Below are positions 1-64,000 of a stretch of DNA of 64,000 bases, one piece after another; the stretch's first letter is position 1, and every line of letters begins with the position of its first letter. The notes beneath the pieces were generated by a model. The model saw only the letters and a list, made by a program, of their open reading frames with translations, made no database searches and was not told where the DNA came from. The translations under genes were made by a program, and so were the position numbers. The stretch comes from an archaeon (GTDB taxonomy: Archaea; Thermoproteota; Nitrososphaeria; Nitrososphaerales; Gagatemarchaeaceae), in the NCBI GenBank assembly GCA_016432545.1, contig CP066694.1, positions 248,001 through 312,000 of the forward strand, read 5' to 3'.

Positions 1-1
1 C

Positions 2-460
2 TTGGAGGAGGACTTCGAGAGGATCACGAAGGAGACCGGGGTCCAGCCGTCGGTCGCTGCGTCCATCCTCGCCGAAGCGCCCACGAGGCTGGCGAGAGAA
101 GGGCTCGCGCTTGAGCCGCTGGGCTTGGAGGTCCTCGAGGAGGTAATCTCGCTGATAGGAAGCGGACGGCTTGCAAAGGAAGCTGCCATCGACGTGATGC
201 GGGCGATTGCGAAGGGCTCCTCCGCGGACGTGGAGTCAGCTGTCGTCGCCCTGGGTCTGGGCGCCGTCGGGGAGGAAGAGGTCCTGGTTGCGATTGAGAG
301 GGTAATCGCCAGAGATAGGGGACTAATTCTGGAGAGAGGTGAGCGTTCATTCTCGCCGTTGATGGGTGAGCTGATGCGCGAACTTAGGGGGAAGGCTGAC
401 GGCGCACTCGTGAGCCGCCTTCTGAAGAAGAAGATGGACGAGGTTAGAGGCTCTGGATAG
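2..460 (+). CDS. gatE: Glu-tRNA(Gln) amidotransferase subunit E, C-terminal part (5' truncated by window edge)
   Basis: Only the last 152 residues are present; the reading frame runs off the left edge, so the apparent TTG start is probably internal. The piece is a helical tRNA-binding tail of the GatB/YqeY type and ends with the motif LMGELMRELRGKADG followed by a basic helix. In the family this tail helps position Glu-tRNA(Gln) while the GatDE complex amidates it to Gln-tRNA(Gln). The RGKADG form of the motif resembles archaeal GatE more than GatB, which usually has RGxANP there. GatB remains the alternative. It converges on the next gene, with 21 bases between the stops. Confidence 0.72.
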   Translation: MEEDFERITKETGVQPSVAASILAEAPTRLAREGLALEPLGLEVLEEVISLIGSGRLAKEAAIDVMRAIAKGSSADVESAVVALGLGAVGEEEVLVAIERVIARDRGLILERGERSFSPLMGELMRELRGKADGALVSRLLKKKMDEVRGSG

Positions 461-481
461 GAAAGTGGGGAGCCCCCCGGG

Positions 482-1645
482 CTAGCTGCCCAGGGGAGAC
501 TTCTTGTTCCTTCTCGAAGCCAGGCCTGCGACCACCAAAGACGCGAAGATTACCCCGCTCGCGAGGATCGAGGCGGGCGTCATCCCCAACCCGCCCTGCG
601 CTCCGCTCTGAGACGTGGGCCCTTGGCTGCCGTCAAGGGAGGGTATGCTCTTCGGAAGATAGTACTGGTTGCCTCCGCTCTGGGATCCCTGGTTCACGAG
701 GGTCGGAATCCCTGTGGGCTGCCGGGCCACTGTCCCAACTGTGCCGCCACTGGTGAAAGTGCCGGACGATGCGCCCATCGGCATTGCCCAGTAGCTCGGT
801 TGCTGATAGTGGAGCACGAGGTCGAGGCTGTTCGAGGGTGGAAGGACCAGTGCAGACGCTGAGAGTCCCACGTAGCTTGGCTGCCAGTAGACAGTCACGT
901 TGATGTCCTCGCCGCCGATGTTCTTCACCACGGTCGAATGGCTGCTGTCCAGCGTGACTGGGAGCCAGCCCCAGGCGGTCACAACAGCGGGCGCGCGTGG
1001 GATCACAAGCGATGCGACCCCGTCGGATCCCGTCTGCGCGTACATCGTTGTCTTCGAGTCCGAACCCCACCAGTAGTACCACTGCCCGACTACCGAGGCG
1101 GAGACCGAGACTCCTGCTGCCGCGGTGCCGTTCACGAATGTGGTCTTGACAGTGACTGGGACCGTGGAGAGGGCAGAGGTGTTCTGTGTGGTGATAGTGT
1201 AAGTGCCCGAGGCGCTGACGTTCTGGACGAGGTATCCATACTCGGACTGTGGTTGGTACGGCTTCACGAAGGCCTCGGTGGATCCGTTCGAGTAAACGGT
1301 CGTTGTCGAAGCCCCGGCGGGCGACACGCAGTAGCATGAGCCCCATTGCTGGTAGACCGCGCTCACCGTGAAGAGGTACTCCCCTGAGGGAAGCTCGAAG
1401 GCTGCCGCGGGGAATTGGCTCTGGTAGCTGGCCACCTGGGTGCCTGTCAGGTTGTACGCCGTGACAGAGTAGGTGTAGGCGAGCGACTGCGACGTGGAAA
1501 TCATGATCTGCACGTTGTTGAATCCTGAGGCGGCTAGCGCGCCGGGGATGGCGCCGGTGCCTGCTAGCATCAGGGCGAAGCACGCGAGTGCCAGGACCTT
1601 CCCATTCTTGGCTTGGCTTTCGTTTGTTCCGTTTGACGTTTTCAT
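482..1645 (-). CDS. Secreted or surface protein with signal peptide and C-terminal membrane anchor
   Basis: I do not recognise a specific family. From the ATG at 1645 the protein has 387 residues. It starts with a basic stretch and a hydrophobic segment ending near ALAA, typical of a Sec signal peptide. The body is rich in Ser, Thr, Val and Tyr, with beta-rich stretches; the part around VPVTVKTTFVNGTAAAGV resembles an Ig-like or carboxypeptidase-regulatory fold. The C-terminus is a hydrophobic helix followed by SRRNKK, so the protein is probably anchored in the membrane with most of its mass outside. An in-frame GTG at 1660 would add five residues; the ATG fits a signal peptide better. Confidence 0.75.
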   Translation of the reverse strand: MKTSNGTNESQAKNGKVLALACFALMLAGTGAIPGALAASGFNNVQIMISTSQSLAYTYSVTAYNLTGTQVASYQSQFPAAAFELPSGEYLFTVSAVYQQWGSCYCVSPAGASTTTVYSNGSTEAFVKPYQPQSEYGYLVQNVSASGTYTITTQNTSALSTVPVTVKTTFVNGTAAAGVSVSASVVGQWYYWWGSDSKTTMYAQTGSDGVASLVIPRAPAVVTAWGWLPVTLDSSHSTVVKNIGGEDINVTVYWQPSYVGLSASALVLPPSNSLDLVLHYQQPSYWAMPMGASSGTFTSGGTVGTVARQPTGIPTLVNQGSQSGGNQYYLPKSIPSLDGSQGPTSQSGAQGGLGMTPASILASGVIFASLVVAGLASRRNKKSPLGS

Positions 1646-1735
1646 CGTTTGCAAGCCCACGTATAGAGGGCAGGATGGTTAATCCCATCCCTCAGAACGG
1701 GCGTTCTCAGGGATAGAACGGGTGCGAAGTGCGCC

Positions 1736-2110
1736 TCAGGCTGCAGGTTTCTTGGCTCTGGACCTCTCCTCAAGCGACCTCACCCTCGAGTCGACGTAGT
1801 CCGACTGTCCTGAGAGGAACTTCCTGTATGCTCTCAAGAGCCCAAGTTGTTCTCTCTCGGTCGTTGTGTCGATGGTCTTCATGGCGGAGCTGAAGCCCTT
1901 GGCTGCCGAGTCCAGCGAGGAGTCCATGGACTTCTGCAGTGATGGTGCGGCTCTGTCTACCTCTTTCCTGACTGTCTCTTGGGCATTCTCCACCGCCTCC
2001 TTCAGGACCTTGAGCGTCTCCTTGGCCTTCCTTGAGACCTTGTCTACGCTCACTTCCCTGACCGCCTCGAGTTTGCGCTGTCCATACCCCAGGAGTCTCA
2101 CTCTCCGCAC
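1736..2110 (-). CDS. Hypothetical coiled-coil protein
   Basis: This 124-residue protein is almost wholly charged and helical, with heptad-like spacing from about residue 15 to 115 (KAKETLKVLKEAVENAQETV and onward) and a basic tail ending AKKPAA. There is no signal peptide and no membrane segment, so it is probably cytoplasmic and oligomeric. The start is GTG at 2110, with a second in-frame GTG three codons later. It abuts a divergent gene region, and its promoter would lie in the 5' part of the neighbouring ORF. I can assign no function. Confidence 0.6.
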   Translation of the reverse strand: MRRVRLLGYGQRKLEAVREVSVDKVSRKAKETLKVLKEAVENAQETVRKEVDRAAPSLQKSMDSSLDSAAKGFSSAMKTIDTTTEREQLGLLRAYRKFLSGQSDYVDSRVRSLEERSRAKKPAA

Positions 2111-2203
2111 TTGAACCTACGGATTGAAACGGGCGTCACGGCGGTTCTCCAAGGTCTTGTAAGTCGTTTAAGAGAGGTCTTCAGACCTGTCCTTTACCAA
2201 GAC

Positions 2204-2683
2204 ATGCCAAACCGACCAGTAAAGAAGCTGGGTCAAGCCTTGACCCTCTCTGCCGCCCTGATTCTGCCTACAGCAGTTGCATTCAACGCGCTCTCGGCCG
2301 GGGCCGCGACGACGAGCCCATGCAGGAGCAACCCGCCAAAGTTTATCACCGTGACGACCACTGCTACGGCCTACCTGAACACGAGCATCAGCATTGTTTC
2401 GACCGTCTTCCTGACCAACTTCGTTTCAACGACCGAGACCACGACCCAGCCGCCGGTCACAGAGACGGTCCTCCTCACGACTGCGACTACTGAGACTCAG
2501 CCGGCGGTCACGACCACGGTCACTGGCTCGCTCGTGTATTCCAATTTATCCTCACTCAACGGAGGCTGTTCCCACTTGAAGGGAGACGTTGTTGTTGTCG
2601 CCTTTTTTCCCGGTCGCAGGCGAGGTAACCCCCAAAGTCTGTCCTTCAACACATTAGGCAAACCTAGACCGGTTCACTTGTAG
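2204..2683 (+). CDS. Thr-rich secreted protein, probably truncated or with a runaway C-terminus
   Basis: The ATG at 2204 opens a signal-peptide-like N-terminus (basic PNRPVKK, then a hydrophobic run ending ALSAGAA). A Thr/Val-rich stretch follows with repeats of TTTATA, TETTTQPPVTET and TTATTETQPAV, as in exported stalk regions. A TATA-like GTTTAAG at 2167-2173 is about 35 nt ahead. The last 45 residues lose this character (SLNGGCSHLKG, then PGRRRGN) and lie antisense to peptide-like fragments on the other strand. The original 3' end may therefore have been lost and translation may now run into a degenerate neighbour. An upstream start at 2111 in the same frame looks like noise. Confidence 0.5.
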   Translation: MPNRPVKKLGQALTLSAALILPTAVAFNALSAGAATTSPCRSNPPKFITVTTTATAYLNTSISIVSTVFLTNFVSTTETTTQPPVTETVLLTTATTETQPAVTTTVTGSLVYSNLSSLNGGCSHLKGDVVVVAFFPGRRRGNPQSLSFNTLGKPRPVHL

Positions 2684-2900
2684 GGCCCCTAACGTCTACG
2701 GAAGCTACAGTTGAAGTGGAGACAGGACTCGTAGGTAAGGGATTGGCGGGAACGCTCCCTTAGGCACAAGTCCCACGTTCGAGATGGCCACGTCAGGAAC
2801 ATCCAAAGAGACGCAGTCGGCCGCATTCCGAGAACCTATGTTTACGACTTTGACGGTGGGATTGAGCTAACCGTGGAAAACAAAGGAGACTCCAGCGCAC
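2590..2900 (-). pseudogene. Degenerate remnant of a secreted beta-sandwich-type protein
   Basis: No long ORF exists here, but the minus strand carries peptide-like pieces broken by stops and frame changes. At about 2740-2870 one frame reads PTVKVVNIGSRNAADCVSLD and continues DVAISNVGLVPKGAFPP, a pattern typical of repeat domains in archaeal surface proteins (TVxVxNxGxxxAxxVxVxL). Near 2690-2720 another frame reads VSTSTVASVDVRGPTSEPV, and near 2575-2635 a third reads VTSPATGKKGDNNNVSLQV. Together they suggest a decayed gene. The assignment rests on sequence texture only. Confidence 0.4.
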
Positions 2901-2924
2901 CCCGTCCAAAGAGGGAATCACTCG

Positions 2925-4415
2925 CTATGGTTGGGGAGTACACGCCCCTGTTGGTGAGGATCCTGCCACTAGGTTCCCATGACACTCGTCAATCGAGTAG
3001 AAGTTGGCTGTGCCCAAGGAGCCCGCCCCAGAGGTGGTGTCTAAGTAGCCATAGGTTGAGTCCCCGTCCGCCGAATTCGCACTGAATGTGTTTCCAATCG
3101 ATAACCCCTCGACCCAGAATCCATTGTCGAGGTTGCTCTTTGCTGTATTTCCGAAAACCTGACTCTGAGACGAAAAGTGGAAAAAGAAACCCTGCCTAAC
3201 ATTCTTCATGGCCGAATTACCACCCAGCGATGACGCATTGGAGAACCACATGTTGAAGCCGTCAATGCCATTGGCTTTCGCCACGTTTGTTAATGCTATG
3301 TTTGAGGCCGAGTACAGGAAATAGAAACCATGGTTTGAATTACCCAGCGCTGAGTTCTTGACGAGCGTATTGTTCGTGGACGAGTAAGCGAGCGTGATCC
3401 CTGATCTGAGGTTCTTGCTGGCAGTATTTCCCTTTAGATAGTTCGAATGCGAAGTATAGAGAGTTATACCTGAAAAGACATTCTTGGTGGCGCTGTTCCC
3501 CACTATGGCGTTGGACGACGAATTCAAGACTGCAATCCCGTTTACGCCGTTTGACTTTGCTGTATTCTTAGTTAGAAAGTTTCCCATTGAGTTAGTTAGG
3601 TTTAGACCCGAATGGCCATTCGAAGTTGCTGAGTTCTTGATTAGGCTGTTATCGTCGGCGTTTGCCAAGAGAAAGCCGTTTCCAGCGTTGTTGCTCGCAA
3701 GGTTATTCTTCAAGGAGTTCGTCGAGGCATGCCAGAGTTCGTAACCATTGAGCACATTCAGTCTGGCAAGATTGCCATTGAATGTGTTGTGTGATCCTAT
3801 AATGAAGAAGCCCTCCTCACCCCCATTCGAAGCCGTGTTCCTTGTGACAGTAAAGTAGTCGCCAGCCAAAAAGAACCCGATGCCATTGGAATCGGCAGTG
3901 TTTTTGCTTAGGACAAAGCCATTTCCATTGAGGAATTCGAACCCGGCCCCGAGGGCAAAGGTCGCTTTGTTGGACGTGAAGTAGTTTCCCGAAAGTGATG
4001 AGCTCGAAGCTGATCCGTTGGAGAAGTAACGTTGTCCAGAAAAGTATCCAAAGAAGTTGTTGGTCGCCGTGTTCCCAATCAAGGAGTTGTATGATGAGTC
4101 GAGATAGACCCCGAACCAAAATGAGTAAATCTTACAGTTCCTAAGTGTAGTTCCATCATACCTGGAAAGGTTTACTCCGCTTGACAAGTACCCTTGGGTT
4201 CCCGTAATTGAGTGACCCTTACAGTCAACATTGGTGCTATCTTCCCCGATCTTGAGCCCGTCACCTGAACATGGCCCGATGTCGTCCGACAACACTATTG
4301 ATCCTGAGACTGTCATTCCGCAAGTCAGGGCCGTTGCAACAACAGGAATTGTGCCACCTGCGACAGTTCCTGAGAGAAGCAGTATTGCCAGCGGAATCCT
4401 ATAAGATAAGTTCGT
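2925..4415 (-). CDS. NosD-like parallel beta-helix (PbH1 repeat) secreted protein, start codon uncertain
   Basis: The protein is made of about 23-residue beta-helix rungs with the recurring pattern NxAxxNxxxGxxLxxSxxNxLxxN. It opens with the family's usual N-terminal cap (CGMTVSGSIVLSDDIGPCSG), and C-G-D-G-L plus VDCKGHSITG are also typical. Such proteins are exported and bind surface ligands or glycans. The first ATG is at 4316, but the frame stays open upstream and encodes a clear signal peptide (NLSYRIPLAILLLSG, then VVATALTCG). That segment has no ATG, GTG or TTG. An ACG at 4415 stands where the start should be, so either ACG initiates or an ATG was mutated. The gene is visibly AT-richer than its neighbours. 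Confidence 0.75.
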   Translation of the reverse strand, partial: TNLSYRIPLAILLLSGTVAGGTIPVVATALTCGMTVSGSIVLSDDIGPCSGDGLKIGEDSTNVDCKGHSITGTQGYLSSGVNLSRYDGTTLRNCKIYSFWFGVYLDSSYNSLIGNTATNNFFGYFSGQRYFSNGSASSSSLSGNYFTSNKATFALGAGFEFLNGNGFVLSKNTADSNGIGFFLAGDYFTVTRNTASNGGEEGFFIIGSHNTFNGNLARLNVLNGYELWHASTNSLKNNLASNNAGNGFLLANADDNSLIKNSATSNGHSGLNLTNSMGNFLTKNTAKSNGVNGIAVLNSSSNAIVGNSATKNVFSGITLYTSHSNYLKGNTASKNLRSGITLAYSSTNNTLVKNSALGNSNHGFYFLYSASNIALTNVAKANGIDGFNMWFSNASSLGGNSAMKNVRQGFFFHFSSQSQVFGNTAKSNLDNGFWVEGLSIGNTFSANSADGDSTYGYLDTTSGAGSLGTANFYSIDECHGNLVAGSSPTGACTPQP

Positions 4416-4516
4416 AATTAGCCCAAAGAGCGTCGGCTCACATACCTAATAACTGTTCAACTCGTCGAAATCACCGAGAGTTGCTGGTACCCCTTTGACT
4501 CTCGACAATAATGAAC

Positions 4517-5980
4517 CTATATGTCGAAGTAGAGATAGAACTCGTATGGGTGCGGCCTGGCTGAGACGGCCCTGTACGCCTCCATCTCCAGCTCCATCAT
4601 GACCTCCACCAGGTCCTTGGGGAAGATCCCCTCGAGGAACCCAGAGTCGCTCTTGAGGCTCTCGACCGCCTCCTTGAGGCTCCCAGGGAGTTCGCCGACT
4701 TTCATCTCCCTCCTCTTTTCCGCCGTCAGCTTGTAGATGTCCTCGTCGACAGGGTCGCCGGGGTCGGTCTTCTTGCGCATCCCGTCCAGACCCGCCGCAG
4801 TTATTGCCGCGAAGGCCAGGTACGGGTTGCAAGACGGGTCCGGGGTCCTGAATTCGACCCTCTTCGCGCCCTCGGAACCCTTCTCGTAGGCCGGGATCCT
4901 GACGTTGGCAGACCTGTTCATCTTGCTCCAGGCGATGTAGACCGGGGCCTCGTACCCTGGCACGAGCCTGTGGTAGGAGTTAGTGGTCGGGTCCACGATC
5001 GCGCACAGAGCCCTGCTGTGCTCCATGATTCCTCCGATGTAGTATCTTGCCTGTTGGCTGATCTCCGCGTAGGCGTCGCCCGGGTCGAAGAAGGCGTTCC
5101 TTCCTCCCTTCCAGAGGCTCGAGTGTATGTGCATCCCGACCGCGTTGTCTCCGAAGATCGGCTTTGGCATCGTCGACGCGATGAGGCCCATCTTCGAGGC
5201 CACGTTCTTCGTTACGAACTTGTACGTCACGGCGCTGTCGGCCATGGTGACCAGCTCATCCCGGTACATGTCGATCTCGCACTGCCCAGCGGTCGCGACC
5301 TCGTGATGGTGAGCATTGCAGAGAACCCCGAAGCCCTCCCTCAGATAGTTGACGCAGACGCCCCGGAAGTCGCTCAGGGTGTCAATCGGCTGCGCAGGAT
5401 AGTAACCGTCCTTGAATCGGATAGGGAAGTTGGTGCCCCTGGCTTCGTTGGCTGACTCCCTCGAGCTGATCTTGAACCCGGAGCTGAAGGGGTCGTTGGC
5501 CTCCCACGTCGCGCTGTCGAAGACGAAGAACTCTACCTCGGGGCCCCACAAGGAGTCGCTGAAGCCTGCCTCTCTGATCTTCGCTTCGGCTGTCTGTGCC
5601 ACGTGCCTCGGGTCCCTGCTGAACCTTCCGGCCCCGTACCCCGAGCGCACATCACAGATGAGACGTGCGGTGCGCACGCTTTCGTCAATCCAAGGAACCA
5701 TGCCGTAAGTCGAAGCGTCCGGGACGAGCAGCATGTCGGACTCGTGGATGTCGACGAATCCCCTTACGGAAGAGCCGTCCAGCTTGGCGACGCCTTCAGA
5801 GAAGATCTTCTCGTGGATCATCTCTGAGGGGATGCTCACGTGCCGGAGCCTCCCCGGGACGTCTGTGAACTGCAAATCGACGAACTTCACATCCTGCTTG
5901 TTCACCATCTCAAGGACGTCGGAGGGCGTGAAGGACCTCTTGACGAACTTCCCATCCTCTGTGATCTTGTATGTCAACAT
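4517..5980 (-). CDS. glnA: Glutamine synthetase
   Basis: Catalyses ATP-dependent formation of glutamine from glutamate and ammonium, the main entry of nitrogen into metabolism, as a cytoplasmic dodecamer. Family motifs appear in order: WGPEVEFFVFD (metal-binding Glu), NAHHHEVATAGQCEID, GMHIHSSLWKGG, NSYHRLVPGYEAP and VEFRTPDPSCNPYLAFAA. From ATG 5980 it has 487 residues, a normal length. An in-frame start at 6052 would add 24 unlikely residues and run through the promoter. A TATA box at 6001-6008 lies 25 nt upstream of ATG 5980, which supports that start and a leaderless transcript. The divergent Lrp-type gene is a likely regulator of nitrogen genes (inference). Confidence 0.97.
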   Translation of the reverse strand: MLTYKITEDGKFVKRSFTPSDVLEMVNKQDVKFVDLQFTDVPGRLRHVSIPSEMIHEKIFSEGVAKLDGSSVRGFVDIHESDMLLVPDASTYGMVPWIDESVRTARLICDVRSGYGAGRFSRDPRHVAQTAEAKIREAGFSDSLWGPEVEFFVFDSATWEANDPFSSGFKISSRESANEARGTNFPIRFKDGYYPAQPIDTLSDFRGVCVNYLREGFGVLCNAHHHEVATAGQCEIDMYRDELVTMADSAVTYKFVTKNVASKMGLIASTMPKPIFGDNAVGMHIHSSLWKGGRNAFFDPGDAYAEISQQARYYIGGIMEHSRALCAIVDPTTNSYHRLVPGYEAPVYIAWSKMNRSANVRIPAYEKGSEGAKRVEFRTPDPSCNPYLAFAAITAAGLDGMRKKTDPGDPVDEDIYKLTAEKRREMKVGELPGSLKEAVESLKSDSGFLEGIFPKDLVEVMMELEMEAYRAVSARPHPYEFYLYFDI

Positions 5981-6000
5981 CCGACTTCTGTTTTCAAACA

Positions 6001-6008
6001 GATATAAG
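6001..6008. promoter_or_regulatory. TATA box placed for both glnA and the divergent Lrp-type gene
   Basis: GATATAAG on the plus strand reads CTTATATC on the minus strand. Its centre is 25 nt from glnA ATG 5980 and about 27 nt from TTG 6032 of the divergent regulator gene, the normal archaeal TATA-to-start distance for leaderless mRNA in both directions. Confidence 0.6.
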
Positions 6009-6031
6009 CCTCCCCCGTAGAAAGATGGACG

Positions 6032-6553
6032 TTGTCTCACCGCTTCGCTCATTCGCTGGACAAAGGTGCAGTTGCTTCCCGGGCCGCCGTGGGCAAATCT
6101 GGACGATTGAGCACCGACGAGCTCGACCTCAAGATAGTTAGGGCCCTGATGGCCAACGCGAGGCTGTCATACAGAGAGCTCGCGCACGAACTGAGTGTGT
6201 CGCCCACGACGGTCATCTCTCGCGTGGAGAAATTGCAGAACTTGGGGGTCATCAGGGGGTACTCGGCAAACATCGACTTTGAGAAGCTGGGGTACGAGCT
6301 CACTGCAGTCACAGAGATCCTTGTTTCGAAGGGGAAGCTGCTTGAAATGGAGAGAGAAATTGCAAAGCTTCCTGGAGTCTGTGCGGTCTATGACGTGACC
6401 GGGGAGATCGACGGCATCGTGGTCGTGAAGTTCAAGGAGAGGGAGGAGTTGAGCGTGTTCACAAAGGGCCTCCTGACGATGCCCTTCGTCGAGAGGGCGA
6501 ACACCCACCTCGTGTTGACCACTGTTAGGGAAGACTTCCGCGTCAAGGTCTAG
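6032..6553 (+). CDS. Lrp/AsnC-family transcriptional regulator
   Basis: An N-terminal helix-turn-helix (about residues 28-75, with LDLKIVRALMANARLSYREL then SPTTVISRVEKLQNLGVI) is followed by a RAM/ACT-type ligand-binding domain (VTEILVSKGKLLEMEREIAK and onward). These proteins form octamers, bind amino acids or related effectors, and regulate amino-acid and nitrogen genes. The 173-residue length is normal. The start is TTG 6032, which fits the shared TATA box; a TTG at 6107 would also keep the whole HTH. Its position divergent from glnA with only 51 bases between starts suggests control of glutamine synthetase and itself. Confidence 0.92.
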   Translation: MSHRFAHSLDKGAVASRAAVGKSGRLSTDELDLKIVRALMANARLSYRELAHELSVSPTTVISRVEKLQNLGVIRGYSANIDFEKLGYELTAVTEILVSKGKLLEMEREIAKLPGVCAVYDVTGEIDGIVVVKFKEREELSVFTKGLLTMPFVERANTHLVLTTVREDFRVKV

Positions 6554-6554
6554 G

Positions 6555-6562
6555 CTTAAATG
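6555..6562 (+). promoter_or_regulatory. TATA box for the wHTH gene at 6592
   Basis: CTTAAATG lies just after the stop of the Lrp-type gene, centred 34 nt before ATG 6592. This favours the ATG over an earlier in-frame TTG at 6562, which overlaps the box. Confidence 0.5.
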
Positions 6563-6591
6563 TGCGGCTCGCCCGAAACGGCTCTCCTGAG

Positions 6592-7092
6592 ATGGCACGC
6601 ATCAAGGTGAGGCTCGGCAGTTCAGAGGCTGAGGTCGAGGCCGACCCCGAGCAGCTCAAGGACGTCATCGACCTGATCCCCGTCATGATTTCCAAGCTCC
6701 CGACAGAGGCCCAGCCTCCTCTGGGTGGGCCGCAGCGGAAGCAGGCAGACCTCGCGCCGATGACTGATGCGGCATCTCAAGAGGACATGCCTTCGGTCGC
6801 GCTCGACAAGAGTGACTCTCTCTCGGACGTGATCGAGAAGTTCTTCTCAGACCCATGGGGTCGCGAGAAGAGGAAGCTCTCGGACGTTAGGGAGGTCCTT
6901 CAATCCTACGGTCTGAACTATCCAAAACAGTCCGTAGCGGTCGCTCTCCTGCGCCTCGCCAAAGCCACGAAGATAAGGCGGTTCAAGGCGGCAGACGGTG
7001 AGTTCGTCTACACCTCGTCCGGAGTCTCCCGCCTCTCGACCCCAGGAATCATCGCGGGTCCCGGCGAAATAGTAGTGCCTCGCACAAACTAA
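6592..7092 (+). CDS. Two-domain protein with small N-terminal beta domain and C-terminal winged helix (paralogue 1)
   Basis: The 166-residue protein begins with a short beta-hairpin/helix module (RIKVRLGSSEAEVEADPEQL). An acidic, flexible linker follows, then a C-terminal winged-helix-like domain (KRKLSDVREVLQSYGLNYP, then VAVALLRLAKATKIRRF and a wing ending EFVYTSS). No catalytic residues are visible, so it is probably a DNA-binding regulator or chromatin protein in the cytoplasm. The same architecture recurs in the genes at 7135 and 8104-8559. The start is ATG 6592, supported by a TATA box at 6555-6562. The family has no name I can give with confidence. Confidence 0.7.
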   Translation: MARIKVRLGSSEAEVEADPEQLKDVIDLIPVMISKLPTEAQPPLGGPQRKQADLAPMTDAASQEDMPSVALDKSDSLSDVIEKFFSDPWGREKRKLSDVREVLQSYGLNYPKQSVAVALLRLAKATKIRRFKAADGEFVYTSSGVSRLSTPGIIAGPGEIVVPRTN

Positions 7093-7098
7093 TTTAAC
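7091..7098 (+). promoter_or_regulatory. TATA box for the wHTH gene at 7135
   Basis: AATTTAAC is centred 40 nt before ATG 7135. The predicted leader of about 14 nt contains GAGGTC, a weak Shine-Dalgarno match. Confidence 0.5.
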
Positions 7099-7134
7099 CC
7101 CACCCGGCTCGGCGCATCGAGGTCCTAGCTCACT

Positions 7135-7641
7135 ATGTCCACCGAGAGAGAGCTCTCCGTAGTCGTCGTTTACGGCGACTCCAGGCTCGAGTTCAAGGGC
7201 TCTCCCGAGGTCGTCATGAGGTCGCTTCACGAGTTCGTCTCAAAGGAGATACCCAACATGGACCTCGCAGGGGCGATCACCGTCAACCACTCGCTTAACG
7301 ACCTGGTGCTGATGTTCAAGGACTTCGTGAGGGTCACTCCCGAGGGGCCGCGAGTCTGGTCCCAGGACAGGAAGCTGAGCGACAGGGACACGATCCTTCT
7401 CCAGCTCGTGGCCTCTAGGATCGCGAGCCTCAGCGGCAAGGTGAGCTCAGACGCGATGAGCGTAGGCGAGATAGAGGCTGCGACCGGACTCTATGCGAAG
7501 ACCATAAGCTCAAGGCTCAGCGAGCTCACGAAGACCGCCTTGGTTGAGAGAATCAGCTCAGACTCGGGAGGGAAGTACAGGATTGCAACCCTCGGCACCT
7601 ATAGGCTCGCCGAACAGCTCTCCAAGAAGTTTAAGCAATAG
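7135..7641 (+). CDS. Two-domain protein with N-terminal beta domain and MarR/wHTH-type C-terminus (paralogue 2)
   Basis: Residues 5-25 (ELSVVVVYGDSRLEFKGSPE) form the same N-terminal module as in the gene at 6592. A helical middle follows, then a winged helix at about 95-165, with MSVGEIEAATGLYAKTISSR as the recognition part and LVERISSDSGGKYRIATLG as the wing. It has its own promoter and follows paralogue 1 on the same strand. The C-terminal half resembles archaeal MarR- or TrmB-like DNA-binding domains. Target genes are unknown. It has 168 residues from an ATG. Confidence 0.72.
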   Translation: MSTERELSVVVVYGDSRLEFKGSPEVVMRSLHEFVSKEIPNMDLAGAITVNHSLNDLVLMFKDFVRVTPEGPRVWSQDRKLSDRDTILLQLVASRIASLSGKVSSDAMSVGEIEAATGLYAKTISSRLSELTKTALVERISSDSGGKYRIATLGTYRLAEQLSKKFKQ

Positions 7642-7747
7642 GTGCGTCCGCCACCCCAAGTGCCTGTTCAGCTGTTTTGAACGTCGGGCTGTGTTTCCGT
7701 TAAAATGCCTTTCATTATCTCTCCTCGAGTACAACCCGCCTCCGAGG

Positions 7748-8065
7748 CTGAAACGAACGAAGTATCGGAGCAGGTCTGACATAATCGCGGCGCTGTTGAG
7801 GGCCGCTTCGGGTCCCGGGGCGCGGAAGTCAAGGCTTGTCTTTTCGGCCTACTTGTCGGGCGCGCAGGTAAGGGAGTACATCCCTTTCCTCGAAGGACGC
7901 CAATTCCTGAGGAGAGATCCAAGCACCAACCTCTTTCGGCTGACGGACAAGGGCAAGCAAGCGCTTGACCTCTATGAGAAAATGGCAGAGGTGTTCCGGG
8001 ACAATGCAGGAATCGGGTTCACCTCGGGGGTCGAGGGAATCGGAACGTCGCGAAGGACGGACTAG
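7748..8065 (+). CDS. Small winged-helix regulator of the archaeal 'KYRSR' type, probable CTG start
   Basis: The protein opens with KRTKYRSRSDIIAALLRAA, continues RKSRLVFSAYLSGAQVREYI and ends with a dimerisation helix (DLYEKMAEVFRD). This is the layout of small single-domain wHTH proteins abundant in Nitrososphaeria-like archaea. The family normally begins two to four residues before KYRSR. The frame is open upstream to 7544, but there is no ATG, GTG or TTG near the conserved start: the nearest is GTG 7691, which would add 19 odd residues. CTG 7748 sits exactly where the family begins, about 35 nt after a TATA-like CATTATCT. The start is inferred; the domain call is firm. Confidence 0.68.
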   Translation: MKRTKYRSRSDIIAALLRAASGPGARKSRLVFSAYLSGAQVREYIPFLEGRQFLRRDPSTNLFRLTDKGKQALDLYEKMAEVFRDNAGIGFTSGVEGIGTSRRTD

Positions 8066-8103
8066 AGCCTGGCTCAACAGGGAACTTACACATTCCGCCA
8101 CTC

Positions 8104-8559
8104 TCAGCCGGTGCCCGTTGGGAGCGTCCTCAACGGTTGTTTCTGGACGTACCTATAGTTCCTCATGCTCCCGTCTCTGAAGAGGGTGCCCTCCCTCACG
8201 AGGTCCACCAGGGTGTGCGCCACGGCCGTCCTGTCGTAGTGATACCCTCTCCTGCTCATCTCCTCGTGGACCTCGGACAGCGACCTGGGGGCCGCGAACC
8301 ATCCCTCGCTCCAAATTGTGTTCAGTAGCCCTCTGCACGTCTCGAACCTCCTCTGGTCCGCCTTTGCGGGCTCCGGCTCGATCAGAGAAGGGCCCTTCGA
8401 GGACATTCCGGCAAGCACGCTCTCCACCGCCTGCTGAATCTTGCCCTCCGGGGAGGTGATCTCTACCTCCCAGGCTCCCCTCTTGAGCCTCACGGTCACG
8501 CTGGAAGGCTTCTGTTCGTCGCTCACTACGACTTCCCTGCTATTGCTATTGGCCAACAT
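8104..8559 (-). CDS. Two-domain protein with N-terminal beta domain and C-terminal winged helix (paralogue 3)
   Basis: After a short polar lead the protein shows the same N-terminal module as the two genes upstream (SSVTVRLKRGAWEVEITSPE), a variable linker, and a C-terminal helical/wing domain (FETCRGLLNTIWSEGWFAAP, then LSEVHEEMSRRGYHYDRTAV and RNYRYVQKQ). It is divergent from nurA, and the intergenic region carries a TATA-like TTAATAAG. ATG 8559 gives 151 residues. That ATG is only about 15 nt from the TATA-like box, so GTG 8526 (140 residues) is a real alternative. Divergence from nurA-herA could mean it controls them; nothing in the sequence proves this. Confidence 0.7.
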   Translation of the reverse strand: MLANSNSREVVVSDEQKPSSVTVRLKRGAWEVEITSPEGKIQQAVESVLAGMSSKGPSLIEPEPAKADQRRFETCRGLLNTIWSEGWFAAPRSLSEVHEEMSRRGYHYDRTAVAHTLVDLVREGTLFRDGSMRNYRYVQKQPLRTLPTGTG

Positions 8560-8565
8560 GCGCAA

Positions 8566-8580
8566 TTCTTATTAATCTCT
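8566..8580 (+). promoter_or_regulatory. TATA region of nurA-herA
   Basis: TTCTTATTAATCTCT is AT-rich within a GC-rich context. Its centre is about 31 nt before ATG 8605 of nurA, consistent with a leaderless or near-leaderless transcript. The same bases may also serve the divergent wHTH gene. Confidence 0.5.
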
Positions 8581-8604
8581 CGAGCCAACCTATTGGTGGC
8601 CAAC

Positions 8605-9600
8605 ATGACCAACAGTATTTTAAGCCTTCCCGACAGCGACCAGCCGGACCTCCTTACCTCCCTAGCGCAGGAGTTCAAGGAGGCCTTTGAGGAACTCTCG
8701 GGGCACGCCCAGAGCGAGCTCTCCGGCAAGCACTTCGTCTTCAGCCGATACGGGAAGGAACTGTATCCGTACTTCGAGTCGACGGACTCAGACCTTGCCC
8801 CTGGGTGCATAGTTCCCCTCAAAGAAGGGCGGCCGGTCGCGTCCGTCGACTCGACGTGCGTCCTCGTCGGTGAGACCCCGAAAGGCGCCCTCTATGCCGC
8901 GAGGACCGCGGTTGGTCTGTCCTTCGACGGCAAGCTCCGGAGGTTCTTCAGGCTGGGCCCGCTGCTGGTCTACGCTTCTCCCGACGGCTTGGAGGGGATA
9001 CCAAGCGGGTCCTCATCGCCAGAGATGCAACTCCTCTTGTCCGACCACACGGTGGCAGAACGCGTGATCAGGAACCTGGTCGAGGAACGCGTGATCCGCG
9101 CAATAATGGAGGAGGGCGAAGAGGTGACCGTCCTCTCCGACGGTTCGCTGAAGCATCCCATGGGCGCGATCCATGCTTCTTCGGCCAGGAACTGGAGAGC
9201 AGGGAATACGCTTGTGGGCTTCTCAAAGTCAAGCGGCCTGATCTTCTCGGAACGCCTGGTCGGGGCCTTGTCAAAGTGCGAGACCCCATCTTACTATCTA
9301 GTCGACGGGGGTCCAATCGACAGCGTCCTGGCGAAGTTTTCCCCCCAGGGCCTGGTCTTCAGGCTGGACGTCCCGCGAAGAGGCGTAGCCCTCGAGAGGG
9401 TCCTTGGGAGCCTATTGTGGAACGACGCCTTCTCTTCGGGCTACCCGGAGTCGCTCAAGGTGGCCCATCACCTCTCCATCTTCTCGAAGGCGGACGACCA
9501 GGCCCTGAAGGCCTTCGTCATGCGGCGCTTCGGCCTCCGACAGGTTCCAGCGTTCCCGGTGAGGAGGATCGCGCTGGGAGGTTTCAGGGGAGGGGCCTAG
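8605..9600 (+). CDS. nurA: NurA-domain nuclease
   Basis: NurA is a dimeric nuclease that works with the HerA translocase in DNA end resection with Mre11-Rad50. The usual acidic metal-binding sites are visible: ASVDSTCVLV around residue 80, VLSDGSLKHP around residue 175, and YYLVDGGPIDSVLAKF around residue 230. A basic C-terminus (QVPAFPVRRIALGGFRGGA) closes the fold. It has 331 residues from ATG 8605, a normal length; the upstream in-frame GTG 8593 is less likely given the TATA spacing. herA follows after 34 bases. Confidence 0.88.
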   Translation: MTNSILSLPDSDQPDLLTSLAQEFKEAFEELSGHAQSELSGKHFVFSRYGKELYPYFESTDSDLAPGCIVPLKEGRPVASVDSTCVLVGETPKGALYAARTAVGLSFDGKLRRFFRLGPLLVYASPDGLEGIPSGSSSPEMQLLLSDHTVAERVIRNLVEERVIRAIMEEGEEVTVLSDGSLKHPMGAIHASSARNWRAGNTLVGFSKSSGLIFSERLVGALSKCETPSYYLVDGGPIDSVLAKFSPQGLVFRLDVPRRGVALERVLGSLLWNDAFSSGYPESLKVAHHLSIFSKADDQALKAFVMRRFGLRQVPAFPVRRIALGGFRGGA

Positions 9601-9622
9601 CTCGAGGATACTCAAGAAAGAA

Positions 9623-9637
9623 GGAGGGGACATCCTG
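9623..9637 (+). promoter_or_regulatory. Shine-Dalgarno and CTG start of herA
   Basis: GGAGG at 9623-9627 precedes CTG 9635-9637 by 7 nt. No ATG, GTG or TTG occurs in this frame between the stop at 9560 and GTG 9683, yet the residues between 9635 and 9683 belong to the HerA N-terminal barrel. Confidence 0.6.
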
Positions 9638-11062
9638 GTCGTCGCCTCGGCGAGAGAACAGGCGCGGGTCGGTGACTACCTGGTGGCTGCGGAAGCTCAG
9701 AGGAGCCTCGTCCTCCAGGTGTACGACGAGAGATATCTCGACGTGGAGGGGGTCGAGGAGGAGATTGCCCGAGAGGAGATCCTATCCGCGTCAGCCCCGG
9801 GCGTCACATCGGACCCGGCAGACCTGGCGACCATCTCGACCCTGATCAGGGACATGAGAATACTTCTTTGCAAGGCCCGCGGCACGATATCGAGAGGAAG
9901 GCTGACGCCAAGGGTCGACTGGATGCCGTCGAGGACGACGACGAGCGTCACAAGGCTCCTTGTGGAGGAGTTGACCTCCGCGCTCCCTCCGCTGGGGAGC
10001 AGGGAGATCAAGCTGGGAACGGTCGACGCGGAGTCCAGGTTCGCCATCTCGGCCGAAGCCCTTGACGGGAGGATAACCGTGATCACCGGGAGGAAGGAGT
10101 CTGGCAAGTCTCACCTGGCCAAGATGCTCCTGAGGGGGCTCCTCTCCCACGGAGCCTACTCGATAGTCTTCGACCTCAACGACGAATACGGCGCGATAGG
10201 ACAGAGGCGCGACGGCTCGAGGACCTCGGAGAGCGGAAAGGTGAAAGTCGTCCGCCCTGGCCGCGAGCTCAGGTTCTCCCTCTCTACAGTGGGCCTCAGG
10301 TCCATCACCAACCTGCTTTCGCACTCCCTGGACATGCCAGGGACGTCACTCAGAGAGTTCGTGAAGATCTGGGAACAGCTGGACTCGCGGGACGAGCTCT
10401 CGCTTGTTACCCTCGAGGCCGCCATCCACCAGTGGAGGTGCAACGAGTTCGTGAGGGACGCTCTCTTCGCTAGGTTCCATACGCTCGCCTCCTGCGGGCT
10501 CTTCACCGACTCGGAATCGGCGAAGTTCGACCTCCAGGACTTCTTCAGCCTCAATCCCGAGGGAGGGTCCCTTGTCATCTCGCTGAGCGGTATCTCGCCG
10601 ATGAACAGGAGGATGGTCGTGGAACTGATGCTCTCCAAGGTCGTCGAGCTGCTCGAGCACAGGAAGGTGCCCCCTGTCTTTCTCTTCGCCGAGGAGGCCC
10701 ACCTCTACCTCAGGGAGACCTACTGGGAGGACCTCATAACGAGGATGCGCCACTTCGGGGTCTTCACCGTCTTCGTTACCAACCAACCAGACGCCATCGA
10801 CCAGAAGATCTACAGGCAGGTGGACAACATCTTCCTGTACAGCTTCAGCAACGACGCCGACCTGGCGCTCGTCTCTCAGGCTTCGATGGCCGACGCGGAC
10901 ACTGTCAAGGCAATCGTCCGGACGCTCCCGCCCAGGATGTGCCTCCTGCTCGGCCATGCCGTCAGGCACCTTCCGGTAGTCGTGACCGTCGACCCGTTCG
11001 ACTCCCCGGAGAGCGGGACGACCCGGAGGTTCTTCAAGGAACAGGTCGAGCTCCGTGCGTAG
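9635..11062 (+). CDS. herA: HerA-type hexameric DNA translocase, probable CTG start
   Basis: HerA is a ring ATPase of the FtsK/VirB4-like class that pumps DNA into NurA during end resection. An N-terminal HAS-barrel (ASAREQARVGDYLVA) is followed by the P-loop GRKESGKSHLAK near residue 155. VFDLNDEYG and the Walker B segment PPVFLFAEEAHLYL follow, then the Arg-rich sensor stretch TRMRHFGVFTVFVTNQPDAI. Calling the start at GTG 9683 would cut into the barrel. CTG 9635 has a strong Shine-Dalgarno and gives about 475 residues. It lies 34 bases behind nurA and converges on the pilin operon. Confidence 0.88.
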   Translation: MVVASAREQARVGDYLVAAEAQRSLVLQVYDERYLDVEGVEEEIAREEILSASAPGVTSDPADLATISTLIRDMRILLCKARGTISRGRLTPRVDWMPSRTTTSVTRLLVEELTSALPPLGSREIKLGTVDAESRFAISAEALDGRITVITGRKESGKSHLAKMLLRGLLSHGAYSIVFDLNDEYGAIGQRRDGSRTSESGKVKVVRPGRELRFSLSTVGLRSITNLLSHSLDMPGTSLREFVKIWEQLDSRDELSLVTLEAAIHQWRCNEFVRDALFARFHTLASCGLFTDSESAKFDLQDFFSLNPEGGSLVISLSGISPMNRRMVVELMLSKVVELLEHRKVPPVFLFAEEAHLYLRETYWEDLITRMRHFGVFTVFVTNQPDAIDQKIYRQVDNIFLYSFSNDADLALVSQASMADADTVKAIVRTLPPRMCLLLGHAVRHLPVVVTVDPFDSPESGTTRRFFKEQVELRA

Positions 11063-11074
11063 CCCCGGAGGGGC

Positions 11075-12061
11075 CTAAGCAGCTGCGTTCACGATGAGGG
11101 TCGAGTCAGCCATCACGGTCGCAGTGTCCCCTGGGGTCGTCTCGAATTGGACCTGGAACTGGCCTGCCGTGGCTCCGAACGCGACCATCGCTGTTCCGGC
11201 AAACTGACAGGCGCCCACCGACGCAATGCAGGTGGTCTGGGTGTTCGTGGTGGGCCCGAGCGAAGTGCTGGGGCCGCCCGTGCACTCCTCGCCTGCATGT
11301 CCCCCCGTCGAGAAGGACGGGTCGGAGTAGAACATGCCTCCACAGAAGAGGAACGTAGTACCCGAGGGGACGCCTATGGAAAAGAAGACTCCCTGACTCG
11401 CGCCGACGGACTGGTAGTAGCCGAGGTAGAGCTCAACCTCGTAGAAGGTGTTTGCCGACCCCGTGAAGGAAAGGCCCGCTATCGCAGTCCAGGTGGTGGC
11501 ACTCGTCGACTGAGGCGTCCCAATGTGAAAGAACTGGCCACTTCCCTGACCCAGGCTGCCCCCGCTCGGCTGGTACCAGAAGACATTCCCCAGCGACGTG
11601 ACCAGCCCGAGTTCCCTTCCCGGGACGGCTCCTCCCGAAACGATGGAGTTGAACTTCGAGAGGCAGGTGGCAGTCCCGGGCGTGCAGGTACCAGACGGCA
11701 CCAGGGGCTGAAGGAGGACCCTCCCCCCGGCGGTCAGCGAGACTGGTGAGAAGACAGGGGTGGAGCCTTGGTTCAGGTTGTAGATCGTGCCGTTCTCGAA
11801 CTTCATTATCATTGCGACTTCTGTCTCCGTGGCGGCTCCCGTATTGGTCGCAGAAAGGCTGGAGGGGCCGCCTCCGAAGTCTATCCCCTCTCGGGCGCGC
11901 TGCGAGTCCCTTTGCGCCGCCTGTCCCTGCGCCCGTGAAGACTGAGCCTGCAGGCCGGACAGGTAGGTCTGGGTTCCTATAGCCACGAGGAAGACCAGGG
12001 CCAGGAACAAGACTCCGAGGACGCTCGAGACTCCTCGCCTGCGTAAGACGAGAACCCTCAT
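11075..12061 (-). CDS. Type IV pilin-like protein, large (last gene of pilus operon)
   Basis: The N-terminus MRVLVLRRRGVSSVLGVLFL is a class III signal peptide: basic residues, Gly as the likely PibD cleavage point, then a hydrophobic helix that forms the filament core. The remaining 290 residues are Ser/Thr/Gly-rich with beta character, and several cysteines (GTCTPGTATC, LFCGG, GEECTG) may form disulfides outside the cell. At 328 residues it is longer than a typical pilin, so it may be a tip adhesin or minor pilin. Its start overlaps the stop of the preceding gene by four bases, so the two are translationally coupled. Confidence 0.75.
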   Translation of the reverse strand: MRVLVLRRRGVSSVLGVLFLALVFLVAIGTQTYLSGLQAQSSRAQGQAAQRDSQRAREGIDFGGGPSSLSATNTGAATETEVAMIMKFENGTIYNLNQGSTPVFSPVSLTAGGRVLLQPLVPSGTCTPGTATCLSKFNSIVSGGAVPGRELGLVTSLGNVFWYQPSGGSLGQGSGQFFHIGTPQSTSATTWTAIAGLSFTGSANTFYEVELYLGYYQSVGASQGVFFSIGVPSGTTFLFCGGMFYSDPSFSTGGHAGEECTGGPSTSLGPTTNTQTTCIASVGACQFAGTAMVAFGATAGQFQVQFETTPGDTATVMADSTLIVNAAA

Positions 12062-12558
12062 CCCGCCAACGCCGTTATTCTGAGGAAGGTCTGAGAAGCA
12101 GGTGTGCCTCCGACGATGACCGTGTAGGTCTTTCCTGCGGCAAACGCGCTCCCACTGAAGAGGGTCAGCTCGATGACCGCCGAGCCTCCGCTCCCGATCC
12201 CGAACGGGAGCTGCACGAGGCTTGGGTTGGACCCTCCAGCGGGGCAGTTGGTTGCGATGCTCGCTTGGGTCGCGGGGTTCCAGGCATAGTAACAGAACCC
12301 CAGGGCCGGCGAGGCGCCGGGGTTCAGGACATAGACCGATGTCAAGGGACCGGGTCCTGTGTTAGATACTGTGACCCGCTCGATGGCCACACCCGCGCCT
12401 TGCTCTATCTCCGCGTTTGAGATGGAGAGGCTGGGCCCCGAGATCACCGTCGGATAGTACGCCACCGCCCTGAATGCCGCAAAGGAGCCGCCGAGGGCAA
12501 CCGACAGCAGGATGAAGGTCTGGAGGTAGGTCGAGACCCCTCTGTTGTTAGGTCGCAA
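12058..12558 (-). CDS. Type IV pilin-like protein
   Basis: The 166-residue protein begins MRPNNRGVSTYLQTFILLSV, a class III signal peptide with likely cleavage after RG. The following hydrophobic helix runs to about residue 32. The rest is a beta-rich head with VERVTVSNTGPGPLTSVYVL, a Pro/Gly-rich loop with two cysteines (FCYYAWN, IATNCPAGG) and a Ser/Gly C-terminal sheet. It overlaps both neighbours (11 bases with the upstream pilin, 4 with the downstream one), typical of one cotranslated set. Confidence 0.72.
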   Translation of the reverse strand: MRPNNRGVSTYLQTFILLSVALGGSFAAFRAVAYYPTVISGPSLSISNAEIEQGAGVAIERVTVSNTGPGPLTSVYVLNPGASPALGFCYYAWNPATQASIATNCPAGGSNPSLVQLPFGIGSGGSAVIELTLFSGSAFAAGKTYTVIVGGTPASQTFLRITALAG

Positions 12559-13006
12559 ACTGGACCTCGTCTCCGTTCGTGTCGACCAAGAGAACTGTCT
12601 GTCCTGAAGGATGGGCGCAGCTCCCCGAAGGCGTGAGCGTCAGGCTCAGAGTGCTCATTGCCCCTGGCAGGGACGCGGGGAACGAGCCGAAGTAGAGGGT
12701 CGAGTTCACCACCAGTTGCGTCGGCGTAAACTTCGCTGACCCGTAGTCGAAAATGGTGAGGCTGAGCACAGTGCCCTCGGGCGCGCCGCCGTAGAGCGGA
12801 CAGCCCGCTTGAGAGGAGACCGTGTCAAAGAGATATGCGATCTGCGTCCCCGACGACTGCTGGTCGATCGAGGCGCCCACGGACCCGGAATTGGAGACGG
12901 CCCCGAACTGCCCCAAGGCCAGCCCGGTCAGGGTGGTGCCAAAGGTCAGAGTAAGCGACATCATCAGCAGCGCGGAATACAACTCGCTGACGCCCGGCCG
13001 TGTCAC
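12548..13006 (-). CDS. Type IV pilin-like protein
   Basis: The 152-residue protein begins MTRPGVSELYSALLMMSLTL. The hydrophobic helix to about residue 30 follows a short basic leader with Gly at the likely cleavage site. The head is beta-rich, with two cysteine-containing loops (AGCPLYGG, GSCAHPSG) that could form a disulfide, and ends LLVDTNGDEVQFAT. The Glu a few residues after the cleavage site resembles the Glu5 used in pilin subunit packing. It lies in the four-pilin operon behind the ATPase and platform genes. Confidence 0.68.
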   Translation of the reverse strand: MTRPGVSELYSALLMMSLTLTFGTTLTGLALGQFGAVSNSGSVGASIDQQSSGTQIAYLFDTVSSQAGCPLYGGAPEGTVLSLTIFDYGSAKFTPTQLVVNSTLYFGSFPASLPGAMSTLSLTLTPSGSCAHPSGQTVLLVDTNGDEVQFAT

Positions 13007-13064
13007 TTTGCGCGGGCTCGAGCACGAAAAAAGGGGGCAGAGAAGGGGCAGACTCCGGCCCCTC

Positions 13065-13649
13065 CTACTGCGAAATTATGGTCTGGATGATGGACTGCCC
13101 GTTGCTCAGGACTGTCAGCTGGTATGGCGAGCCTGTTGTCGCGGGGTTGGCAGCTCCTGCCCCCGAGGTGCTCGGGGAGACGGCGAAGGTGAGCTGTTGT
13201 CCCGGAGCGAGCGAGACTGCGGTCGAAGGCCCAGTCCACTTGAACGAGGTGACGGTCCCCGCGACGTTGCACGCATTCGGGGAGGAGGCGAAGGTCCAAG
13301 CCACGGCGGTCGATCCTGCGTAGCTGGTTGGGCTTGTCCCGGAGCAGCTCGTGCTGACTGTGGTGGTGATGGTGTTGGTTCCGATGGCGATCGTGAACCC
13401 GGTTCCCACCGACACGGTCGATGCGCCCGCATTCTTCAAGGTCAGGCTGAGGGTTGAGGTTCCGCCGGTCCCTGCCACGGTCCCGACGAGGGAGAAGGAA
13501 GTGAGCTGGAGCGACGGTGTGGAGGTCGCCGAGCCGATCAAGCCTGTCGCGGCCGAGGCTACTATCCCGCCGACCGCGAGGACCACGCCAACTATGATGA
13601 AGAGGTCCAAGGACTGGGAGATTCCTGAGCGTCTGTTGGTGATTTTCAT
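13065..13649 (-). CDS. Type IV pilin-like protein, probable major subunit
   Basis: The 194-residue protein begins MKITNRRSGISQSLDLFIIV, a class III signal peptide with RRSG before a long hydrophobic helix. The head is very rich in Ser, Thr, Gly and Ala and reads like a beta-sandwich (LSLTLKNAGASTVSVG, then LAPGQQLTFAVSPS). It is the first pilin after the platform gene and has the most repetitive composition, so it may be the main filament subunit; that is inference. A 46-base gap separates it from the platform gene, and a 58-base gap from the next pilin. Confidence 0.74.
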   Translation of the reverse strand: MKITNRRSGISQSLDLFIIVGVVLAVGGIVASAATGLIGSATSTPSLQLTSFSLVGTVAGTGGTSTLSLTLKNAGASTVSVGTGFTIAIGTNTITTTVSTSCSGTSPTSYAGSTAVAWTFASSPNACNVAGTVTSFKWTGPSTAVSLAPGQQLTFAVSPSTSGAGAANPATTGSPYQLTVLSNGQSIIQTIISQ

Positions 13650-13695
13650 CGGCCCTTGAGTTCTATGACCGATTTAACTCCCAAGGAGATGTAGG

Positions 13696-15318
13696 TCAGA
13701 GTCCGCCATGTAACAGCGCGGTCAAATTGATCGATGGCGCCAGCGCCGCGGCGGAAGCTGCTAAGATCACGTTTACCATTGCCCTGTTCGTGTTCTTCAC
13801 AGTCAGGTCAGCAATCTTCGCGCCAACAATACCCAGAGCAGCCGCCGAGGTGACAATGAGGCCGTCGGCGATCTCCACTAGGCCGCCCAATCCGGCTGAC
13901 GATTGCCCGGTATGCCCTGGCAGCCCCAGGAGGGGCGACTGAAACGACGAGAGGATCCCCCCCACGAAGGTCACCCCGAAGACAAGAAGCAGGGGTGTGA
14001 GGTATGAGAGCAGCAGGTACGGCTTCATCTCCGCTTCTGCGCTCCTCTTCATCTCGGTTACCTTGGTCGCATATTGCGTCAACTGGAAGAGAGTGTCGAC
14101 CGTGCCTCCTCCTGAGTATCCCATCTTCGCAAGCACTGAGAAGACGACCCTGGACAGCCTGGTCCCTGGGTCGACGACCGCTTCGCTGAGAGGCACTCCT
14201 GCACGAAGTTGGGCCGCCACCGACCTGACGACGGAATCGAGGGCGCGGCCGTAGGATCCCTCGGAAGAGATGACTGCCAGCGACCTCCCTAGGTCGTATT
14301 CCTGACGCTTGTAGTCCATCAGGTCCTTCAAGAGCATGGGAAGCGAGCTGTCGACCTGCTTCATCCTTGCCAGTTGCTTCCTGACCGAGAGGCCGTAGAA
14401 GCCGAAGGAGACTGAAAGAGCGACCGCCAGGGCGAGCCAGCCAAGATGCAGGTACCACCCTCCTGCGGCCGCCGAGAAGAACAAGACCGTAGCCTCCATG
14501 GGCCTGCCTTCCAGAGGCACATCCCCCACTGGCTGCATCCTGCCGGTCATGAAGACCAGGGCTGTCGCCAGGAACGGCACCCCCACGAAAGCGAAGACGG
14601 TGAGGACTGAGATCGATGAAGCAGGCGAGAAGAACCCTACCACGAGAAGCATGAGGGGGATGACCCCGAAGATGGTGACCATGAGGCTCCCGACAACCCC
14701 GACCCGTGCAGAGTAGCGGACCCACCTCTCCTCCAGCTCTCTCAGCAAAGACCCGCTCTCCCCGGAGAGGTATGCTGGGGCGTCGCCGCCGCTCCGCACC
14801 TTGCTCGAGTATCCGAGCAAGTAATATCCGAACTTCCTTGAGGGATGGTAAGCAGCGACGACTTCGAATGCAAATGTGGGATTGTTCCCAAAGACTTCCA
14901 CCTCTCTTCTGATGACGAGCGCCTCCTTGCGCATGGCTTCGAAGATGTCGCTCTTGGCCAGGGTCTCGAAGACGGAGTAGAGCGGCACGCCCGCAGTCCC
15001 CAGGACGTTTGCCAGTATCGAAAAGAACGGGAGCTCCGCCTCGACCCTCTCCCTCCTTTGGGCGGCAGCATCCCTGAGCAGCGCCTCGGGGACGAAGAAG
15101 ATGACGATGGGAGCCAGGCAGCAGAGGGCAATGGGAACCCAGATCAACAGCGAACCAGCTATCCCTGCGGGTACGACAACGAGGGCGCTCAGGGCTGACC
15201 TGCTCACGGCACGAGCAGCCATCGAAGCCGGGTAGCCCTCCCTGCCGGCTTTCACGAGAAGCTTCTCGTAGACGGGTCGCCTCCAGTCTGCAACTCTCTT
15301 CATCACGCCCGGTCGCAT
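13696..15318 (-). CDS. Archaeal type IV pilus membrane platform protein (TadC/FlaJ/GspF-like)
   Basis: The platform protein anchors the pilus in the membrane and couples ATPase turnover to subunit insertion. The 540 residues contain two T2SSF-type cytoplasmic helical domains (AELPFFSILANVLGTAGVPL near residue 90 and SSLPMLLKDLMDYKRQEYDL near residue 325), each followed by membrane helices. About seven to nine membrane segments are visible in total. The ATG at 15318 is directly preceded by a hairpin that includes its Shine-Dalgarno. A second ATG at 15303 (MKRVADWRRP) is possible. It follows the ATPase gene by 35 bases and precedes four pilin genes. Confidence 0.88.
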   Translation of the reverse strand: MRPGVMKRVADWRRPVYEKLLVKAGREGYPASMAARAVSRSALSALVVVPAGIAGSLLIWVPIALCCLAPIVIFFVPEALLRDAAAQRRERVEAELPFFSILANVLGTAGVPLYSVFETLAKSDIFEAMRKEALVIRREVEVFGNNPTFAFEVVAAYHPSRKFGYYLLGYSSKVRSGGDAPAYLSGESGSLLRELEERWVRYSARVGVVGSLMVTIFGVIPLMLLVVGFFSPASSISVLTVFAFVGVPFLATALVFMTGRMQPVGDVPLEGRPMEATVLFFSAAAGGWYLHLGWLALAVALSVSFGFYGLSVRKQLARMKQVDSSLPMLLKDLMDYKRQEYDLGRSLAVISSEGSYGRALDSVVRSVAAQLRAGVPLSEAVVDPGTRLSRVVFSVLAKMGYSGGGTVDTLFQLTQYATKVTEMKRSAEAEMKPYLLLSYLTPLLLVFGVTFVGGILSSFQSPLLGLPGHTGQSSAGLGGLVEIADGLIVTSAAALGIVGAKIADLTVKNTNRAMVNVILAASAAALAPSINLTALLHGGL

Positions 15319-15340
15319 CAGGAGGGCGCCGAGCCTCCTG
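15319..15340 (-). promoter_or_regulatory. Hairpin that could mask the Shine-Dalgarno of the pilus platform gene
   Basis: In the minus-strand mRNA, CAGGAGG (15340-15334) can pair perfectly with CCTCCTG (15325-15319) over an 8-nt loop. The 3' arm touches the ATG at 15318. The AGGAGG in the 5' arm is the only good ribosome-binding motif here. Confidence 0.5.
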
Positions 15341-15353
15341 GCCGAGGGAGGAC

Positions 15354-17021
15354 TCAGCTTTGCGCCTCTCCGGTCAGCTCTCCCTCAGAGAATTCCCTCA
15401 CCATCTTGGAGAGTGACTCTGGTGAGAAGTCCCGCGAGTCGACCCTCTCAGACATGAAGGCGGCTCTCGTTGTGAGGCTGCTCTGCACCCGCGCCGGGCT
15501 CCAGCCGAAGGCACTGGCTATCTCGTTGAGCCTGAAGCTCCTGTCCAGGACCTCACCTGGGGTAGTAGGGCTGAAGGAGTCGGTAGGGTAGTCGTACCTG
15601 AATACATTTTGGACTGCGAACCCATCTCCATCCAGAGGACGGATCTCGTCGACGCTGACGACTCTCCTGACTATCCTCCCGTCGGGAAGCGCCGTCTTCT
15701 TCATGGTGGCGATCGATGTGAGGTCGCGCACGTGCCCGGCTTCGAACCTCATCGGTGGCGTCGTCAGCCGCTGGACGCACCTCTCGGCACTCTCCGCGTG
15801 AATGGTGGTCATCGTAGAGACCCCGAGAGTGATCGCTGCCGCCAGGGTCTCCGACTCTTCGCCGCGCATTTCGCCCAGGCTCAGGATCGTCGGAGAGAAC
15901 CTCAGAGAGAGCTTGAGAAGGTCGGCGAGGGAGTACTCGTACCTACCGGAGGCTGGCGAAATCCCCGCCCTGTGCGAACGGGTCTTGAGCCTCTGCCAGT
16001 GGAGATGGTCGGGCAGATTGATCTCGAGCACGTCCTCTGCCGTCACCACCTTGGACCTTGGGTTGGCGAGCGCGAGAATGGCGTTCATCAGGGTCGTCTT
16101 GCCCGAATTCGTCTCCCCTGCGATGAGGACGTTCGTGGTCCTCTCTAGCAGGAGCCAGAAGTATGCAGCCATCAAGACCGTCAGGGTCTTGTGCGAATGT
16201 TCCTCTTCGTAGGCGCGAACGGATGTCTGTCGTCCCAGGTGGTGGCGGGCGCGATGCCCCGCTCTCTCCTCAGACGCCAACTGCATGAGCGTGATGGGTC
16301 GCTCCTTCTGCTTTCTGATGGCAAGGGTCGAGCCAGGCCTCGAGATCTCGTCACCGAGGGTGGCGGTGACCCGCCTGTCTGATAGACCGTGTATGGTGAC
16401 CTCAAGGGAAGGTTGTGCGAGCGAGACCGACGTACCTCCCAGCTGGGCAAGCCTTCTGATGAAGGCCTGGAGCCTGGCCTCGTCCTGGTAGACTATGTTC
16501 GTCTTCATGAAGACCTGGTCGCTGAAGTCCCTGTGGAGGACCCTCACCGGTTTGTCGTAACGCGTGACCGAAATCTCCTCGATTCTGTCGTCGTTGACCA
16601 CGGGGTCCAGCTCCCAGAAGCCGGCGTAGTCCCTCATCATGTAGTAGAGCAGCTTGGGCTTGGCCGCGTCTACGTGCTCGCGTATCGAGAGCTCGGAGGC
16701 CGCTCTCAATAGATACTCGGCCAGAATCTCCTCTATTGGCCCCGTCGCTTCCGAAGGAATCGACGTCCGCAGGTTTGTCTTCAGCAGCTCAAGTGCCGCT
16801 CTTTCCGCCTCGCTAAGCTCGGGCGGCCTCACGTGGTAATGGCACGCATCCTCGAATTCGACTATCGAGATCAGGGACGAGGACTCGGGACCCACGTCTC
16901 GCGGGACCCGGTAGGACTCGAGGACGATGCCCCTTCGTTCGGCGTGACCTCCTGACTCCTGCGAACCAGGCAAGGATGAGATTTCGGCGTCATCATATGC
17001 GACCCAGGCTGGCGTCTCCAT
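15354..17021 (-). CDS. Type IV pilus / type II secretion-type ATPase (FlaI/GspE family)
   Basis: This cytoplasmic hexameric ATPase powers pilus assembly. An N-terminal helical domain of about 200 residues leads into the Walker A motif IAGETNSGKTTLMNA. After that come the Asp/His-box region (TAEDVLEINLPDHLHW), the Walker B-like ILSLGEMRGEESE and a His-box (MTTIHAES). The C-terminal 90 residues (FRLNEIASAFGWSPARVQSS) look like an added regulatory or platform-binding tail. ATG 17021 is 26 nt from a TATA box. No archaellum-specific partners are nearby, so adhesive pili are more likely than an archaellum. Confidence 0.9.
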   Translation of the reverse strand: METPAWVAYDDAEISSLPGSQESGGHAERRGIVLESYRVPRDVGPESSSLISIVEFEDACHYHVRPPELSEAERAALELLKTNLRTSIPSEATGPIEEILAEYLLRAASELSIREHVDAAKPKLLYYMMRDYAGFWELDPVVNDDRIEEISVTRYDKPVRVLHRDFSDQVFMKTNIVYQDEARLQAFIRRLAQLGGTSVSLAQPSLEVTIHGLSDRRVTATLGDEISRPGSTLAIRKQKERPITLMQLASEERAGHRARHHLGRQTSVRAYEEEHSHKTLTVLMAAYFWLLLERTTNVLIAGETNSGKTTLMNAILALANPRSKVVTAEDVLEINLPDHLHWQRLKTRSHRAGISPASGRYEYSLADLLKLSLRFSPTILSLGEMRGEESETLAAAITLGVSTMTTIHAESAERCVQRLTTPPMRFEAGHVRDLTSIATMKKTALPDGRIVRRVVSVDEIRPLDGDGFAVQNVFRYDYPTDSFSPTTPGEVLDRSFRLNEIASAFGWSPARVQSSLTTRAAFMSERVDSRDFSPESLSKMVREFSEGELTGEAQS

Positions 17022-17043
17022 TCACCTTGGGACCTTGCGCATC

Positions 17044-17051
17044 GATTTAAC
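17044..17051 (-). promoter_or_regulatory. TATA box of the pilus operon
   Basis: GATTTAAC on the plus strand (GTTAAATC on the coding strand) is centred 26 nt before ATG 17021, so the mRNA is probably leaderless. It is the only promoter I see for the ATPase-platform-pilin set. Confidence 0.6.
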
Positions 17052-17195
17052 CCGCCCCCAGACTCCCTCCCGAATCTTTCACTTTGCATACGGTGAGAAG
17101 TGAAGAACACTTTCGAGATACTCCCACCTTGTTCTATGAAATTGTTGCGTAATCGCTTAAATGAAACTGGGGCGAATAATACCGTAGGAACAAGC

Positions 17196-17384
17196 ATGTA
17201 CATCAGCCAGGCTCAGAAGCCGGTGCCCACTTGCGGACTCTGCGGAAGGTCTCTCGGGATTGGCTTCTACTACAACTGCCATGTGTGTGGCGCCACCTAC
17301 TGCTACGCCCACAGCCCTCAGAAGTGCGACCACAGGAAGGTCAGGTCTCCACCGATGAGGATACCCCTTCCCGACCGCACCTGA
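17196..17384 (+). CDS. Small AN1-like zinc-finger protein
   Basis: From ATG 17196 the protein has 62 residues. It carries CGLCGRSLGIGF, then YNCHVCGATYCYAHSPQKCD and a final His: two CxxC pairs followed by C, H, C, H. The spacing resembles AN1-type zinc fingers, which bind two zinc ions, but the last ligands run C-D-H rather than the usual H-x-C. A short basic tail follows. A TATA-like GCTTAAAT at 17155-17162 is 38 nt upstream. An earlier in-frame start at 17100 would read through the promoter. The cellular role of single AN1-like proteins in archaea is unknown. Confidence 0.65.
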   Translation: MYISQAQKPVPTCGLCGRSLGIGFYYNCHVCGATYCYAHSPQKCDHRKVRSPPMRIPLPDRT

Positions 17385-17441
17385 CCCCCATACGTTCCTA
17401 TCGCCCCCCAGACCGTGTAGTATCAACTGCCTCCAGAGTGG

Positions 17442-17449
17442 GTATATAC
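17442..17449 (+). promoter_or_regulatory. TATA box of the ridA-like gene
   Basis: GTATATAC is centred about 27 nt before TTG 17472, the spacing for a leaderless message. GTG 17460 is only 15 nt away, which favours TTG 17472 as start. Confidence 0.55.
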
Positions 17450-17471
17450 GGTGGATTGAGTGGGCCTGCTG

Positions 17472-17843
17472 TTGAAGTCTGAAGTCAAATCTGATTCGGC
17501 GCCTCAACCAGCCGGCCCGTATTCGCAGGCTGTGGACGCCGGTGCCGTCTATTGCGCAGGGCAGCTCGGCATAGACCGGGCATCGGGAAGACTGGAAGAA
17601 GGGATTGCCGCACAGACTTCGCGCGCCTTGACCAACCTAGAGTCGGTGCTCAGCGCCGCCGGCCTTGGACTGCGCAACGTCGTGAAGACGACAGTGTTCC
17701 TTGCGGACCTCGCTGAGTACTCCGCCATGAATGAGGAATACGCCCGTCACTTTGAGCAGCCTTATCCGGCGAGGACGACCGTTGGGGCCGCAGCCCTGCC
17801 TAGGGGAGCCAGGGTCGAAATCGACGCAGTCGCGGTCCGATAG
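17472..17843 (+). CDS. ridA: RidA family (YjgF/YER057c) reactive enamine/imine deaminase
   Basis: RidA proteins are small trimeric enzymes that hydrolyse reactive 2-aminoacrylate and related imines released by PLP enzymes, protecting amino-acid metabolism. The family pattern is clear: PAGPYSQAV at the N-terminus, VYCAGQLGID, the central NLESVLSAAG, VVKTTVFLADLAEYSAMNEE, and the C-terminal signature ALPRGARVEIDAVA. The Arg in that signature binds the substrate carboxylate. The start is uncertain between TTG 17472 (123 residues, supported by TATA spacing) and GTG 17460. Confidence 0.92.
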   Translation: MKSEVKSDSAPQPAGPYSQAVDAGAVYCAGQLGIDRASGRLEEGIAAQTSRALTNLESVLSAAGLGLRNVVKTTVFLADLAEYSAMNEEYARHFEQPYPARTTVGAAALPRGARVEIDAVAVR

Positions 17844-17856
17844 CGGCGATCTCCTC

Positions 17857-17949
17857 CTACGCCCGCGCCTTCCTGTAGGGTCCTCTGCTCCTCTTCCGTG
17901 CCTTTTTCTTGCGTGCCGCCTTCACTAGGAGCCTCTCTTCACTGCTCAT
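17857..17949 (-). CDS. 30-residue, highly basic small ORF coupled to the Mrp/NBP35 gene
   Basis: The ATG overlaps the TGA stop of the upstream Fe-S carrier gene (ATGA), which suggests translational coupling. The 30-residue product starts MSSEERLLVKAARKKKARKR and ends SRGPYRKARA; about half the residues are Lys or Arg. Such composition is seen in tiny ribosomal or RNA-binding proteins, but it does not match eL41 or another small protein I know. It could also be a fortuitous ORF. Confidence 0.5.
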   Translation of the reverse strand: MSSEERLLVKAARKKKARKRSRGPYRKARA

Positions 17950-19001
17950 GCCTTCATCCTTGAGTAGGCCACGATGCTGACCAGGCCGGCTACCCTAAAC
18001 GCCAGGTCCTTGAAGGCAAGCGCTCCCACCGACTCAGGGGAAGAGGAGACTATGGGCGTGCCTGCGTCCGAGCTCTCTCGGATTTCGATGCCCAGGGGGA
18101 CCTCCCCCAGAAAGTCGACCTTCTGCGAGTCCGCCATCCTCCTGCCACCGCCTTCCGAGAAGATCGGGGTCCTCTCCCCGCAGTGGGGGCAGAGGAAGTA
18201 GCTCATGTTCTCAACTACCCCCAGGATGGGAACGTCCAGACGCCTGAACATCGAGAGGGCCTTTGCCGCTATGCTGAGGGCCGCGTCTTGGGGGGTGGTG
18301 ACTATGACCACTCCACCTAGAGGGACAGTCTGTGCAAGGGTGAGAGAAGCATCGCCCGTGCCAGGGGGAAGGTCGCAGACCAGGTAGTCAAGCTCTCCCC
18401 AGTCTACCTGGGCGAGCAGCTGCCTCACCGCGCCCGCGACCAATGGCCCTCGCCAAATGACCGCTGACTGTTCCTTGTAGAAGAAGCCGAGCGAGGCGAC
18501 CTTGACTCCGTGGGCCACGGGTGGCACGATCCGATCGCTCCTGACTTCAGCCGGGGAGTCGACTCCCATCATGTGGGGTATGTTGGGCCCATAGACGTCC
18601 GCATCGACGAGGCCTACCTTGGCGCCGGACGCAGCGAGCGCGACTGCGAGGTTGACAGCTACCGTGGACTTTCCCACTCCGCCCTTCCCGCTGGCAACCG
18701 CGATCACGTTCTTCACCCCTCTCAGAGTCTCGCTCTGTGCGTAGTCTCTCGTGGCGAAGACCTTCGAGCTTGTCTTCATGACCACCTCGCTGACGCCGGG
18801 GACCCCCCGTACCGCATCCTTCGCAGACTCCTCGATGCGGGTCCGCAATGGGCAGGCGGGGGTCGTGAGATTGAGGGTGAACTTCACCGAGCCCCCTTCG
18901 ATTTCGACCCCCTCAACCATGTGCAGGGAAACTAGGTCTCGACCGAGCTCGGGGTCCTTGACCTGTGCCAGGGCTTCGAGCACCTCTTCTTTTGATGGCA
19001 A
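17946..19001 (-). CDS. Mrp/NBP35-type P-loop iron-sulfur cluster carrier
   Basis: The protein carries and transfers [4Fe-4S] clusters to apo-proteins in the cytoplasm as a homodimer. The first 85 residues are a MIP18/DUF59 domain (VLEALAQVKDPELGRDLVSL). The deviant Walker A ASGKGGVGKST is near residue 107. VGLVDADVYGPNIPHM, LDYLVCDLPPGTGD and the cluster-binding CxxC in YFLCPHCGE follow. It has 351 residues, the normal length for the fused form. A 30-residue ORF overlaps its stop codon. Confidence 0.93.
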   Translation of the reverse strand: MPSKEEVLEALAQVKDPELGRDLVSLHMVEGVEIEGGSVKFTLNLTTPACPLRTRIEESAKDAVRGVPGVSEVVMKTSSKVFATRDYAQSETLRGVKNVIAVASGKGGVGKSTVAVNLAVALAASGAKVGLVDADVYGPNIPHMMGVDSPAEVRSDRIVPPVAHGVKVASLGFFYKEQSAVIWRGPLVAGAVRQLLAQVDWGELDYLVCDLPPGTGDASLTLAQTVPLGGVVIVTTPQDAALSIAAKALSMFRRLDVPILGVVENMSYFLCPHCGERTPIFSEGGGRRMADSQKVDFLGEVPLGIEIRESSDAGTPIVSSSPESVGALAFKDLAFRVAGLVSIVAYSRMKA

Positions 19002-19023
19002 CGGCGCGACGGGCCACCTCCCG

Positions 19024-19031
19024 TATAAAAT
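19024..19031 (+). promoter_or_regulatory. TATA box of the F420 operon
   Basis: TATAAAAT, a near-consensus box, is centred 37 nt before ATG 19064. The predicted start of transcription would be near 19053, just before the cofE start, and the box can drive cofE-cofD-cofC and the amidohydrolase gene as one unit. Confidence 0.6.
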
Positions 19032-19063
19032 TCTAGCTCAGGTCCGCTTTCAGCTTTCAGGAT

Positions 19064-19846
19064 ATGCTTTTCCGAGCCCCCGTGAGGCGTCCTCACATGA
19101 GGGAGGTCGTCATACGCCCGCTTCCCGGGCTCCCAGAGGTCGGGGAAGGCGCCGACATCGCAGAGATGATCGTGGAAGCCGCAAGACGCTCCAAATTCCG
19201 GCTGGAGAACGGGGACGTAGTGGTGGTCAAGCAGAAGATCGTATCGAAGTCCGAGGGGAGACTGGTGAGGATCTCCGGAGTTGTACCCGGTAAGCGAGCC
19301 AAGGCCCTGGCCGCCGAACAGGGCAAGGACCCCAGGCTCGTGGAACTGATTCTGAAGGAGTCTAGGCGGGTGGTAAGAGCAGGGCACGGAGTCATCATCA
19401 CCGAGACACGCCAGGGTCTCGTGTGCGCGAACGCCGGGATCGACCAGTCCAACGTGGGCGAGGGCCTTGTCGCCCTCCTCCCAATGGACGCAGACGCGAG
19501 CGCGAGGAGAATCCGCCGGAGGCTCAAGGAGTTGACCGACAGGAAGCTCGCGGTCGTGGTGACTGACACCTTCGGGAGGCCTTGGCGGAAGGGCCAGACT
19601 GACGTCGCGATAGGCTGCTCTGGAATCGAGCCTCTTCTCTCCTATGCGGGAAGGAAGGACTCGTTCGGCTACGAGCTCAGAGTCACAGAACCAGCAGTCG
19701 TGGACGAGATAGCCGGCGCCGTGGAACTTGCGATCGGGAAACTCGGGAGGATGCCAGTCGCCGTCGTCCGCGGGATTGAGTACCGCGAGGGGGATGCAGG
19801 CGTGGGCTCGATGCTGATGGAGAAGACGCGGGACCTGTTCAGGTGA
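19064..19846 (+). CDS. cofE: Coenzyme F420-0:L-glutamate ligase
   Basis: Adds gamma-linked glutamates to F420-0 with GTP in the last steps of coenzyme F420 synthesis. Motifs typical of the family are visible: GDVVVVKQKIVSKSEGR near residue 55, the ITETRQGLVCANAGIDQSNV block, and DTFGRPWRKGQTDVAIGCSG near residue 170. It has 260 residues from ATG 19064. An internal ATG at 19097 (MREVVIRPLPGLPE) matches the usual family start and may be the true one. cofD begins four bases after its stop. Confidence 0.95.
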   Translation: MLFRAPVRRPHMREVVIRPLPGLPEVGEGADIAEMIVEAARRSKFRLENGDVVVVKQKIVSKSEGRLVRISGVVPGKRAKALAAEQGKDPRLVELILKESRRVVRAGHGVIITETRQGLVCANAGIDQSNVGEGLVALLPMDADASARRIRRRLKELTDRKLAVVVTDTFGRPWRKGQTDVAIGCSGIEPLLSYAGRKDSFGYELRVTEPAVVDEIAGAVELAIGKLGRMPVAVVRGIEYREGDAGVGSMLMEKTRDLFR

Positions 19847-19850
19847 GAGG

Positions 19851-20765
19851 ATGAAGATTGTGGCGCTCGCGGGTGGGACCGGTTCTGCCAAGATCCTCAG
19901 GGGCCTCGAGAGGCTGGGGCAAGAGATGACTGTCATCTCCAACGTGGGTGACAACGTCTGGATGCACGGGCTCTACGTCTGCCCGGACATCGACATCGCG
20001 ATGTACTCCTTGGCCGGGGTTGCAGACATCAAAAAGGGGTGGGGCGTCGCCGATGACACCTTCAATGTTCAAGAGGCGCTGGGGCGCCTGGGGGAGCCGA
20101 CCTGGTTCAACTTGGGCGACAAGGACCTGGGGGTCCACATACTCAGGACCCGCCTCCTGCGCGGGGGGAAGGGACTGACAGCAGTCACCGACCGACTGAG
20201 GCGGGGCTTCGGTGTCAGGGCCCGAGTGCTGCCCGCGACAGACGACGAGGTCGAGACGCACATCTCGACTTCCGTGGGGACTGTCCATCTCCAAGACTAC
20301 TGGGTTCGGCTGAAAGCGAGGCCGAAGGTCAAGCGCGTCGTCTATCGAGGCGCATCCCGAGCGAAGGCCTCGCCCCAAGCGCTCAAGTCGATAGCCCAGG
20401 CTGACAGGGTCATAGTCTGTCCCGCCAACCCTGTGACGAGCATCGGCCCCATCATTGCCATCCCGGGAATTCAGAGGGCGCTAACCAGCACTCGTTCAAG
20501 GGTCGTTGCCCTCTCGCCGATGATCGGGTCGCGCCCCTTCAGCGGTCCTGCGGCGAAGCTGATGAAGGCGCAGGGCCTCAGCCCCTCTTCGGTGGGGATA
20601 GCAGAAGCCTACTCGGAATTCCTCGACTGCCTCCTCGTAGACCGGAGCGACGAGACACTGGCAGAACGGATAAGGCGCAAGGGCCCGTCATGCGTCCTGA
20701 CCGATGCGTCAATCCGGGGCCCCGAGGACGAAGTCAGGCTCGCCAGGGAGCTGGTGGCCGCTTGA
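19851..20765 (+). CDS. cofD: 2-phospho-L-lactate transferase (F420 biosynthesis)
   Basis: Joins the activated phospholactate (or phosphoenolpyruvate) unit to FO, making F420-0 or its dehydro form. The N-terminal nucleotide-binding loop LAGGTGSAKILRGLE, then VGDNVWMHGLYVCPDIDIAM and DDTFNVQEALGRLG, are all typical. CPANPVTSIGPIIAIPGI lies near residue 195. The 304-residue length is normal. It sits directly behind cofE, and its TGA stop overlaps the TTG start of cofC (TTGA), so the order is cofE-cofD-cofC. Confidence 0.96.
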   Translation: MKIVALAGGTGSAKILRGLERLGQEMTVISNVGDNVWMHGLYVCPDIDIAMYSLAGVADIKKGWGVADDTFNVQEALGRLGEPTWFNLGDKDLGVHILRTRLLRGGKGLTAVTDRLRRGFGVRARVLPATDDEVETHISTSVGTVHLQDYWVRLKARPKVKRVVYRGASRAKASPQALKSIAQADRVIVCPANPVTSIGPIIAIPGIQRALTSTRSRVVALSPMIGSRPFSGPAAKLMKAQGLSPSSVGIAEAYSEFLDCLLVDRSDETLAERIRRKGPSCVLTDASIRGPEDEVRLARELVAA

Positions 20766-21388
20766 GGATAGCAGTTCTCGTTCCGTTCAAGTCTTCCAAC
20801 CAAAAGTCGAGGCTGGCCGGGTATCTCGGCGCGAGCGACAGAGAGGCGTTCGCACTAGCTCTGCTGGAGGACCTCCTTGATGTTGTCTCCGCGTCTCCCC
20901 ACCTTGATTGTTGGGTAGTGACCTCCGACGACGAGGCAGCCAAGGCCGCCGCCAGGGTCGGGGCCGGTAGCGTGCGCGAAGACTCAGACGACGGAGTCAA
21001 CGAAGCCGTGCTCTCGGGGGTCCGGTCGATCAAGGGATGCGACGACTTCCTCGTCCTCCCATCCGACCTGGCGACACTCTCACCTTCGGAACTAGACGGG
21101 GCTATCCGTCTAAAGTCGCAAGGTATGGGGATTGTGATCTCGCCGTCCAGGACATTCAACGGAACCAATCTCCTACTGTTCTCCCGTGACAGGATGATTC
21201 CCCTCAGGTATGACAACGACAGCTTCCGAGGGCACCTCAGAGGCGCGGGCAGGGAGGGATTCAAGACCGCGGTCTACTGCCCTCCGGGCGTCATGTTCGA
21301 CGTCGACACCAGGTTGGACCTTCGTGAACTCTCGCACTCCCGAATAAGTACGCGGGCCTCCTCGATGGCGAGAAGGCTTCTGGCTTGA
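20762..21388 (+). CDS. cofC: 2-phospho-L-lactate guanylyltransferase
   Basis: Activates phospholactate (or phosphoenolpyruvate) with GTP to give the donor used by CofD. The protein begins RIAVLVPFKSSNQKSRLAGY, the nucleotide-binding start of CofC, and later shows CDDFLVLPSDLATLSP and ISPSRTFNGTNLLLF. From TTG 20762 it has 208 residues. The longer frame from 20690 overlaps cofD and is not conserved-looking. The start overlaps the cofD stop and its own stop overlaps the next start, both through TTGA. Confidence 0.93.
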   Translation: MRIAVLVPFKSSNQKSRLAGYLGASDREAFALALLEDLLDVVSASPHLDCWVVTSDDEAAKAAARVGAGSVREDSDDGVNEAVLSGVRSIKGCDDFLVLPSDLATLSPSELDGAIRLKSQGMGIVISPSRTFNGTNLLLFSRDRMIPLRYDNDSFRGHLRGAGREGFKTAVYCPPGVMFDVDTRLDLRELSHSRISTRASSMARRLLA

Positions 21389-22905
21389 CCCTGGTCATCG
21401 AGGACTGCAAGCTCTGGGGCCGCAAGGGGGGCTCCTTGGTCGTCGAGGAGGGCAGGATCGCAGCTTTCGTTGAAGGCGGGACGCCGAAGGTCCGGAGCGA
21501 CGCAACTCGCATTTCTGGAAACGGGGGCACTGTCTTCATGGGCTTCATCGACACTCACTGTCACCCCTTCGAGTACGGCTGGCTTCGAAGGAACCTCGAC
21601 CTGAAGGGGACCTCGAACCTGACGGGGATACGGCTCAGGCTCTCGGCCAGGGCTAGGTCTACTCTCCCTGGGGCTTGGATAGCAGGGATGGGGTGGGACC
21701 AGGAGCGCCTGTCAGAGGCGCGCATGCCGACGAGATCCGACATAGACGATGTCACGCCCAACAACCCGGTCGTCCTCACGCGCGTCTGCGGTCACATCGG
21801 ACTCCTCAACTCCAGGGCGCTGCAGGAGATGGCCAACGCAGCGGTCGGATTGGAGGGATACGACCTTGACTCTAGAGGGACTCCCACCGGCATCGTTCGC
21901 GAGTCTGCCCTCCCCCCTGTTCTGGCCGTCCTCCCCAAGAGCGAGGCCGCCATGACGTCTGACCTCCTCACCGCGGAGGTGGAGGCTTCCAAGTCGGGGC
22001 TCACCACTCTCCATTGTATCATCTCAGAGGCGGCCTATCAGGAGGAGCTCTCCGCTCTGGTGGGGCTTCACAGCTCGGGGTCGCTATCTCTGAAGTACAA
22101 GGTCTACATCCCGGCTGCAGCGATCGGGTACGTCGAGGACCGGAGGATCAGAGACAGGCTCAACGACGACAAGGTCAGGCTTTCTGGGGTGAAGATCTAC
22201 GCGGACGGGTCGCTTGGCGCCCGCACGGCCGCCCTCAGGGAGCCGTACGCCGATGACCCCGGCAACTCGGGGCTGCTCAGATACTCCCAAGATGCACTGA
22301 ACCAGGCGGTTGAGGCGGCCCATGACGCCGGATTCCAGGCGGTCGTCCACGCGATTGGCGACCGAGCGGTCGAGCAGGCCTTGGAGGCGATTTCACGCGT
22401 CTCGGGGCCGGGGAACGAGAGAAGGCACAGGATTGAACATGCGAGCTTGCTCCCGCCCGACCTCCTCAGCCGGATGAGGAAGCATGCTGTAAGAGCGACC
22501 GTCCAGCCGTTGTTCATCACTTCAGACACGTGGGCGTCGGAACGATTGGGGCCCGAAAGAGCCAGACACCTCTATCCCCTGAGGTCCATGCTCAAGGCAG
22601 GCATCATAGCCTCGGGCAGCTCTGACTCGCCGATAGAGTCGATGAGCCCGATCCTCGGCATGTGGGCCTCGATGGTGAGGTCTGGGGTCGCCCCAGAGGA
22701 AGCGCTCTCGATGTCGGAGGCGGTCGCCCTCTACACCTCGAATGCACGATCCAACGGCGGGGACCCAGAGGAGGAGGGTCTCGGCGCCCGAGCTGATTTG
22801 TGTCTGCTCGATTCGGACGTCGAGGGGATGCATCCTGCTTTGCTCAGGAAGGTGAGAGTCTCTGCCACCGTGGTCGGTGGGGAACCCGTCTATTCAGCAT
22901 CCTAG
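21385..22905 (+). CDS. Amidohydrolase of the YtcJ type (Amidohydro_3)
   Basis: A metal-dependent hydrolase of the amidohydrolase superfamily. Visible metal and active-site segments are FIDTHCHPFEYG near residue 55, GVKIYADGSLGARTAA near 270, VVHAIGDRAVEQAL near 320, HRIEHASLL near 345 and IASGSSDSPIE near 410. YtcJ-like enzymes are predicted to cleave N-acyl or formamide bonds; the substrate here is unknown. Its TTG start overlaps the cofC stop (TTGA), which places it in the F420 operon. A role in the coenzyme or in a linked pathway is possible but unproven. Confidence 0.85.
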   Translation: MTLVIEDCKLWGRKGGSLVVEEGRIAAFVEGGTPKVRSDATRISGNGGTVFMGFIDTHCHPFEYGWLRRNLDLKGTSNLTGIRLRLSARARSTLPGAWIAGMGWDQERLSEARMPTRSDIDDVTPNNPVVLTRVCGHIGLLNSRALQEMANAAVGLEGYDLDSRGTPTGIVRESALPPVLAVLPKSEAAMTSDLLTAEVEASKSGLTTLHCIISEAAYQEELSALVGLHSSGSLSLKYKVYIPAAAIGYVEDRRIRDRLNDDKVRLSGVKIYADGSLGARTAALREPYADDPGNSGLLRYSQDALNQAVEAAHDAGFQAVVHAIGDRAVEQALEAISRVSGPGNERRHRIEHASLLPPDLLSRMRKHAVRATVQPLFITSDTWASERLGPERARHLYPLRSMLKAGIIASGSSDSPIESMSPILGMWASMVRSGVAPEEALSMSEAVALYTSNARSNGGDPEEEGLGARADLCLLDSDVEGMHPALLRKVRVSATVVGGEPVYSAS

Positions 22906-23684
22906 CGGCGCGACTGGGTCCCTGGACTCGTCGAAAGCATCTCAAGGAGTCCGTCGACCGCGTCGAAGAAGCTCTTGTCTCTGAGGTGCTCGAACCTCGG
23001 CCTGGGAACGTCCACCTTCAGTTCCCCGATCACTGTCCCGGGCCTGGGCGAGAGTACGACGATCCTGTCGGCCATCATCACCGCCTCCTCCACGTTGTGG
23101 GTGATCATGACGAAGTCGTTTGTAGGCAGGCTGGGGTCTCCCAGGATTTTCAGGAGCTGCACCCTCAGGTCCTTGGCCGTAAGCTCATCGAGAGAGGAGA
23201 AGGGCTCGTCGAGGAGCATCACTTCAGGATTGAGGGCCAGCGCCCTGGCGATTCCGACCCTTTGCTTCATCCCGCCTGAGAGGTCGTGGGGATACGCGTC
23301 CTCGAAGCCGCTGAGGTGGACCATGGCCATGTACCTTATCGCCCGCTCTCGCGCTTCAGACCTGTCCACGCCGCTCACCTCGAGCGGGAGCTGGATGTTC
23401 TGAAGGGCCGTCTTCCAGGGGAAGAGGGCGAAGGACTGGAAGACCATGGTGACCTTGGGCGAAGGCCCTGTAACAGGCTGCCCACTGAACAGTACTTCGC
23501 CGGTGTCCGCTCTGTCCAGGCCCGCGACTATCCTCAGCAGCGTCGACTTCCCGCACCCAGACGGGCCTATGACGCACACGAACTCGTCCTTTCTCACCTC
23601 GAGGGTGACGTCCTTGAGCGCTTGGACCACGGAGCCGTTCCGGTAGGCCTTGGAGACTCCCCTTACCTCGATGACCCCGGTCAT
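22902..23684 (-). CDS. ABC transporter ATP-binding protein (nitrate/sulfonate/taurine type)
   Basis: The nucleotide-binding subunit of an importer. Walker A IGPSGCGKSTLL is near residue 42, the Q-loop VFQSFALFPWKTAL follows, then the signature LSGGMKQRVGIARAL, Walker B VMLLDEPFSSLD and the switch His in MITHNVEEAV. It has 260 residues from ATG 23684, which overlaps the permease stop (ATGA); an earlier in-frame start at 23732 would lie inside the permease gene. The sequence type matches SsuB/TauB/NrtD, so an anion or sulfonate is a likely cargo. Confidence 0.92.
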   Translation of the reverse strand: MTGVIEVRGVSKAYRNGSVVQALKDVTLEVRKDEFVCVIGPSGCGKSTLLRIVAGLDRADTGEVLFSGQPVTGPSPKVTMVFQSFALFPWKTALQNIQLPLEVSGVDRSEARERAIRYMAMVHLSGFEDAYPHDLSGGMKQRVGIARALALNPEVMLLDEPFSSLDELTAKDLRVQLLKILGDPSLPTNDFVMITHNVEEAVMMADRIVVLSPRPGTVIGELKVDVPRPRFEHLRDKSFFDAVDGLLEMLSTSPGTQSRR

Positions 23685-25309
23685 GAAAGGTCCAGGCCTC
23701 TCTTCTCGACGCGGCTCAGGAGCCGCCGCCACACGAGCCTCCCAAGAAGGATCACGATGCCCGACATCACGAAGAGGTAGACGCCCACCAGAACAGGGTT
23801 CCCGGCGGCTGCCGCCTCGTCAAGGAGCGAGCCTAGCCCGAGGATGGAGTATGCGGTTCCCCCGTACCGGGCGTACTCCGAATAGATGACCACGTTCCAT
23901 CCCCCGCCCCACGCGAGAATGCTTCCTGTTATTATCGCAGGGAGGAGGGCAGGGACGATCACGCTCCTCGCAAGTTTCGAGCCCTTGAACCCGAAGAGGG
24001 CCGAGACCTCCTTCAGCTCGGTGGGCAAGAAAGAGGCCGCCGACACCACGTTGAAGATGACGTACCAGATCATGCCCATAAAGAGAATGAGATACGACGA
24101 GACCTCAAGTCCGAGGGCGCCCGGCAGGACTTGCACCAGCGTGGCGAACATCGGAGGGAACAGGGCGAGGTACGGGACGGCCCTTCCGATGTCGTAGGCG
24201 ACGTAGAACTTGGAGGCCGAGAGCCTTCCCTGCGCGACCAGCAGCGCGACGCCCACAGAGATCAAGAGGCAGGCCAGGTAAACCGCAGTCATCCTCAGCA
24301 GGGTCGAGGCCGTCCCGAGCAGTAGGGTGGCGAGGCTCTGCCCGGAGAGGGCGGCGCCGATGAACGGCAGGTCCGGAATGAGGTCAGACAGGACCAAAGC
24401 GAGCCCCACCACTAGCAGGCCGCCGCCGAAGACTTCTGCGATCCGCTTCGTGCTGAACCCATACTTTGCCCTGGCCCTGTGAAGGAGCTCTACCCTGTAT
24501 CTGAGTCCCATCATCCTCCTGCTCTGTCCTCCGACTGAACGCAGGGGGTGGACGACCCGTTCCGGGACATGGAACCCGAGGTGGGCTCTATGCTTCGCGG
24601 CCTGGTCAGCGAGCCTGTGCCACACGAGCTGGTTCGTGATGACAACGAGCTCTCCCATGACGAGGAGCCCGAGCCAAGACACGCCGAGCGTGGCAGGCGT
24701 CTGGCTTGCCTTCTCTATGAAAGACCCGAGGCCTGGAACCGTATAGAGCCTGTTTCCATAGTTCACGAACTCTGAGACCGCGTCGAAGGTCCAACCATCA
24801 CTCCAAGCCAAGGTCGAAGCGGACAGGAGGGCAGGGAGGATCGCGGGGAGGACGACGTTTCTGAAGTAATGGTATCCGTTGAGCCCGAAGCCACTCGCAG
24901 CCTCCTCCACGGTCTGAGGGATTGCCTTGACCGCCCCGACGACTCCGAAGAAGATGCTCCACTCCATCGCCGTGAAGAGCAGGATGGCGACGCCAAGCTC
25001 CTCGCCGACGACTCCGGGAACGGCGAGGATGACCCCCACCAGAAGGACTGGGAAGTACCCCAGCACCGGGACGCTCTGAAGCACGTCGAAGATGGGTATC
25101 ATCACCCTGCCTGCGCTGCGGCTGGTCGCCGCGAGTATGCCCAAGCCCACCCCTACCGCCAGCGACAGGACGAAGACGGCGGAGATCCTCACGAGGCTCA
25201 GGCCGGCGTAAAGAGGGAGCAGGCGGGCGTCTGGGTAGCCTGAGAGGTAGGCAAAGAGGAAAGTGAGGAACAGCACGGCAACGCCGCCCGCTGCGAAGTA
25301 GCGTCCCAC
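23681..25309 (-). CDS. ABC transporter permease, two membrane domains in one chain (duplicated anion-type permease)
   Basis: The 542-residue chain holds two copies of a BPD-type permease. The first has the EAA-like loop GAVKAIPQTVEEAASGFGLN near residue 140, and the second ELKEVSALFGFKGSKLARSV near residue 430. About twelve membrane helices are visible. This fits the 'duplicated permease component' family of anion transporters. It starts with GTG 25309, 32 nt after a TATA-like box, and its stop overlaps the ATPase start. No periplasmic binding protein gene lies beside it. Confidence 0.88.
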   Translation of the reverse strand: MGRYFAAGGVAVLFLTFLFAYLSGYPDARLLPLYAGLSLVRISAVFVLSLAVGVGLGILAATSRSAGRVMIPIFDVLQSVPVLGYFPVLLVGVILAVPGVVGEELGVAILLFTAMEWSIFFGVVGAVKAIPQTVEEAASGFGLNGYHYFRNVVLPAILPALLSASTLAWSDGWTFDAVSEFVNYGNRLYTVPGLGSFIEKASQTPATLGVSWLGLLVMGELVVITNQLVWHRLADQAAKHRAHLGFHVPERVVHPLRSVGGQSRRMMGLRYRVELLHRARAKYGFSTKRIAEVFGGGLLVVGLALVLSDLIPDLPFIGAALSGQSLATLLLGTASTLLRMTAVYLACLLISVGVALLVAQGRLSASKFYVAYDIGRAVPYLALFPPMFATLVQVLPGALGLEVSSYLILFMGMIWYVIFNVVSAASFLPTELKEVSALFGFKGSKLARSVIVPALLPAIITGSILAWGGGWNVVIYSEYARYGGTAYSILGLGSLLDEAAAAGNPVLVGVYLFVMSGIVILLGRLVWRRLLSRVEKRGLDLS

Positions 25310-25357
25310 GGGGGGTCTCCCCGCGCCGAAGTCGTTCTTGATTTAAGGCTGGCGGGG

Positions 25358-25852
25358 CTACGCTATGTAGGAAGTGCTCGAAGAGTCAAAGCGCCTGACG
25401 GTCTCGTATTCACCCTTGTCCCTGAACGACGAGAACTTCACCAGGTCAGGGAAGAACCTGTCAAGCGGCATCACGGCCATCTCCCCGGCGACGTGACTCT
25501 CGCCCAAGAACTCCCCGCTAATCCTCCTGCTCAGATCCCTGACCTCCCTGTCGCTGGTGTACCCCAGGCTGTGGAGATACTCGTGAAGGAGGATCATGAA
25601 GACGTAAGAGTTCTTCTCGGACCTTGACTTCGAGAGCCTCTCGACGATTCGCAGGATGTTCCTGTTCATGACTATCGCGTTCGAGCCCATCTGGTGGTAT
25701 GCCCCAACTTCGTTTGGGATGTCCCCAAGGACCAGAGTGAGACCAGCTCTGTGCATGCCCAGGCTCGCCTCAGTCGCCCTCTTGACCATCTCAAAGATCT
25801 CGTCGAAGGTCTCCGCGGAGGTCAGAAGCCCCGAGTTCGAGTCAACATTCAT
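25358..25852 (-). CDS. Predicted zinc metallopeptidase-like protein (HExxH)
   Basis: The 164-residue protein contains MILLHEYLHSLGY near residue 95, a classic HExxH zinc-binding helix. IPNEVGAYHQMGSNAIVMNR upstream resembles the substrate-binding strand of small gluzincin/metzincin-like enzymes. No signal peptide or membrane helix is visible, so it is probably cytoplasmic. The third zinc ligand is not obvious; the Glu/His in EFLGESHVAGEM may supply it. ATG 25852 is preferred over TTG 25855. A TATA-like TTTAACTA sits about 30 nt ahead. The substrate is unknown. Confidence 0.7.
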   Translation of the reverse strand: MNVDSNSGLLTSAETFDEIFEMVKRATEASLGMHRAGLTLVLGDIPNEVGAYHQMGSNAIVMNRNILRIVERLSKSRSEKNSYVFMILLHEYLHSLGYTSDREVRDLSRRISGEFLGESHVAGEMAVMPLDRFFPDLVKFSSFRDKGEYETVRRFDSSSTSYIA

Positions 25853-25891
25853 CAAGGTATCATGCTCCAGCGCTTCTAGTTAAATCCAGTC

Positions 25892-26251
25892 CTAGAGTCG
25901 TCCCGGTCCAACCGGTTCGAGCTTTCTTAGGACTACCGAAAAGATCCCGTTTCGGACTGAAACGGCCGCGCTAGAGGGCTCAATCTCGCATGGCAGCGGA
26001 ACCGAGAGCGCAAGATTGCGCCCTATCAGCTCGACCTTTTTGCCCGAGACGAAAGCGCTCAGGTCCTCGGCTCCCATCAGGGGCACCTCGACCAACAGGT
26101 TGACAGTCTCAGGCGACTCGATGACTTCGAAGTCCCGCCCGTGCTCCTCCATTCCGTATCCAGACGTCTCCGGCCCATCGAGCATCTTCTCCGCGTCCCT
26201 GACTATCTCCTCCAGCTTCTGCTCGAGCCCCTCAGCTCCGTCGGAACTCAC
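25892..26251 (-). CDS. Hsp20/alpha-crystallin-like small protein
   Basis: The 119-residue protein has an N-terminal acidic helix (LEQKLEEIVRDAEKML) followed by a beta-sandwich of the Hsp20/CS type. TVNLLVEVPLMGAEDLSAFV gives the first strands, KKVELIGRNLALSVPLP follows, and VSVRNGIFSVVLRK is close to the usual crystallin C-terminal strand. It lacks a clear IxI tail, so it may be a minimal or GvpH-like member. Its start overlaps the stop of the wHTH gene upstream (ATGA), suggesting stress-linked co-expression. Confidence 0.68.
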   Translation of the reverse strand: MSSDGAEGLEQKLEEIVRDAEKMLDGPETSGYGMEEHGRDFEVIESPETVNLLVEVPLMGAEDLSAFVSGKKVELIGRNLALSVPLPCEIEPSSAAVSVRNGIFSVVLRKLEPVGPGRL

Positions 26252-26655
26252 GGTCCCGCTCCTCTTGGAAGGTCCAGGACCTTGCGCAGGCCGAGGGTTA
26301 GGGTGACTATGACCGCCGCACCCTTGGAGGAGGGCCTGTAGATGCCGCCCTTCCTATGTTCGACCAGCCCGGCGCTCTCGAGGGGCACAAGGCAGTCCCT
26401 GACGAGCTTGGGGTTTATCCCCACGCCCAGAAGGTCGGTGAACCTGGTCTCTGGGCGCTTCATGAGTTCTATCATTATGCGCAGCCTCCTTTCGTTGCCG
26501 GCGAGCGAGAGAAGGTCGACAAGCTCCTTGACTTCCTGGCCCCCGAACTCAAGCTCCCCCCCTCCTGCTCCTTCTCCAGGGACGTCCACGTGGACCCGGA
26601 AGAAGACGCGTCTCCCGCCCGACAGAGTGAATTCGAAGCGCAAGTCCCAAGCCAC
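26248..26655 (-). CDS. ArsR-like winged-helix regulator
   Basis: The first 45 residues form a beta-rich module (DLRFEFTLSGGRRVFFRVHV). An ArsR-type winged helix follows: LLSLAGNERRLRIMIELMKR, then the recognition part GINPKLVRDCLVPLESAGLV and the wing EHRKGGIYRPSSKG. It probably binds its own promoter, which carries the perfect palindrome GGTAATTACC between the TATA box and the start. The start is GTG 26655, about 23 nt after the TATA box. The Hsp20-like gene downstream overlaps its stop, so the pair may be a self-regulated stress unit (inference). Confidence 0.75.
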   Translation of the reverse strand: MAWDLRFEFTLSGGRRVFFRVHVDVPGEGAGGGELEFGGQEVKELVDLLSLAGNERRLRIMIELMKRPETRFTDLLGVGINPKLVRDCLVPLESAGLVEHRKGGIYRPSSKGAAVIVTLTLGLRKVLDLPRGAGP

Positions 26656-26664
26656 TTACCTCTG

Positions 26665-26681
26665 GGTAATTACCTATATTA
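26665..26681 (-). promoter_or_regulatory. Promoter with 10-bp palindrome for the regulator/Hsp20-like pair
   Basis: A TATA-like TAATATA lies at 26675-26681 on the coding strand, and the perfect palindrome GGTAATTACC at 26665-26674 follows directly, between the box and GTG 26655. A repressor bound there would block transcription start. Confidence 0.5.
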
Positions 26682-26712
26682 GTATGTTAGTCCGAAAAGG
26701 AGGTCGAGGGCC

Positions 26713-27576
26713 TCAAAGGGAAGACTTTCCGCACGAAGGGCAGAACGGCGATAGTGAACCCAGCTTTGAGCCGCAGAATGAACACCGCCGCTCCGGGCCT
26801 CCAGTCCCGTCTGTTGAATTCTCAGCATATCTCTTCCTCTCCACCCTCTTTGCGAAAATCACTGCTATTTCGAGGAGAATCACCAATGGGAGGAATATCC
26901 CGAGATGCCCCACAATGGGCTCCGGGGTGACCGCTACAATCACCACGTAGAGGCCCAAATAGACGAGCAGCCTGTTTTTGGTGAACATGCCAGTCGATAG
27001 AATCCCGAACCTCACCAGCAAAACGAAGACGGAAGGGGCGGCAAACGCCAATCCAGTGGCGCCAGTGGTAATGAATACGAACCCGTAGTAGTCACTCGCC
27101 GTTACGATGGACTGAATTCCAAAGATATTCGCAAAGTACACCATGAATCGAATTACAGCCGGCGTAAGTACGAAGTACCCTATCGCCGCACCTCCCACCA
27201 TCAGGCCCACGAATGCGATGACGAATTTTCCAAGGAGACTTCTTTCCTCAGGCTTCAATGCGGGCTCGACGAATCTGAAGACTTCGTAGCCGATGACAGG
27301 GCTGGAAGTGATCAAGGCCATGACCGCGCTCGCCAAGAAGTAGATCTCCAGAGGCGCGGTCAGGGACCCGGAAATGATGCTGACTTTGCCTCCGGCGAGG
27401 GCGGCAGCGTCATCAAGAACAACCGAGATCATCGGCTTGTAGAGGCCACTGAAGAAGGAACCGGGATCAAGGGCCTGGGCCGGGAAAAACAGCCAGAAGG
27501 CGATGCTGACGAAGTAGGCGACCGCCACCGCCTTCAGCCTCCTTCTGAGCTCCTCCAGGTGCGATAGAATGCTCAA
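26713..27576 (-). CDS. tatC: Sec-independent translocase TatC with C-terminal zinc ribbon
   Basis: TatC recognises twin-arginine signal peptides of folded proteins and is the core of the Tat translocase. The start MSILSHLEELRRRLKAVAVA is the TatC hallmark, including the HLEELR motif. Six membrane helices follow, with FVEPALKPEERSLL in the first cytoplasmic loop. After the last helix the chain continues about 45 residues and ends in CSFCGSKLGSLSPFCPSCGK, a four-Cys zinc ribbon not present in typical TatC. The gene is AT-richer than its neighbours. tatA lies about 115 bases upstream on the same strand. Confidence 0.93.
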   Translation of the reverse strand: MSILSHLEELRRRLKAVAVAYFVSIAFWLFFPAQALDPGSFFSGLYKPMISVVLDDAAALAGGKVSIISGSLTAPLEIYFLASAVMALITSSPVIGYEVFRFVEPALKPEERSLLGKFVIAFVGLMVGGAAIGYFVLTPAVIRFMVYFANIFGIQSIVTASDYYGFVFITTGATGLAFAAPSVFVLLVRFGILSTGMFTKNRLLVYLGLYVVIVAVTPEPIVGHLGIFLPLVILLEIAVIFAKRVERKRYAENSTDGTGGPERRCSFCGSKLGSLSPFCPSCGKSSL

Positions 27577-27689
27577 ACTCTCAGGAAGGGCCTAAGAACT
27601 GGGAGGAAAAACATTTGGCTTTAATTGGGCAAGTGCCCGCTCAGTGTCGCCGAAACTTGTGCCGTGGGAATCAGAAGTTGCGGCCCGTA

Positions 27690-27980
27690 TCACTTTCTCG
27701 ACTTGGCAACGATTTCTTGAGAAATCTGTTCCCTGGTCTTCCCTGCAGTCGAGATTCCTAGGCTCTCCGCCGTGTCCACAAGGAGCTCGTCCCCCGTCTT
27801 GGGTCTGGCAGAATCACTCGCTGACGCGACCGTCGCAGAAATCTCCTTCGAGGCGCTGTCGAACTCCTTCTTCGCCCTTCCCAGGGCCCTTGCAAGTTCA
27901 GGAATCTTCTGCGGACCCCACATAAAGAGAACGACCGCTATCACCCCGATTATGATCAGGTCTGGACCTGTGAAAGCCAA
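27690..27980 (-). CDS. tatA: Twin-arginine translocase subunit TatA/E
   Basis: TatA forms the pore or membrane-thinning patch of the Tat system. From TTG 27980 the protein begins MAFTGPDLIIIGVIAVVLFM, one membrane helix, followed by the hinge GPQKIPELARALGRAKKEFD, the amphipathic helix and a polar tail, 96 residues in all. The GTG at 28007 would add nine residues, but its distance from the TATA box is far too short. The TTG at 27980 is 34 nt from the box and matches the family start. tatC follows downstream. Confidence 0.92.
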   Translation of the reverse strand: MAFTGPDLIIIGVIAVVLFMWGPQKIPELARALGRAKKEFDSASKEISATVASASDSARPKTGDELLVDTAESLGISTAGKTREQISQEIVAKSRK

Positions 27981-28010
27981 TCGACTCGGGACTCGATATC
28001 CAGACACTTT

Positions 28011-28018
28011 ATTTAAGG
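28011..28018 (-). promoter_or_regulatory. TATA box of tatA
   Basis: ATTTAAGG on the plus strand (CCTTAAAT on the coding strand) is centred 34 nt before TTG 27980, and immediately abuts GTG 28007, which rules that codon out as a start. Confidence 0.55.
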
Positions 28019-28099
28019 ATTAGAAGTCCAATTGAAGTCCACTCCACAAGAACGAGGGCCACGCCGGGTGGAACAAGGTTTTATCCAGACAGGAGGCGG

Positions 28100-28981
28100 G
28101 TGGAATTGTTGAAGCCCTGGCAGAACATACGGAACTATTGGAGGCTGACAAAACCGAGGATTTGGGGGCTCCTGGTCTTCACGGGGATGATCGCGATGCT
28201 CGTCGGCTACAGGGAGACCGGTGTGCCGTTCAACACTCAGGCCTTCGTCATAGTGGCTGTGTCTCTGGTGCTGGGGAGCGCCTCGGCCGATGTCCTCACG
28301 AACTACCACGACAGAGACATCGACGGGATCATGCGCAGAACACAGAAGCGGCCGATCCCCTCTGGCGATGTCAGCCCCAAATCAGCCCTCACCTTCGGTC
28401 TCTCCATGGCGGTCCTGTCCGTCCTCGTACCTTTGCTTCTGATCAACGCACTCTCTGCCGGGTTCATGCTTCTGGGACTACTCGACAACGTCGTGGTCTA
28501 TTCGCTAATCCTCAAGAGACGCAGCTGGCTCAACATAATCCTCGGAGGGATCTCGGGTGGGATGCCCGTCCTCGTCGGATACTCCGCTGTCGCAGCGACC
28601 GTCTCCCCGGTCGCGATCTACATGTCGGCCCTAGTCATAGTCTGGATCCCCACCCATATCTGGAGCCTTGCCATCTTCAGCAAGGCGGACTACGAGGCAG
28701 CCAAGGTGCCGATGCTCCCGGTTGTCTTCGGGGAGGACGTTGCCTCCGTCTGCGTCGCCCTTACGAGCGCCCTCCTGGCAGTCTTTTCTGTCGCGCTGAT
28801 ATTCCTCAGGCCCAACATCTACTACGCGGTGTCCGCCACCTTGCTCGGAGCCGTCGTTCTGGCCTACAGCGCCAAGCTGGCCGTCGACAAGAAGCGCGAA
28901 ACCGCCTGGACACTGTTCAAGATAACGAGCCCCTATCTGACGGCCATCTTCCTGGTCCTCGGGGCCACGCTCTGGTACTGA
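28100..28981 (+). CDS. ctaB: Protohaem IX farnesyltransferase (haem O synthase), UbiA superfamily
   Basis: Attaches a farnesyl chain to haem B to make haem O, the first step towards haem for terminal oxidases; integral membrane enzyme. The first Asp-rich motif NYHDRDIDGIMRRTQKRPIP is near residue 68. The second region, IVWIPTHIWSLAIFSKADYE then AKVPMLPVVFGE, is the form found in haem O synthases rather than quinone prenyltransferases. Eight to nine membrane helices are visible in 293 residues. The start may be GTG 28100 or one of two TTGs at 28106 and 28109, which fit the upstream TATA better. Confidence 0.86.
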   Translation: MELLKPWQNIRNYWRLTKPRIWGLLVFTGMIAMLVGYRETGVPFNTQAFVIVAVSLVLGSASADVLTNYHDRDIDGIMRRTQKRPIPSGDVSPKSALTFGLSMAVLSVLVPLLLINALSAGFMLLGLLDNVVVYSLILKRRSWLNIILGGISGGMPVLVGYSAVAATVSPVAIYMSALVIVWIPTHIWSLAIFSKADYEAAKVPMLPVVFGEDVASVCVALTSALLAVFSVALIFLRPNIYYAVSATLLGAVVLAYSAKLAVDKKRETAWTLFKITSPYLTAIFLVLGATLWY

Positions 28982-29078
28982 TGTCAGCCTCTGGACCCGA
29001 GTCCGTGATACCGGGCCGTGACGCGAGGGCGTGTGAACCAGTCTTTTGGGGTTGATGTCGTTCCGGCCGTGGTCAATC

Positions 29079-29088
29079 GTTAAATAAT
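29079..29088 (+). promoter_or_regulatory. TATA box of the membrane protein gene at 29110
   Basis: CGTTAAATAA is centred 27 nt before GTG 29110, consistent with a leaderless mRNA. Confidence 0.55.
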
Positions 29089-29109
29089 CAGACCTGGCCA
29101 AATCTCATT

Positions 29110-29580
29110 GTGGCGGGAAGGAACAGTGCCTCCGCCGGCATTGGGGCCTCCATTTACATAGCATGTGGTCTCATTGCCATGGCTTCAAGCCAGCTACTCG
29201 GTAGCGCTCTAAGCCTCTCCACCGATGTGTTCCTTCAGCTTGGGGGGGAGACGTTCCTGATTCTGATTCTTGGATTCTTCCTACTGGTAGCCGGGCTGCT
29301 GCTTGACTCCAAATATGACCTAAGGCACGACGTAGCCATGGCCTTGGGAGCACTCAGTGCTCTCATAGGAGCAATTGACTCCCTGTTACTTCTGAATCTG
29401 ACAGGGGTCCTGAATGCTAGGCTTGTCTACGGCTACTCCCAGATTCCGGAGGTGGGATTCTTCTACAACTTCCTAACGGTGGCCGTGTTCGTCGTCGTGC
29501 TAGCCGCCTTCCCTCTAGGTATGGTGGGTTCCCTGGGAATGTTCCACGACGAGTCTCGAAGTCACGACAGTCAGAACTAA
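29110..29580 (+). CDS. Hypothetical membrane protein, four helices
   Basis: The 156-residue protein has four hydrophobic helices (about residues 10-35, 45-70, 80-100 and 120-145) and little else. The loop LLDSKYDLRHDVAMALG faces the cytoplasm by the positive-inside rule. I do not recognise a family. It follows the haem O synthase by 128 bases and has its own TATA box, so it is probably a separate unit. The GTG start is supported by the promoter spacing. Function unknown. Confidence 0.65.
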   Translation: MAGRNSASAGIGASIYIACGLIAMASSQLLGSALSLSTDVFLQLGGETFLILILGFFLLVAGLLLDSKYDLRHDVAMALGALSALIGAIDSLLLLNLTGVLNARLVYGYSQIPEVGFFYNFLTVAVFVVVLAAFPLGMVGSLGMFHDESRSHDSQN

Positions 29581-29691
29581 TCGGGCCCAAACAAGGCAGT
29601 CTCTTTGCTTGTTAAATCAAGCATACCAACCCCTCATGCACATTTGAGCAGTCTTCTTCTAAGCTAGGAGGCGCTCTATCAGGTGGGTACG

Positions 29692-30408
29692 ATGGAGTCT
29701 GCTTCACAGGTCCGCAGGCCTCTCGCGCTGGTATCCGGCCAAAAAGAATACTCGGTGATCGCGAGCCTCCCAAAGAACAGCACGTCCCTGGCTGCCCAGG
29801 CGGAGGACGCCGGCGCAGACGCGATAATGCTCAACATAGACGGCGATGAGGGCTCCTCTCCGAGTCACTTTGGCAGCTACGACCTGCACGACGCCTACAT
29901 CAACGACGTAATCTCGAGCGTTTCCCTCCCATGCGGAATCTTCATCGGGGGAGCAAGGTCCCTCACCCCCGAGTACTGGGAGCGGATAATGTCCAGCTCC
30001 TTCAGCTTCGTCGAGATGTACGCTCATCAGATGCCGACCTTCGTACTCTCAGACTCACGCGTGAAGAAGATCAGCGCCATCGCGACCGGCTACATCCTCG
30101 AGCAGGTCAGGCAGCTCTCCCTCATGGACAGCCTGGAGGCGATAGACGTCGCCACCGTGCCCGCCCAGGCGAAAGGGACGCCCTTCAGCGTCCTGGACCA
30201 GGCCACCCTCGGGGTGATCATAGGAATCTCCACCAAACCCGTGCTTCTCAAGACCCAGAAGAGGCTCTCACGTGACGACATCGAGCGGGCAACCTCGATG
30301 GGGGTCAGCGGCCTGATCGTCGACCCTTGCATTCTCTCAGGAACCGACGAAGCGTATAAGGAAGAGCTGGCGGGCCTGCTCCCCAGGCGAAGCCAATCTG
30401 AAGCATAG
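29692..30408 (+). CDS. Predicted TIM-barrel protein of unknown function
   Basis: The chain alternates strands and helices as in a (beta/alpha)8 barrel: YSVIASLPK, AGADAIMLNIDGD, LPCGIFIGGAR, FSFVEMYAHQ, VKKISAIATG, LEAIDVATVP, LGVIIGISTKPVLLK and MGVSGLIVDPC. The layout recalls sugar-phosphate epimerases or phosphate-binding barrels, but no diagnostic catalytic motif is clear. ATG 29692 follows an AGGTGG Shine-Dalgarno at 29681-29686 by 5 nt. It overlaps the CTG start of a sugar-phosphate nucleotidyltransferase, so a role in nucleotide-sugar metabolism is plausible. Confidence 0.6.
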   Translation: MESASQVRRPLALVSGQKEYSVIASLPKNSTSLAAQAEDAGADAIMLNIDGDEGSSPSHFGSYDLHDAYINDVISSVSLPCGIFIGGARSLTPEYWERIMSSSFSFVEMYAHQMPTFVLSDSRVKKISAIATGYILEQVRQLSLMDSLEAIDVATVPAQAKGTPFSVLDQATLGVIIGISTKPVLLKTQKRLSRDDIERATSMGVSGLIVDPCILSGTDEAYKEELAGLLPRRSQSEA

Positions 30409-31117
30409 CGGAATCCAAGGGGTCGTCCTAGCAGGCGGCCTCGGGACGAGGCTCAGGCCGTACACACTCCTCACCCCCAAGCCGATGCTCTCCGTGGGGA
30501 CCAAGCCGATTCTCGAGCACATTCTCGTTTGGCTCAAGAGCCAAGGGGTCGAGGACGTGGTCGTTTCCACCGGGTACCTCGGCAAGTTGATTCAGGAGTA
30601 CTTCGGCGACGGCTCTGAGTGGGAGGTCGAGGTCTCCTACGCAGCCTCACCGAACCCCCTCGGGACTGCCGGCCAGCTTAAGGCCGCCGAGCCTAAGATC
30701 AAGGGCACCTTCGTGTGCGTCTATGGAGACGCCATCCTTGACTTTGACCTGAGGAAGGTGATCGAGTTCCACAGGAGGAACCGGGCCGACGCGACCATGG
30801 TCCTGATGCAATACAGCGCTGAAATGAAGTACGGCTTCATCGAGACAGACGCCAAGGGTCGGCTCACTGAGTGGAAGGAGAAGCCAAAGATTTCGGGCCT
30901 CATCAACGTGGGGTGCTACGTCATGGAGAGGAGCTTCCTGAAACACATCCCTGGTGGGAGGATGTTCGGCATGCGCGAGACGTTCGACAGGGCGATGTCG
31001 GCCGGCGCCCGGGTCTATGCGATGAAGGCGAAAGGAGAGTTCCTCGACATCGGCGACAAACGCTCCTACCGGGAAGCCAACCAGCGGTTCATGAAGAAGA
31101 TCGGCAAGGTGCTGTAG
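30398..31117 (+). CDS. Sugar-phosphate nucleotidyltransferase (NTP_transferase), probable CTG start
   Basis: Forms an NDP-sugar from a sugar 1-phosphate. The signature GVVLAGGLGTRLRPYTLLTPKPM lies within the first 30 residues; later parts are ILEHILVWLKSQGVEDVVVS, FVCVYGDAILDFDL and FGMRETFDRA. The first ATG in frame is 30485, after the catalytic loop, so the real start must be upstream. No ATG, GTG or TTG exists there. CTG 30398 gives MKHSGIQGVVLAGG, a normal family N-terminus, overlapping the TIM-barrel gene by 11 bases. Length is then 239 residues. The stop is followed by a GlmU-like gene in the same frame. Confidence 0.88.
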   Translation: MKHSGIQGVVLAGGLGTRLRPYTLLTPKPMLSVGTKPILEHILVWLKSQGVEDVVVSTGYLGKLIQEYFGDGSEWEVEVSYAASPNPLGTAGQLKAAEPKIKGTFVCVYGDAILDFDLRKVIEFHRRNRADATMVLMQYSAEMKYGFIETDAKGRLTEWKEKPKISGLINVGCYVMERSFLKHIPGGRMFGMRETFDRAMSAGARVYAMKAKGEFLDIGDKRSYREANQRFMKKIGKVL

Positions 31118-31126
31118 ACGACGCAG

Positions 31127-32365
31127 CTGGTCGTCTTCGAGGATGAAGGATTCGACCACCTCCGCCCGCTGACCCTGACGAAGCACGTCAGCCTGCTCTC
31201 TTGGGGGACAAAGCGGTTGCTGGAGGTCGTGCGACAGAGCTCCGGCCTGCCCGAAGAGCCCACCTTGTGGGGAAGGAAAGAACTGGAAGGGGTGACCGAG
31301 GAGGCCACAGGCCTGGACTACAACGAACACTTGGAAGGGTCCTTACTCATGGTAAACGCGGGAGCTAGGCCCTCCAAGCTCATAGGGGAACTCTGCTCTC
31401 GGAAGGGCCCCTTCGTGGCTCTTGCGGGCGGCCGACTCCTGGCCGCGAGGGTAGGCCGAGGCGCAGCCGACCCGGGGGTGCTGGGCAGGAAGCAGGTTAA
31501 GGCGCTCGCAAGGGGATCCGAGAGGCTCGAAGCGCCCGCTGACAGTTTCTTCCGCGGATACTGGGACCTCGTCGAGAGCAACGGCGTGGCTATCGCGGCC
31601 CAGGCAGGACACTTCGAAGACCCCCTACAGCCCCCGAGTTCCGTCGAGGTGCGAGGCCCAGCCGGCAGTCTCCGGATCGATGGCGGCGCAGAGGTGGAGA
31701 AGTTCGTCACATTTGACACCAGGCGGGGCCCGATCGTGGTGTCCAAGGGCGCTCTAATCGAAAGCTTCTCTCGGGTGATGGGACCATGCTACATCGGCCC
31801 AAAGGTCAAGGTCCTTTCAGCCCTCATCGGCGGAGGCACGTCGATCTTCGAAGGATGCAAGGTGGGAGGACAGATCGAAAACTCCGTCGTCCAGGCCCAC
31901 ACCAACAAGGCTCACCACGGCTACGTAGGGGACTCCTACGTCGGGGAGTGGGTGAACCTCGGAGCGGGGAGCACGTTCAGTAACCTGAAGAACACCTACG
32001 GCAATGTCAGGGTCCAAGGCCAAGGCTCACGGACCGATTCCGGGATGCTTAAGCTGGGCCCGGCGGTCGGGGACATGTGCAAGGTCTCGATCGGGGCCCT
32101 CGTCCATGCGGGCAGGACAATCGGGGCGGGGAGCCAGGTCTCGGGGCTTGCGCGCGCGAGCATCCCACCATTCATCTTCTACGACGGCGAGACGGGACGC
32201 TCCGTGGAGCTCCTGCTCGAGTCGGTCGTAGAGACGCAGAGGAGGATGATGGAGCGAAGGGACATCACCCTCACGAGGGCAGCGGAGGGGCTCATCAGGC
32301 TCGCTTTCAAGGCGACATCTGCCGAGAGGAGGAAGTTCGGGGCACGGAAGGGGGCCCTGTCATGA
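31127..32365 (+). CDS. GlmU-like two-domain protein (nucleotidyltransferase-like N-terminus plus left-handed beta-helix), probable CTG start
   Basis: The C-terminal half has hexapeptide repeats (GPCYIGPKVKVLSALIGGGT, then GAGSTFSNLKNTYGNVRV and ACRTIGAG-type turns), as in sugar acyltransferases. The N-terminal half starts VVFEDEGFDHLRPLTLTKHV, which matches the opening of the alternative bacterial GlmU family (FEDxGFxxLxPLTxTRPV). The first canonical start, TTG 31217, would remove this opening. CTG 31127 restores it and lies 9 bases after the TAG of the previous gene, in the same frame. Predicted role: sugar 1-phosphate activation and/or acetylation for nucleotide sugars. Confidence 0.8.
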   Translation: MVVFEDEGFDHLRPLTLTKHVSLLSWGTKRLLEVVRQSSGLPEEPTLWGRKELEGVTEEATGLDYNEHLEGSLLMVNAGARPSKLIGELCSRKGPFVALAGGRLLAARVGRGAADPGVLGRKQVKALARGSERLEAPADSFFRGYWDLVESNGVAIAAQAGHFEDPLQPPSSVEVRGPAGSLRIDGGAEVEKFVTFDTRRGPIVVSKGALIESFSRVMGPCYIGPKVKVLSALIGGGTSIFEGCKVGGQIENSVVQAHTNKAHHGYVGDSYVGEWVNLGAGSTFSNLKNTYGNVRVQGQGSRTDSGMLKLGPAVGDMCKVSIGALVHAGRTIGAGSQVSGLARASIPPFIFYDGETGRSVELLLESVVETQRRMMERRDITLTRAAEGLIRLAFKATSAERRKFGARKGALS

Positions 32366-32428
32366 GGTCCCACATGCCTGGCGAGCTTAAAGACCGACCC
32401 CCGTGCCCGCTGAACATCCAAAGTTAGC

Positions 32429-33463
32429 GTGAAGTTTTTGGCCGACCCTTATTCCGAAGAAGTCTCAGAGCAAGTCGACAGGCACGGCGTCCTGAAGACA
32501 TACGAGCGCTGGCCATCCCTTGCACAGCAAGGATTCGAACTCAAGCCCGGCGTCTCGAAGGCCGGGTTCACCAGGGGCTGCGTGATGGGGATGGGGGGCT
32601 CGGCGGCAGGAGGGGACATCATATCGAGCTGGCTCGCGGCGAAGGGCGGTCCTGAGGTGAGCGTCTTCAAGGGGACCGTGCCCGTCGAGGACATGACAGG
32701 GATCCTCGGCGTCGCCTGCAGCGCTTCCGGCCAGACCGAAGAGACGATCGCGATGATGAAGACCGCCCTAAAGCGTGGCGCGACGGTCGTGTCTCTGTCC
32801 GCAGGAGGGAGGCTCATGCGGGTCTCGGAGGAGATGGGCATCCCCCACATGATGATGCCGGAGGTCGTCGCTCCAAGGTACATGCTACCATTCATCGTCT
32901 TCGCCTCCATGGCTGTCTTCGACGCCGGGATGGGCCTTGGCTGCGTAGCAGAGGCAAAGGATGCCATTTCTGAGCTGGAGTCCGAGTGGAAGGCTGTCTC
33001 CCCATCAGTCCCCCTTCGCGACAATGCGGCCAAGAAGCTCGCAGAACTCGCCCGCGAGAGGACTCCGGTCATCTACGGGTCCAGGGTCACGAGGGGCGCA
33101 GGCATACGTTTCAAGAACGTGCTCAACGAGAACTCCAAGAGGCACGCTCACTTCGACGGCCTCCCAGACGCCTTCCACAACGAGATAGAGGCGTGGGAGG
33201 ACCCTGCCACCGGTTACATGCCCATCTTCCTCCGACACAGGAGCGAAGCTCAGTGGGACCGAACGAGGTCTGACTCGATGGTGAGGATCCTGCAAGAGCT
33301 CGGGAGAAAGCCCGTGGAAGTGAGGGGTCGAGGGGAGACGGACTTGGCGGAACTGGCGACCATGGTCTACAGGCTGGACATGGCCTCTTACTACCTCTCG
33401 GTCGCTCTCCGCAGGGACCCTTTCCCGACCGCCCTGATTGACAGGCTGAAGCGGGAGTCCTGA
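32429..33463 (+). CDS. Bifunctional phosphoglucose/phosphomannose isomerase
   Basis: Interconverts glucose 6-phosphate and fructose 6-phosphate, and mannose 6-phosphate and fructose 6-phosphate. The SIS-domain phosphate loops are visible as MGGSAAGGDIISSW and CSASGQTEETIAMM. The diagnostic archaeal PGI/PMI motif NENSKRHAHFDGLPDAFHNE carries the catalytic Glu and His. The 344-residue length is normal. The start is GTG 32429 with a TATA-like CTTAAAG about 40 nt ahead. It supplies sugar phosphates to the nucleotide-sugar genes upstream. Confidence 0.93.
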   Translation: MKFLADPYSEEVSEQVDRHGVLKTYERWPSLAQQGFELKPGVSKAGFTRGCVMGMGGSAAGGDIISSWLAAKGGPEVSVFKGTVPVEDMTGILGVACSASGQTEETIAMMKTALKRGATVVSLSAGGRLMRVSEEMGIPHMMMPEVVAPRYMLPFIVFASMAVFDAGMGLGCVAEAKDAISELESEWKAVSPSVPLRDNAAKKLAELARERTPVIYGSRVTRGAGIRFKNVLNENSKRHAHFDGLPDAFHNEIEAWEDPATGYMPIFLRHRSEAQWDRTRSDSMVRILQELGRKPVEVRGRGETDLAELATMVYRLDMASYYLSVALRRDPFPTALIDRLKRES

Positions 33464-34498
33464 CTATCTGATTCCGACCAGCTGAGCGAGTTCCTTCCTG
33501 GCACTGGCCCCGAGAACCTGCGCCGCCCCCTCGGGAGAGACCTCGCTCGCGAAGATCCCGCCCCCGAGCTCGAGGCCTCCCCAGGGAGCCTTCCTCGGAT
33601 AGACTTCGATGTGCCAATGAATCTGTTTCGTGGTCTTCTTCTCCGAAGAGCTGTGGAAGACCATCGTGAAGGTCTGGGACTCCAACGCCTTCGACATCCC
33701 GCCTAGCGTCGACCTTAGCATCAGGGCGAGGTCCATCATCTCCTTCTGCGAGAGCTTCAGGATGCTGGTCATGTGCCGCTTCGGATAGATCCAGAACTCG
33801 TAGGGATGGGTAGAGACCCAAGGGGCGAAGGCGATGAAAAAGTCGGTCGCGAGTATCTGCCTCGGCCCTCCGGTCTCCGTCCCCACTACCTGGCACATGG
33901 GACAGATTCCCAGGTCGTTCAACGAAGTCTGTACGGTGTCCGCCTCCTGCTCCACCGCCGGGGGCACCCTGGGCGTAGTAACTATCTGGACGCTCGGGTG
34001 GACCGCTGTGGGCGTCCCTTCCTTCTCGCTGTTTACGTACACGAGGACATAGCTCACTCCTTTCTGGGAGTAGAGCCATCTGACCTTGTCCTGGAGCGAG
34101 GCGAGAACGTTGGTCCACTGTTCGATGTCGATCTTGGGAAAGGCCTGGTCGTGCTTGGGGGTCGCCACCAGGACGTAGTGGTATCCCACCGCCGGCTCGC
34201 TGTAGTGCGGTGGCTCCCCGTACGAAGGCGGCGCGCCAGGGGTCACTAGAGGGTTCTTCGCAGGAAAGATCCTGACCGACCAGTTCTTCACGACGTCTCC
34301 CTCCGAGTCGGTCTGCTTGAGGAGAGTGTCCCCCCGCTTCACCAGGACGAGGTCGGCCGGCGGAGTGAGGTCCTCGTTGCCCGCGCAGTAGTTGCACTTC
34401 TCTGCCTTTCCTTGTATGACTTGGCCTGGTTTGAGCCCCCTGTCGGGGAGGATGAACGAAAGCCTGTCAGTAAAGTAATCCTTCCTGATTTCAACCAA
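33464..34498 (-). CDS. galT: Galactose-1-phosphate uridylyltransferase-like protein (HIT superfamily)
   Basis: Transfers a nucleotidyl group between a sugar 1-phosphate and an NDP-sugar. Cysteine pairs for zinc (NYCAGNE; ICPMCQVV) and the catalytic His region (TTKQIHWHIEVYPRKAPWGG) are visible, with EFWIYPKRHMTSILKL in between. TTG 34498 gives MVEIRKDYFTDRLSFIL, the usual family start, and lies 26 nt from a TATA box. GTG 34567 would extend it by 23 residues. It is convergent with the isomerase gene, and its true substrate may be another sugar. Confidence 0.85.
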   Translation of the reverse strand: MVEIRKDYFTDRLSFILPDRGLKPGQVIQGKAEKCNYCAGNEDLTPPADLVLVKRGDTLLKQTDSEGDVVKNWSVRIFPAKNPLVTPGAPPSYGEPPHYSEPAVGYHYVLVATPKHDQAFPKIDIEQWTNVLASLQDKVRWLYSQKGVSYVLVYVNSEKEGTPTAVHPSVQIVTTPRVPPAVEQEADTVQTSLNDLGICPMCQVVGTETGGPRQILATDFFIAFAPWVSTHPYEFWIYPKRHMTSILKLSQKEMMDLALMLRSTLGGMSKALESQTFTMVFHSSSEKKTTKQIHWHIEVYPRKAPWGGLELGGGIFASEVSPEGAAQVLGASARKELAQLVGIR

Positions 34499-34520
34499 CG
34501 GCGCGTGGCCCTTCGCTCCG

Positions 34521-34528
34521 GATATTAG
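34521..34528 (-). promoter_or_regulatory. TATA box of the galT-like gene
   Basis: GATATTAG on the plus strand (CTAATATC on the coding strand) is centred 26 nt before TTG 34498, supporting that codon over GTG 34567. Confidence 0.5.
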
Positions 34529-34593
34529 CCTTTGGAGTGCGGCCCTACGCGAAACGGAGATAATCACTCGGTGCGAGTCCCACGCGGTAGCAG

Positions 34594-35820
34594 ATGAAGG
34601 CAGGGTATGTGCTTCTCGACGGATGTGCGGACAGGCCGGACGCGCGCCTGAACTACACGACCCCCCTGGACGCAGCGTACACCCCCAACCTGGACAGGAT
34701 CTCGGCCCGAGCGTCCCTGGGCCGGGTGATCACGGTCAGGAGGGGCATAGCGCCGGAGTCGGACATCGCGGTCTTCAACATGCTCGGCTACTCGTTCCCT
34801 GAAGGCTATCCGGGAAGGGGTGTGATAGAAGCGATCGGCTCAGGACTGGACATCGGGAAGGGGGACCTGGCCCTTCGCGCCAACCTCGCCTCCGCGAGCG
34901 GAAGGCGCATCCTGGACAGGAGGGCTGGAAGGAACCTGACGCAGGCGGAGGCCGAGGCCCTGCAAGACGAGATCAACTCGATCAAGCTTCCTGGCGCTCA
35001 GCTTGAATTCCGCGCCACGGTCTCATACCGGGGGGTCCTTGTGATCAAAGACCGGGGTCCGCTCTCCGCTTCGATCTCCAACACCGACCCGGCCTACTCG
35101 AAGGTCGGAGGCTTCGGAGCCGCGAAAAAGGTCTCCCCGGGGGAGTCCATCGCAAGATGCATCCCCGAGAACTCTTCCCGACAGGCTGCTCGGGCTGCGG
35201 AGCTGATCAACGAGTTTACCCGGAGGGCACTCGAAGTACTCGGAGCGAGCCAAGTCAACAAGGGGCGAGTGTCAGAGGGCAAGCTTCCGGTCAACTGCGT
35301 GCTCCTGAGAGACGCCGGAGACCACCCGCCGAAGGTCCCCTCCTTCCAGGAGAAGTACGGGATACGCGGGACTGCCCTAGTGGAGATGCCAGCAGAGGTG
35401 GGGATCGCCAAGGTCCTTGGGATGAAGACTGTGGCCATCAAGGACAGGAAGGACATGAAGGAGAAGGCCACACTCTTCTCGAAGGAGATGAAGGAAGACA
35501 CTCTGGTCTACGTCCACATAAAAGGCCCGGACGAATTCGGGCACGACGGCGACGCAGTGGGCAAGAAGAAGAACATCGAGCTGATCGATGCGGACTTCTT
35601 GTCTAAGGTCTCCCGTTCTCCTCTGGATGCCAAATTAGGAGTCTCGTGCGACCACGCTACCCCCTGTTCGATCATGATGCACTCGAGCGACCCGGTTCCC
35701 GTGCTGATGACACGGGCAGGGAAGGGAGATTCTATGAGATTCACTGAGAGAAACGCGATGAAAGGGTCCCTGGGACTCTTGGCGGGGAGGGACGTCCTGG
35801 GCCGGCTTCTCGGGCGCTGA
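34594..35820 (+). CDS. apgM: Cofactor-independent phosphoglycerate mutase, archaeal type
   Basis: Interconverts 3- and 2-phosphoglycerate in glycolysis and gluconeogenesis with two metal ions. Alkaline-phosphatase-superfamily motifs are present: LLDGCADRPDARLNYTTPLD at the N-terminus, SDIAVFNMLGYS around residue 50 with the phosphorylated Ser region, VHIKGPDEFGHDGDAVGKKK near 310, and SCDHATPCSIMMHSSDPVPV near 350. It has 408 residues, a normal length. The start is ATG 34594. Confidence 0.96.
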   Translation: MKAGYVLLDGCADRPDARLNYTTPLDAAYTPNLDRISARASLGRVITVRRGIAPESDIAVFNMLGYSFPEGYPGRGVIEAIGSGLDIGKGDLALRANLASASGRRILDRRAGRNLTQAEAEALQDEINSIKLPGAQLEFRATVSYRGVLVIKDRGPLSASISNTDPAYSKVGGFGAAKKVSPGESIARCIPENSSRQAARAAELINEFTRRALEVLGASQVNKGRVSEGKLPVNCVLLRDAGDHPPKVPSFQEKYGIRGTALVEMPAEVGIAKVLGMKTVAIKDRKDMKEKATLFSKEMKEDTLVYVHIKGPDEFGHDGDAVGKKKNIELIDADFLSKVSRSPLDAKLGVSCDHATPCSIMMHSSDPVPVLMTRAGKGDSMRFTERNAMKGSLGLLAGRDVLGRLLGR

Positions 35821-35845
35821 GCCGAGAACTCTGTCGAGCGCCCTA

Positions 35846-36436
35846 TCAGTGGGCAGAATCCTTCGTGGGTCGGGTAAGGTCGATGTACATCAGGACCTCG
35901 TCGATAGATCGCGTGCTCCGCCTAATCTTCCCCGGGACCGTCCCAACCACCTTGAACCCGGCTTTCTGATACAGGCGCTTGGCGAAGGCGTTGTTGTCCA
36001 AAACCTGCAGCTCGACTAGCGTGATCCCTGCGCGGGCAGACCCCGCGAGGGCGCGGGCGACCATGGCCTCCCCGAGCCCGACTCCTCTGAACTCCTCGAG
36101 AATCGCTATCCCGAGAACTCCGCAGTGGGCCATGTCCAGTTGCCTCCTCCTTGTCACTTCGCAGTTGCCTACGAGCCTCGGCCCGTCGAAGGCCGCTACG
36201 CTGACGGCGTCGTCCTTTCTGAGGTCAGAGGTCACCCTCTCGAGGAATCTCCTCTCGGCCGCCCGCGTCACCCGCCTGTCGAGCGACACTATCCCGAGGT
36301 CCGGGTTCCTTCCCCTCTCGTGATACAGCTCGTTCGCGAAGTCGAAGGTCGCCTCGAGGTCTCCTCTGCGAAGCGGCCGGAGGACCGCCTCCCTCCCGTC
36401 TCTCATCTGAATCGGGTGCGCAGAGGGTCGAGCCAA
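35846..36436 (-). CDS. GNAT-family N-acetyltransferase
   Basis: A GCN5-related acetyltransferase. The central acetyl-CoA pattern GVLGIAILEEFRGVGLGEAM (the RGxGLG phosphate loop) is near residue 110, and ITLVELQVLDNNAFAKRLYQ then AGFKVVGTVPG follows, as in RimI/RimJ-like enzymes that act on protein or small-molecule amines. The start is uncertain between TTG 36436 (196 residues) and ATG 36406 (MRDGREAVLRPLRR), which matches many family starts. It lies just behind lysA on the same strand. Confidence 0.88.
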   Translation of the reverse strand: MARPSAHPIQMRDGREAVLRPLRRGDLEATFDFANELYHERGRNPDLGIVSLDRRVTRAAERRFLERVTSDLRKDDAVSVAAFDGPRLVGNCEVTRRRQLDMAHCGVLGIAILEEFRGVGLGEAMVARALAGSARAGITLVELQVLDNNAFAKRLYQKAGFKVVGTVPGKIRRSTRSIDEVLMYIDLTRPTKDSAH

Positions 36437-36469
36437 GTGTGGTGTCTCTCCATCCGGGAGCTGCAGGCC

Positions 36470-37789
36470 CTAGTTAGAGAGAGAGTCTCCGCCTTCGTCC
36501 ATGAAGAGGCGGTCGACGCTCTGGCCCTTCCTGGCTACCGAGAACCCGTTCTGGGCGGACCTGAACAGCACGTAGGGCCTCGGCTGGCTGTGGAATGGCA
36601 TGTTCATCACTATGGAGTAGGCACCAACGTCCCTGAAGAGGACCAGCTTGCCCACTTCCGCGCCTCCGAGCTTCGACCTGCTCGAGGTCGGAAAGACGTC
36701 CAGCGGGTCGCAGAGCCTCCCGACAAGGACAACCTTCTGCGGGGCCTGCCTCCCGCCGGGCACGACCTCCACGGGGTACTCGTGCCTCAAGAGCGCTGCA
36801 TCGAGGAGCATGTGGTACCCCGCGTCCACGTAGACGTACTTTCCTTCGCCGAATCCCTTCACGTTGACGATCCTTGTCACCATGACCATGGCCTCTGCTG
36901 TCAGGAACCTGCCGCTCTCGGCGACGAGGGTGAACCTGTCCCCGAGGCTTTCTACCAAGCTGTTGAGCTGTCCCACGAGCCTGGCTCCAAGGTCCTTCGG
37001 GGTCGGGACCTTCCTGCCGTAAGCAGCGGGCAGGCCGCCTCCGATGTCTATGGTGCGGACCGGGAAGGGACCCAGCTGCCTCCGCGCGTCCAGGATGAAC
37101 GCCTCCAACTTCTCAATTGCCTCCGCATAGCAGGACGGGTCTTCGATCTGGCTCCCCAGGTGGAAGTGGAACCCTTCGAACTTGAGCCCGGGCGTGGCCA
37201 GGAGCCTCTTGAGCACAAAGAAGGCGCTGTCGTGGCTCCCTCCGTTGAACTGGAGCCCGAACTTCCCGTGGCCCATCGAGCCCCTGAGCTCCGCGTGTAC
37301 GTGCACCTCTGGGTTGACCCTGATCATTACCTTGACCTCGACGTTCGCTCTCGCCGCCGCTTCGGCAAGGTTGACGAAACCGTTGTGGCTTGCCACCACG
37401 ATCTTCCTCACCCCTCTCCTCAGAATCTGCTCGTATTCTGCCAGCGTTTCGGTGATGCTCGTGTACATCACGCTCTCCGCGGACCCGCCCGCACGGGTGA
37501 CGAACTCCAGTTCGCTCGGGGCCGTCAGGTCGAACATGATCCCTTCGCTCGCGAAGGTCCTGATCACCGTAGGGTTGAAGTTGGCCTTGACTGAGTATGC
37601 GACCCTGAACGCTCCTCGGAACTCAGCGAACGCCTGCTCGATCTCGCTGACCTTCTTGCGAAGAGTGGCTTCGTCGATAAGGTAGTACGGAGTGCCATAC
37701 TGTTCCGCTAGCCTGTACAGTTCCTTGTCGGAAAACTTCGGCGCAGCAACCCCCGTTCGTGAGACGGGCTGCGCACGTGGGTCCGCCAA
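36470..37789 (-). CDS. lysA: Diaminopimelate decarboxylase
   Basis: Last step of lysine synthesis by the diaminopimelate route: decarboxylates meso-diaminopimelate with PLP. The PLP Lys lies in FRVAYSVKANFNPTVIRTFA near residue 60. FEGFHFHLGSQIEDPSCYAE and the Gly-rich TIDIGGGLPAAYG follow, then GRLCDPLDVF with the family's conserved Cys near the C-terminus. TTG 37789 is 35 nt from a TATA box at about 37824; starting at ATG 37831 would overlap that box. It has 439 residues. Confidence 0.9.
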   Translation of the reverse strand: MADPRAQPVSRTGVAAPKFSDKELYRLAEQYGTPYYLIDEATLRKKVSEIEQAFAEFRGAFRVAYSVKANFNPTVIRTFASEGIMFDLTAPSELEFVTRAGGSAESVMYTSITETLAEYEQILRRGVRKIVVASHNGFVNLAEAAARANVEVKVMIRVNPEVHVHAELRGSMGHGKFGLQFNGGSHDSAFFVLKRLLATPGLKFEGFHFHLGSQIEDPSCYAEAIEKLEAFILDARRQLGPFPVRTIDIGGGLPAAYGRKVPTPKDLGARLVGQLNSLVESLGDRFTLVAESGRFLTAEAMVMVTRIVNVKGFGEGKYVYVDAGYHMLLDAALLRHEYPVEVVPGGRQAPQKVVLVGRLCDPLDVFPTSSRSKLGGAEVGKLVLFRDVGAYSIVMNMPFHSQPRPYVLFRSAQNGFSVARKGQSVDRLFMDEGGDSLSN

Positions 37790-37932
37790 CTTTTTGTTAG
37801 TTGTTGCCCGCGAAATTTCTCTTAAAAACATTATCCCTCGACGGCAAAAATTGTCCGGAAAAGTTGGAAGACGGGCCCGAGGCTCAGACCAGAGTGGGTG
37901 AAGTTTTCTCCCCCTCCGTGCGACCGCCTGGC

Positions 37933-38208
37933 GTGCGGAAGCACTATCTGTACATCCTGACGTGCTCGGACGGCTCCCTGTACACTGGCTATACGACCGA
38001 CCCTCGGAGGCGCCTCAGCGAGCACAGGCGAGGAGTAGGCTCAAAGTACACGAGGGGCCGACTCCCGGTCGAGCTCAGCTATCTGGAGCGTGCGGGTTCG
38101 AGATCCGCGGCGCTCAAGAGAGAGTTCGCACTGAAGCGCCTGAGCAGGCGTGAAAAGCTCGCTCTCGTGAAGTCCTTTGCGAAGCAAAAGGGGGATAGCC
38201 CACGCTAG
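37933..38208 (+). CDS. GIY-YIG domain nuclease-like protein (UPF0213 type)
   Basis: The domain begins KHYLYILTCSDGSLYTGYTT: the paired 'YIL ... YTG' strands take the place of GIY and YIG, followed by DPRRRLSEHRRGVGSKYTRG and ALKREFALKRLSRREKLALV. Small single-domain members of this family are cytoplasmic and thought to cut branched or damaged DNA; in vivo roles are unclear. GTG 37933 starts directly at the domain (MRKHYLYIL); the frame from 37801 carries an unlikely leader. Confidence 0.85.
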   Translation: MRKHYLYILTCSDGSLYTGYTTDPRRRLSEHRRGVGSKYTRGRLPVELSYLERAGSRSAALKREFALKRLSRREKLALVKSFAKQKGDSPR

Positions 38209-38247
38209 GTTCGAGAGTCCAGTGGGGATTCTACTGGTCTTTGTGGT

Positions 38248-38616
38248 TTACTTGCCGACTACGATCTCGATTGAGGAGATGTTCCGAGTCTCCGGCCCTT
38301 CGCCGACGACTTCGGTGCTGATGCCGATGTTCTTCACCCTGAACTGGCCCCCGCCGAGCCTCTTCGTGACGATTTCCGCCACGTCGACGGCCCTGCTGAT
38401 TGCCATTCCTCTCGCCTTCACGACCACTTCTCCCGCCTGGGTGAGCTGGATGAGCGCGCTCATGGCGTAGCTCATCACCGGCTTCTTCCCGACGAAGAGG
38501 TGGTTTGATGGCGCGGACCTTGGTGTTGGTGCGCTTGGCTGTTGGACGGGTGCCGCCATCTGGGTCTCAGATGGTCGCTCCTCAGATTCGCCTTCTTCGG
38601 ATTTCTTTCTTGGCAT
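38248..38616 (-). CDS. alba: Alba-family DNA/RNA-binding protein
   Basis: Alba is an abundant archaeal chromatin and RNA-binding protein. The core is NHLFVGKKPVMSYAMSALIQ, then GEVVVKARGMAISRAVDVAE and IVTKRLGGGQFRVKNIGIST. The GKKPVM segment with its Lys pair is the usual nucleic-acid contact and acetylation site. An extra N-terminal 40 residues rich in Glu, Pro, Ala and Ser (SEEGESEERPSETQ) is unusual for the family. The ATG 38616 start has a TATA-like ATTTAATG some 40 nt ahead. Confidence 0.93.
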   Translation of the reverse strand: MPRKKSEEGESEERPSETQMAAPVQQPSAPTPRSAPSNHLFVGKKPVMSYAMSALIQLTQAGEVVVKARGMAISRAVDVAEIVTKRLGGGQFRVKNIGISTEVVGEGPETRNISSIEIVVGK

Positions 38617-38672
38617 GTGACTGACCTTGTTCGGGACGCCCGCCTCACCAGATATTTAATGGTATAGGGCTC

Positions 38673-39603
38673 TCACTCACTTTTTGGGGTGAAATACTCG
38701 GAACGGTCGACGAGGTGGTCAGCACTTCCTGTCTCCAAGTACCTGCGGACGTTCTGCGCCGCAGCGACCATCGGGACCTCCAGCGTCTCGCCCAAGGGCA
38801 CCCCTGAAACGTGCCTCGTCCCCGAGAAATTCGGAAGCGCCCATGCTCCCGTCTCGAACGACTCTCTCCCTCCGCGCTTCCAGAACACGTCGGTCGCGTA
38901 GCGGCTCTCCGGGCGCTCCGAAAGCCATCTGACCAGCCCCGGCTCGGAGACGACCTCGCCCCTCCCGACGTTCACCACAACGACAGAGTCCTTTGTCGTC
39001 TTGAGCAGCTCGTATGTGATCAGGCCTCTTGTCGTGGCCGTGAGTGGCAGCGTGATTACCACTCCGTCCGCTATTTGCAAGGCCTCCTTCAAGGACGAGA
39101 GCTGCAGCCTCTTGGCAAAGAGTTCCGGGCGAGCGAAGGACCTGGAAATTCCCGTGACCTCCATGTCGAGGGAACGGGACAGGCTGGCTACCTCCGAGCC
39201 TATCGCTCCGCAGCCAAGTACGAGGAGCGTCCCGCCTCGGAGCCTGCGCGGCACGACCTTCGCGTTCCTGACGTGCAGGCCCTTTGCCGCCCCGAGGACC
39301 AGCCCCCATGCGTGTTCGGCGACCGGCCCCGCAAAGGAGCCGGCGTTCGAGTGGATCCTGACCCCAGGCGGGATGGGCGCGAAGTCGATTCCGTCGACTC
39401 CTGCAGACATCGCCTGAATCATCCTGAGACCCTTTCATCCTCGGAATCAGGTTCTCTCCCATCCTGTTTGGCCAGGCCATCAAGACTTCACACTTCTCCA
39501 AGACCCCGTCGTCTGCATGCCCCTCGAAGACCTCGTAGGGACTAAGGACTTCCTTGGCTCGGGCAGCTAGGTGTCCAGTGACGAAGATTCCAACCCCGCC
39601 CAT
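38673..39603 (-). pseudogene. D-2-hydroxyacid dehydrogenase with a single-base frameshift
   Basis: Two frames join into one intact NAD-dependent D-2-hydroxyacid dehydrogenase. Residues 1-58 (MGGVGIFVTGHLAARAKEVL to ENLIPRMKG) are in the frame starting at ATG 39603. From LRMIQAMSAGVDGIDF onward the protein is in the frame that ends at 38673. Removing one G from the GGG at 39430-39432 joins them. The dinucleotide loop VLGCGAIGSEVASLSRSLDM, VNVGRGEVVSEPGLVRWLSE and the catalytic His in SGTRHVSGVPLG are all intact. It is either a sequencing error or a very recent inactivation. Confidence 0.85.
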
Positions 39604-39619
39604 CCCAGAGCGTTCGCGC

Positions 39620-39910
39620 TTACTTCGAGAGGGCCTTTATGGGTATGTCTTGGATGATCCCGTTGGGAAGCGACCTTCTGATGGAGACCGGGAGCGCGTC
39701 CTCCTCCAGCTCCATGGTCGCTATCTGAATTGGCCCACCGTACTTGCCTTCTACTGTGACGAAGGGCGGCGCGCCCATGGCGATCTGAAGCGACCTTGCT
39801 CCCACGATCCTCGCCTTCTCGAACCTCGTGAGCTTTGGAGGTCCGATCTTTACCTCGAACCCTGCCATGGAAGGTTGCCTAGGCTTACGCGTAGTCTTAG
39901 CAGGTGCCAT
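39620..39910 (-). CDS. rpo6: DNA-directed RNA polymerase subunit Rpo6 (RpoK/omega)
   Basis: Rpo6 clamps the largest polymerase subunit during assembly, as omega does in bacteria. The signature LTRFEKARIVGARSLQIAMG followed by PIQIATMELEEDALPVSIRR and SLPNG matches archaeal RpoK and eukaryotic RPB6. From ATG 39910 it has 96 residues with a short basic N-terminal tail. It lies directly upstream of the frameshifted dehydrogenase on the same strand. Confidence 0.93.
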   Translation of the reverse strand: MAPAKTTRKPRQPSMAGFEVKIGPPKLTRFEKARIVGARSLQIAMGAPPFVTVEGKYGGPIQIATMELEEDALPVSIRRSLPNGIIQDIPIKALSK

Positions 39911-40013
39911 CAAATATCCCCAGAGAAGTGTTTCGCCCTTTCCGTTCGGCTGATAAGTCTTTGCGGCCCGGGGGGCAAAAGACGATAAGGAGGTCGCCTA
40001 GTGGGGTCGGCTC

Positions 40014-40421
40014 TTGGCATCTCCAGTCGCACCCGAGGCAGGTTCTGTCTCCAAGGTAGAGTGCCTCGTCAAGGTTCGCGGAGGCGCGGAAGCTAGGATC
40101 TCCTTGTACCGCCACCTGGCGCCGCTGACTGTCAATGCCCTCCTCAGGGCCCTCCCTCTCTATGGCAGGACCAGCATCCAGCCTGCGATGGTCTGTATTT
40201 TCACGGACCTGAGGGTCGGTGTGGAGAAGCCGCGGACGAAGTTCGCGAAAGGAGACGTTGCGCTCTTGGCCTCCGGTGGGCTGGTGTGCGTATTCCTGGG
40301 CGACGCCGCGAGCGAAAGACCGCTGAACCCGGTGGGGAAGGTCGAGGCGGGGATTGAGGTATTCGAGAGACTGAGGCTAGGCGACTCGCTCCAGATCAGC
40401 CAGGCTGAAGTGGCGCAGTGA
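40014..40421 (+). CDS. Cyclophilin-like fold protein (TM1367/DUF369 type)
   Basis: The 135-residue protein contains LYRHLAPLTVNALLRALPLY, then VCIFTDLRVGVEKPRTKFAK, and ends with KVEAGIEVFERLRLGDSLQI. This order is typical of the small archaeal cyclophilin-like family related to Thermotoga TM1367. Proline-isomerase residues are not conserved in that family, and its function is unknown. The start is TTG 40014. It lies divergent from rpo6. Confidence 0.68.
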   Translation: MASPVAPEAGSVSKVECLVKVRGGAEARISLYRHLAPLTVNALLRALPLYGRTSIQPAMVCIFTDLRVGVEKPRTKFAKGDVALLASGGLVCVFLGDAASERPLNPVGKVEAGIEVFERLRLGDSLQISQAEVAQ

Positions 40422-40445
40422 CTTCCGACTAGGCCGTTTCTCTTC

Positions 40446-40787
40446 TTACGCGACTGACCAGACAGCGTGACCGCTAAAGCCGCCTGCTTTCTTGAGGAGG
40501 CTCTTGCCCTCCAGGTCCTTCAGGACCATAGTCGCGATCGAGGAGTTCACGCCCAGGACCCGGGAGGTGGTGGAGATGGTCACAGCCTTGAGGGGCGTCA
40601 GGCTCTTGACCAAGTCCGCATCAGACATCTTTGGCATGAGGAAAGCCAGCTTCTTCTGCTGGGGGGGTCCTGACTTTTGCTCCTTGGCCTTCTTGCCCTT
40701 CGCCGGCGCGGCCTGTTCCTGAGCGCCGTCCTGCGAATCCTGGCTCTTCTCCATAGAAGCCAGAGACTTTTTCTTTACTCCGCCCAT
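40446..40787 (-). CDS. rps25e: Ribosomal protein eS25
   Basis: A small-subunit ribosomal protein found in eukaryotes and a subset of archaea. The C-terminal winged-helix core reads MSDADLVKSLTPLKAVTIST, then LGVNSSIATMVLKDLEGKSL and LLKKAGGFSGHAVW. The N-terminal 45 residues are a low-complexity basic and acidic tail (KGKKAKEQKSGPPQQKK), as usual for the family. The ATG 40787 start gives 113 residues. Presence of eS25 fits a Thermoproteota-type archaeon. Confidence 0.92.
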   Translation of the reverse strand: MGGVKKKSLASMEKSQDSQDGAQEQAAPAKGKKAKEQKSGPPQQKKLAFLMPKMSDADLVKSLTPLKAVTISTTSRVLGVNSSIATMVLKDLEGKSLLKKAGGFSGHAVWSVA

Positions 40788-40872
40788 TTTCTATCTGAAG
40801 AGCGGCCTTCCGGGGGGAGATTAATGTCTTTCCCGACTTCTGGAAAGGGAGATTAGACCCGCAGGGTGGGAA

Positions 40873-42633
40873 TTGGCGATGGACTACTCGGCAGTCGCTG
40901 AGTGCTACGAAAAGCTGGAGGCGACCTCTTCGAGGAACGACCTGACCTCCGTGCTCGCGTCGCTCTTCAAGTCGACCCCAACGGGGGACCTTAGAGTCCT
41001 GGTCTACCTGACCCAGGGCAAGCTCAGGCCCGACTACGATGGAGTGGAGCTGGGCCTGGCCGAAAAGCAGGCTCTGAAGGCGCTCTCAAAGGCGAGCGGC
41101 CTTCCGCCACAGCGGGTCTACCAGAGGTATGTGAAACTGGGCGACATCGGGGCAGCCGCCCAGGAGCTGATGGGGGAGAAGAAGCAGGGGACACTCTTTG
41201 CCCAGAAGCTCAGCCTGGCCAGGGTCCACGAGACTCTGATGAAGATTGCGTCCAGGTCCGGCCAAGGCTCTCAGGAAACGAAGCTCTCCCTTCTCGCCAG
41301 CCTCCTCCACGACTCCTCCCCGTTGGAATCCAGGTACATCATGAGGACTGTCACCGGCTCCCTCAGGCTCGGGGTAGCGGACTACACGGTCCTGGACGCA
41401 GCCTCGAAGGCCTTCTTGGGTGACAAGGCCGAGAGGCCGAGGGTAGAGAGAGCCTACAACGTTCATCCCGACCTCGGCTTCGTAGTGGAGACACTTGCAA
41501 AACTGGGTCTCGGGGGCCTCCGCAGGGTCGGGGTGGAGGTTGGGGTCCCCATCAGGCCGATGCTCGCGGAGAGGCTTGAGTCCGCGGCCGCCATCCTTGC
41601 CAAACTCCGGGGCAAAGAGGTCGCCGCAGAGTACAAACTGGACGGGGAGAGGCTCCAGATTCACAAAGCGGCGGGCAAAGTGACCCTCTTCTCCAGGAGG
41701 CTCGAAGTGATCTCCGGCCAGTATCCGGACGTCGAAGAGCTGGTCAAGGAGGGCGTGACGCCTCCAACCGCGATACTGGAGGCAGAGGTCGTCGCGATCG
41801 ACCCTGACACGGGAGAGTACCTGCCCTTCCAGGAGTTGATGCACAGGAGGAGGAAGCACGGTGTGCAGCAGGCGATGGAGGACTACCCGGTCGCCCTGAA
41901 CTTCTTCGACGTCCTCAAACTCGGTCCCCGCGACCTCACCTTGAAACCTTACTCAGAACGAAGGAAGCTTCTGAAGTCCGCTCTGAGAGAGACCCAGCGT
42001 ATCCGCCTTGTACCCGCCATCAACACCTCCGAACCGGAGAAGATAGAGGCTTTCATGGAAGAGGCTATCCAGAACGGCTGCGAAGGCCTGGTGGTCAAGG
42101 ACCCCTCATCCACCTATCGTGCGGGGGCACGTGAGTTCGCCTGGATAAAGCTCAAGCGCGAGTATCGCAGCGAACTGACGGACACCATCGACCTCCCGGT
42201 AATCGGGGCCTTCCACGGCAGAGGGCGCAGGGCAGGGACCTACGGGACCTACCTTCTAGGCGCGTACGACCCGGGCAGAGGAGTTTATTCGAGCGTTGCG
42301 AAGCTGGGGACCGGATTCTCCGACGAAGACCTGCAGACGATCCCAAAGATCCTGAAGCCCTTCGAAAGCCACGTCCGCCCCGCCAACGTGGAGTCAGGGG
42401 TCGTCCCGGACATCTGGTTCAGGCCTAAGATAGTGCTAGAGACGATCGCCTCTGAGCTGACTCTCTCGCCCGTTCACATCGCCGGCATGGGGAGGATAAG
42501 GCCTGGTGCTGGGCTCTCGCTAAGATTCCCAAAGTTCACCGGCAAGGTCAGGGACGACAAGCGCCCAGAGGACTCGACCAGCGTCGACGAGATCGTGTCG
42601 ATGTATCGTGGTCAACTGAAGCGTGTTGGGTGA
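40873..42633 (+). CDS. lig: ATP-dependent DNA ligase
   Basis: Seals nicks in replication and repair. The N-terminal DNA-binding domain spans about residues 1-220. The nucleotidyl Lys sits in AAEYKLDGERLQIHK near residue 255, followed by LFSRRLEVISGQYPDV, ILEAEVVAIDPDTGE, EGLVVKDPSSTYRAG and AWIKLKREY (motifs III to V). The OB-fold C-terminus includes LSLRFPKFTGKVRDDK. The 586-residue length is typical for archaeal ligases. The start is TTG 40873 or ATG 40879. Confidence 0.96.
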   Translation: MAMDYSAVAECYEKLEATSSRNDLTSVLASLFKSTPTGDLRVLVYLTQGKLRPDYDGVELGLAEKQALKALSKASGLPPQRVYQRYVKLGDIGAAAQELMGEKKQGTLFAQKLSLARVHETLMKIASRSGQGSQETKLSLLASLLHDSSPLESRYIMRTVTGSLRLGVADYTVLDAASKAFLGDKAERPRVERAYNVHPDLGFVVETLAKLGLGGLRRVGVEVGVPIRPMLAERLESAAAILAKLRGKEVAAEYKLDGERLQIHKAAGKVTLFSRRLEVISGQYPDVEELVKEGVTPPTAILEAEVVAIDPDTGEYLPFQELMHRRRKHGVQQAMEDYPVALNFFDVLKLGPRDLTLKPYSERRKLLKSALRETQRIRLVPAINTSEPEKIEAFMEEAIQNGCEGLVVKDPSSTYRAGAREFAWIKLKREYRSELTDTIDLPVIGAFHGRGRRAGTYGTYLLGAYDPGRGVYSSVAKLGTGFSDEDLQTIPKILKPFESHVRPANVESGVVPDIWFRPKIVLETIASELTLSPVHIAGMGRIRPGAGLSLRFPKFTGKVRDDKRPEDSTSVDEIVSMYRGQLKRVG

Positions 42634-42687
42634 CCATGTCAGGGCCAAGACTAATTACGTGGGCCCTGCGCGGAAGTCAGTCTCTCC

Positions 42688-44025
42688 TTGAAGAAGTCTG
42701 TCCTCATCCTCGCGATAGTCCTAGTCTCCCCTCTGATCCTCCAGTCCCTGCCGGCCCTGGCCCAGGACTGCTCGTCCAAGAGCGGGCATTACGTGGCGTC
42801 TTACAACGGCGACATCGACCCCGGGGCAGCTGACTTCCTGTCATCAAGCGTTGCGGGGGCGGAGGCGGCCTGCACCGCGGAGTTCGACCTGATCCTCACG
42901 ACGAACGGGGGCGACGGGCAGAGCATGGAGACGATGATAGGGGCCATCGAGGGCTACCAGCAGTGGGGAGGCACCTTCGTGACCGTCGTAGCCCCCCAGG
43001 GCGCCTTCGCCTTCTCGGCCGGTTCCTACATAGCGGAGGCATCGACCAAGGTGTACATGGTCCCAGGGACCACGATCGGGAGCGCGACCCCGATAGTCTC
43101 CGGCATCCCGACGGGAGAGGAGAACTCGACCCTCAGGAAGGACATCAACGCCTTCGCCAGCTATATGGAGACCCTGACGGCAACGCACGGAAGGAACGAA
43201 ACGGCTGCGGGCCTGATGGTAACTGAAGGGGCCTCTTACAAGTGTCAGACTGCGAACAACTGCGAGGCCAGGAGGCTCCACGTCATCGACGGAGTGGTCA
43301 ACTCCACGTCTGTCCGCGATGCCCTCTCAAGCCTTGGCGTCTCGCCTACTACTCCTATCGAGACTCCGGGGGTGAGGTCAGTCCTCATCTCAGTCCTCAG
43401 CAATCCCAACGTCTCGAGCCTGCTCTTCCTCATAGGGGTCTTCTCTATCCTTGCTGATATCTACCACCCGACGATAGTCCTCTCGGTGGTCGGAGCGGTA
43501 ATGATTGCCGTGGCCCTCTTCGGCCTCAGGGTCTTTGGTGCGTCGCCGCTTGCCATCCTCCTGATGGTCATCGGCGGCGCCTTCATCTTCCTGGAGGTAA
43601 AGACGCAGCACGGCATAAGCGCGGCCATGGGGGTCGTGATCTTCGTGGTCGGTTTCCTTCTCGTCTTCCAGTTACCTCCTGCTTCTGCGTCAAACCCGAG
43701 CCTCCCAGGAGTGACCTTCTCGGGCATCACGAACCTGACCTACGCCCTCATAGGGGGGCTGGGGGTCTTGATAGTTGTCGCCAGCCTCTATCTCCGTTCA
43801 ATCAGGCAGGGCCTCTCAAAGTGGCCGAGGGTCAACGAGCCTTCTCAGGCCATCGGCAAGAAGGGAGTGATGAGGACGGGCTTGAAGGCCGGAGGCAAGG
43901 GGGTCGCCCTGGTGGGCTCCGAGGAGTGGAGCGTCACGGCCAGCGAAGACTTGAGGCTCGGAGACTCGATAAAGGTTAAAGAAGTAAAGGGCCTCGAGCT
44001 TGTAGTAGAGAAAGATCCTTCTTGA
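42688..44025 (+). CDS. NfeD-family membrane serine protease (NfeD1b type)
   Basis: A membrane-bound ClpP-like protease paired with a stomatin/slipin partner; such pairs act in membrane-protein quality control. A signal peptide covers residues 1-25. The protease domain has TNGGDGQSMETM, the nucleophile Ser in GAFAFSAGSYIAEA and the general-base Lys in STLRKDINAFASYM. Four membrane helices follow (about 225-345), then a soluble NfeD OB domain ending LRLGDSIKVKEVKGLELVVE. Its TGA stop overlaps the TTG start of the slipin gene. Confidence 0.92.
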   Translation: MKKSVLILAIVLVSPLILQSLPALAQDCSSKSGHYVASYNGDIDPGAADFLSSSVAGAEAACTAEFDLILTTNGGDGQSMETMIGAIEGYQQWGGTFVTVVAPQGAFAFSAGSYIAEASTKVYMVPGTTIGSATPIVSGIPTGEENSTLRKDINAFASYMETLTATHGRNETAAGLMVTEGASYKCQTANNCEARRLHVIDGVVNSTSVRDALSSLGVSPTTPIETPGVRSVLISVLSNPNVSSLLFLIGVFSILADIYHPTIVLSVVGAVMIAVALFGLRVFGASPLAILLMVIGGAFIFLEVKTQHGISAAMGVVIFVVGFLLVFQLPPASASNPSLPGVTFSGITNLTYALIGGLGVLIVVASLYLRSIRQGLSKWPRVNEPSQAIGKKGVMRTGLKAGGKGVALVGSEEWSVTASEDLRLGDSIKVKEVKGLELVVEKDPS

Positions 44026-44921
44026 CTCCCCTCGCAGTGGAAGCCCTCCAGTCGGTCGCTGACATCTCCTTCTACGTAGTGACCGCCCTGGTGGTCATAC
44101 TGATTCTGGGAGTCATAGCTTCGACCGTCAAGGTCATCCGAGAGTACGAGCGGCTGGTCGTCTTCAGGCTAGGCCGCCTGAAGGGTGCCGCCGGTCCGGG
44201 CGTCGTGCTCATACTCCCCTTGGTGAACCGGGTCAACAAGATCGACCTCAGGGAGCGGTACCTGGAGGTCCCCCACCAGACTTGCATCACCAAGGACAAT
44301 GCGCCTACAGACATCGACTTCCTCATCTACTACAAGGTGACCGAAGCGACCCAGAGCGTGGTCCAGGTCCAAAACTTCGAGGGGGCCTCGATCGGCATCG
44401 CGACGACCACGCTCAGAGCCGTCGTGGGAGACATCCCGCTGGACGAGCTGCTCGCCAAGAGGGAGCAGATCAACCAGGTCCTCCGCACCAAGCTCGACGA
44501 GGTGACCGAGAGATGGGGGATCAAAGTGACCAACGTGGAAATCAGAGAGATCCGTCCGCCGCAGGACGTCCAGGAAGCGATGGTCCGCCAGATGTCGGCC
44601 GAGAGGACAAGGAGGGCCACGGTCACCGAAGCGGACGGCAAGCGCGAAGCCTCGATACTAGTCGCGGAAGGGGAGAAGAAGTCCAACATCTTGAGGGCCG
44701 AGGGTGACAAACAGGCCTCCGTCCTCAGAGCAGAAGGATACGCGGGCGCACTGAACCAGATCTTCTCCGCGGCTAAGGGAATCGACTCGAAGACTATGGT
44801 CCTCCAGTACCTGGACACTCTGAAGGCCTTGGGCGCCAGCCCTTCGACCAAGTACATCTTCCCCCTCGAGTTCACCAGCCTGATCGCGCCTCTCAGGGAC
44901 TACGCAAAGCAGGACAAGTAG
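44022..44921 (+). CDS. Slipin/stomatin (SPFH-domain, band 7) membrane protein
   Basis: One N-terminal membrane helix (FYVVTALVVILILGVI) is followed by an SPFH domain: REYERLVVFRLGRLKGAAGP, ITKDNAPTDIDFLIYYKVTE, WGIKVTNVEIREIRPPQDVQ. A coiled coil follows (ASILVAEGEKKSNILRAEGD). Slipins oligomerise into membrane scaffolds and in archaea are cleaved by NfeD proteases. The TTG start overlaps the NfeD stop (TTGA), so the two are translationally coupled. The 299 residues are a normal length. Confidence 0.93.
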   Translation: MTPLAVEALQSVADISFYVVTALVVILILGVIASTVKVIREYERLVVFRLGRLKGAAGPGVVLILPLVNRVNKIDLRERYLEVPHQTCITKDNAPTDIDFLIYYKVTEATQSVVQVQNFEGASIGIATTTLRAVVGDIPLDELLAKREQINQVLRTKLDEVTERWGIKVTNVEIREIRPPQDVQEAMVRQMSAERTRRATVTEADGKREASILVAEGEKKSNILRAEGDKQASVLRAEGYAGALNQIFSAAKGIDSKTMVLQYLDTLKALGASPSTKYIFPLEFTSLIAPLRDYAKQDK

Positions 44922-45004
44922 CCGACCCGCCCGAACGAGGGTGCCCGAGAGAGGGCCCAGTCTTATAACCAGAACGAATCAAGCCGTGAGGCGAGACAGT
45001 TCTC

Positions 45005-45658
45005 ATGTCAGGTCAAGAGGGGGAGACCCAGGCCAGGAGGCGCACCTTGGTTGTTCTCCAAGATGAAATGCGCCGAGTGCTCGACGCCACCAGGGTCCTC
45101 CTCGATGAGTATACTGCCCTCACGAAGGGAGACAAGCAGCAGGTGGGGTCTTCTCTTGAGAAGGTGAAGCAAGCTGAGGAGGACGTGGTGATGCTGCGGA
45201 GCGCGCTGATTCGCGAGCTCTCTCAGGTCGGAACTTTGCTGGTGAACCGCGAGGACGTGCTGAGGGCAGCCTTCTCGGTCGAGGACATCTTCGGCCACAT
45301 CAACGGGGTCGCCTTCAAGATGTCCCAGATGTCCAGGGCGTCCGCCAAGAACAAGAAGTACAAGGAGGCCATAATGGAGCTGCTCGGCCTCCTGGTCGAC
45401 GGGATCTCCAAGCTGAACGAGAGCGTCAGAGCTCTTTCGATCAACCCAGACCAGGCCTTCCAGATGGCGGCCCAGGTCCAGCAGATAGAGAGCTCGATTG
45501 ACAACAACTACCGGGTGGCAATAGCGATGACCATGAAGACGGCGTCGAGCGTGAAAGAGCTGATAATCGTCAAGGAAGTCCTCGAGTCGATAGAGAACTG
45601 CGCGGACGCGATGCTCGACGCGTCGGACGCGAGCACAATCCTCGCACTAGGGTCGTAG
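45005..45658 (+). CDS. DUF47/PhoU-like helical protein
   Basis: The 217-residue protein is wholly alpha-helical, with VVMLRSALIRELSQVGTLLV, then EDVLRAAFSVEDIFGHINGV and a C-terminal VKELIIVKEVLESIENCADA. The order and the conserved Glu/Asp pairs fit the DUF47 family, which resembles PhoU and is often linked to phosphate permeases. No permease gene is nearby. It starts with ATG 45005, about 40 nt after TATA-like CTTATAAC. endA follows after two bases, so they may be co-transcribed. Confidence 0.75.
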   Translation: MSGQEGETQARRRTLVVLQDEMRRVLDATRVLLDEYTALTKGDKQQVGSSLEKVKQAEEDVVMLRSALIRELSQVGTLLVNREDVLRAAFSVEDIFGHINGVAFKMSQMSRASAKNKKYKEAIMELLGLLVDGISKLNESVRALSINPDQAFQMAAQVQQIESSIDNNYRVAIAMTMKTASSVKELIIVKEVLESIENCADAMLDASDASTILALGS

Positions 45659-45660
45659 CC

Positions 45661-46218
45661 TTGCCCAAGCAGAGGGCGGTGGGCAGGCTCTTCGAGAACA
45701 GGATTGTGGTCTGGGACATCGAGGCGTCCAGACGACTCTTCAAAGACGGCTACTACGGCAAGCCCCTGGGCATACCGAAGCCCAAAGACTTCGAGTTCGA
45801 CGCCCCCCTCGTCCTCGACCTGATGGAGGGGTACTACCTTGTCACCAAGAAGGTGCTGGAGGTGGAGGACCAGGAGGGAAGGGACTTGACGGCGAAGCGG
45901 CTTCACGAAGTCTGCCAGACATCCTACTCTGACTTCGGGGAGAAGTTCCTCGTCTACCGGAAGCTTCGGGAGGCGGGCTATGTCGTCACGCCCGGGATCA
46001 AGTTCGGCTCCGACTTTGCGGTCTACGAACACGGCCCTGGGATCGACCACGCGCCCTACATCATCCAGGTGATGGGGCAGTCGTCAACGATGACCGCAAC
46101 CTCCATGGTCCGCTCCGGTCGCCTGGCCACCACTGTCAGGAAGCAGTTCATCATCGCGATCCCCGACGAGGGGAAGAAGGCCGTCGACTACCTGAGGTAC
46201 GACTGGTGGAGGGCGTGA
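45661..46218 (+). CDS. endA: tRNA-splicing endonuclease
   Basis: Cuts introns out of pre-tRNA at bulge-helix-bulge sites. The C-terminal catalytic domain has the family triad: Tyr in DFAVYEHGPGIDHAP, His in the same segment, and Lys in TTVRKQFIIAI. KFLVYRKLREAGYVVTPGIK leads into the domain. The N-terminal domain, with LFKDGYYGKPLGIPKPKDFE, is typical. The 185-residue length matches the short archaeal subunit type, which forms a tetramer or pairs with a second subunit. The start is TTG 45661. Confidence 0.93.
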   Translation: MPKQRAVGRLFENRIVVWDIEASRRLFKDGYYGKPLGIPKPKDFEFDAPLVLDLMEGYYLVTKKVLEVEDQEGRDLTAKRLHEVCQTSYSDFGEKFLVYRKLREAGYVVTPGIKFGSDFAVYEHGPGIDHAPYIIQVMGQSSTMTATSMVRSGRLATTVRKQFIIAIPDEGKKAVDYLRYDWWRA

Positions 46219-46224
46219 GGCCGA

Positions 46225-47040
46225 TTGGCCGAAGCGAAGCTGGAAGATGAGACCCTCATCAATGAGAACTCTCTGGTTCTCGTATTCAGGGACAGGCGGC
46301 GCCGGTGGCTCATCCGCCCCAAAGACACCCCCAAGCTCCACACCCACCTGGGGATACTTGACGTCGCGTCGCTGGTGGGGAAGCCCTTCGGGCTCAGGGT
46401 AGCCACCACTCTAGGTGACGAGCTGACCATCCTCAGGCCCACGATCGAGGATTTGATCATGAAGGCAGCCAGGAAGACCCAAGTCGTGTACCCTAAGGAC
46501 CTGGGACTGATCGTTGTCAAGCTGGGAGTCAGGTCGGGCTCACACATAGTCGAGACCGGTACGGGGAGCGGTGCGACCACTGCGCTGATGGCTCACCTCG
46601 TAAGCCCGGGCGGCAAGGTGCACACCTACGACATCAACCCGGAGTTCCAAGAAGTTGCGAAGAGGAACCTTTCGCGCCTCGGGCTCTCCCAGTACGTCGA
46701 CTTCAAGATCGCAGACTCGAGGTCCGGATTCGACGTAACTTCGATGGACGCGGGGGTCCTCGACGTGGGCGACCCGTGGGAGGTCGTGGCAAGCATGAGG
46801 CGGGCTCTCAAGCCCTCAGCTCCGATGGTGGCGATCACCCCGACCACGAATCAGGCCGAGAAACTGGTGGCCAAGATGAAGGAGGAAGGCTTCGTCGCGA
46901 TCGAGACGATTGAGGTCCTCACCAGGTTCCTGGAGGCGCGCGTCGGCATGACCAGGCCTTCCAACATAATGGTCGGCCACACGGCATATCTCACCTTCGG
47001 ACGGACGACAATCCTCCCTGATTCATCACAAGAGTTTTAA
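46225..47040 (+). CDS. trmI: tRNA (adenine-N1)-methyltransferase TrmI
   Basis: Methylates A58 (and A57 in some archaea) in the T-loop using S-adenosylmethionine. The N-terminal beta domain (LINENSLVLVFRDRRRRWLI) precedes the Rossmann methyltransferase with motif I IVETGTGSGATTALMAH near residue 110. VHTYDINPEFQEVAKRNLSR and LDVGDPWEVVASMRRALKPS follow. ETIEVLTRFLEARVGMTRPS near the C-terminus is diagnostic for TrmI. It has 271 residues from TTG 46225. It sits in an RNA-processing group with endA. Confidence 0.94.
   Translation: MAEAKLEDETLINENSLVLVFRDRRRRWLIRPKDTPKLHTHLGILDVASLVGKPFGLRVATTLGDELTILRPTIEDLIMKAARKTQVVYPKDLGLIVVKLGVRSGSHIVETGTGSGATTALMAHLVSPGGKVHTYDINPEFQEVAKRNLSRLGLSQYVDFKIADSRSGFDVTSMDAGVLDVGDPWEVVASMRRALKPSAPMVAITPTTNQAEKLVAKMKEEGFVAIETIEVLTRFLEARVGMTRPSNIMVGHTAYLTFGRTTILPDSSQEF
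47033..47040 (+). promoter_or_regulatory. TATA box of the membrane protein gene at 47065
   Basis: GTTTTAAG overlaps the last codons of trmI and is centred 28 nt before ATG 47065, consistent with leaderless transcription. Confidence 0.5.
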
Positions 47041-47064
47041 GGTCAGGAGGGTCGCGGCCCCCGA

Positions 47065-47694
47065 ATGCTAAGCAGCAGGAGCTTTGCCGAAGACGCCTCT
47101 GCCCTCCTGTATTTATTCCCCTTTCTTGCCTCCGGTGTCTACGCCCTCGTCCTGTGGGTCCAGTCTGGGATCTCCGCGACCCTTCCGCCAGAAGTGTACC
47201 TCTCAGTAACCAGGGACCCCTACCTCTTCATTGCCGGAATCTCCGCGGTCCTTCTAGGCCTGTCCCTAGAGGTCAGGGCCGAGGCCCCGACGAACAGGAA
47301 GGGCAGGCTCGAGACCCTTGGAAACGAGCTTCAGGCGATGGCCGTGGCCAGCCTCTTCCTGTTGATTCTATCGGCCCTGTATGCCAACTCCCTGAACGTC
47401 TCGGGGGCCGCCTCCGACCTGCTGGTGGGAAGGTTCGGCCTCATCTTCCCGGCACTCTTGGTCCTTCTGAGCTATCTCGTTACCGCGAAGTTCGACTTCG
47501 GCCCGCTGAGGACGAGGAAGGGGCTGGGAGTGGTCGCGATGCTCCTCGTTCCGGCCGTCCTGTACGGAGTCGGGCGCCGCTCGCCTGCGGTCGGAGCTGC
47601 GGTTGCCTTGGTCCTCGGGGTTCTCGGCGTCCTGCTGTTCGTCGGCGACGGACTCCTAGGTCGCAAGTCTGAGCCCAAAGCGCAAGAAAAGTGA
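47065..47694 (+). CDS. Hypothetical membrane protein, six helices
   Basis: The 209-residue chain has about six hydrophobic helices (residues 12-35, 50-70, 90-110, 122-140, 150-170, 175-195) and a charged tail ending GRKSEPKAQEK. A cytoplasmic loop (RAEAPTNRKGRLETLGNELQ) follows the second helix. No family is recognised. It has its own promoter. The downstream neighbour is a GDT1-like membrane protein 78 bases away. Confidence 0.65.
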   Translation: MLSSRSFAEDASALLYLFPFLASGVYALVLWVQSGISATLPPEVYLSVTRDPYLFIAGISAVLLGLSLEVRAEAPTNRKGRLETLGNELQAMAVASLFLLILSALYANSLNVSGAASDLLVGRFGLIFPALLVLLSYLVTAKFDFGPLRTRKGLGVVAMLLVPAVLYGVGRRSPAVGAAVALVLGVLGVLLFVGDGLLGRKSEPKAQEK

Positions 47695-47760
47695 TGAGCC
47701 ACCACCTGATGGCTCTCGCCACAAGCGATTGACCAACGCAATCAAGATTCCCTCGCATGA

Positions 47761-47775
47761 GGAGGGGGCCGCCTG
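47761..47775 (+). promoter_or_regulatory. Shine-Dalgarno and CTG start of the GDT1-like gene
   Basis: GGAGG at 47761-47765 precedes CTG 47773-47775 by 7 nt. The in-frame stop at 47758 and the absence of other start codons before GTG 47827 leave CTG as the only plausible start that keeps the first membrane helix. Confidence 0.65.
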
Positions 47776-48381
47776 ACGACGGACGCAGCGCTCGCCGCGT
47801 TCCTGACCATCGCATCGGCCCTCTTCGTGGCGGAGCTGACCGACAAGGACGCCCTCCTGATCTTGACCCTGGCCACGAAGACCAGGGCTGTGATCGTGTT
47901 TCTGGCCGGCGCTTCGGCTTTTGTGTTCACCACCTTCGTGAGCGTGGTGCTCGGTTCTGTCGTCAGCTCCCTGATCCCGATACTCTGGGTCAAGCTCGCA
48001 GGCGGGGTGGTGATGCTCGCGTTCGGCGTCCGCGAAGCCAAAGGGATCATAGGACAGAAGGCGATCGAAGAGGAGGAGAAGAGGCTCGAGAAGGTCAAAG
48101 ACGGAGCGAGGGCCTTCTTGCAGATGTTCGCTGCCCTGGCCATCCTCGACCTGGCTGGAGACGCCACCATGATACTCACGGTGGTCTTGGCGGCCCAGTA
48201 CGCCGACAAGCTATTCATCTTTTCATCCATCTGCCTAGGGCTCATCGCGGCGACCGCATTCGAGACCGCCCTTGGCAATCGGCTCGGGAGGATGCTCACC
48301 CCCCGGAGGCTCAAGTACGCGGCCAGCGCCGTCTTCATCACCATAGGGGTCGTCATCATCGCGACGAGCATCTGGTACTGA
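47773..48381 (+). CDS. GDT1/TMEM165-like (UPF0016) membrane protein, divergent, CTG start
   Basis: From CTG 47773 the 202-residue protein begins MTTDAALAAFLTIASALFVA and has two copies of a three-helix unit. The first carries VAELTDKDALLILTLAT and the second LAILDLAGDATMILTVV, similar to the paired ExGDK(S/T) motifs of UPF0016 cation exchangers. The first motif has Thr for Gly and the second starts with Asp, so this is a divergent member or a related family. A charged cytoplasmic loop (EEEEKRLEKVKDG) separates the halves. Calling the start at GTG 47827 would delete helix 1. Confidence 0.62.
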   Translation: MTTDAALAAFLTIASALFVAELTDKDALLILTLATKTRAVIVFLAGASAFVFTTFVSVVLGSVVSSLIPILWVKLAGGVVMLAFGVREAKGIIGQKAIEEEEKRLEKVKDGARAFLQMFAALAILDLAGDATMILTVVLAAQYADKLFIFSSICLGLIAATAFETALGNRLGRMLTPRRLKYAASAVFITIGVVIIATSIWY

Positions 48382-48400
48382 CGGCCGAGCGACCGCACCT

Positions 48401-48408
48401 TCTTTAAT
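48401..48408 (+). promoter_or_regulatory. TATA box of proS
   Basis: TCTTTAAT is centred 29 nt before ATG 48434, which favours that ATG over GTG 48425. Confidence 0.5.
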
Positions 48409-48433
48409 CCCGGCCAGTCGAAGCGTGCCTCAG

Positions 48434-49879
48434 ATGTCCGAAGCCAGCAAGGAGGGCATGTCGGCCAAGAAGGGCGAGAACTTTGACGAGTGGTACACCC
48501 AGCTCATCCTAAGGTCTGAAATCGCCGACTACGGCCCAGTCTCTGGCTGCATGGTCCTCCGCCCCTCCGGGTACGCAATCTGGGAGAGTATCCAGAGGGA
48601 GACCGACGTGGAGTTCAAGAAGTTCGGCGTGACCAACACCTACTTCCCCCTGTTCATCCCAGAGAGGCTCCTGAAGAAGGAGGCGGAGCATGTAGAGGGC
48701 TTCTCCCCCGAGGTCGCCTGGGTCACCCAGGCCGGAGACTCCGTGCTCGACGAGAGGCTGGCAATAAGGCCCACCTCGGAGACGGTGATGTACGAGGTCG
48801 CGTCCCGCTGGATCCGTTCGTGGCGGGACCTTCCACTCAAGATGAACCAGTGGAACAACGTGGTGCGCTGGGAGTTCAAGCATCCCACGCCATTCCTGAG
48901 GTCGAGGGAGTTCCTCTGGAACGAAGGCCACACGATCTACGCCACAGAGTCCGAGGCGGCGGCCGAGCGCGACGTGATACTGGGAATCTACAAGATGATA
49001 ACGGAGGACTTCCTGGCTCTTCCCGGCCTCATCGGCCGGAAGACCGACAACGAGAAGTTCCCTGGAGCCGAGGCGAGCTACAGCATCGAACACCTGCTCC
49101 CAGACGGCAAGGCGATCCAGGGGCCAGACTTCCACTCCGACGGCCAGCGCTTCTCCAAGGCCTTCGACATCGCCTTCGTCGACAAGGACGAGCGGAAGCA
49201 GCACGCCTGGCAGAACACCTGGGCGATATCCACAAGAGAAGTGGGGGTCATGCTAGCTGTCCACGGGGACGACAAGGGTGCGGTCATTCCGCCCCGGCTC
49301 GCCTGGATCCAGGTGGTCGTGGTCCCCATAGTTAACGAAGAGACGAAGGCGGCGGTCCTCGAGGAGACCCGCAGGATTGCAAAGGTCCTCTCAGCGTCCT
49401 TCCGAGTACAGAACGACGAGCGGGACCACCTGACCCCCGGCAGGAAGTTCAACGAGTGGGAACTCAAGGGGGTCCCTCTCAGGGTAGAAGTGGGGCCAAG
49501 GGACCTCAAGGCCGGCCAGGCCGTACTAGTCAGACGAGACACGGGGTCCAAGAGGGCCGTCAAGGCCAAAGACCTTGCCGCAGAGGTGGGCAAGGACCTC
49601 GAAGGTATGCAGAGGGACCTCCTTGCCAAGGCCAGGAAGTGGCTCCAGGAGAACATAAGCCAGGCAGCCTCTCTGTCCGAACTGAAGTCGGTCATCGAGG
49701 CGAAGAGAGGCGTCGTCCAGGTCCCTTGGTGCGGGAAGGCATCTTGCGAGGCCAAGTTCAAGGAGGCGGCCGGAGGGAAGATCGTCAACTACCCGATCGA
49801 CCAGAAGGCGACCGGGATGAAGTGCGCGTCTTGCAGCGAGGAGGCGACGGTGGTCGCCAACTACGCGCGGTCCTACTAG
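48434..49879 (+). CDS. proS: Prolyl-tRNA synthetase, archaeal/eukaryotic type
   Basis: Charges tRNA(Pro) with proline. Class II motifs are present: GPVSGCMVLRPSGYAIWESI (motif 1 region), RPTSETVMYE, NVVRWEFKHPTPFLRSREFL (motif 2) and the YSIEHLLPDGKAIQGPDFH region typical of the archaeal-type enzyme. An anticodon-binding domain (WELKGVPLRVEVGPRDLKAG) and a C-terminal zinc-type domain (CGKASCEAKF, CASCSEEA) follow, ending in the usual Tyr. It has 481 residues from ATG 48434 and no insertion (editing) domain, as expected for this type. Confidence 0.96.
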   Translation: MSEASKEGMSAKKGENFDEWYTQLILRSEIADYGPVSGCMVLRPSGYAIWESIQRETDVEFKKFGVTNTYFPLFIPERLLKKEAEHVEGFSPEVAWVTQAGDSVLDERLAIRPTSETVMYEVASRWIRSWRDLPLKMNQWNNVVRWEFKHPTPFLRSREFLWNEGHTIYATESEAAAERDVILGIYKMITEDFLALPGLIGRKTDNEKFPGAEASYSIEHLLPDGKAIQGPDFHSDGQRFSKAFDIAFVDKDERKQHAWQNTWAISTREVGVMLAVHGDDKGAVIPPRLAWIQVVVVPIVNEETKAAVLEETRRIAKVLSASFRVQNDERDHLTPGRKFNEWELKGVPLRVEVGPRDLKAGQAVLVRRDTGSKRAVKAKDLAAEVGKDLEGMQRDLLAKARKWLQENISQAASLSELKSVIEAKRGVVQVPWCGKASCEAKFKEAAGGKIVNYPIDQKATGMKCASCSEEATVVANYARSY

Positions 49880-50781
49880 GCTGTCGCTACCGGGGTCGCA
49901 AGCGAGTACAGGCGCATGGCCTTCTCGTCTACGCTCATCGGGAGGTCGACCTTGGATAGGGCTATCATGTGCAGGGATAGGGAAGAAGCAGCTATCCCGA
50001 AGCAGGCGCTCCGAAGAAAGTCCCTCGTCTTGAGATACCACGACACGGTCGCACCGCTGAGTATGTCTCCTGCCCCCGTTGTGTCCACGACCTGCACCGA
50101 TGGGACCTCAATCTCGTAGACCCGCGAGCCATCGAGCACGAAACAGGAATCGGCGCCTCTGGTCACGATCGCCTTCCGGAGCCCCGCGTCTCTCAGGCTC
50201 ATCAGCGCCTCGCGAGGGGCAGAACGGCCCGTCAGCGCCTCAGCCTCCGCCATGTCCATCTTGACGGCGTCCACCGAGGAGAGGATCCCTGGCTCCTTCA
50301 GATGGGCCTGACGGACCGCCCCGCCCTTGTCGAACTCCCTAAGAAACCCCTGGGGGTCGAGGAAGGTGAAGCTCGACCTCTTCGATATCTCGGACAGTAG
50401 TGCGGGCGAGATCTCTCCCGCTACCGGACTGACCAGAGCCGCATCGAACCTCATGTCGGGAGGGAGCTGTGAGAGGGAGAGGTCCTCGCACCTGCTAAGA
50501 AGGGTGAGGGTCCTGCTCCCAGAGCTGTTCTCTATCCGGAACTTGGTCGTCGGCCTCGTGAGGCTCCTGTCTGCCCCCCTGAGGACAATCCCGTTCCTCA
50601 TCAGCCACACGGCCTGCTCGTCCGGGAAGTCGTTGCCCACCCTGGTGAGGGCGACAACATCGTGCCCGAACCTCGAGCAGATCAGCCCGGCGTAGGAAGG
50701 AGGCCCGCCAACGGAGGTAATCATCCTGACCTGCAGTTGAATCGAGTCGATAGTCACGAAACCAGCGACCAAGACTCGCAA
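49876..50781 (-). CDS. PfkB-family carbohydrate kinase
   Basis: A ribokinase-like sugar or nucleoside kinase. The N-terminus MRVLVAGFVTIDSIQLQ is typical, with GGPPSYAGLICSRFGHDVVA as the substrate-binding part. The C-terminal signature VVDTTGAGDILSGATVSWYL contains the catalytic Asp and anion hole. ATP-side residues appear in KAIVTRGADSCFVLDGSRVY. TTG 50781 gives 301 residues and is 31 nt from a TATA-like CATAAGAT. The longer frame from 50856 would run through the promoter. The sugar substrate cannot be read from the sequence. Confidence 0.88.
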   Translation of the reverse strand: MRVLVAGFVTIDSIQLQVRMITSVGGPPSYAGLICSRFGHDVVALTRVGNDFPDEQAVWLMRNGIVLRGADRSLTRPTTKFRIENSSGSRTLTLLSRCEDLSLSQLPPDMRFDAALVSPVAGEISPALLSEISKRSSFTFLDPQGFLREFDKGGAVRQAHLKEPGILSSVDAVKMDMAEAEALTGRSAPREALMSLRDAGLRKAIVTRGADSCFVLDGSRVYEIEVPSVQVVDTTGAGDILSGATVSWYLKTRDFLRSACFGIAASSLSLHMIALSKVDLPMSVDEKAMRLYSLATPVATA

Positions 50782-50927
50782 GACCCGCCGCTTCGGGATT
50801 GAACATCTTATGAGCCTTTTTCTACTCCGTCCGGCCTCGGAAAAGGCCGCCGACACTCCTCCCGTCCTCGACTTCTTCGCAGTATATGTTTAAAGAGGGT
50901 CTGAGAACCGAGAGTTTTGAAAGATAC

Positions 50928-51203
50928 TTGTCCAAGAAGAGGAAGAGTCGGGGTCGTTCTAAGGGAGGGAAGGGGCGTAGCGACGTCATCTACTGCAGCA
51001 ACTGCGGCGCCACAGTCCCCAGAGACAAGGCAAAGAAGGTCACAACCCGGCTGAATCTCGTCGAGCCATCACTAGCCAGGGAGCTCAGGGCGGCCGGAAC
51101 CTACATTGCCGCTCCGACCACGACAAGGTACTACTGCATCTCGTGCAGCGTGCACTACGGGATAGTCAAGGTAAGGGCCAAGAGCGAACGGCGCTCCTGG
51201 TAG
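50928..51203 (+). CDS. rps26e: Ribosomal protein eS26
   Basis: A small-subunit protein located near the mRNA exit site, found in eukaryotes and some archaea. TTG 50928 gives MSKKRKSRGRSKGGKGRSDV, the standard start. The zinc site is made by YCSNCGATVPRDKAKK and YYCISCSVHYGIVKVR. The earlier in-frame ATG at 50886 overlaps the TATA box and adds a non-conserved leader. Length is 91 residues. Presence of eS26 supports a Thermoproteota/TACK placement. Confidence 0.93.
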   Translation: MSKKRKSRGRSKGGKGRSDVIYCSNCGATVPRDKAKKVTTRLNLVEPSLARELRAAGTYIAAPTTTRYYCISCSVHYGIVKVRAKSERRSW

Positions 51204-51254
51204 CCCGACGGTCCCTCGCAACCTTATTGCGCCTGCAAAGTAGGACTCGGCCCG

Positions 51255-51560
51255 TTGGCGCTCGAGCACCTTCGCTCCAGCCTTACCAAGGGAAACCTGT
51301 GGCTGTACATCCTCGCCGAACTCAAGCGCAGGGACCAGACGCCCGGAGAACTCAGGGCTGCGGTAGAGCGGGGGCATTCATTCTCGCCGGCGCCTATCAC
51401 GTTCTACTCTGTAATCTACAAGCTCAGGCGCGAGGGCCTAGTGCGCAAGACCTCACAGGCATTCCGGTCGCCGTACTCGATTACCCCCAAGGGGAGGCAG
51501 GAGTTGGCGAAGGCTATCCAGGTCCTATCGGATACATCCACTGGACTCGAAGCTCACTAA
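51255..51560 (+). CDS. PadR-like winged-helix regulator
   Basis: The 101-residue protein reads SLTKGNLWLYILAELKRRDQ, then SFSPAPITFYSVIYKLRREG (recognition helix), LVRKTSQAFRSPYSITPKGR (wing) and a C-terminal helix for dimerisation. This order fits the PadR family of transcriptional repressors. It starts with TTG 51255, about 30 nt after the TATA-like CCTTATTG. The gene converges on the CDP-alcohol phosphatidyltransferase gene with a four-base overlap. Target unknown. Confidence 0.82.
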   Translation: MALEHLRSSLTKGNLWLYILAELKRRDQTPGELRAAVERGHSFSPAPITFYSVIYKLRREGLVRKTSQAFRSPYSITPKGRQELAKAIQVLSDTSTGLEAH

Positions 51561-52126
51561 CGAAGCTGTGCATAAAGAGCGCGCGTGCGCTCAGCAGCGG
51601 TGGCGACCGCGATCACCAAGACTCCTACGACCCCCCAGTACACCAATCCTAGGAGCGACGCCCCAGCGAGGAGGATCAGCCTCTCGCTCCTTTCTCCTAC
51701 CCCGACCCCCGAGAGGGAGACACCGAGGGCGTCCCCCTTCGCTCGGAGGTAGCTGACGATTAGACTCGCCGAAAGGGCCAGCAGTACAATGACCCCTGAA
51801 GCGAGCCCCGAATAGAGAATTCCCGCGTAGACGGCGACCTCAGCGACCCTGTCCAAGGTGGAGTCCATGAACGCCCCCCTCCTCGTCGATGTCCCCGTTA
51901 CTCTTGCGACCGCCCCGTCGACGACGTCGAACAGTCCGGCTGCGAGGACCAGGAGCCCCCCCGAGGCCTGGCCCGAGTACCCTCCGACTGAATATCCTAT
52001 TCCTGCCAGGACCGACAGCGATACTCCAAGGATCGTCCAGACCCATGGCGAGGGGGAGACGCGAGCGAAAGCTCGCCCAACGGCCAGCAGAATTGGGCCG
52101 GCCAGAGTTCTGAGTCGGTCCAACAT
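51557..52126 (-). CDS. CDP-alcohol phosphatidyltransferase family protein (archaeal phospholipid synthesis)
   Basis: A membrane enzyme that transfers a lipid-phosphate from a CDP-lipid to an alcohol, probably inositol phosphate or a glycerol compound. The diagnostic motif DVVDGAVARVTGTSTRRGAFMDSTLDR fits the pattern DxxDGxxAR(x8)GxxxDxxxD. About six membrane helices are present in 189 residues. Family members in archaea include archaetidylinositol phosphate synthase, which is my best guess. It begins with ATG 52126, 29 nt from the symmetric TATA box it shares with the divergent gene. Confidence 0.88.
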   Translation of the reverse strand: MLDRLRTLAGPILLAVGRAFARVSPSPWVWTILGVSLSVLAGIGYSVGGYSGQASGGLLVLAAGLFDVVDGAVARVTGTSTRRGAFMDSTLDRVAEVAVYAGILYSGLASGVIVLLALSASLIVSYLRAKGDALGVSLSGVGVGERSERLILLAGASLLGLVYWGVVGVLVIAVATAAERTRALYAQLR

Positions 52127-52150
52127 TCGGAGTCGCTTCCGCGGCGGACA

Positions 52151-52159
52151 TTATATATA
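52151..52159. promoter_or_regulatory. Symmetric TATA box shared by two divergent leaderless genes
   Basis: TTATATATA is AT-only and nearly palindromic. Its centre lies 29 nt from ATG 52126 on the minus strand and 28 nt from TTG 52183 on the plus strand, so one box can position transcription start at both start codons. Confidence 0.7.
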
Positions 52160-52182
52160 GTGAGAAGGGCTCGGAACAACGA

Positions 52183-52386
52183 TTGGGCAAGGTCGACAAA
52201 GGCGTGGGGTGCGGTGTCGTCGGTTGCAAGAATCCGGCCCAGCGTTCGATCAGCAGAAACGAGATAGGAGGCTCGGGGCTGACCGTGGGCGGCGACGGGA
52301 GGAGGGTCTACCTCTGCCACGACCACTATAAGGACTGGAAGAAGGCGACGAAGAAATCAAAGTCACTAGAACGGTCCCGCTGGTGA
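52183..52386 (+). CDS. Small zinc-binding-type protein upstream of thrS
   Basis: The 67-residue protein has cysteines and histidines arranged as CGVVGC near residue 10 and YLCHDHYKDWKKATKK near residue 43, enough for one zinc site, and a Lys-rich C-terminus. It starts at TTG 52183, 28 nt after a TATA box, and thrS begins 10 bases after its stop, so both are probably in one mRNA. I do not know its function; the basic tail and position suggest RNA or ribosome contact. Confidence 0.65.
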   Translation: MGKVDKGVGCGVVGCKNPAQRSISRNEIGGSGLTVGGDGRRVYLCHDHYKDWKKATKKSKSLERSRW

Positions 52387-52396
52387 GATTCCTCTC

Positions 52397-54094
52397 TTGA
52401 AGATCCTCCAGATGCACGCAGACTTCATCGAGTACAAGCCGATCAAGAAGGAGATTAGGGACGCAGAGGAGGCAAAGACAGACGCGGTGAGGGAAGAAGA
52501 GGTCGTGGTCCTATTCACCGCGTTCGAACGCGGCGACACGCCCGAGCTGGCGGCAAAGGCCGTGAGAGATGCCAAGGAGTTCCTTTCCAAGCTTGGGGCC
52601 AAGCGCCTGATGATCTACCCGTTCGCGCACCTCTCCCAAGACCTGGCCAAGCCGGCAGACGCCCTGCCACTGCTCGAGACGATGGTTGGAGAGGCCAAGG
52701 CTCAGGGCATCGAGACCATGAGGTCCCCCTTCGGGTGGAACAAGGCGATGCAGATCAAGGTCAAGGGACACCCGCTCGCAGAGATGTCGCGCAGCTACTC
52801 CGAAGGTCAACCCACTGCCCAGCCGCGAACCCAGGAGCCCAAGCAGGCGCAGAGGGAGTCGGACCCGAGGTCGAGGCTCAAGAAGAGCGACTTTGGGAGT
52901 CTACCCGAGACAGACCACAGGGTCATCGGCGAAAGGCTTGACCTCTTCAGCTTCCAGGAGACATCGCCTGGCATGGTGTACTGGCACGACAAAGGCCTGA
53001 AGCTCTGGAGGGTCTTGGAAGAGATGATCAGGAAGGAGGAAACAAAGGCAGGCTACGTCGAGCTGAGCATGCCGCTGCTCGCGAATTCCGCGCTATGGAA
53101 GGTGAGCGGGCACTGGGACTTCTACAAGGAAAACATGTTCGTCACCTCTCTGGGAGGCGAAGAGTTCGCCCTGAAGCCCATGAACTGCCCCTCCACGATG
53201 TTATACTACAAGACCAGGAAGTGGTCGTTCAGGGACCTTCCTTTGAGGATCGCCTGCTTCGACGCTCTCCACAGGAACGAGTTGAGCGGGGTCGCCAGCG
53301 GCCTCTTCAGGGTCAAGATGCTGACTCAGGACGATGCGCACATCTTCGCGACCAGAGAAGGGGCCAGGGCGGTCATCGACGAGCTTCTCGACCTGATGCT
53401 GAGGCTCTACTCGATCTTCAAGTTCGACTTTGAGGTCGGAATCTCCACGATGCCGGACGACCATGCTGGGACCCTCGAAGAGTGGGACGAGGCCACTGAG
53501 GTCCTCAAGAGCGCGGTGACGTCGAAGGGTCTGAAGTATGCGATCAAGGAGAAGGACGGCACCTTCTACGCTCCCAAGATCGACGTTGACATCAAAGACT
53601 CGCTCGGTCGGAAGTGGCAGATAACCACGATTCAATTGGACCTCCAGCTTCCCCGAAGGTTCGGCCTCGTCCATACCGGGACCGACGGGAAGGAACACGA
53701 AACTGTGACGGTCCACAGGGCGATCTTCGGGTCGCTCGAGAGGTTCATTGGGATCCTCTTGGAGCACTACAAGGGCAAGCTCCCGGTCTGGCTCTCTCCC
53801 GTGCAGGCAACGGTCGTCCCCCTTTCTGACGAACACGTCGTCTATGCCAAGAAGATCCTATCCAAGCTCCTCGAAGACGGCGTCAGGGCGCAAGGGGACC
53901 TAGCCTCAGGGACCCTGAACTCGAAGGTGAGGAACTCACAGCTCCTCAAGATCCCCTACGTACTTGTCGTGGGCGCCAAGGAAGAAGCAGCGGGCACGGT
54001 GGCCGTGAGGTCCAGAGACGGGGAGCAGCGGTTTGGCGTCAAGCCGGAGGACTTCGTCGAAGAGGTCCGCGCGCTCTCCTCACGGTTCGAGTAA
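52397..54094 (+). CDS. thrS: Threonyl-tRNA synthetase, archaeal type
   Basis: Charges tRNA(Thr) and edits mischarged Ser-tRNA. The archaeal D-amino-acid-deacylase-like editing domain covers residues 1-140 (MKILQMHADFIEYKPIKKEI, then GAKRLMIYPFAHLSQDLA and GWNKAMQIKVKGHPLAEMSR). The class II catalytic core has LALKPMNCPSTMLYYKTRKW-type zinc-binding Cys, RIACFDALHRNELSG and TQDDAHIF, with later HRAIFGSLERFIGILLEHY. The anticodon domain follows (LSPVQATVVPLSDEHVVYAK). Its 565 residues are slightly short for the family. The start is TTG 52397. Confidence 0.96.
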   Translation: MKILQMHADFIEYKPIKKEIRDAEEAKTDAVREEEVVVLFTAFERGDTPELAAKAVRDAKEFLSKLGAKRLMIYPFAHLSQDLAKPADALPLLETMVGEAKAQGIETMRSPFGWNKAMQIKVKGHPLAEMSRSYSEGQPTAQPRTQEPKQAQRESDPRSRLKKSDFGSLPETDHRVIGERLDLFSFQETSPGMVYWHDKGLKLWRVLEEMIRKEETKAGYVELSMPLLANSALWKVSGHWDFYKENMFVTSLGGEEFALKPMNCPSTMLYYKTRKWSFRDLPLRIACFDALHRNELSGVASGLFRVKMLTQDDAHIFATREGARAVIDELLDLMLRLYSIFKFDFEVGISTMPDDHAGTLEEWDEATEVLKSAVTSKGLKYAIKEKDGTFYAPKIDVDIKDSLGRKWQITTIQLDLQLPRRFGLVHTGTDGKEHETVTVHRAIFGSLERFIGILLEHYKGKLPVWLSPVQATVVPLSDEHVVYAKKILSKLLEDGVRAQGDLASGTLNSKVRNSQLLKIPYVLVVGAKEEAAGTVAVRSRDGEQRFGVKPEDFVEEVRALSSRFE

Positions 54095-54980
54095 GCCTGC
54101 CTTGCCTCGTCGAAGCGAGGGCCACAAGCTCGTTCATGATTCTGCCCGCGACCGCCGCGGTTGCCCCATTATCGTAGGGTGGGCACACCTCCATGATGTC
54201 GAACCCGACCACCTCTAAGCCTCGAAGGGCGTGGACTAGCGCGAGCAGCTCTCTCGAGGTCAGTCCCCCAGCCTCGGGAGTCCCAGTCCCCGGGGCGAAA
54301 GCAGGGTCCAAGCCGTCTATGTCCACGCTGACGTAGACCTTCTGGAGTCCGGAGCTGAAAGCCTTCAACTTCTTCAGGCCTGCATCCGTCGCCGCCTCTG
54401 AAGGAGAGATCACGGCCCCGAGCTTCCCGGACAACCTCCACTCCTCCTTGGTGGCGGCCCTCCCTCCCACGTGAGCCACGGTGGTCGGGTCCCTCACTTC
54501 GGTCAGCCGCCTGAGATAGCAAGCATGCGAGAGCTTCGACCCCTCCCACTCGTCTCTCAGGTCGAAGTGGGCGTCGAAGACGACTAGCCCGGTGTCCTTG
54601 GTCGCGTTCCTGAAGGACCCATAGGTAAGAGAGTGCTCTCCTCCGAGCATGCAGAACTTCGAACCCTGGTCGAAGAGCTCCTTGGTGACCTTGGAGACAG
54701 CATCCACCATCTCCCCCGGGTCGTTGACCTTGGTCAGGTTCCCTGCGTCTCTGAGCGAGAGTTTCTCCACGTCCACGCCAAGGGCTTTGGAGTAAGCCTC
54801 GACGTTGAGAAACGCCTCCCTTATCGCGTTCGGACCGAACCTGGTCCCCGGTCTGTAGGAAGTTGTCCCATCGTAGGGAACCCCAAAGACTGTGAGCAGA
54901 GGCTCCTTCGGGTTCGGCTGCCCGACAAGCGGACCGACTGCCGAGAAGAGGTCCAGGTAGCTCAATCTCGTGGTCCCCAT
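54039..54980 (-). CDS. speB: Agmatinase/arginase-family ureohydrolase
   Basis: Hydrolyses agmatine (or a related guanidino compound) to putrescine and urea using two Mn ions. Metal ligands are visible in LGGEHSLTYG, VVFDAHFDLRDEW and VSVDIDGLDPAFAPGTGTPE; GGLTSRELLALVHAL and EVCPPYDNGATAAVAG follow. It has 313 residues from ATG 54980. The last 19 residues are basic (TRTVRRARGPLRR) and lie antisense to the end of thrS: the two genes overlap tail to tail by 56 bases. Substrate choice is not settled by sequence alone. Confidence 0.9.
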   Translation of the reverse strand: MGTTRLSYLDLFSAVGPLVGQPNPKEPLLTVFGVPYDGTTSYRPGTRFGPNAIREAFLNVEAYSKALGVDVEKLSLRDAGNLTKVNDPGEMVDAVSKVTKELFDQGSKFCMLGGEHSLTYGSFRNATKDTGLVVFDAHFDLRDEWEGSKLSHACYLRRLTEVRDPTTVAHVGGRAATKEEWRLSGKLGAVISPSEAATDAGLKKLKAFSSGLQKVYVSVDIDGLDPAFAPGTGTPEAGGLTSRELLALVHALRGLEVVGFDIMEVCPPYDNGATAAVAGRIMNELVALASTRQGRLTRTVRRARGPLRRSPPA

Positions 54981-55005
54981 GTCAGTCCGGGTTCGCCAGG
55001 ACGGC

Positions 55006-55470
55006 TCATTTCTTTGAGACCGGCTGCTGGATCAGGAATCCCGCTCCCGGGCCCTTAACGTCCGATATTGTCATGTAGTACTCTCTTGCTGGTCCGACGA
55101 TCTGATATCCTGAGTTGAGAAGCCCCTCCAGGAACGGCCCGTAGGTCTTCGCAAACTCCTTCGGGTCACCCTGATGCCGGGTCTCCGCGACCAGGGCTTC
55201 CTTGAACTCCTTCATGATGTACTTACCCTCTCCCATAAATGCCTTCGACACTGGAATGCAGGCTTCGCTCCTCAGCTCATCTGGCTGAGTCTCCGTCGGA
55301 TTGTCGTAATAGAGGCAGAAGGGATAGCCCGTCTGTTCGATCCCCTTCGTGTCGATCCAGGCTTTCAGGTCGCCCATCGCCGTCCCGATTCCGGAATATG
55401 GCCCCTTCATCTGCACGGAAGCGACGAGCATTCTCTGTGACTGCGTGTACTTCGGCTCCTGGTCCGACAA
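55006..55470 (-). CDS. GyrI-like small-molecule-binding domain protein
   Basis: The 154-residue protein matches the AraC-effector/GyrI-like fold: MLVASVQMKGPYSGIGTAMG, then YPFCLYYDNPTETQPDELRS, ACIPVSKAFMG and a C-terminal DVKGPGAGFLIQQPVSKK. These proteins bind hydrophobic cations or inhibit gyrase in bacteria; standalone archaeal forms have no known role. TTG 55470 is 33 nt from a TATA-like CTTTTATC. It lies divergent from the mechanosensitive channel gene. Confidence 0.8.
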   Translation of the reverse strand: MSDQEPKYTQSQRMLVASVQMKGPYSGIGTAMGDLKAWIDTKGIEQTGYPFCLYYDNPTETQPDELRSEACIPVSKAFMGEGKYIMKEFKEALVAETRHQGDPKEFAKTYGPFLEGLLNSGYQIVGPAREYYMTISDVKGPGAGFLIQQPVSKK

Positions 55471-55562
55471 TTTGTCTCGGAGGCCGGCCAGGCCTGGCTG
55501 ATAAAAGCGTTGGATTGAATCGGAAACGTTTTTCCCGCATGCACATTCTTAGCCCCTCACTC

Positions 55563-56129
55563 ATGTCGGCGTTCGACTATGCTATCGCCACCACAACGAC
55601 CTCCACGACGACAGTGGCTGGAGGCCAGAGCCTCCTCTTTACCGCGGCCGAGGTATTGGCCGCCCTTGTCGCGATCTTCGTCTTTGGTACGCTCCTGACC
55701 CTGGTCCTGACCAGGGCGGCAAAGAAGGCGGGCGCGTCCAAGCCAGTGACCAGCTCGATCAGGCAGTGGCTGGCCGTGCTGATGATAGGCTCGGGCATCG
55801 CGGCCGTCGCCAGCCTTACCGGGATCTCTTCACAGTTCACGACCCTCACACTGTCGGGGATTGCAGGGCTCGCCTTCTCGCTTGCCCTGCAGAGCACCCT
55901 CTCCAACGTCATAGCCGGAATCCTGATGCTTCAGGAGGGGGTCCTGAGGCTGGGGGATGAGATCGAGTTCGGGGTCGTCAGGGGCGAGGTTGTGAAGATC
56001 TCTTTGCGGAGCACGTGGGTGAAGACCGACCTCGGAACTATCGCGGTCATTGGAAACAGCAACCTTGCCGCGGGCCCGATCATGAACCACACGGCCAGGG
56101 CTCGCCTGGAGAGGAAGCTCCAGGTCTAG
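55563..56129 (+). CDS. Small-conductance mechanosensitive channel (MscS family), short
   Basis: A heptameric membrane channel that releases solutes on osmotic downshock. ATG 55563 gives 188 residues with three membrane helices. The pore helix region GIAGLAFSLALQSTLSNVIA, with its Gly/Ala pattern, precedes the beta domain RLGDEIEFGVVRGEVVKISL. The C-terminal alpha/beta domain is short, ending at RLERKLQV, so this is a minimal MscS. It converges on polB with a four-base overlap. Confidence 0.9.
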   Translation: MSAFDYAIATTTTSTTTVAGGQSLLFTAAEVLAALVAIFVFGTLLTLVLTRAAKKAGASKPVTSSIRQWLAVLMIGSGIAAVASLTGISSQFTTLTLSGIAGLAFSLALQSTLSNVIAGILMLQEGVLRLGDEIEFGVVRGEVVKISLRSTWVKTDLGTIAVIGNSNLAAGPIMNHTARARLERKLQV

Positions 56130-58669
56130 CCTGACCAGAAGAGGTCCAGCGTAGTCGCGCCGAGCATCTCGTCGAAGCTGAAGTCCAGCGCGTCCAGCAT
56201 CTGGTCGAACATCGAATGGGCATACTCGATGTACTTGTCGGCGTCTACGTCGTCCACGCGGGCGAGCTCCACCGGCCTCACGTATGGCGGGCTCCTGGTC
56301 TTCACATATTGGATGATCTCCCCCGCTTTGATCTCCCGACCCTTGTCTTCGAGCAGCTTCGCCGCCCTGACGTGCTGGGGCGTCGTCCCGTTGTACTTCT
56401 CCGTCGTCTTGCCCATCATCACGTTGAACGCCAGGTCCTCGACCGCGACCTTCTTCCCCTTCAAGTCCCCGATCATCTTCGTAAGGAGCTCGCGGATGTT
56501 CGCCCTTGCTCGTTCAAAGTCCTCAGTGGTCTTGACCCTGCTCAGGATTTCGAGCGCCTGGTAGAAGGTCCTCTTCAGGAACTCTGGGGTCTGCGATTTC
56601 TTTCCCGTCAGGCCCCTTATGTCCACCGTACCATCTGGGAGGACGCCGAAGTAGTTCTTCTTGCGACTGCTGAAGGCGACGTACCTGTAGACCTTGTCCA
56701 GGTCCAGCTCGACACCCAGCTCTCCGTCCGCCCACTTTGAAATCGTAGTTATCTGGTCTCTGGAGGGATTCTTCAGGAAGAGGCTGTCCGTATCCCCGTA
56801 GAGGACCTCTATCCCAAGCTCGGTGCTCTTCTGGATGGTCTTCGTAATCGCGTACCTCCCGAGGGCAGCGGTCGCCTCCGCGACTGGAAGGCAGTAGAAC
56901 GCGAAGGTCTCAAAGCCCATCGCGCCGTAGGTCGCGTTGAGGAAGACCTTGAGGCCCTGAGTGACCACGTTGTAGAGCTCTCTCTCCTCCTTTGAGATCG
57001 ACTGGTCCTTTGTCAGCGGTTTGTAGTGGCTCACTCGGAGGTCCCTCAGTGAGCCGGTCACCAGGCTGGTGATCCCCTTCCTCTTCCTGCAGACCCAGGA
57101 TGAGGTGTCAGGGACCACGTTGGTCCTGCACTCTTCGTGGGGACAGTTCACAGTCTCATAGGAAAGGTTGTAGACCTTGATCAGGCTCGGGTACAGGCTC
57201 GCGAAGTCGAGCACCGAGACGTCGAAGTATATGCCCGGCTTCGGCTCGATCACGAGCCCGCCCTTGTACTTCTTCCCCTTGATCACGGCCTGAGACGAGG
57301 CGCCTCCCTTCTCAGAGAGCTCGTCCTGCCTTGGGATGAGGGCCCCGAGCCTCCTGTGCTCGAAGAAGAGCATGCTCCTGATCCAATTCGAGACCCCCAG
57401 CCTCGATACGTCGTTGATCGGCATCTTCCCTATCCTTGAGATGACCAGCAGCAGCTTCATCACCAGACCCCCTCCGGTCGAAGTCAGCTCGAAGGTGAGC
57501 TGGGAGTCGTTGAGGCAGTACTCGCCAAGCTTCGCAAGAGGAAGGTCTCCTATCTCGCCCTCGAATTCGACCTTGGACTTGTTGAGGAGGGACTCCGAGA
57601 TTCCGTTCAGAGTGTGGTCCGAATACTTGTTGCTGAACGCGTAAACCTGTATGGACCTGTTCCTGAAGAACTGGTAGAGGTCTATGTGCACGCCGTGTTT
57701 CAGGGTGGAAGCCACCCTCTCCAGCTGGATCGGGTTCTCAGCTTCAGGGATGCCGATCTCCTCGGCCCTGTGCTTGAGGTACCTCAGGTCGAAGTCGTCC
57801 CCGTTGAAGGTAACCACGACCGGGTACTCCATGATCTTCCACATGACCGCCCTCAATAGAGAGCGCTCATCCTCGAAGACCTCCGCGGCGAAGGGCGCTC
57901 CCTTCAGACCTTCGGTGTCCTTCCCCGACCTAAGCAGATAGACGGTGCGCTCGGCCTCGTTGAAGAAAGAGACGGCAATCACCGGCTGTTTCGGGTTCTC
58001 GGGGTCGGGTAGGCGGCCGGCCTCGTTGGCCACTTCGATGTCGAGCGCGACCCTTTTGAACTCGGAGAGCGGCTCGCCGAGGAGCTCGGCCCACTCCTTC
58101 AGATAAGGGGCGAATTCGGGCGGGTTCCTCTGGAGGAGCTGCGCCAGCGACACGGCGACCCTCTCGGGCAGGTCCTTCCTAGCTGGTATCACCTTCCCGG
58201 CGGAGACCGTGTAGTAGGTCCCCATGCGCAGGCCCCTGTCGTACGCGAAGTTCTCGTAGTACTTGATGTCTGCCTCCCAAGCTTTGATGCGGTCGCGGAT
58301 GCTGTCGTTGCCCCCTCCTATCGCCAGCGGGTCTGTGGTCACGATCTTCCTCAGGGTGACCTTCCTGTCGTTCAGGAGGTCCTCCCGCTCCTCGTCCAGT
58401 ATCTCGACCACGTCCTTCCTCTTCGCGATTTCAGTCAGCTCCGACCTCTCGAGCCGGGTGTAGCAGTACGGCCTGTGACCGGTGTTGTCTTTCCAGTGCC
58501 AGAACCTGCCGGCCTCCTGGTCATAGAATTTGAGCACCGCAAGCCTGGAGTCGCCGTCGTAGAACGCGGATGCGAGAAGGGACTCCTTCATCTCCTCGAC
58601 AGGGGTCATCAGTTCGGAGAGCCTCTTCGCAGGGTCCCCTCGGTCCCCGGAGGAGATTGAACTCTGCAA
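56126..58669 (-). CDS. polB: Family B DNA polymerase
   Basis: A replicative or repair polymerase with 3'-5' proofreading. Exo I is ALDIEVANEAG near residue 208, Exo II VTFNGDDFDLRYL near 289, and Exo III YCLNDSQLTFEL near 384. The polymerase motifs are DFASLYPSLI near 488, KVFLNATYGAMG near 574 and YGDTDSLFL near 624, so both activities should be intact. The Cys pairs CPHEEC (509-514) and WVC (527) may bind zinc or a cluster. The 847-residue length is typical. The start is TTG 58669, about 31 nt after a TATA-like CTTATCTG. Confidence 0.96.
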   Translation of the reverse strand: MQSSISSGDRGDPAKRLSELMTPVEEMKESLLASAFYDGDSRLAVLKFYDQEAGRFWHWKDNTGHRPYCYTRLERSELTEIAKRKDVVEILDEEREDLLNDRKVTLRKIVTTDPLAIGGGNDSIRDRIKAWEADIKYYENFAYDRGLRMGTYYTVSAGKVIPARKDLPERVAVSLAQLLQRNPPEFAPYLKEWAELLGEPLSEFKRVALDIEVANEAGRLPDPENPKQPVIAVSFFNEAERTVYLLRSGKDTEGLKGAPFAAEVFEDERSLLRAVMWKIMEYPVVVTFNGDDFDLRYLKHRAEEIGIPEAENPIQLERVASTLKHGVHIDLYQFFRNRSIQVYAFSNKYSDHTLNGISESLLNKSKVEFEGEIGDLPLAKLGEYCLNDSQLTFELTSTGGGLVMKLLLVISRIGKMPINDVSRLGVSNWIRSMLFFEHRRLGALIPRQDELSEKGGASSQAVIKGKKYKGGLVIEPKPGIYFDVSVLDFASLYPSLIKVYNLSYETVNCPHEECRTNVVPDTSSWVCRKRKGITSLVTGSLRDLRVSHYKPLTKDQSISKEERELYNVVTQGLKVFLNATYGAMGFETFAFYCLPVAEATAALGRYAITKTIQKSTELGIEVLYGDTDSLFLKNPSRDQITTISKWADGELGVELDLDKVYRYVAFSSRKKNYFGVLPDGTVDIRGLTGKKSQTPEFLKRTFYQALEILSRVKTTEDFERARANIRELLTKMIGDLKGKKVAVEDLAFNVMMGKTTEKYNGTTPQHVRAAKLLEDKGREIKAGEIIQYVKTRSPPYVRPVELARVDDVDADKYIEYAHSMFDQMLDALDFSFDEMLGATTLDLFWSG

Positions 58670-58735
58670 GGTGTCTCCGACGGAGCGCAGACCGCAGATA
58701 AGGGTAACTGGGACTCCCGAGGGAAATCAGCACAG

Positions 58736-58743
58736 CTTATAAC
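58736..58743 (+). promoter_or_regulatory. TATA box of the membrane protein gene at 58767
   Basis: CTTATAAC is centred 28 nt before TTG 58767, consistent with leaderless transcription divergent from polB. Confidence 0.55.
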
Positions 58744-58766
58744 GACTTGAAGGGGCGCCTCAGCAG

Positions 58767-59138
58767 TTGCCCGACGTCATACAAATCATCAGGACCAATG
58801 CAGCGTATCTCTTCCTGGCGGCGGCAGTGGGATGGGTCGGGCTAGCGATCTATGCGAGCTCGGCGCTGATATCCTGGCCCGTGTTCACGATGGCGGTCGG
58901 CGGGATACTCTTGAGGGTGAGGCCCGGGGACAGGCTGACTTGGGCGTGGGCCGCGTCGTCCGCATTTCTTGGGTTCCTCGTCTCCTCGTACAAGGTCTAC
59001 GCGTCGTCACAGCTGCTCTTTGGGCCGTTCTCGACAGTCTCCGCGGTCTCAGTGGGAGGGTTCGCTGTCTTCGCGCTGTACCATCTGGTCCTCCTCTACT
59101 CGGGGACCGCCACGGGTAAGGCCTCTAAATCAGACTAG
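58767..59138 (+). CDS. Hypothetical membrane protein, four helices
   Basis: The 123-residue protein has four hydrophobic helices (residues 12-33, 35-50, 57-78, 88-115) and a short polar tail (TATGKASKSD). No motif identifies a family. It starts with TTG 58767, with good TATA spacing. It converges on the next membrane protein gene with a 14-base overlap of the 3' ends. Function unknown. Confidence 0.62.
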   Translation: MPDVIQIIRTNAAYLFLAAAVGWVGLAIYASSALISWPVFTMAVGGILLRVRPGDRLTWAWAASSAFLGFLVSSYKVYASSQLLFGPFSTVSAVSVGGFAVFALYHLVLLYSGTATGKASKSD

Positions 59139-59649
59139 AGCTGCTGAGTCTCCGCATGAAGTAGACTGAATACCCGCTTATCACGAAGAGAGCAGAGAAG
59201 GCCCTAGTCGCGAAGACAAAGCTCCACGGGACCGGGTAGTTGCTGAACAGGGCGTCGGGGTTGGGAAAGTTGGATGTCAGCGCGGCTACGCTGTAGGTCG
59301 CCCCCCAAAGCATGAAGTTGTAGAGGATCTCGTAAGCTGATGAAAAGGCGACGACGAACCCTGTCATCTGGAGGAACGAGAGGACCCATCCCGGCCACCT
59401 GGATATCCTGGACTCCCAGAGCCTAAGCCCGGAGTAGAAGAGCGAGACGCATGCGACGCTGAAGTAGGTCACCGGCTGGGCGAAGTAGGGAGGGAAGGGC
59501 CAGTAGACGTCGACCAGGACCTGCCCCACGGCCAGGCTGGTCCCGAAATAGCCCAACGACTCGATGAGCCCGTAGGCCACCACGACGACGATGGAGAGGA
59601 AGGACGTCCAGGCGATCACGGAGAACATCAGCCTGGTGTTCCTGTCCAT
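59125..59649 (-). CDS. Hypothetical membrane protein, four helices
   Basis: The 174-residue protein has hydrophobic helices at about residues 8-30, 58-75, 85-110 and 145-165. Aromatic-rich extracytoplasmic loops separate them (VDVYWPFPPYFAQPVTYF and NFPNPDALFSNYPVPWSF). No family is recognised. ATG 59649 is 30 nt from the TATA-like CTTTAAGG at 59675-59682, supporting the start. It is divergent from the GT2 gene and may belong with cell-envelope functions. Confidence 0.62.
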   Translation of the reverse strand: MDRNTRLMFSVIAWTSFLSIVVVVAYGLIESLGYFGTSLAVGQVLVDVYWPFPPYFAQPVTYFSVACVSLFYSGLRLWESRISRWPGWVLSFLQMTGFVVAFSSAYEILYNFMLWGATYSVAALTSNFPNPDALFSNYPVPWSFVFATRAFSALFVISGYSVYFMRRLSSSSLI

Positions 59650-59701
59650 CGGCCCTCTGCGCGGCTCCTTGCATCTTTAAGGCTTGAACGAGTAGAAACC
59701 A

Positions 59702-59709
59702 GATATAGT
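59702..59709 (+). promoter_or_regulatory. TATA box of the surface-glycan GT2 gene
   Basis: GATATAGT is centred 30 nt before TTG 59736, supporting that start and a leaderless message. Confidence 0.5.
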
Positions 59710-59735
59710 ATGGGGAGCCCCGGAGCCCAGCACGC

Positions 59736-61163
59736 TTGTTCGAATTCGCGCTGCTCCTCCTCGTAGGAATCTTCAGCGCTCCGGTCTTCCTGTTCACCGC
59801 ATACAGCCTTGTCCTCCTCGTGGCGAGCCTCTCTTACAAGGAAACTGGCGGGGGGACTGGGGCCTCAAAGTCGAAGAGGGTCACCGTCCTTCTTGCAGTC
59901 TACAACGAAGGGGCTGTAGTGTCTGGGTCCTTGGACGCAGTCCTGCAGCTAGAGTACCCCCCCGAGCTTCTGGATGTGGTAATCGCTGACGACTCCGACG
60001 ACAGCACCAAGTCGATCGTGGACGGATATGCTGCGAAGCTTCGCGAGGCCGGCATCAAGACCTGGGTCTCCAGGAGGCCCGGGAGGCAAGGCTTCAAGGC
60101 TGGCGCTCTGAACGCAGCTGCTAGCGGCCTGGGCGGGGACTACACCCTCCTCATCGACGCAGACTCCAGGGTCTCCACGAAGGCGCTCCTCTCATCTCTG
60201 GCCGCCCTCTCCGACGGCTCGCTCTCTTTCGTGTCCTATCGGGTCGGGCACTTCAACAGGGACCTCAACCTGGTAACCAGGGCTTTCGCTCTCTTCCAGG
60301 ACACAGTCGACTCGCTCCAGAAGATGGGAACGACTAGACTGCGCGCCCCCTACTCCCTTCAGGGGGGGTTCGCCCTCGTCTCCACCGCGGCGTTGGCCAA
60401 GGCAGGCTTCTGGAGAGAAGGGATACTAGCAGAGGACGCAGACCTTTCGTGCAGGCTCTTCTCGGCTGGGTTCAGGGGAGCATACCTGAGCTCCTCTGAG
60501 GTCCTCAGTGAAGACCCGTCCAGCCTCAGGGTCTGGAAGAGGCAGGCGGGGAGGGTAGCCCAGGGGTGGGCTCAGTGCCTGAGAGCCAACTTCCTCAAGA
60601 TCCTGACCAGTTCCTCGCTCGGCCTTCTCCCCAAGGTGGCTCTGTTGCTCACGCTCCTCTCTCCCCTCGCAGCCCTCAGCTGGCTGGTGGTGACAATTTC
60701 TAGCGCCGTTGTACTTAGCCTGGGCCTCATCGACCAGTCGACGTCTATCTTCGCGAACCCGTTCTTCGTCTTCATGGTGACCCTCCCCGTCGTCATCTTC
60801 TATGTCGCGGGGGTACGGTCTCTGCGGTGGCGGCACAGGATGGATGCCCGCAATCTGGCAGTCCTGCCTGCCCTCTCCTACATGCTCACGAGCATGTTCA
60901 CGATTTCAGCCATCTCATTCCTCGCCGGTCTCGCGGGACGGCCCGGGACCTTCTTCAGGACCCCCAAGGGCGCTGGAGCTACAGGCGCCGACAAGCAGAG
61001 GACAGAGGGGACGCCCATCCTTCTTGCCGAAGGGTCACTGTCCACCGTGGCAGTCCTCCTCTCCGTCCCGGTCTTTTTGCACGGTGGCTTCCTCCTCGGG
61101 CTCTCCCTCTTGGGGTTCGGACTGGCAACCCTGAAGTCCATGGAATTGTCGAGGCTCTTCTGA
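59736..61163 (+). CDS. Membrane-bound family 2 glycosyltransferase (cellulose/hyaluronan synthase-like)
   Basis: A processive-type glycosyltransferase that uses an NDP-sugar at the cytoplasmic face. One N-terminal helix is followed by the GT-A domain: VLLAVYNEGAVVSGSLDAVL, VIADDSDDSTKSIV, the DxD motif in LLIDADSRVSTKAL, QGGFALVSTAALAKAGF, and the acceptor region EDADLSCRLFSAGFRGAYL. A variant of the QxxRW motif (RQAGRVAQGWAQ) precedes several C-terminal membrane helices. It starts with TTG 59736. The genes behind it suggest synthesis of a surface glycan or glycolipid. Confidence 0.92.
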   Translation: MFEFALLLLVGIFSAPVFLFTAYSLVLLVASLSYKETGGGTGASKSKRVTVLLAVYNEGAVVSGSLDAVLQLEYPPELLDVVIADDSDDSTKSIVDGYAAKLREAGIKTWVSRRPGRQGFKAGALNAAASGLGGDYTLLIDADSRVSTKALLSSLAALSDGSLSFVSYRVGHFNRDLNLVTRAFALFQDTVDSLQKMGTTRLRAPYSLQGGFALVSTAALAKAGFWREGILAEDADLSCRLFSAGFRGAYLSSSEVLSEDPSSLRVWKRQAGRVAQGWAQCLRANFLKILTSSSLGLLPKVALLLTLLSPLAALSWLVVTISSAVVLSLGLIDQSTSIFANPFFVFMVTLPVVIFYVAGVRSLRWRHRMDARNLAVLPALSYMLTSMFTISAISFLAGLAGRPGTFFRTPKGAGATGADKQRTEGTPILLAEGSLSTVAVLLSVPVFLHGGFLLGLSLLGFGLATLKSMELSRLF

Positions 61164-61165
61164 GA

Positions 61166-61603
61166 TTGAGCCTGACCCTCCTCTTCTTCTGGATTCAGGG
61201 TGCCTTCGTCGCGCTCGCTTTCCTTGAGAGAAGCATCGAGGGAGACAAGGCGGGCGGGGAGGCGACCTGGGGATGGCGCAAGAGCATCCTCGGGTACAGG
61301 CTCAAGGAGTACCACTTCTGGCTGTGGTTCGTCGTCGTTCCGCTCTTCGTCTACTCCCCCTTGCTCGTCTTGGGGCCGGACATCAGAGCCTTCCTCGTCC
61401 TGACCTCGGCCTTTCTTGTCGGCGGGGTGCTGGAAGACTTCGTCTACTTCCTCGTGAACCCACACTATGGAATCGCAAAGTGGAACAGCAGGGACGCCAA
61501 GTGGATGCCCTGGTTCAAGCTTGGAAGGGCCGAGGTGCCTCAATTTTACGTCAGGAACCTCCTCATCTCCGCAGTCGCTCTCTACCTAGCCTTCGCATAT
61601 TGA
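61166..61603 (+). CDS. Hypothetical membrane protein of the glycan cluster
   Basis: TTG 61166 lies two bases after the GT2 stop and gives 145 residues with four hydrophobic helices. Between them lies a conserved-looking loop (GWRKSILGYRLKEYHFWLWF) and a second loop with FVYFLVNPHYGIAKWNSRDA and KWMPWFKLG. A CTG at 61160 overlapping the GT2 stop is an alternative start. The same-frame extension back to 60827 is antisense-like noise. The close spacing indicates a role with the glycosyltransferase. No family is recognised. Confidence 0.62.
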   Translation: MSLTLLFFWIQGAFVALAFLERSIEGDKAGGEATWGWRKSILGYRLKEYHFWLWFVVVPLFVYSPLLVLGPDIRAFLVLTSAFLVGGVLEDFVYFLVNPHYGIAKWNSRDAKWMPWFKLGRAEVPQFYVRNLLISAVALYLAFAY

Positions 61604-61640
61604 AGGCGCCATGGCGAAAAGCCGCGGCAGGCAACAGCGC

Positions 61641-61648
61641 TCATATAG
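61641..61648 (+). promoter_or_regulatory. TATA box of the aminotransferase gene
   Basis: TCATATAG is centred 25 nt before ATG 61670, the distance for a leaderless mRNA. Confidence 0.5.
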
Positions 61649-61669
61649 TCACCTCTTGGACGAGAATCC

Positions 61670-62788
61670 ATGGATGAGAAGTTCATAGCGATCAACCGAC
61701 CGATACTCGGAAAAGAGGAGCGGACCTCAGTCCTGGACGTCCTGTCCAGTGGGCGCTTGAGCGACACTTCCATGGAGGGTGGCAAGTACGTAAGGGAGTT
61801 CGAGGCCAAACTCCGCGCACTCCTAGGGGCAAAGCACGCAATCGCAGTCAACTCCGGGACGGCCGCCCTCCATACAGTCTTACTCGCGCTTGGGGTAGGG
61901 CCAGGGGACGAGGTAGTAGTGCCGTCCTTCACGTTTGTCGCGACGGCCAACGTAGTCCTGGCGTGCGGAGCGCGCCCTGTCTTTGTCGACATACGCGAGG
62001 ACTACAACATGGACCCAGACGCTTTCAAGGGCGCTATCACTTCCAAGACTAAGGCTGTCATCCCTGTACACCTCTATGGATACCCAGCTGACATGGACGA
62101 GATTAGAGAGACGGCCCGTACCAAGTCGGTCGCGGTCGTCGAAGACGCCGCCGAGTCGCTCGGAGCCACCTACAGAGGCAAGCAGACAGGAACCCTCTCG
62201 GACGCCGGATGCTTCAGTATGTATGCAACCAAGGTCGTCACCTCCGGAGAGGGAGGCGCAATCTCGACCGACAACGACGAGCTCGCTGAGAAGCTCAGGC
62301 TGGTGAGGAATCACGGAATGGTCCACGGCTACGACACACGGCACCTAGGGTTCAACTACAGGCTGCCAGAGCTCGCAGCGGCGCTGGCCTCCTCCCAGAT
62401 GAATCGCCTTCAGGGGTTCCTGGAGGCGAGAGCGAAGAACGTCGCGGCCTTGGAAGGGTTGCTCTCAGGCACAGCAGGTTACAGGTTCACCCAGACGGGC
62501 AGCGATCGAACCCACGTTTTCTACCTGTACACCCTCTACCTGCCTCGCGGGAGAGACTCAGTACTGAAGTCTATGAATGACGCCGGCATCGGAGCCGCGG
62601 TCTACTTCAAACTCCCAGTCCACAGGACCCCTCTCTACGAGAGCATGGGCTACACTTACACGCCACTTCCGAGAACAGACGAGGCCTCTGGCCACGTGCT
62701 CTCCTTGCCCGTCCATCCAGGCCTATCTCAGGGCGATGTCTCCCGAGTGGCGGAGGGATTCAAGACCGCCATGCGCGGCGCTGCCTAG
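61670..62788 (+). CDS. DegT/DnrJ/EryC1/StrS-family sugar aminotransferase
   Basis: A PLP enzyme that aminates keto-sugars attached to nucleotides for surface glycans. Typical elements are GKYVREFEAKLRALLGAKHA, NSGTAALHTVLLALGVGPGD, EVVVPSFTFVATANVVLACG, VIPVHLYGYPADMDEI, VVEDAAESLGATYRGKQTGT and the PLP Lys in CFSMYATKVVTSGEGGAIST near residue 185. FNYRLPELAAALASSQM follows. The 372-residue length is normal. It starts with ATG 61670 and its stop abuts the DPM1-like gene. Confidence 0.94.
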   Translation: MDEKFIAINRPILGKEERTSVLDVLSSGRLSDTSMEGGKYVREFEAKLRALLGAKHAIAVNSGTAALHTVLLALGVGPGDEVVVPSFTFVATANVVLACGARPVFVDIREDYNMDPDAFKGAITSKTKAVIPVHLYGYPADMDEIRETARTKSVAVVEDAAESLGATYRGKQTGTLSDAGCFSMYATKVVTSGEGGAISTDNDELAEKLRLVRNHGMVHGYDTRHLGFNYRLPELAAALASSQMNRLQGFLEARAKNVAALEGLLSGTAGYRFTQTGSDRTHVFYLYTLYLPRGRDSVLKSMNDAGIGAAVYFKLPVHRTPLYESMGYTYTPLPRTDEASGHVLSLPVHPGLSQGDVSRVAEGFKTAMRGAA

Positions 62789-63514
62789 ATGGCCCTCCTC
62801 TCCGCCGGGCCTTTACGGGTCTCCGTGGTCGTTCCTACCTACAACGAGCGGGAGAACGTCGCTCCCCTGGCCGAGGAGGTCCTGCGTGCCCAGGTCGAGG
62901 GGCTCGTCCTCCTGTTTGTTGACGACTCTAGTCCTGACGGAACGGGAGAAGAGTTGGCACGGCTGGCAATTCAAAGACCTTGGATCAGAGTTCATGCGCG
63001 AAACGGCAAGTTGGGCATCGGTAGCGCCTACCAGGATGGGTTCAAGGTCGCACTCTCGGAGCTTTCAGCCGACATAGTCGTCGAGATGGACGCAGACTTC
63101 CAGCATCCGCCGTCGGGGATTCCGGCCTTGGTCCGAGCCGTGCAGGAGGGTGCGGACGTTGCTGTCGGGTCGAGATACGTCCCCGGTGGCTCGGTCGTGG
63201 GATGGGGGCTCTGGCGGAGGGCTGTCAGCAGAGGCGCAAATTCTTACGCGAGGCTCATTCTCGGGCTTACAGTCAAGGACTCGACCTCGGGCTTCAGGGC
63301 ATACTCGAGACGGGCCGCTGAGATAGTCAGCGCCGGGCACCTTCCCGCAAAAGGCTTCGAGTTCCAGGTCGCCTCCTTGAGGGCCTTGAAAACAGGGATG
63401 AAAATAGTGGAAATCCCCTATCAGTTCAGCGCAAGACGCGCCGGGAGTTCGAAGCTGGGCCTCAAGGACGTGGCAAAGTTCTTCGTCGCGGTTTTGAGGC
63501 TGTCCTTCTCGTAA
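62789..63514 (+). CDS. Dolichyl-phosphate mannose synthase-like glycosyltransferase (GT2)
   Basis: Transfers a sugar from an NDP-sugar to a polyprenyl phosphate to make a lipid-linked donor used in glycosylation. The GT-A domain shows VVVPTYNERENVAPLAEEV, LFVDDSSPDGTGEELARL, the catalytic DAD in VVEMDADFQHPPSGIPALV, and VGSRYVPGGSVVGWGLWRRA. The typical C-terminal VKDSTSGFRAYSRRAAEIVS and EIPYQFSARRAGSSKLGLKD follow. It has 241 residues, no membrane tail, so it is the short soluble or peripheral type. It directly follows the aminotransferase gene. Confidence 0.93.
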   Translation: MALLSAGPLRVSVVVPTYNERENVAPLAEEVLRAQVEGLVLLFVDDSSPDGTGEELARLAIQRPWIRVHARNGKLGIGSAYQDGFKVALSELSADIVVEMDADFQHPPSGIPALVRAVQEGADVAVGSRYVPGGSVVGWGLWRRAVSRGANSYARLILGLTVKDSTSGFRAYSRRAAEIVSAGHLPAKGFEFQVASLRALKTGMKIVEIPYQFSARRAGSSKLGLKDVAKFFVAVLRLSFS

Positions 63515-63571
63515 GTCTACTCGGCTGGAAACCCTCAAAAGCTCTGGGACCGCCGAAGCGCCGAAGGAAGA

Positions 63572-64000
63572 TTGTCGGTCAACTGGGCACTTCCATTCGA
63601 GGAGAGAATCTCAGCAGACCCCAAGTTCGCGTCGGTTTCCCCTCAAGCATACCTGACCGAGCACCAAGAGTCTCTCCTCAGAGGCCCTCAGTTCTGGGAA
63701 GACGTTGCTGCCGAGCTCGAGTGGTTCAAGCGCTGGGACGTCGCCCTCGATGCGTCCGACCCCCCCTTCTTCAAGTGGTTCCGCGGCGGCGAGCTCAACG
63801 CCTCATACCTCTGCGTCGACCGGAACATCGAGCTGGGAAGAGGCAAGAGGACGGCTCTGATCTGGGAGGGCGAGAGGATGGACCCCTCGGGCCGACCCGA
63901 TGTCAGGACTCTGACCTACGACCAGCTGTCGGTGGACGTCAACAGGGCGGCACGGATGCTCGCCGAGAACTACGGAGTGCGGAGGGGCGACACGGTCGGG
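63572..64000 (+). CDS. Acyl/acetyl-CoA synthetase (AMP-forming), 5' part
   Basis: The frame is open to the right edge, giving 143 residues. It starts with TTG 63572, preceded by GAAGGAAGA. The N-terminus MSVNWALPFEERISADP is followed by QFWEDVAAELEWFKRWDVAL, then PPFFKWFRGGELNASYLCVD, RTALIWEGERMDPSGRPDVR and LTYDQLSVDVNRAARMLAEN, which is the opening of acetyl-CoA synthetase-type enzymes. They form acyl-CoA from an acid, ATP and CoA. The substrate cannot be decided because the active site lies beyond the window. Confidence 0.88.
   Translation, partial: MSVNWALPFEERISADPKFASVSPQAYLTEHQESLLRGPQFWEDVAAELEWFKRWDVALDASDPPFFKWFRGGELNASYLCVDRNIELGRGKRTALIWEGERMDPSGRPDVRTLTYDQLSVDVNRAARMLAENYGVRRGDTVG

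Follow-up and report, generated by a model that had tools for sequence, protein, structure and literature searches.

The window analysed here is a stretch of 64,000 nucleotides (G000:C1:248001-312000) from a thaumarchaeal genome, G000, which consists of a single contig of 1,504,237 bp with 60 percent GC. It contains five genes for which translation had been proposed to start at a CTG codon, at 7748, 9635, 30398, 31127 and 47773. The genes, with their predicted starts, and the Shine-Dalgarno (SD) motifs ahead of two of them are:

7757..8065, + strand: winged-helix regulator (HTH_45), likeliest start ACG 7757
9588..9593, + strand: SD-like GGAGGG, about 8 nt before TCG 9602, in the sequence tcaggggaggggcctagcTCG
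9602..11062, + strand: HerA-like ATPase, start TCG 9602, 1 nt after the TAG of the upstream gene (9598-9600)
30398..31117, + strand: sugar-phosphate nucleotidyltransferase (NTase), start CTG 30398, overlapping the TAG of the upstream gene (30406-30408)
31121..32365, + strand: GlmU-like nucleotidyltransferase/acyltransferase, start ACG 31121, 3 nt after the upstream TAG (31115-31117)
47761..47765, + strand: SD motif GGAGG, 7 nt before CTG 47773 and 10 nt before ACG 47776
47776..48381, + strand: GDT1-family membrane protein, likeliest start ACG 47776, alternative start CTG 47773

The leader of the GDT1 gene is as originally described: a TGA at 47758 is followed by no in-frame ATG, GTG or TTG before GTG 47827, the GGAGG at 47761-47765 is spaced 7 nt from CTG 47773, and translation of the codons between the stop and GTG 47827 yields the first helix of a GDT1 protein (PF01169). 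Read from ACG 47776, the product (gene 47776-48381) is a member of the GDT1 family, since it matches PF01169 above the gathering score, in two stretches (E 3.8e-23, 82.1 bits versus a cut-off of 27); GTG 47827, the first standard codon, falls inside helix 1. The column of ACG 47776 is occupied by a standard start codon in all ten aligned homologues from the same genus (ATG in seven, TTG in two, GTG in one), while at the column of CTG 47773 the codon is CTG, GTG or TTG in homologues that are more distant. A start at CTG 47773 is possible in view of these distant homologues, but it is not favoured: ACG 47776 fits the ten close homologues better and, on this comparison, is the likely start. Homologues do not start at GTG 47827, so that the objection raised beforehand, that they might, does not apply.

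The five window proteins were searched in up to 60 relatives, mostly MAGs, and the DNA around the N-termini was aligned. Among the five proposed sites, CTG 30398 of the NTase is the only CTG that is fully supported: no ATG, GTG or TTG occurs after the upstream in-frame stop until the conserved N-terminus is reached, the start is CTG in 22 out of 22 genomes of the family, and in four of them (G009, G004, G008 and G023) a TGA stands immediately ahead of it. PF00483 matches the protein from residue 8. This CTG is never replaced by a standard codon, whereas the HerA start varies freely; its invariance could be regulatory.

For the GlmU-like gene, a standard start is indeed absent between the upstream stop and the conserved N-terminus, but the homologues begin two codons before CTG 31127, at ACG 31121. 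Position 1 of the TIGR03991 profile falls on ACG 31121 and position 2 on residue 2 of the protein that begins there, hence CTG 31127 is codon 3 of the gene. At the start column of 21 family sequences ACG is found in 15, including G000, and CTG, TTG and ATG in two each. In G027, which belongs to another family of the order, the GlmU-like gene has an upstream stop followed by GAG AAG ACG AAG ACC, and the surroundings of its conserved N-terminus contain no standard start; the use of ACG as a start may extend beyond this family.

Similarly, the HerA-like gene was correctly described as having no ATG, GTG or TTG ahead of its conserved N-terminus, back to the in-frame stop, but CTG 9635 is internal, as conservation extends 11 codons further upstream, to TCG 9602 in G000. 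The start column is NYG in 24 of 25 sequences (GTG 7, CTG 5, GCG 4, TTG 2, ATG 2, ACG 2, TCG 2), and a G-rich block resembling GGAGGG is also found in relatives, ahead of ATG, GTG or GCG. Two HerA-like homologues contain an in-frame TAA, one at G037:C1:285358-286782 and one in G031. In the winged-helix gene, the proposed lack of standard codons was not borne out, since in-frame GTG and TTG codons exist 18 to 67 codons upstream; moreover, the homologues begin three codons after CTG 7748, with ATG, TTG or GTG at the column of ACG 7757, reading MKYRSR, and PF14947 matches the protein from residue 3. By this alignment ACG 7757 is the likely start, and an extension from GTG 7691 is a conceivable alternative. 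CTG was therefore the wrong codon at most of the five sites, where the alignments point to ACG (31121 and 7757), to TCG (9602) and, preferably, to ACG 47776.

The start columns were tallied in 95 sequences, excluding partial ones, from five families (HerA, GlmU-like, NTase, YchF and GDT1) and about 25 species. All 95 have N-[T/C]-G: ATG, GTG or TTG in 37, CTG in 29, ACG in 21, GCG in five and TCG in three. NYG comprises eight of the 64 codons and the tally exceeds chance, although the 95 codons do not represent 95 independent events, the species being related and some sequences using a neighbouring codon. Genetic code table 11 lists ATG, GTG, TTG, CTG, ATT, ATC and ATA as starts, all of them NTG or ATN; the ACG, GCG and TCG found in 29 of the 95 sequences fall outside it. 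GCG and TCG derive mainly from the HerA and YchF columns (eight sequences). None of the five families showed CCG as a start, and AUA, AUU and AUC were not seen at the start columns.

The YchF start is GCG in G000 and TCG in G042, and other sequences have ATG, TTG, GTG or ACG, at the same column or at the next. The start is displaced by one codon from the G000 column in six of the 17 YchF sequences and in some NTases (by two codons in a single NTase, that of G020). In G012 and G015, an in-frame TAG or TAA is directly followed by ACG CCC ATC AGG; in the alignment with the G000 gene, the P-loop has already been passed when the next standard codon is reached. Many start-codon switches are visible in HerA and YchF alone. 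It is very unlikely, then, that CUG is just one additional regular start codon of these organisms. Such a reading would account for the conserved NTase CTG, for the CTG found in 5/24 HerA and 2/21 GlmU-like sequences and for the CTG of TFS and UroD in G000; however, ACG, GCG and TCG fill the same start columns in sequences that offer no CTG there, and the stop-ACG YchF genes of G012 and G015 contradict it. What stands of the original prediction is that genes begin upstream of any standard start, a pattern that the aligned relatives reveal as systematic and lineage-wide, and that CUG is used; CUG is not the shared feature, which is the NYG set.

The ratio pN/pS, pooled over sequence pairs and uncorrected for phylogeny, was calculated for the codons that separate the NYG start from the first standard one, giving 0.23 for HerA, 0.44 for GlmU-like, 0.21 for NTase, 0.08 for YchF and 0.55 for GDT1; in all five genes these values are close to those found further along the same gene. 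Immediately before the start, the ratio was 1.32 for HerA, 1.00 for NTase and 0.99 for the third of the measurable genes. The ratios indicate that protein-level selection switches on at the NYG codon. It is hardly credible, in this light, that the true starts are the later ATG, GTG or TTG codons, with the upstream conservation reflecting regulatory DNA, or that an ATG is concealed by sequencing errors: selection on the protein is seen upstream of those codons, and later starts would leave YchF without its P-loop, GDT1 without its first helix and the NTase without its nucleotide-binding motif. Sequencing errors hiding an upstream ATG, the other objection anticipated, are excluded by the agreement among many independently assembled species, with more than 20 independent assemblies; no support for either version was found.

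Gene-finder and tRNA searches covered most of the G000 sequence. A dicodon gene finder detected a strong coding signal upstream of the first ATG, GTG or TTG in 33 of 1304 complete genes; a looser cut-off gave 125 of 1475 genes, in a list that includes false positives. Named cases are YchF (GCG), HisRS (ACG), TFS (CTG) and LysX (ACG or TCG), to which UroD (CTG, with GGAGG), a zinc ribbon protein (ACG), A-type ATPase subunit E and another NTase, with start ACG 518285, can be added. In YchF (GCG), the NTase at ACG 518285, the GlmU-like protein (ACG 31121), TFS (CTG), HemE (CTG), HisS (ACG) and LysX, the first position of the curated family model coincides with the predicted start or is only a few residues away from it. 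SD motifs are weak and rare in G000, and their enrichment before CTG and ACG is weak, at only 1.4-1.5 fold, although of the same size as before ATG. Within the window, a membrane-protein-like ORF on the - strand (2925-4442) is mechanically annotated from ATG 4316, and its coding signal runs for about 42 codons beyond this ATG, up to a stop near 4445; for this longer ORF, an ACG at about 4433 could serve as the start.

A homology census was run on filtered genes against the outgroup G025 (GC 42 percent), which was preferred to G015 because many G015 matches upstream of the first start were alignments of untranslated or overlapping sequence. No convincing case was found in G025 among 173 genes with homologues, while the same rule gave about 4-5 of 215 genes in G000. 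With unique anchors, a start-column census in pairwise comparison with G025 and G015 gave too few data and too much noise. Overall, we estimate that a few percent of the genes are affected in this genus.

The NYG habit is specific to initiation, as conserved internal methionine codons do not drift to ACG. A codon reassignment, with ACG read as methionine everywhere, was rejected, since ACG accounts for only 4 of the 684 internal codons that fall in conserved ATG columns. A single initiator tRNA was found in the 98 percent of the genome covered by this search, with anticodon CAU and three short introns, in the D loop, the anticodon arm and the T loop (G000:C1:899138-899270, + strand); spliced in silico, it is recognized by ARAGORN as tRNA-Met(cat). 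The introns interrupt the gene, which explains why Rfam and simple patterns miss it. An intron-free initiator pattern has no match in the whole genus, so the gene is probably interrupted in all its members. The elongator tRNA-Met (CAT) of G000 (G000:C1:1349433-1349523, - strand) also has an intron and is miscalled tRNA-SeC(tca) by ARAGORN, and many other tRNA genes of this genome have introns at unusual places.

As the sole initiator-type tRNA found in 98 percent of the genome has the anticodon CAU, an altered initiator anticodon was ruled out, and so was an altered 16S rRNA 3' end, which in G000 is the normal GGATCACCTCC with the anti-SD present. Loss of aIF1 or aIF1A was discarded as a cause because both are encoded in G000 (PF01253 and PF01176, respectively). 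The aIF1 of G000 (G000:C1:1349665-1349877) and that of G052, from the same family, are devoid of the N-terminal Zn knuckle. This loss was also dropped as a cause, as 36 percent of archaeal aIF1, about a third, are without the knuckle (PMC6237735). Most outgroup aIF1 copies of the order show the knuckle, and some outgroups, such as G032, have two SUI1 copies, one of which is knuckle-less. Thus, among initiator tRNA, 16S rRNA 3' end, aIF1 and aIF1A of G000, no clearly altered component was found.

On the basis of these comparisons, all of which concern sequences, we consider it probable that this lineage regularly starts translation at N-[U/C]-G through a relaxed recognition, and that CUG, ACG, GCG and UCG are genuine, inherited starts in a few percent of the genes; these appear to include HisRS, YchF, TFS, UroD, LysX and A-type ATPase subunit E. 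The 30S subunit would be placed by an SD motif, as in GDT1, HerA and UroD, or by termination of the upstream gene, as may occur for HerA (1 nt after a TAG), GlmU-like (3 nt after a TAG) and NTase (overlapping a TAG). The aIF2/Met-tRNAiMet complex would then accept any first base, U or C at the second position and G at the third, inserting methionine: C34 of the initiator would pair with the invariant G, an A35.C wobble would be tolerated and the first base would be ignored. Start codons could drift by transitions between NTG and NCG, aided by the 60 percent GC of the genome. Relaxed decoding alone also predicts AUA, AUU and AUC starts, none of which was seen, and leaves the absence of CCG unexplained.

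The same absence of CCG is accommodated by site-specific C-to-U editing of the mRNA, which would convert ACG, GCG, TCG and CTG to AUG, GUG, UUG and UUG, leaving initiation itself canonical: each nonstandard start observed is exactly one C-to-U step from a standard one, and CCG would need two changes. We regard editing as unlikely, and less likely than relaxed start recognition, because otherwise invariant internal columns show no excess of T-to-C (15, versus 18 C>T, 54 G>A and 30 A>G), conserved internal methionine codons do not turn into ACG, and no common flanking motif could be recognized by eye at the sites. In addition, all tRNA genes that were read have T8, with nothing resembling the C8 editing of Methanopyrus tRNAs. 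Editing of mRNA of this kind is not known in archaea, and none was found in the literature searched.

Reinitiation after termination has been described in archaea at overlapping or abutting genes (PMC10666635), and in the window three of the five genes begin next to an upstream stop or overlap it. The GDT1 and winged-helix genes do not, being about 80 nt and about 115 nt, respectively, from the upstream gene, and coupling to termination therefore cannot be the whole cause. The same distances weigh against a restart in which the ribosome would use an elongator tRNA (Thr, Ala, Ser or Leu), so that the first residue would not be methionine; this would suit the genes at 9602, 30398 and 31121 and UroD, which abut or overlap the upstream stop, but the start column alternates freely with ATG, GTG and TTG among close species, which suggests a single initiator, and we judge it quite improbable.

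Initiation by Met-tRNAi at NYG codons, the preferred reading, recalls near-cognate initiation in eukaryotes, where CUG and ACG are likewise among the codons used, together with GUG and others, and aIF1 and aIF2 are homologous to the fidelity factors eIF1 and eIF2; eIF1 helps to reject non-AUG codons (PMC6237735). Unlike the eukaryotic near-cognates, the codons described here are the sole starts of conserved housekeeping genes and are inherited between species; moreover, two of them, GCG and UCG, have two mismatches to AUG, while AUA, AUU and AUC were not seen. With the prokaryotic GUG, UUG and rare CUG or AUU starts they share a free first base, the use of SD motifs and a Met-tRNAi with CAU, but NCG starts are common in this lineage: among 61,358 ancestral AUG starts in 36 bacterial and archaeal groups, only two changed to CUG, and ACG goes unmentioned (PMC5622118), and a review of archaeal initiation reports AUG, GUG and UUG only (PMC7531240). 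As in plant organelles, ACG replaces ATG at a conserved start column; here, however, no sign of internal editing is seen and GCG, TCG and CTG occur too. The organellar ACG starts are usually edited to AUG. No report of regular, inherited ACG, GCG or TCG starts in archaea and their housekeeping genes was found in the literature searched, the coverage of which was partial. The phenomenon would fall within non-AUG initiation, a known class.

If this interpretation is true, the start rule of a large archaeal lineage would be NYG, and not AUG, GUG and UUG, with GCG and UCG as natural start codons. Gene callers that accept only NTG would truncate or miss a few percent of the genes of these organisms, including HisRS, YchF, TFS and UroD. 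The finding would also bear on how the codon is checked by aIF1, aIF2 and the initiator tRNA in a system ancestral to that of eukaryotes, for which a natural comparison is offered by relatives that start the same gene with ATG, GTG, CTG, ACG, GCG or TCG.
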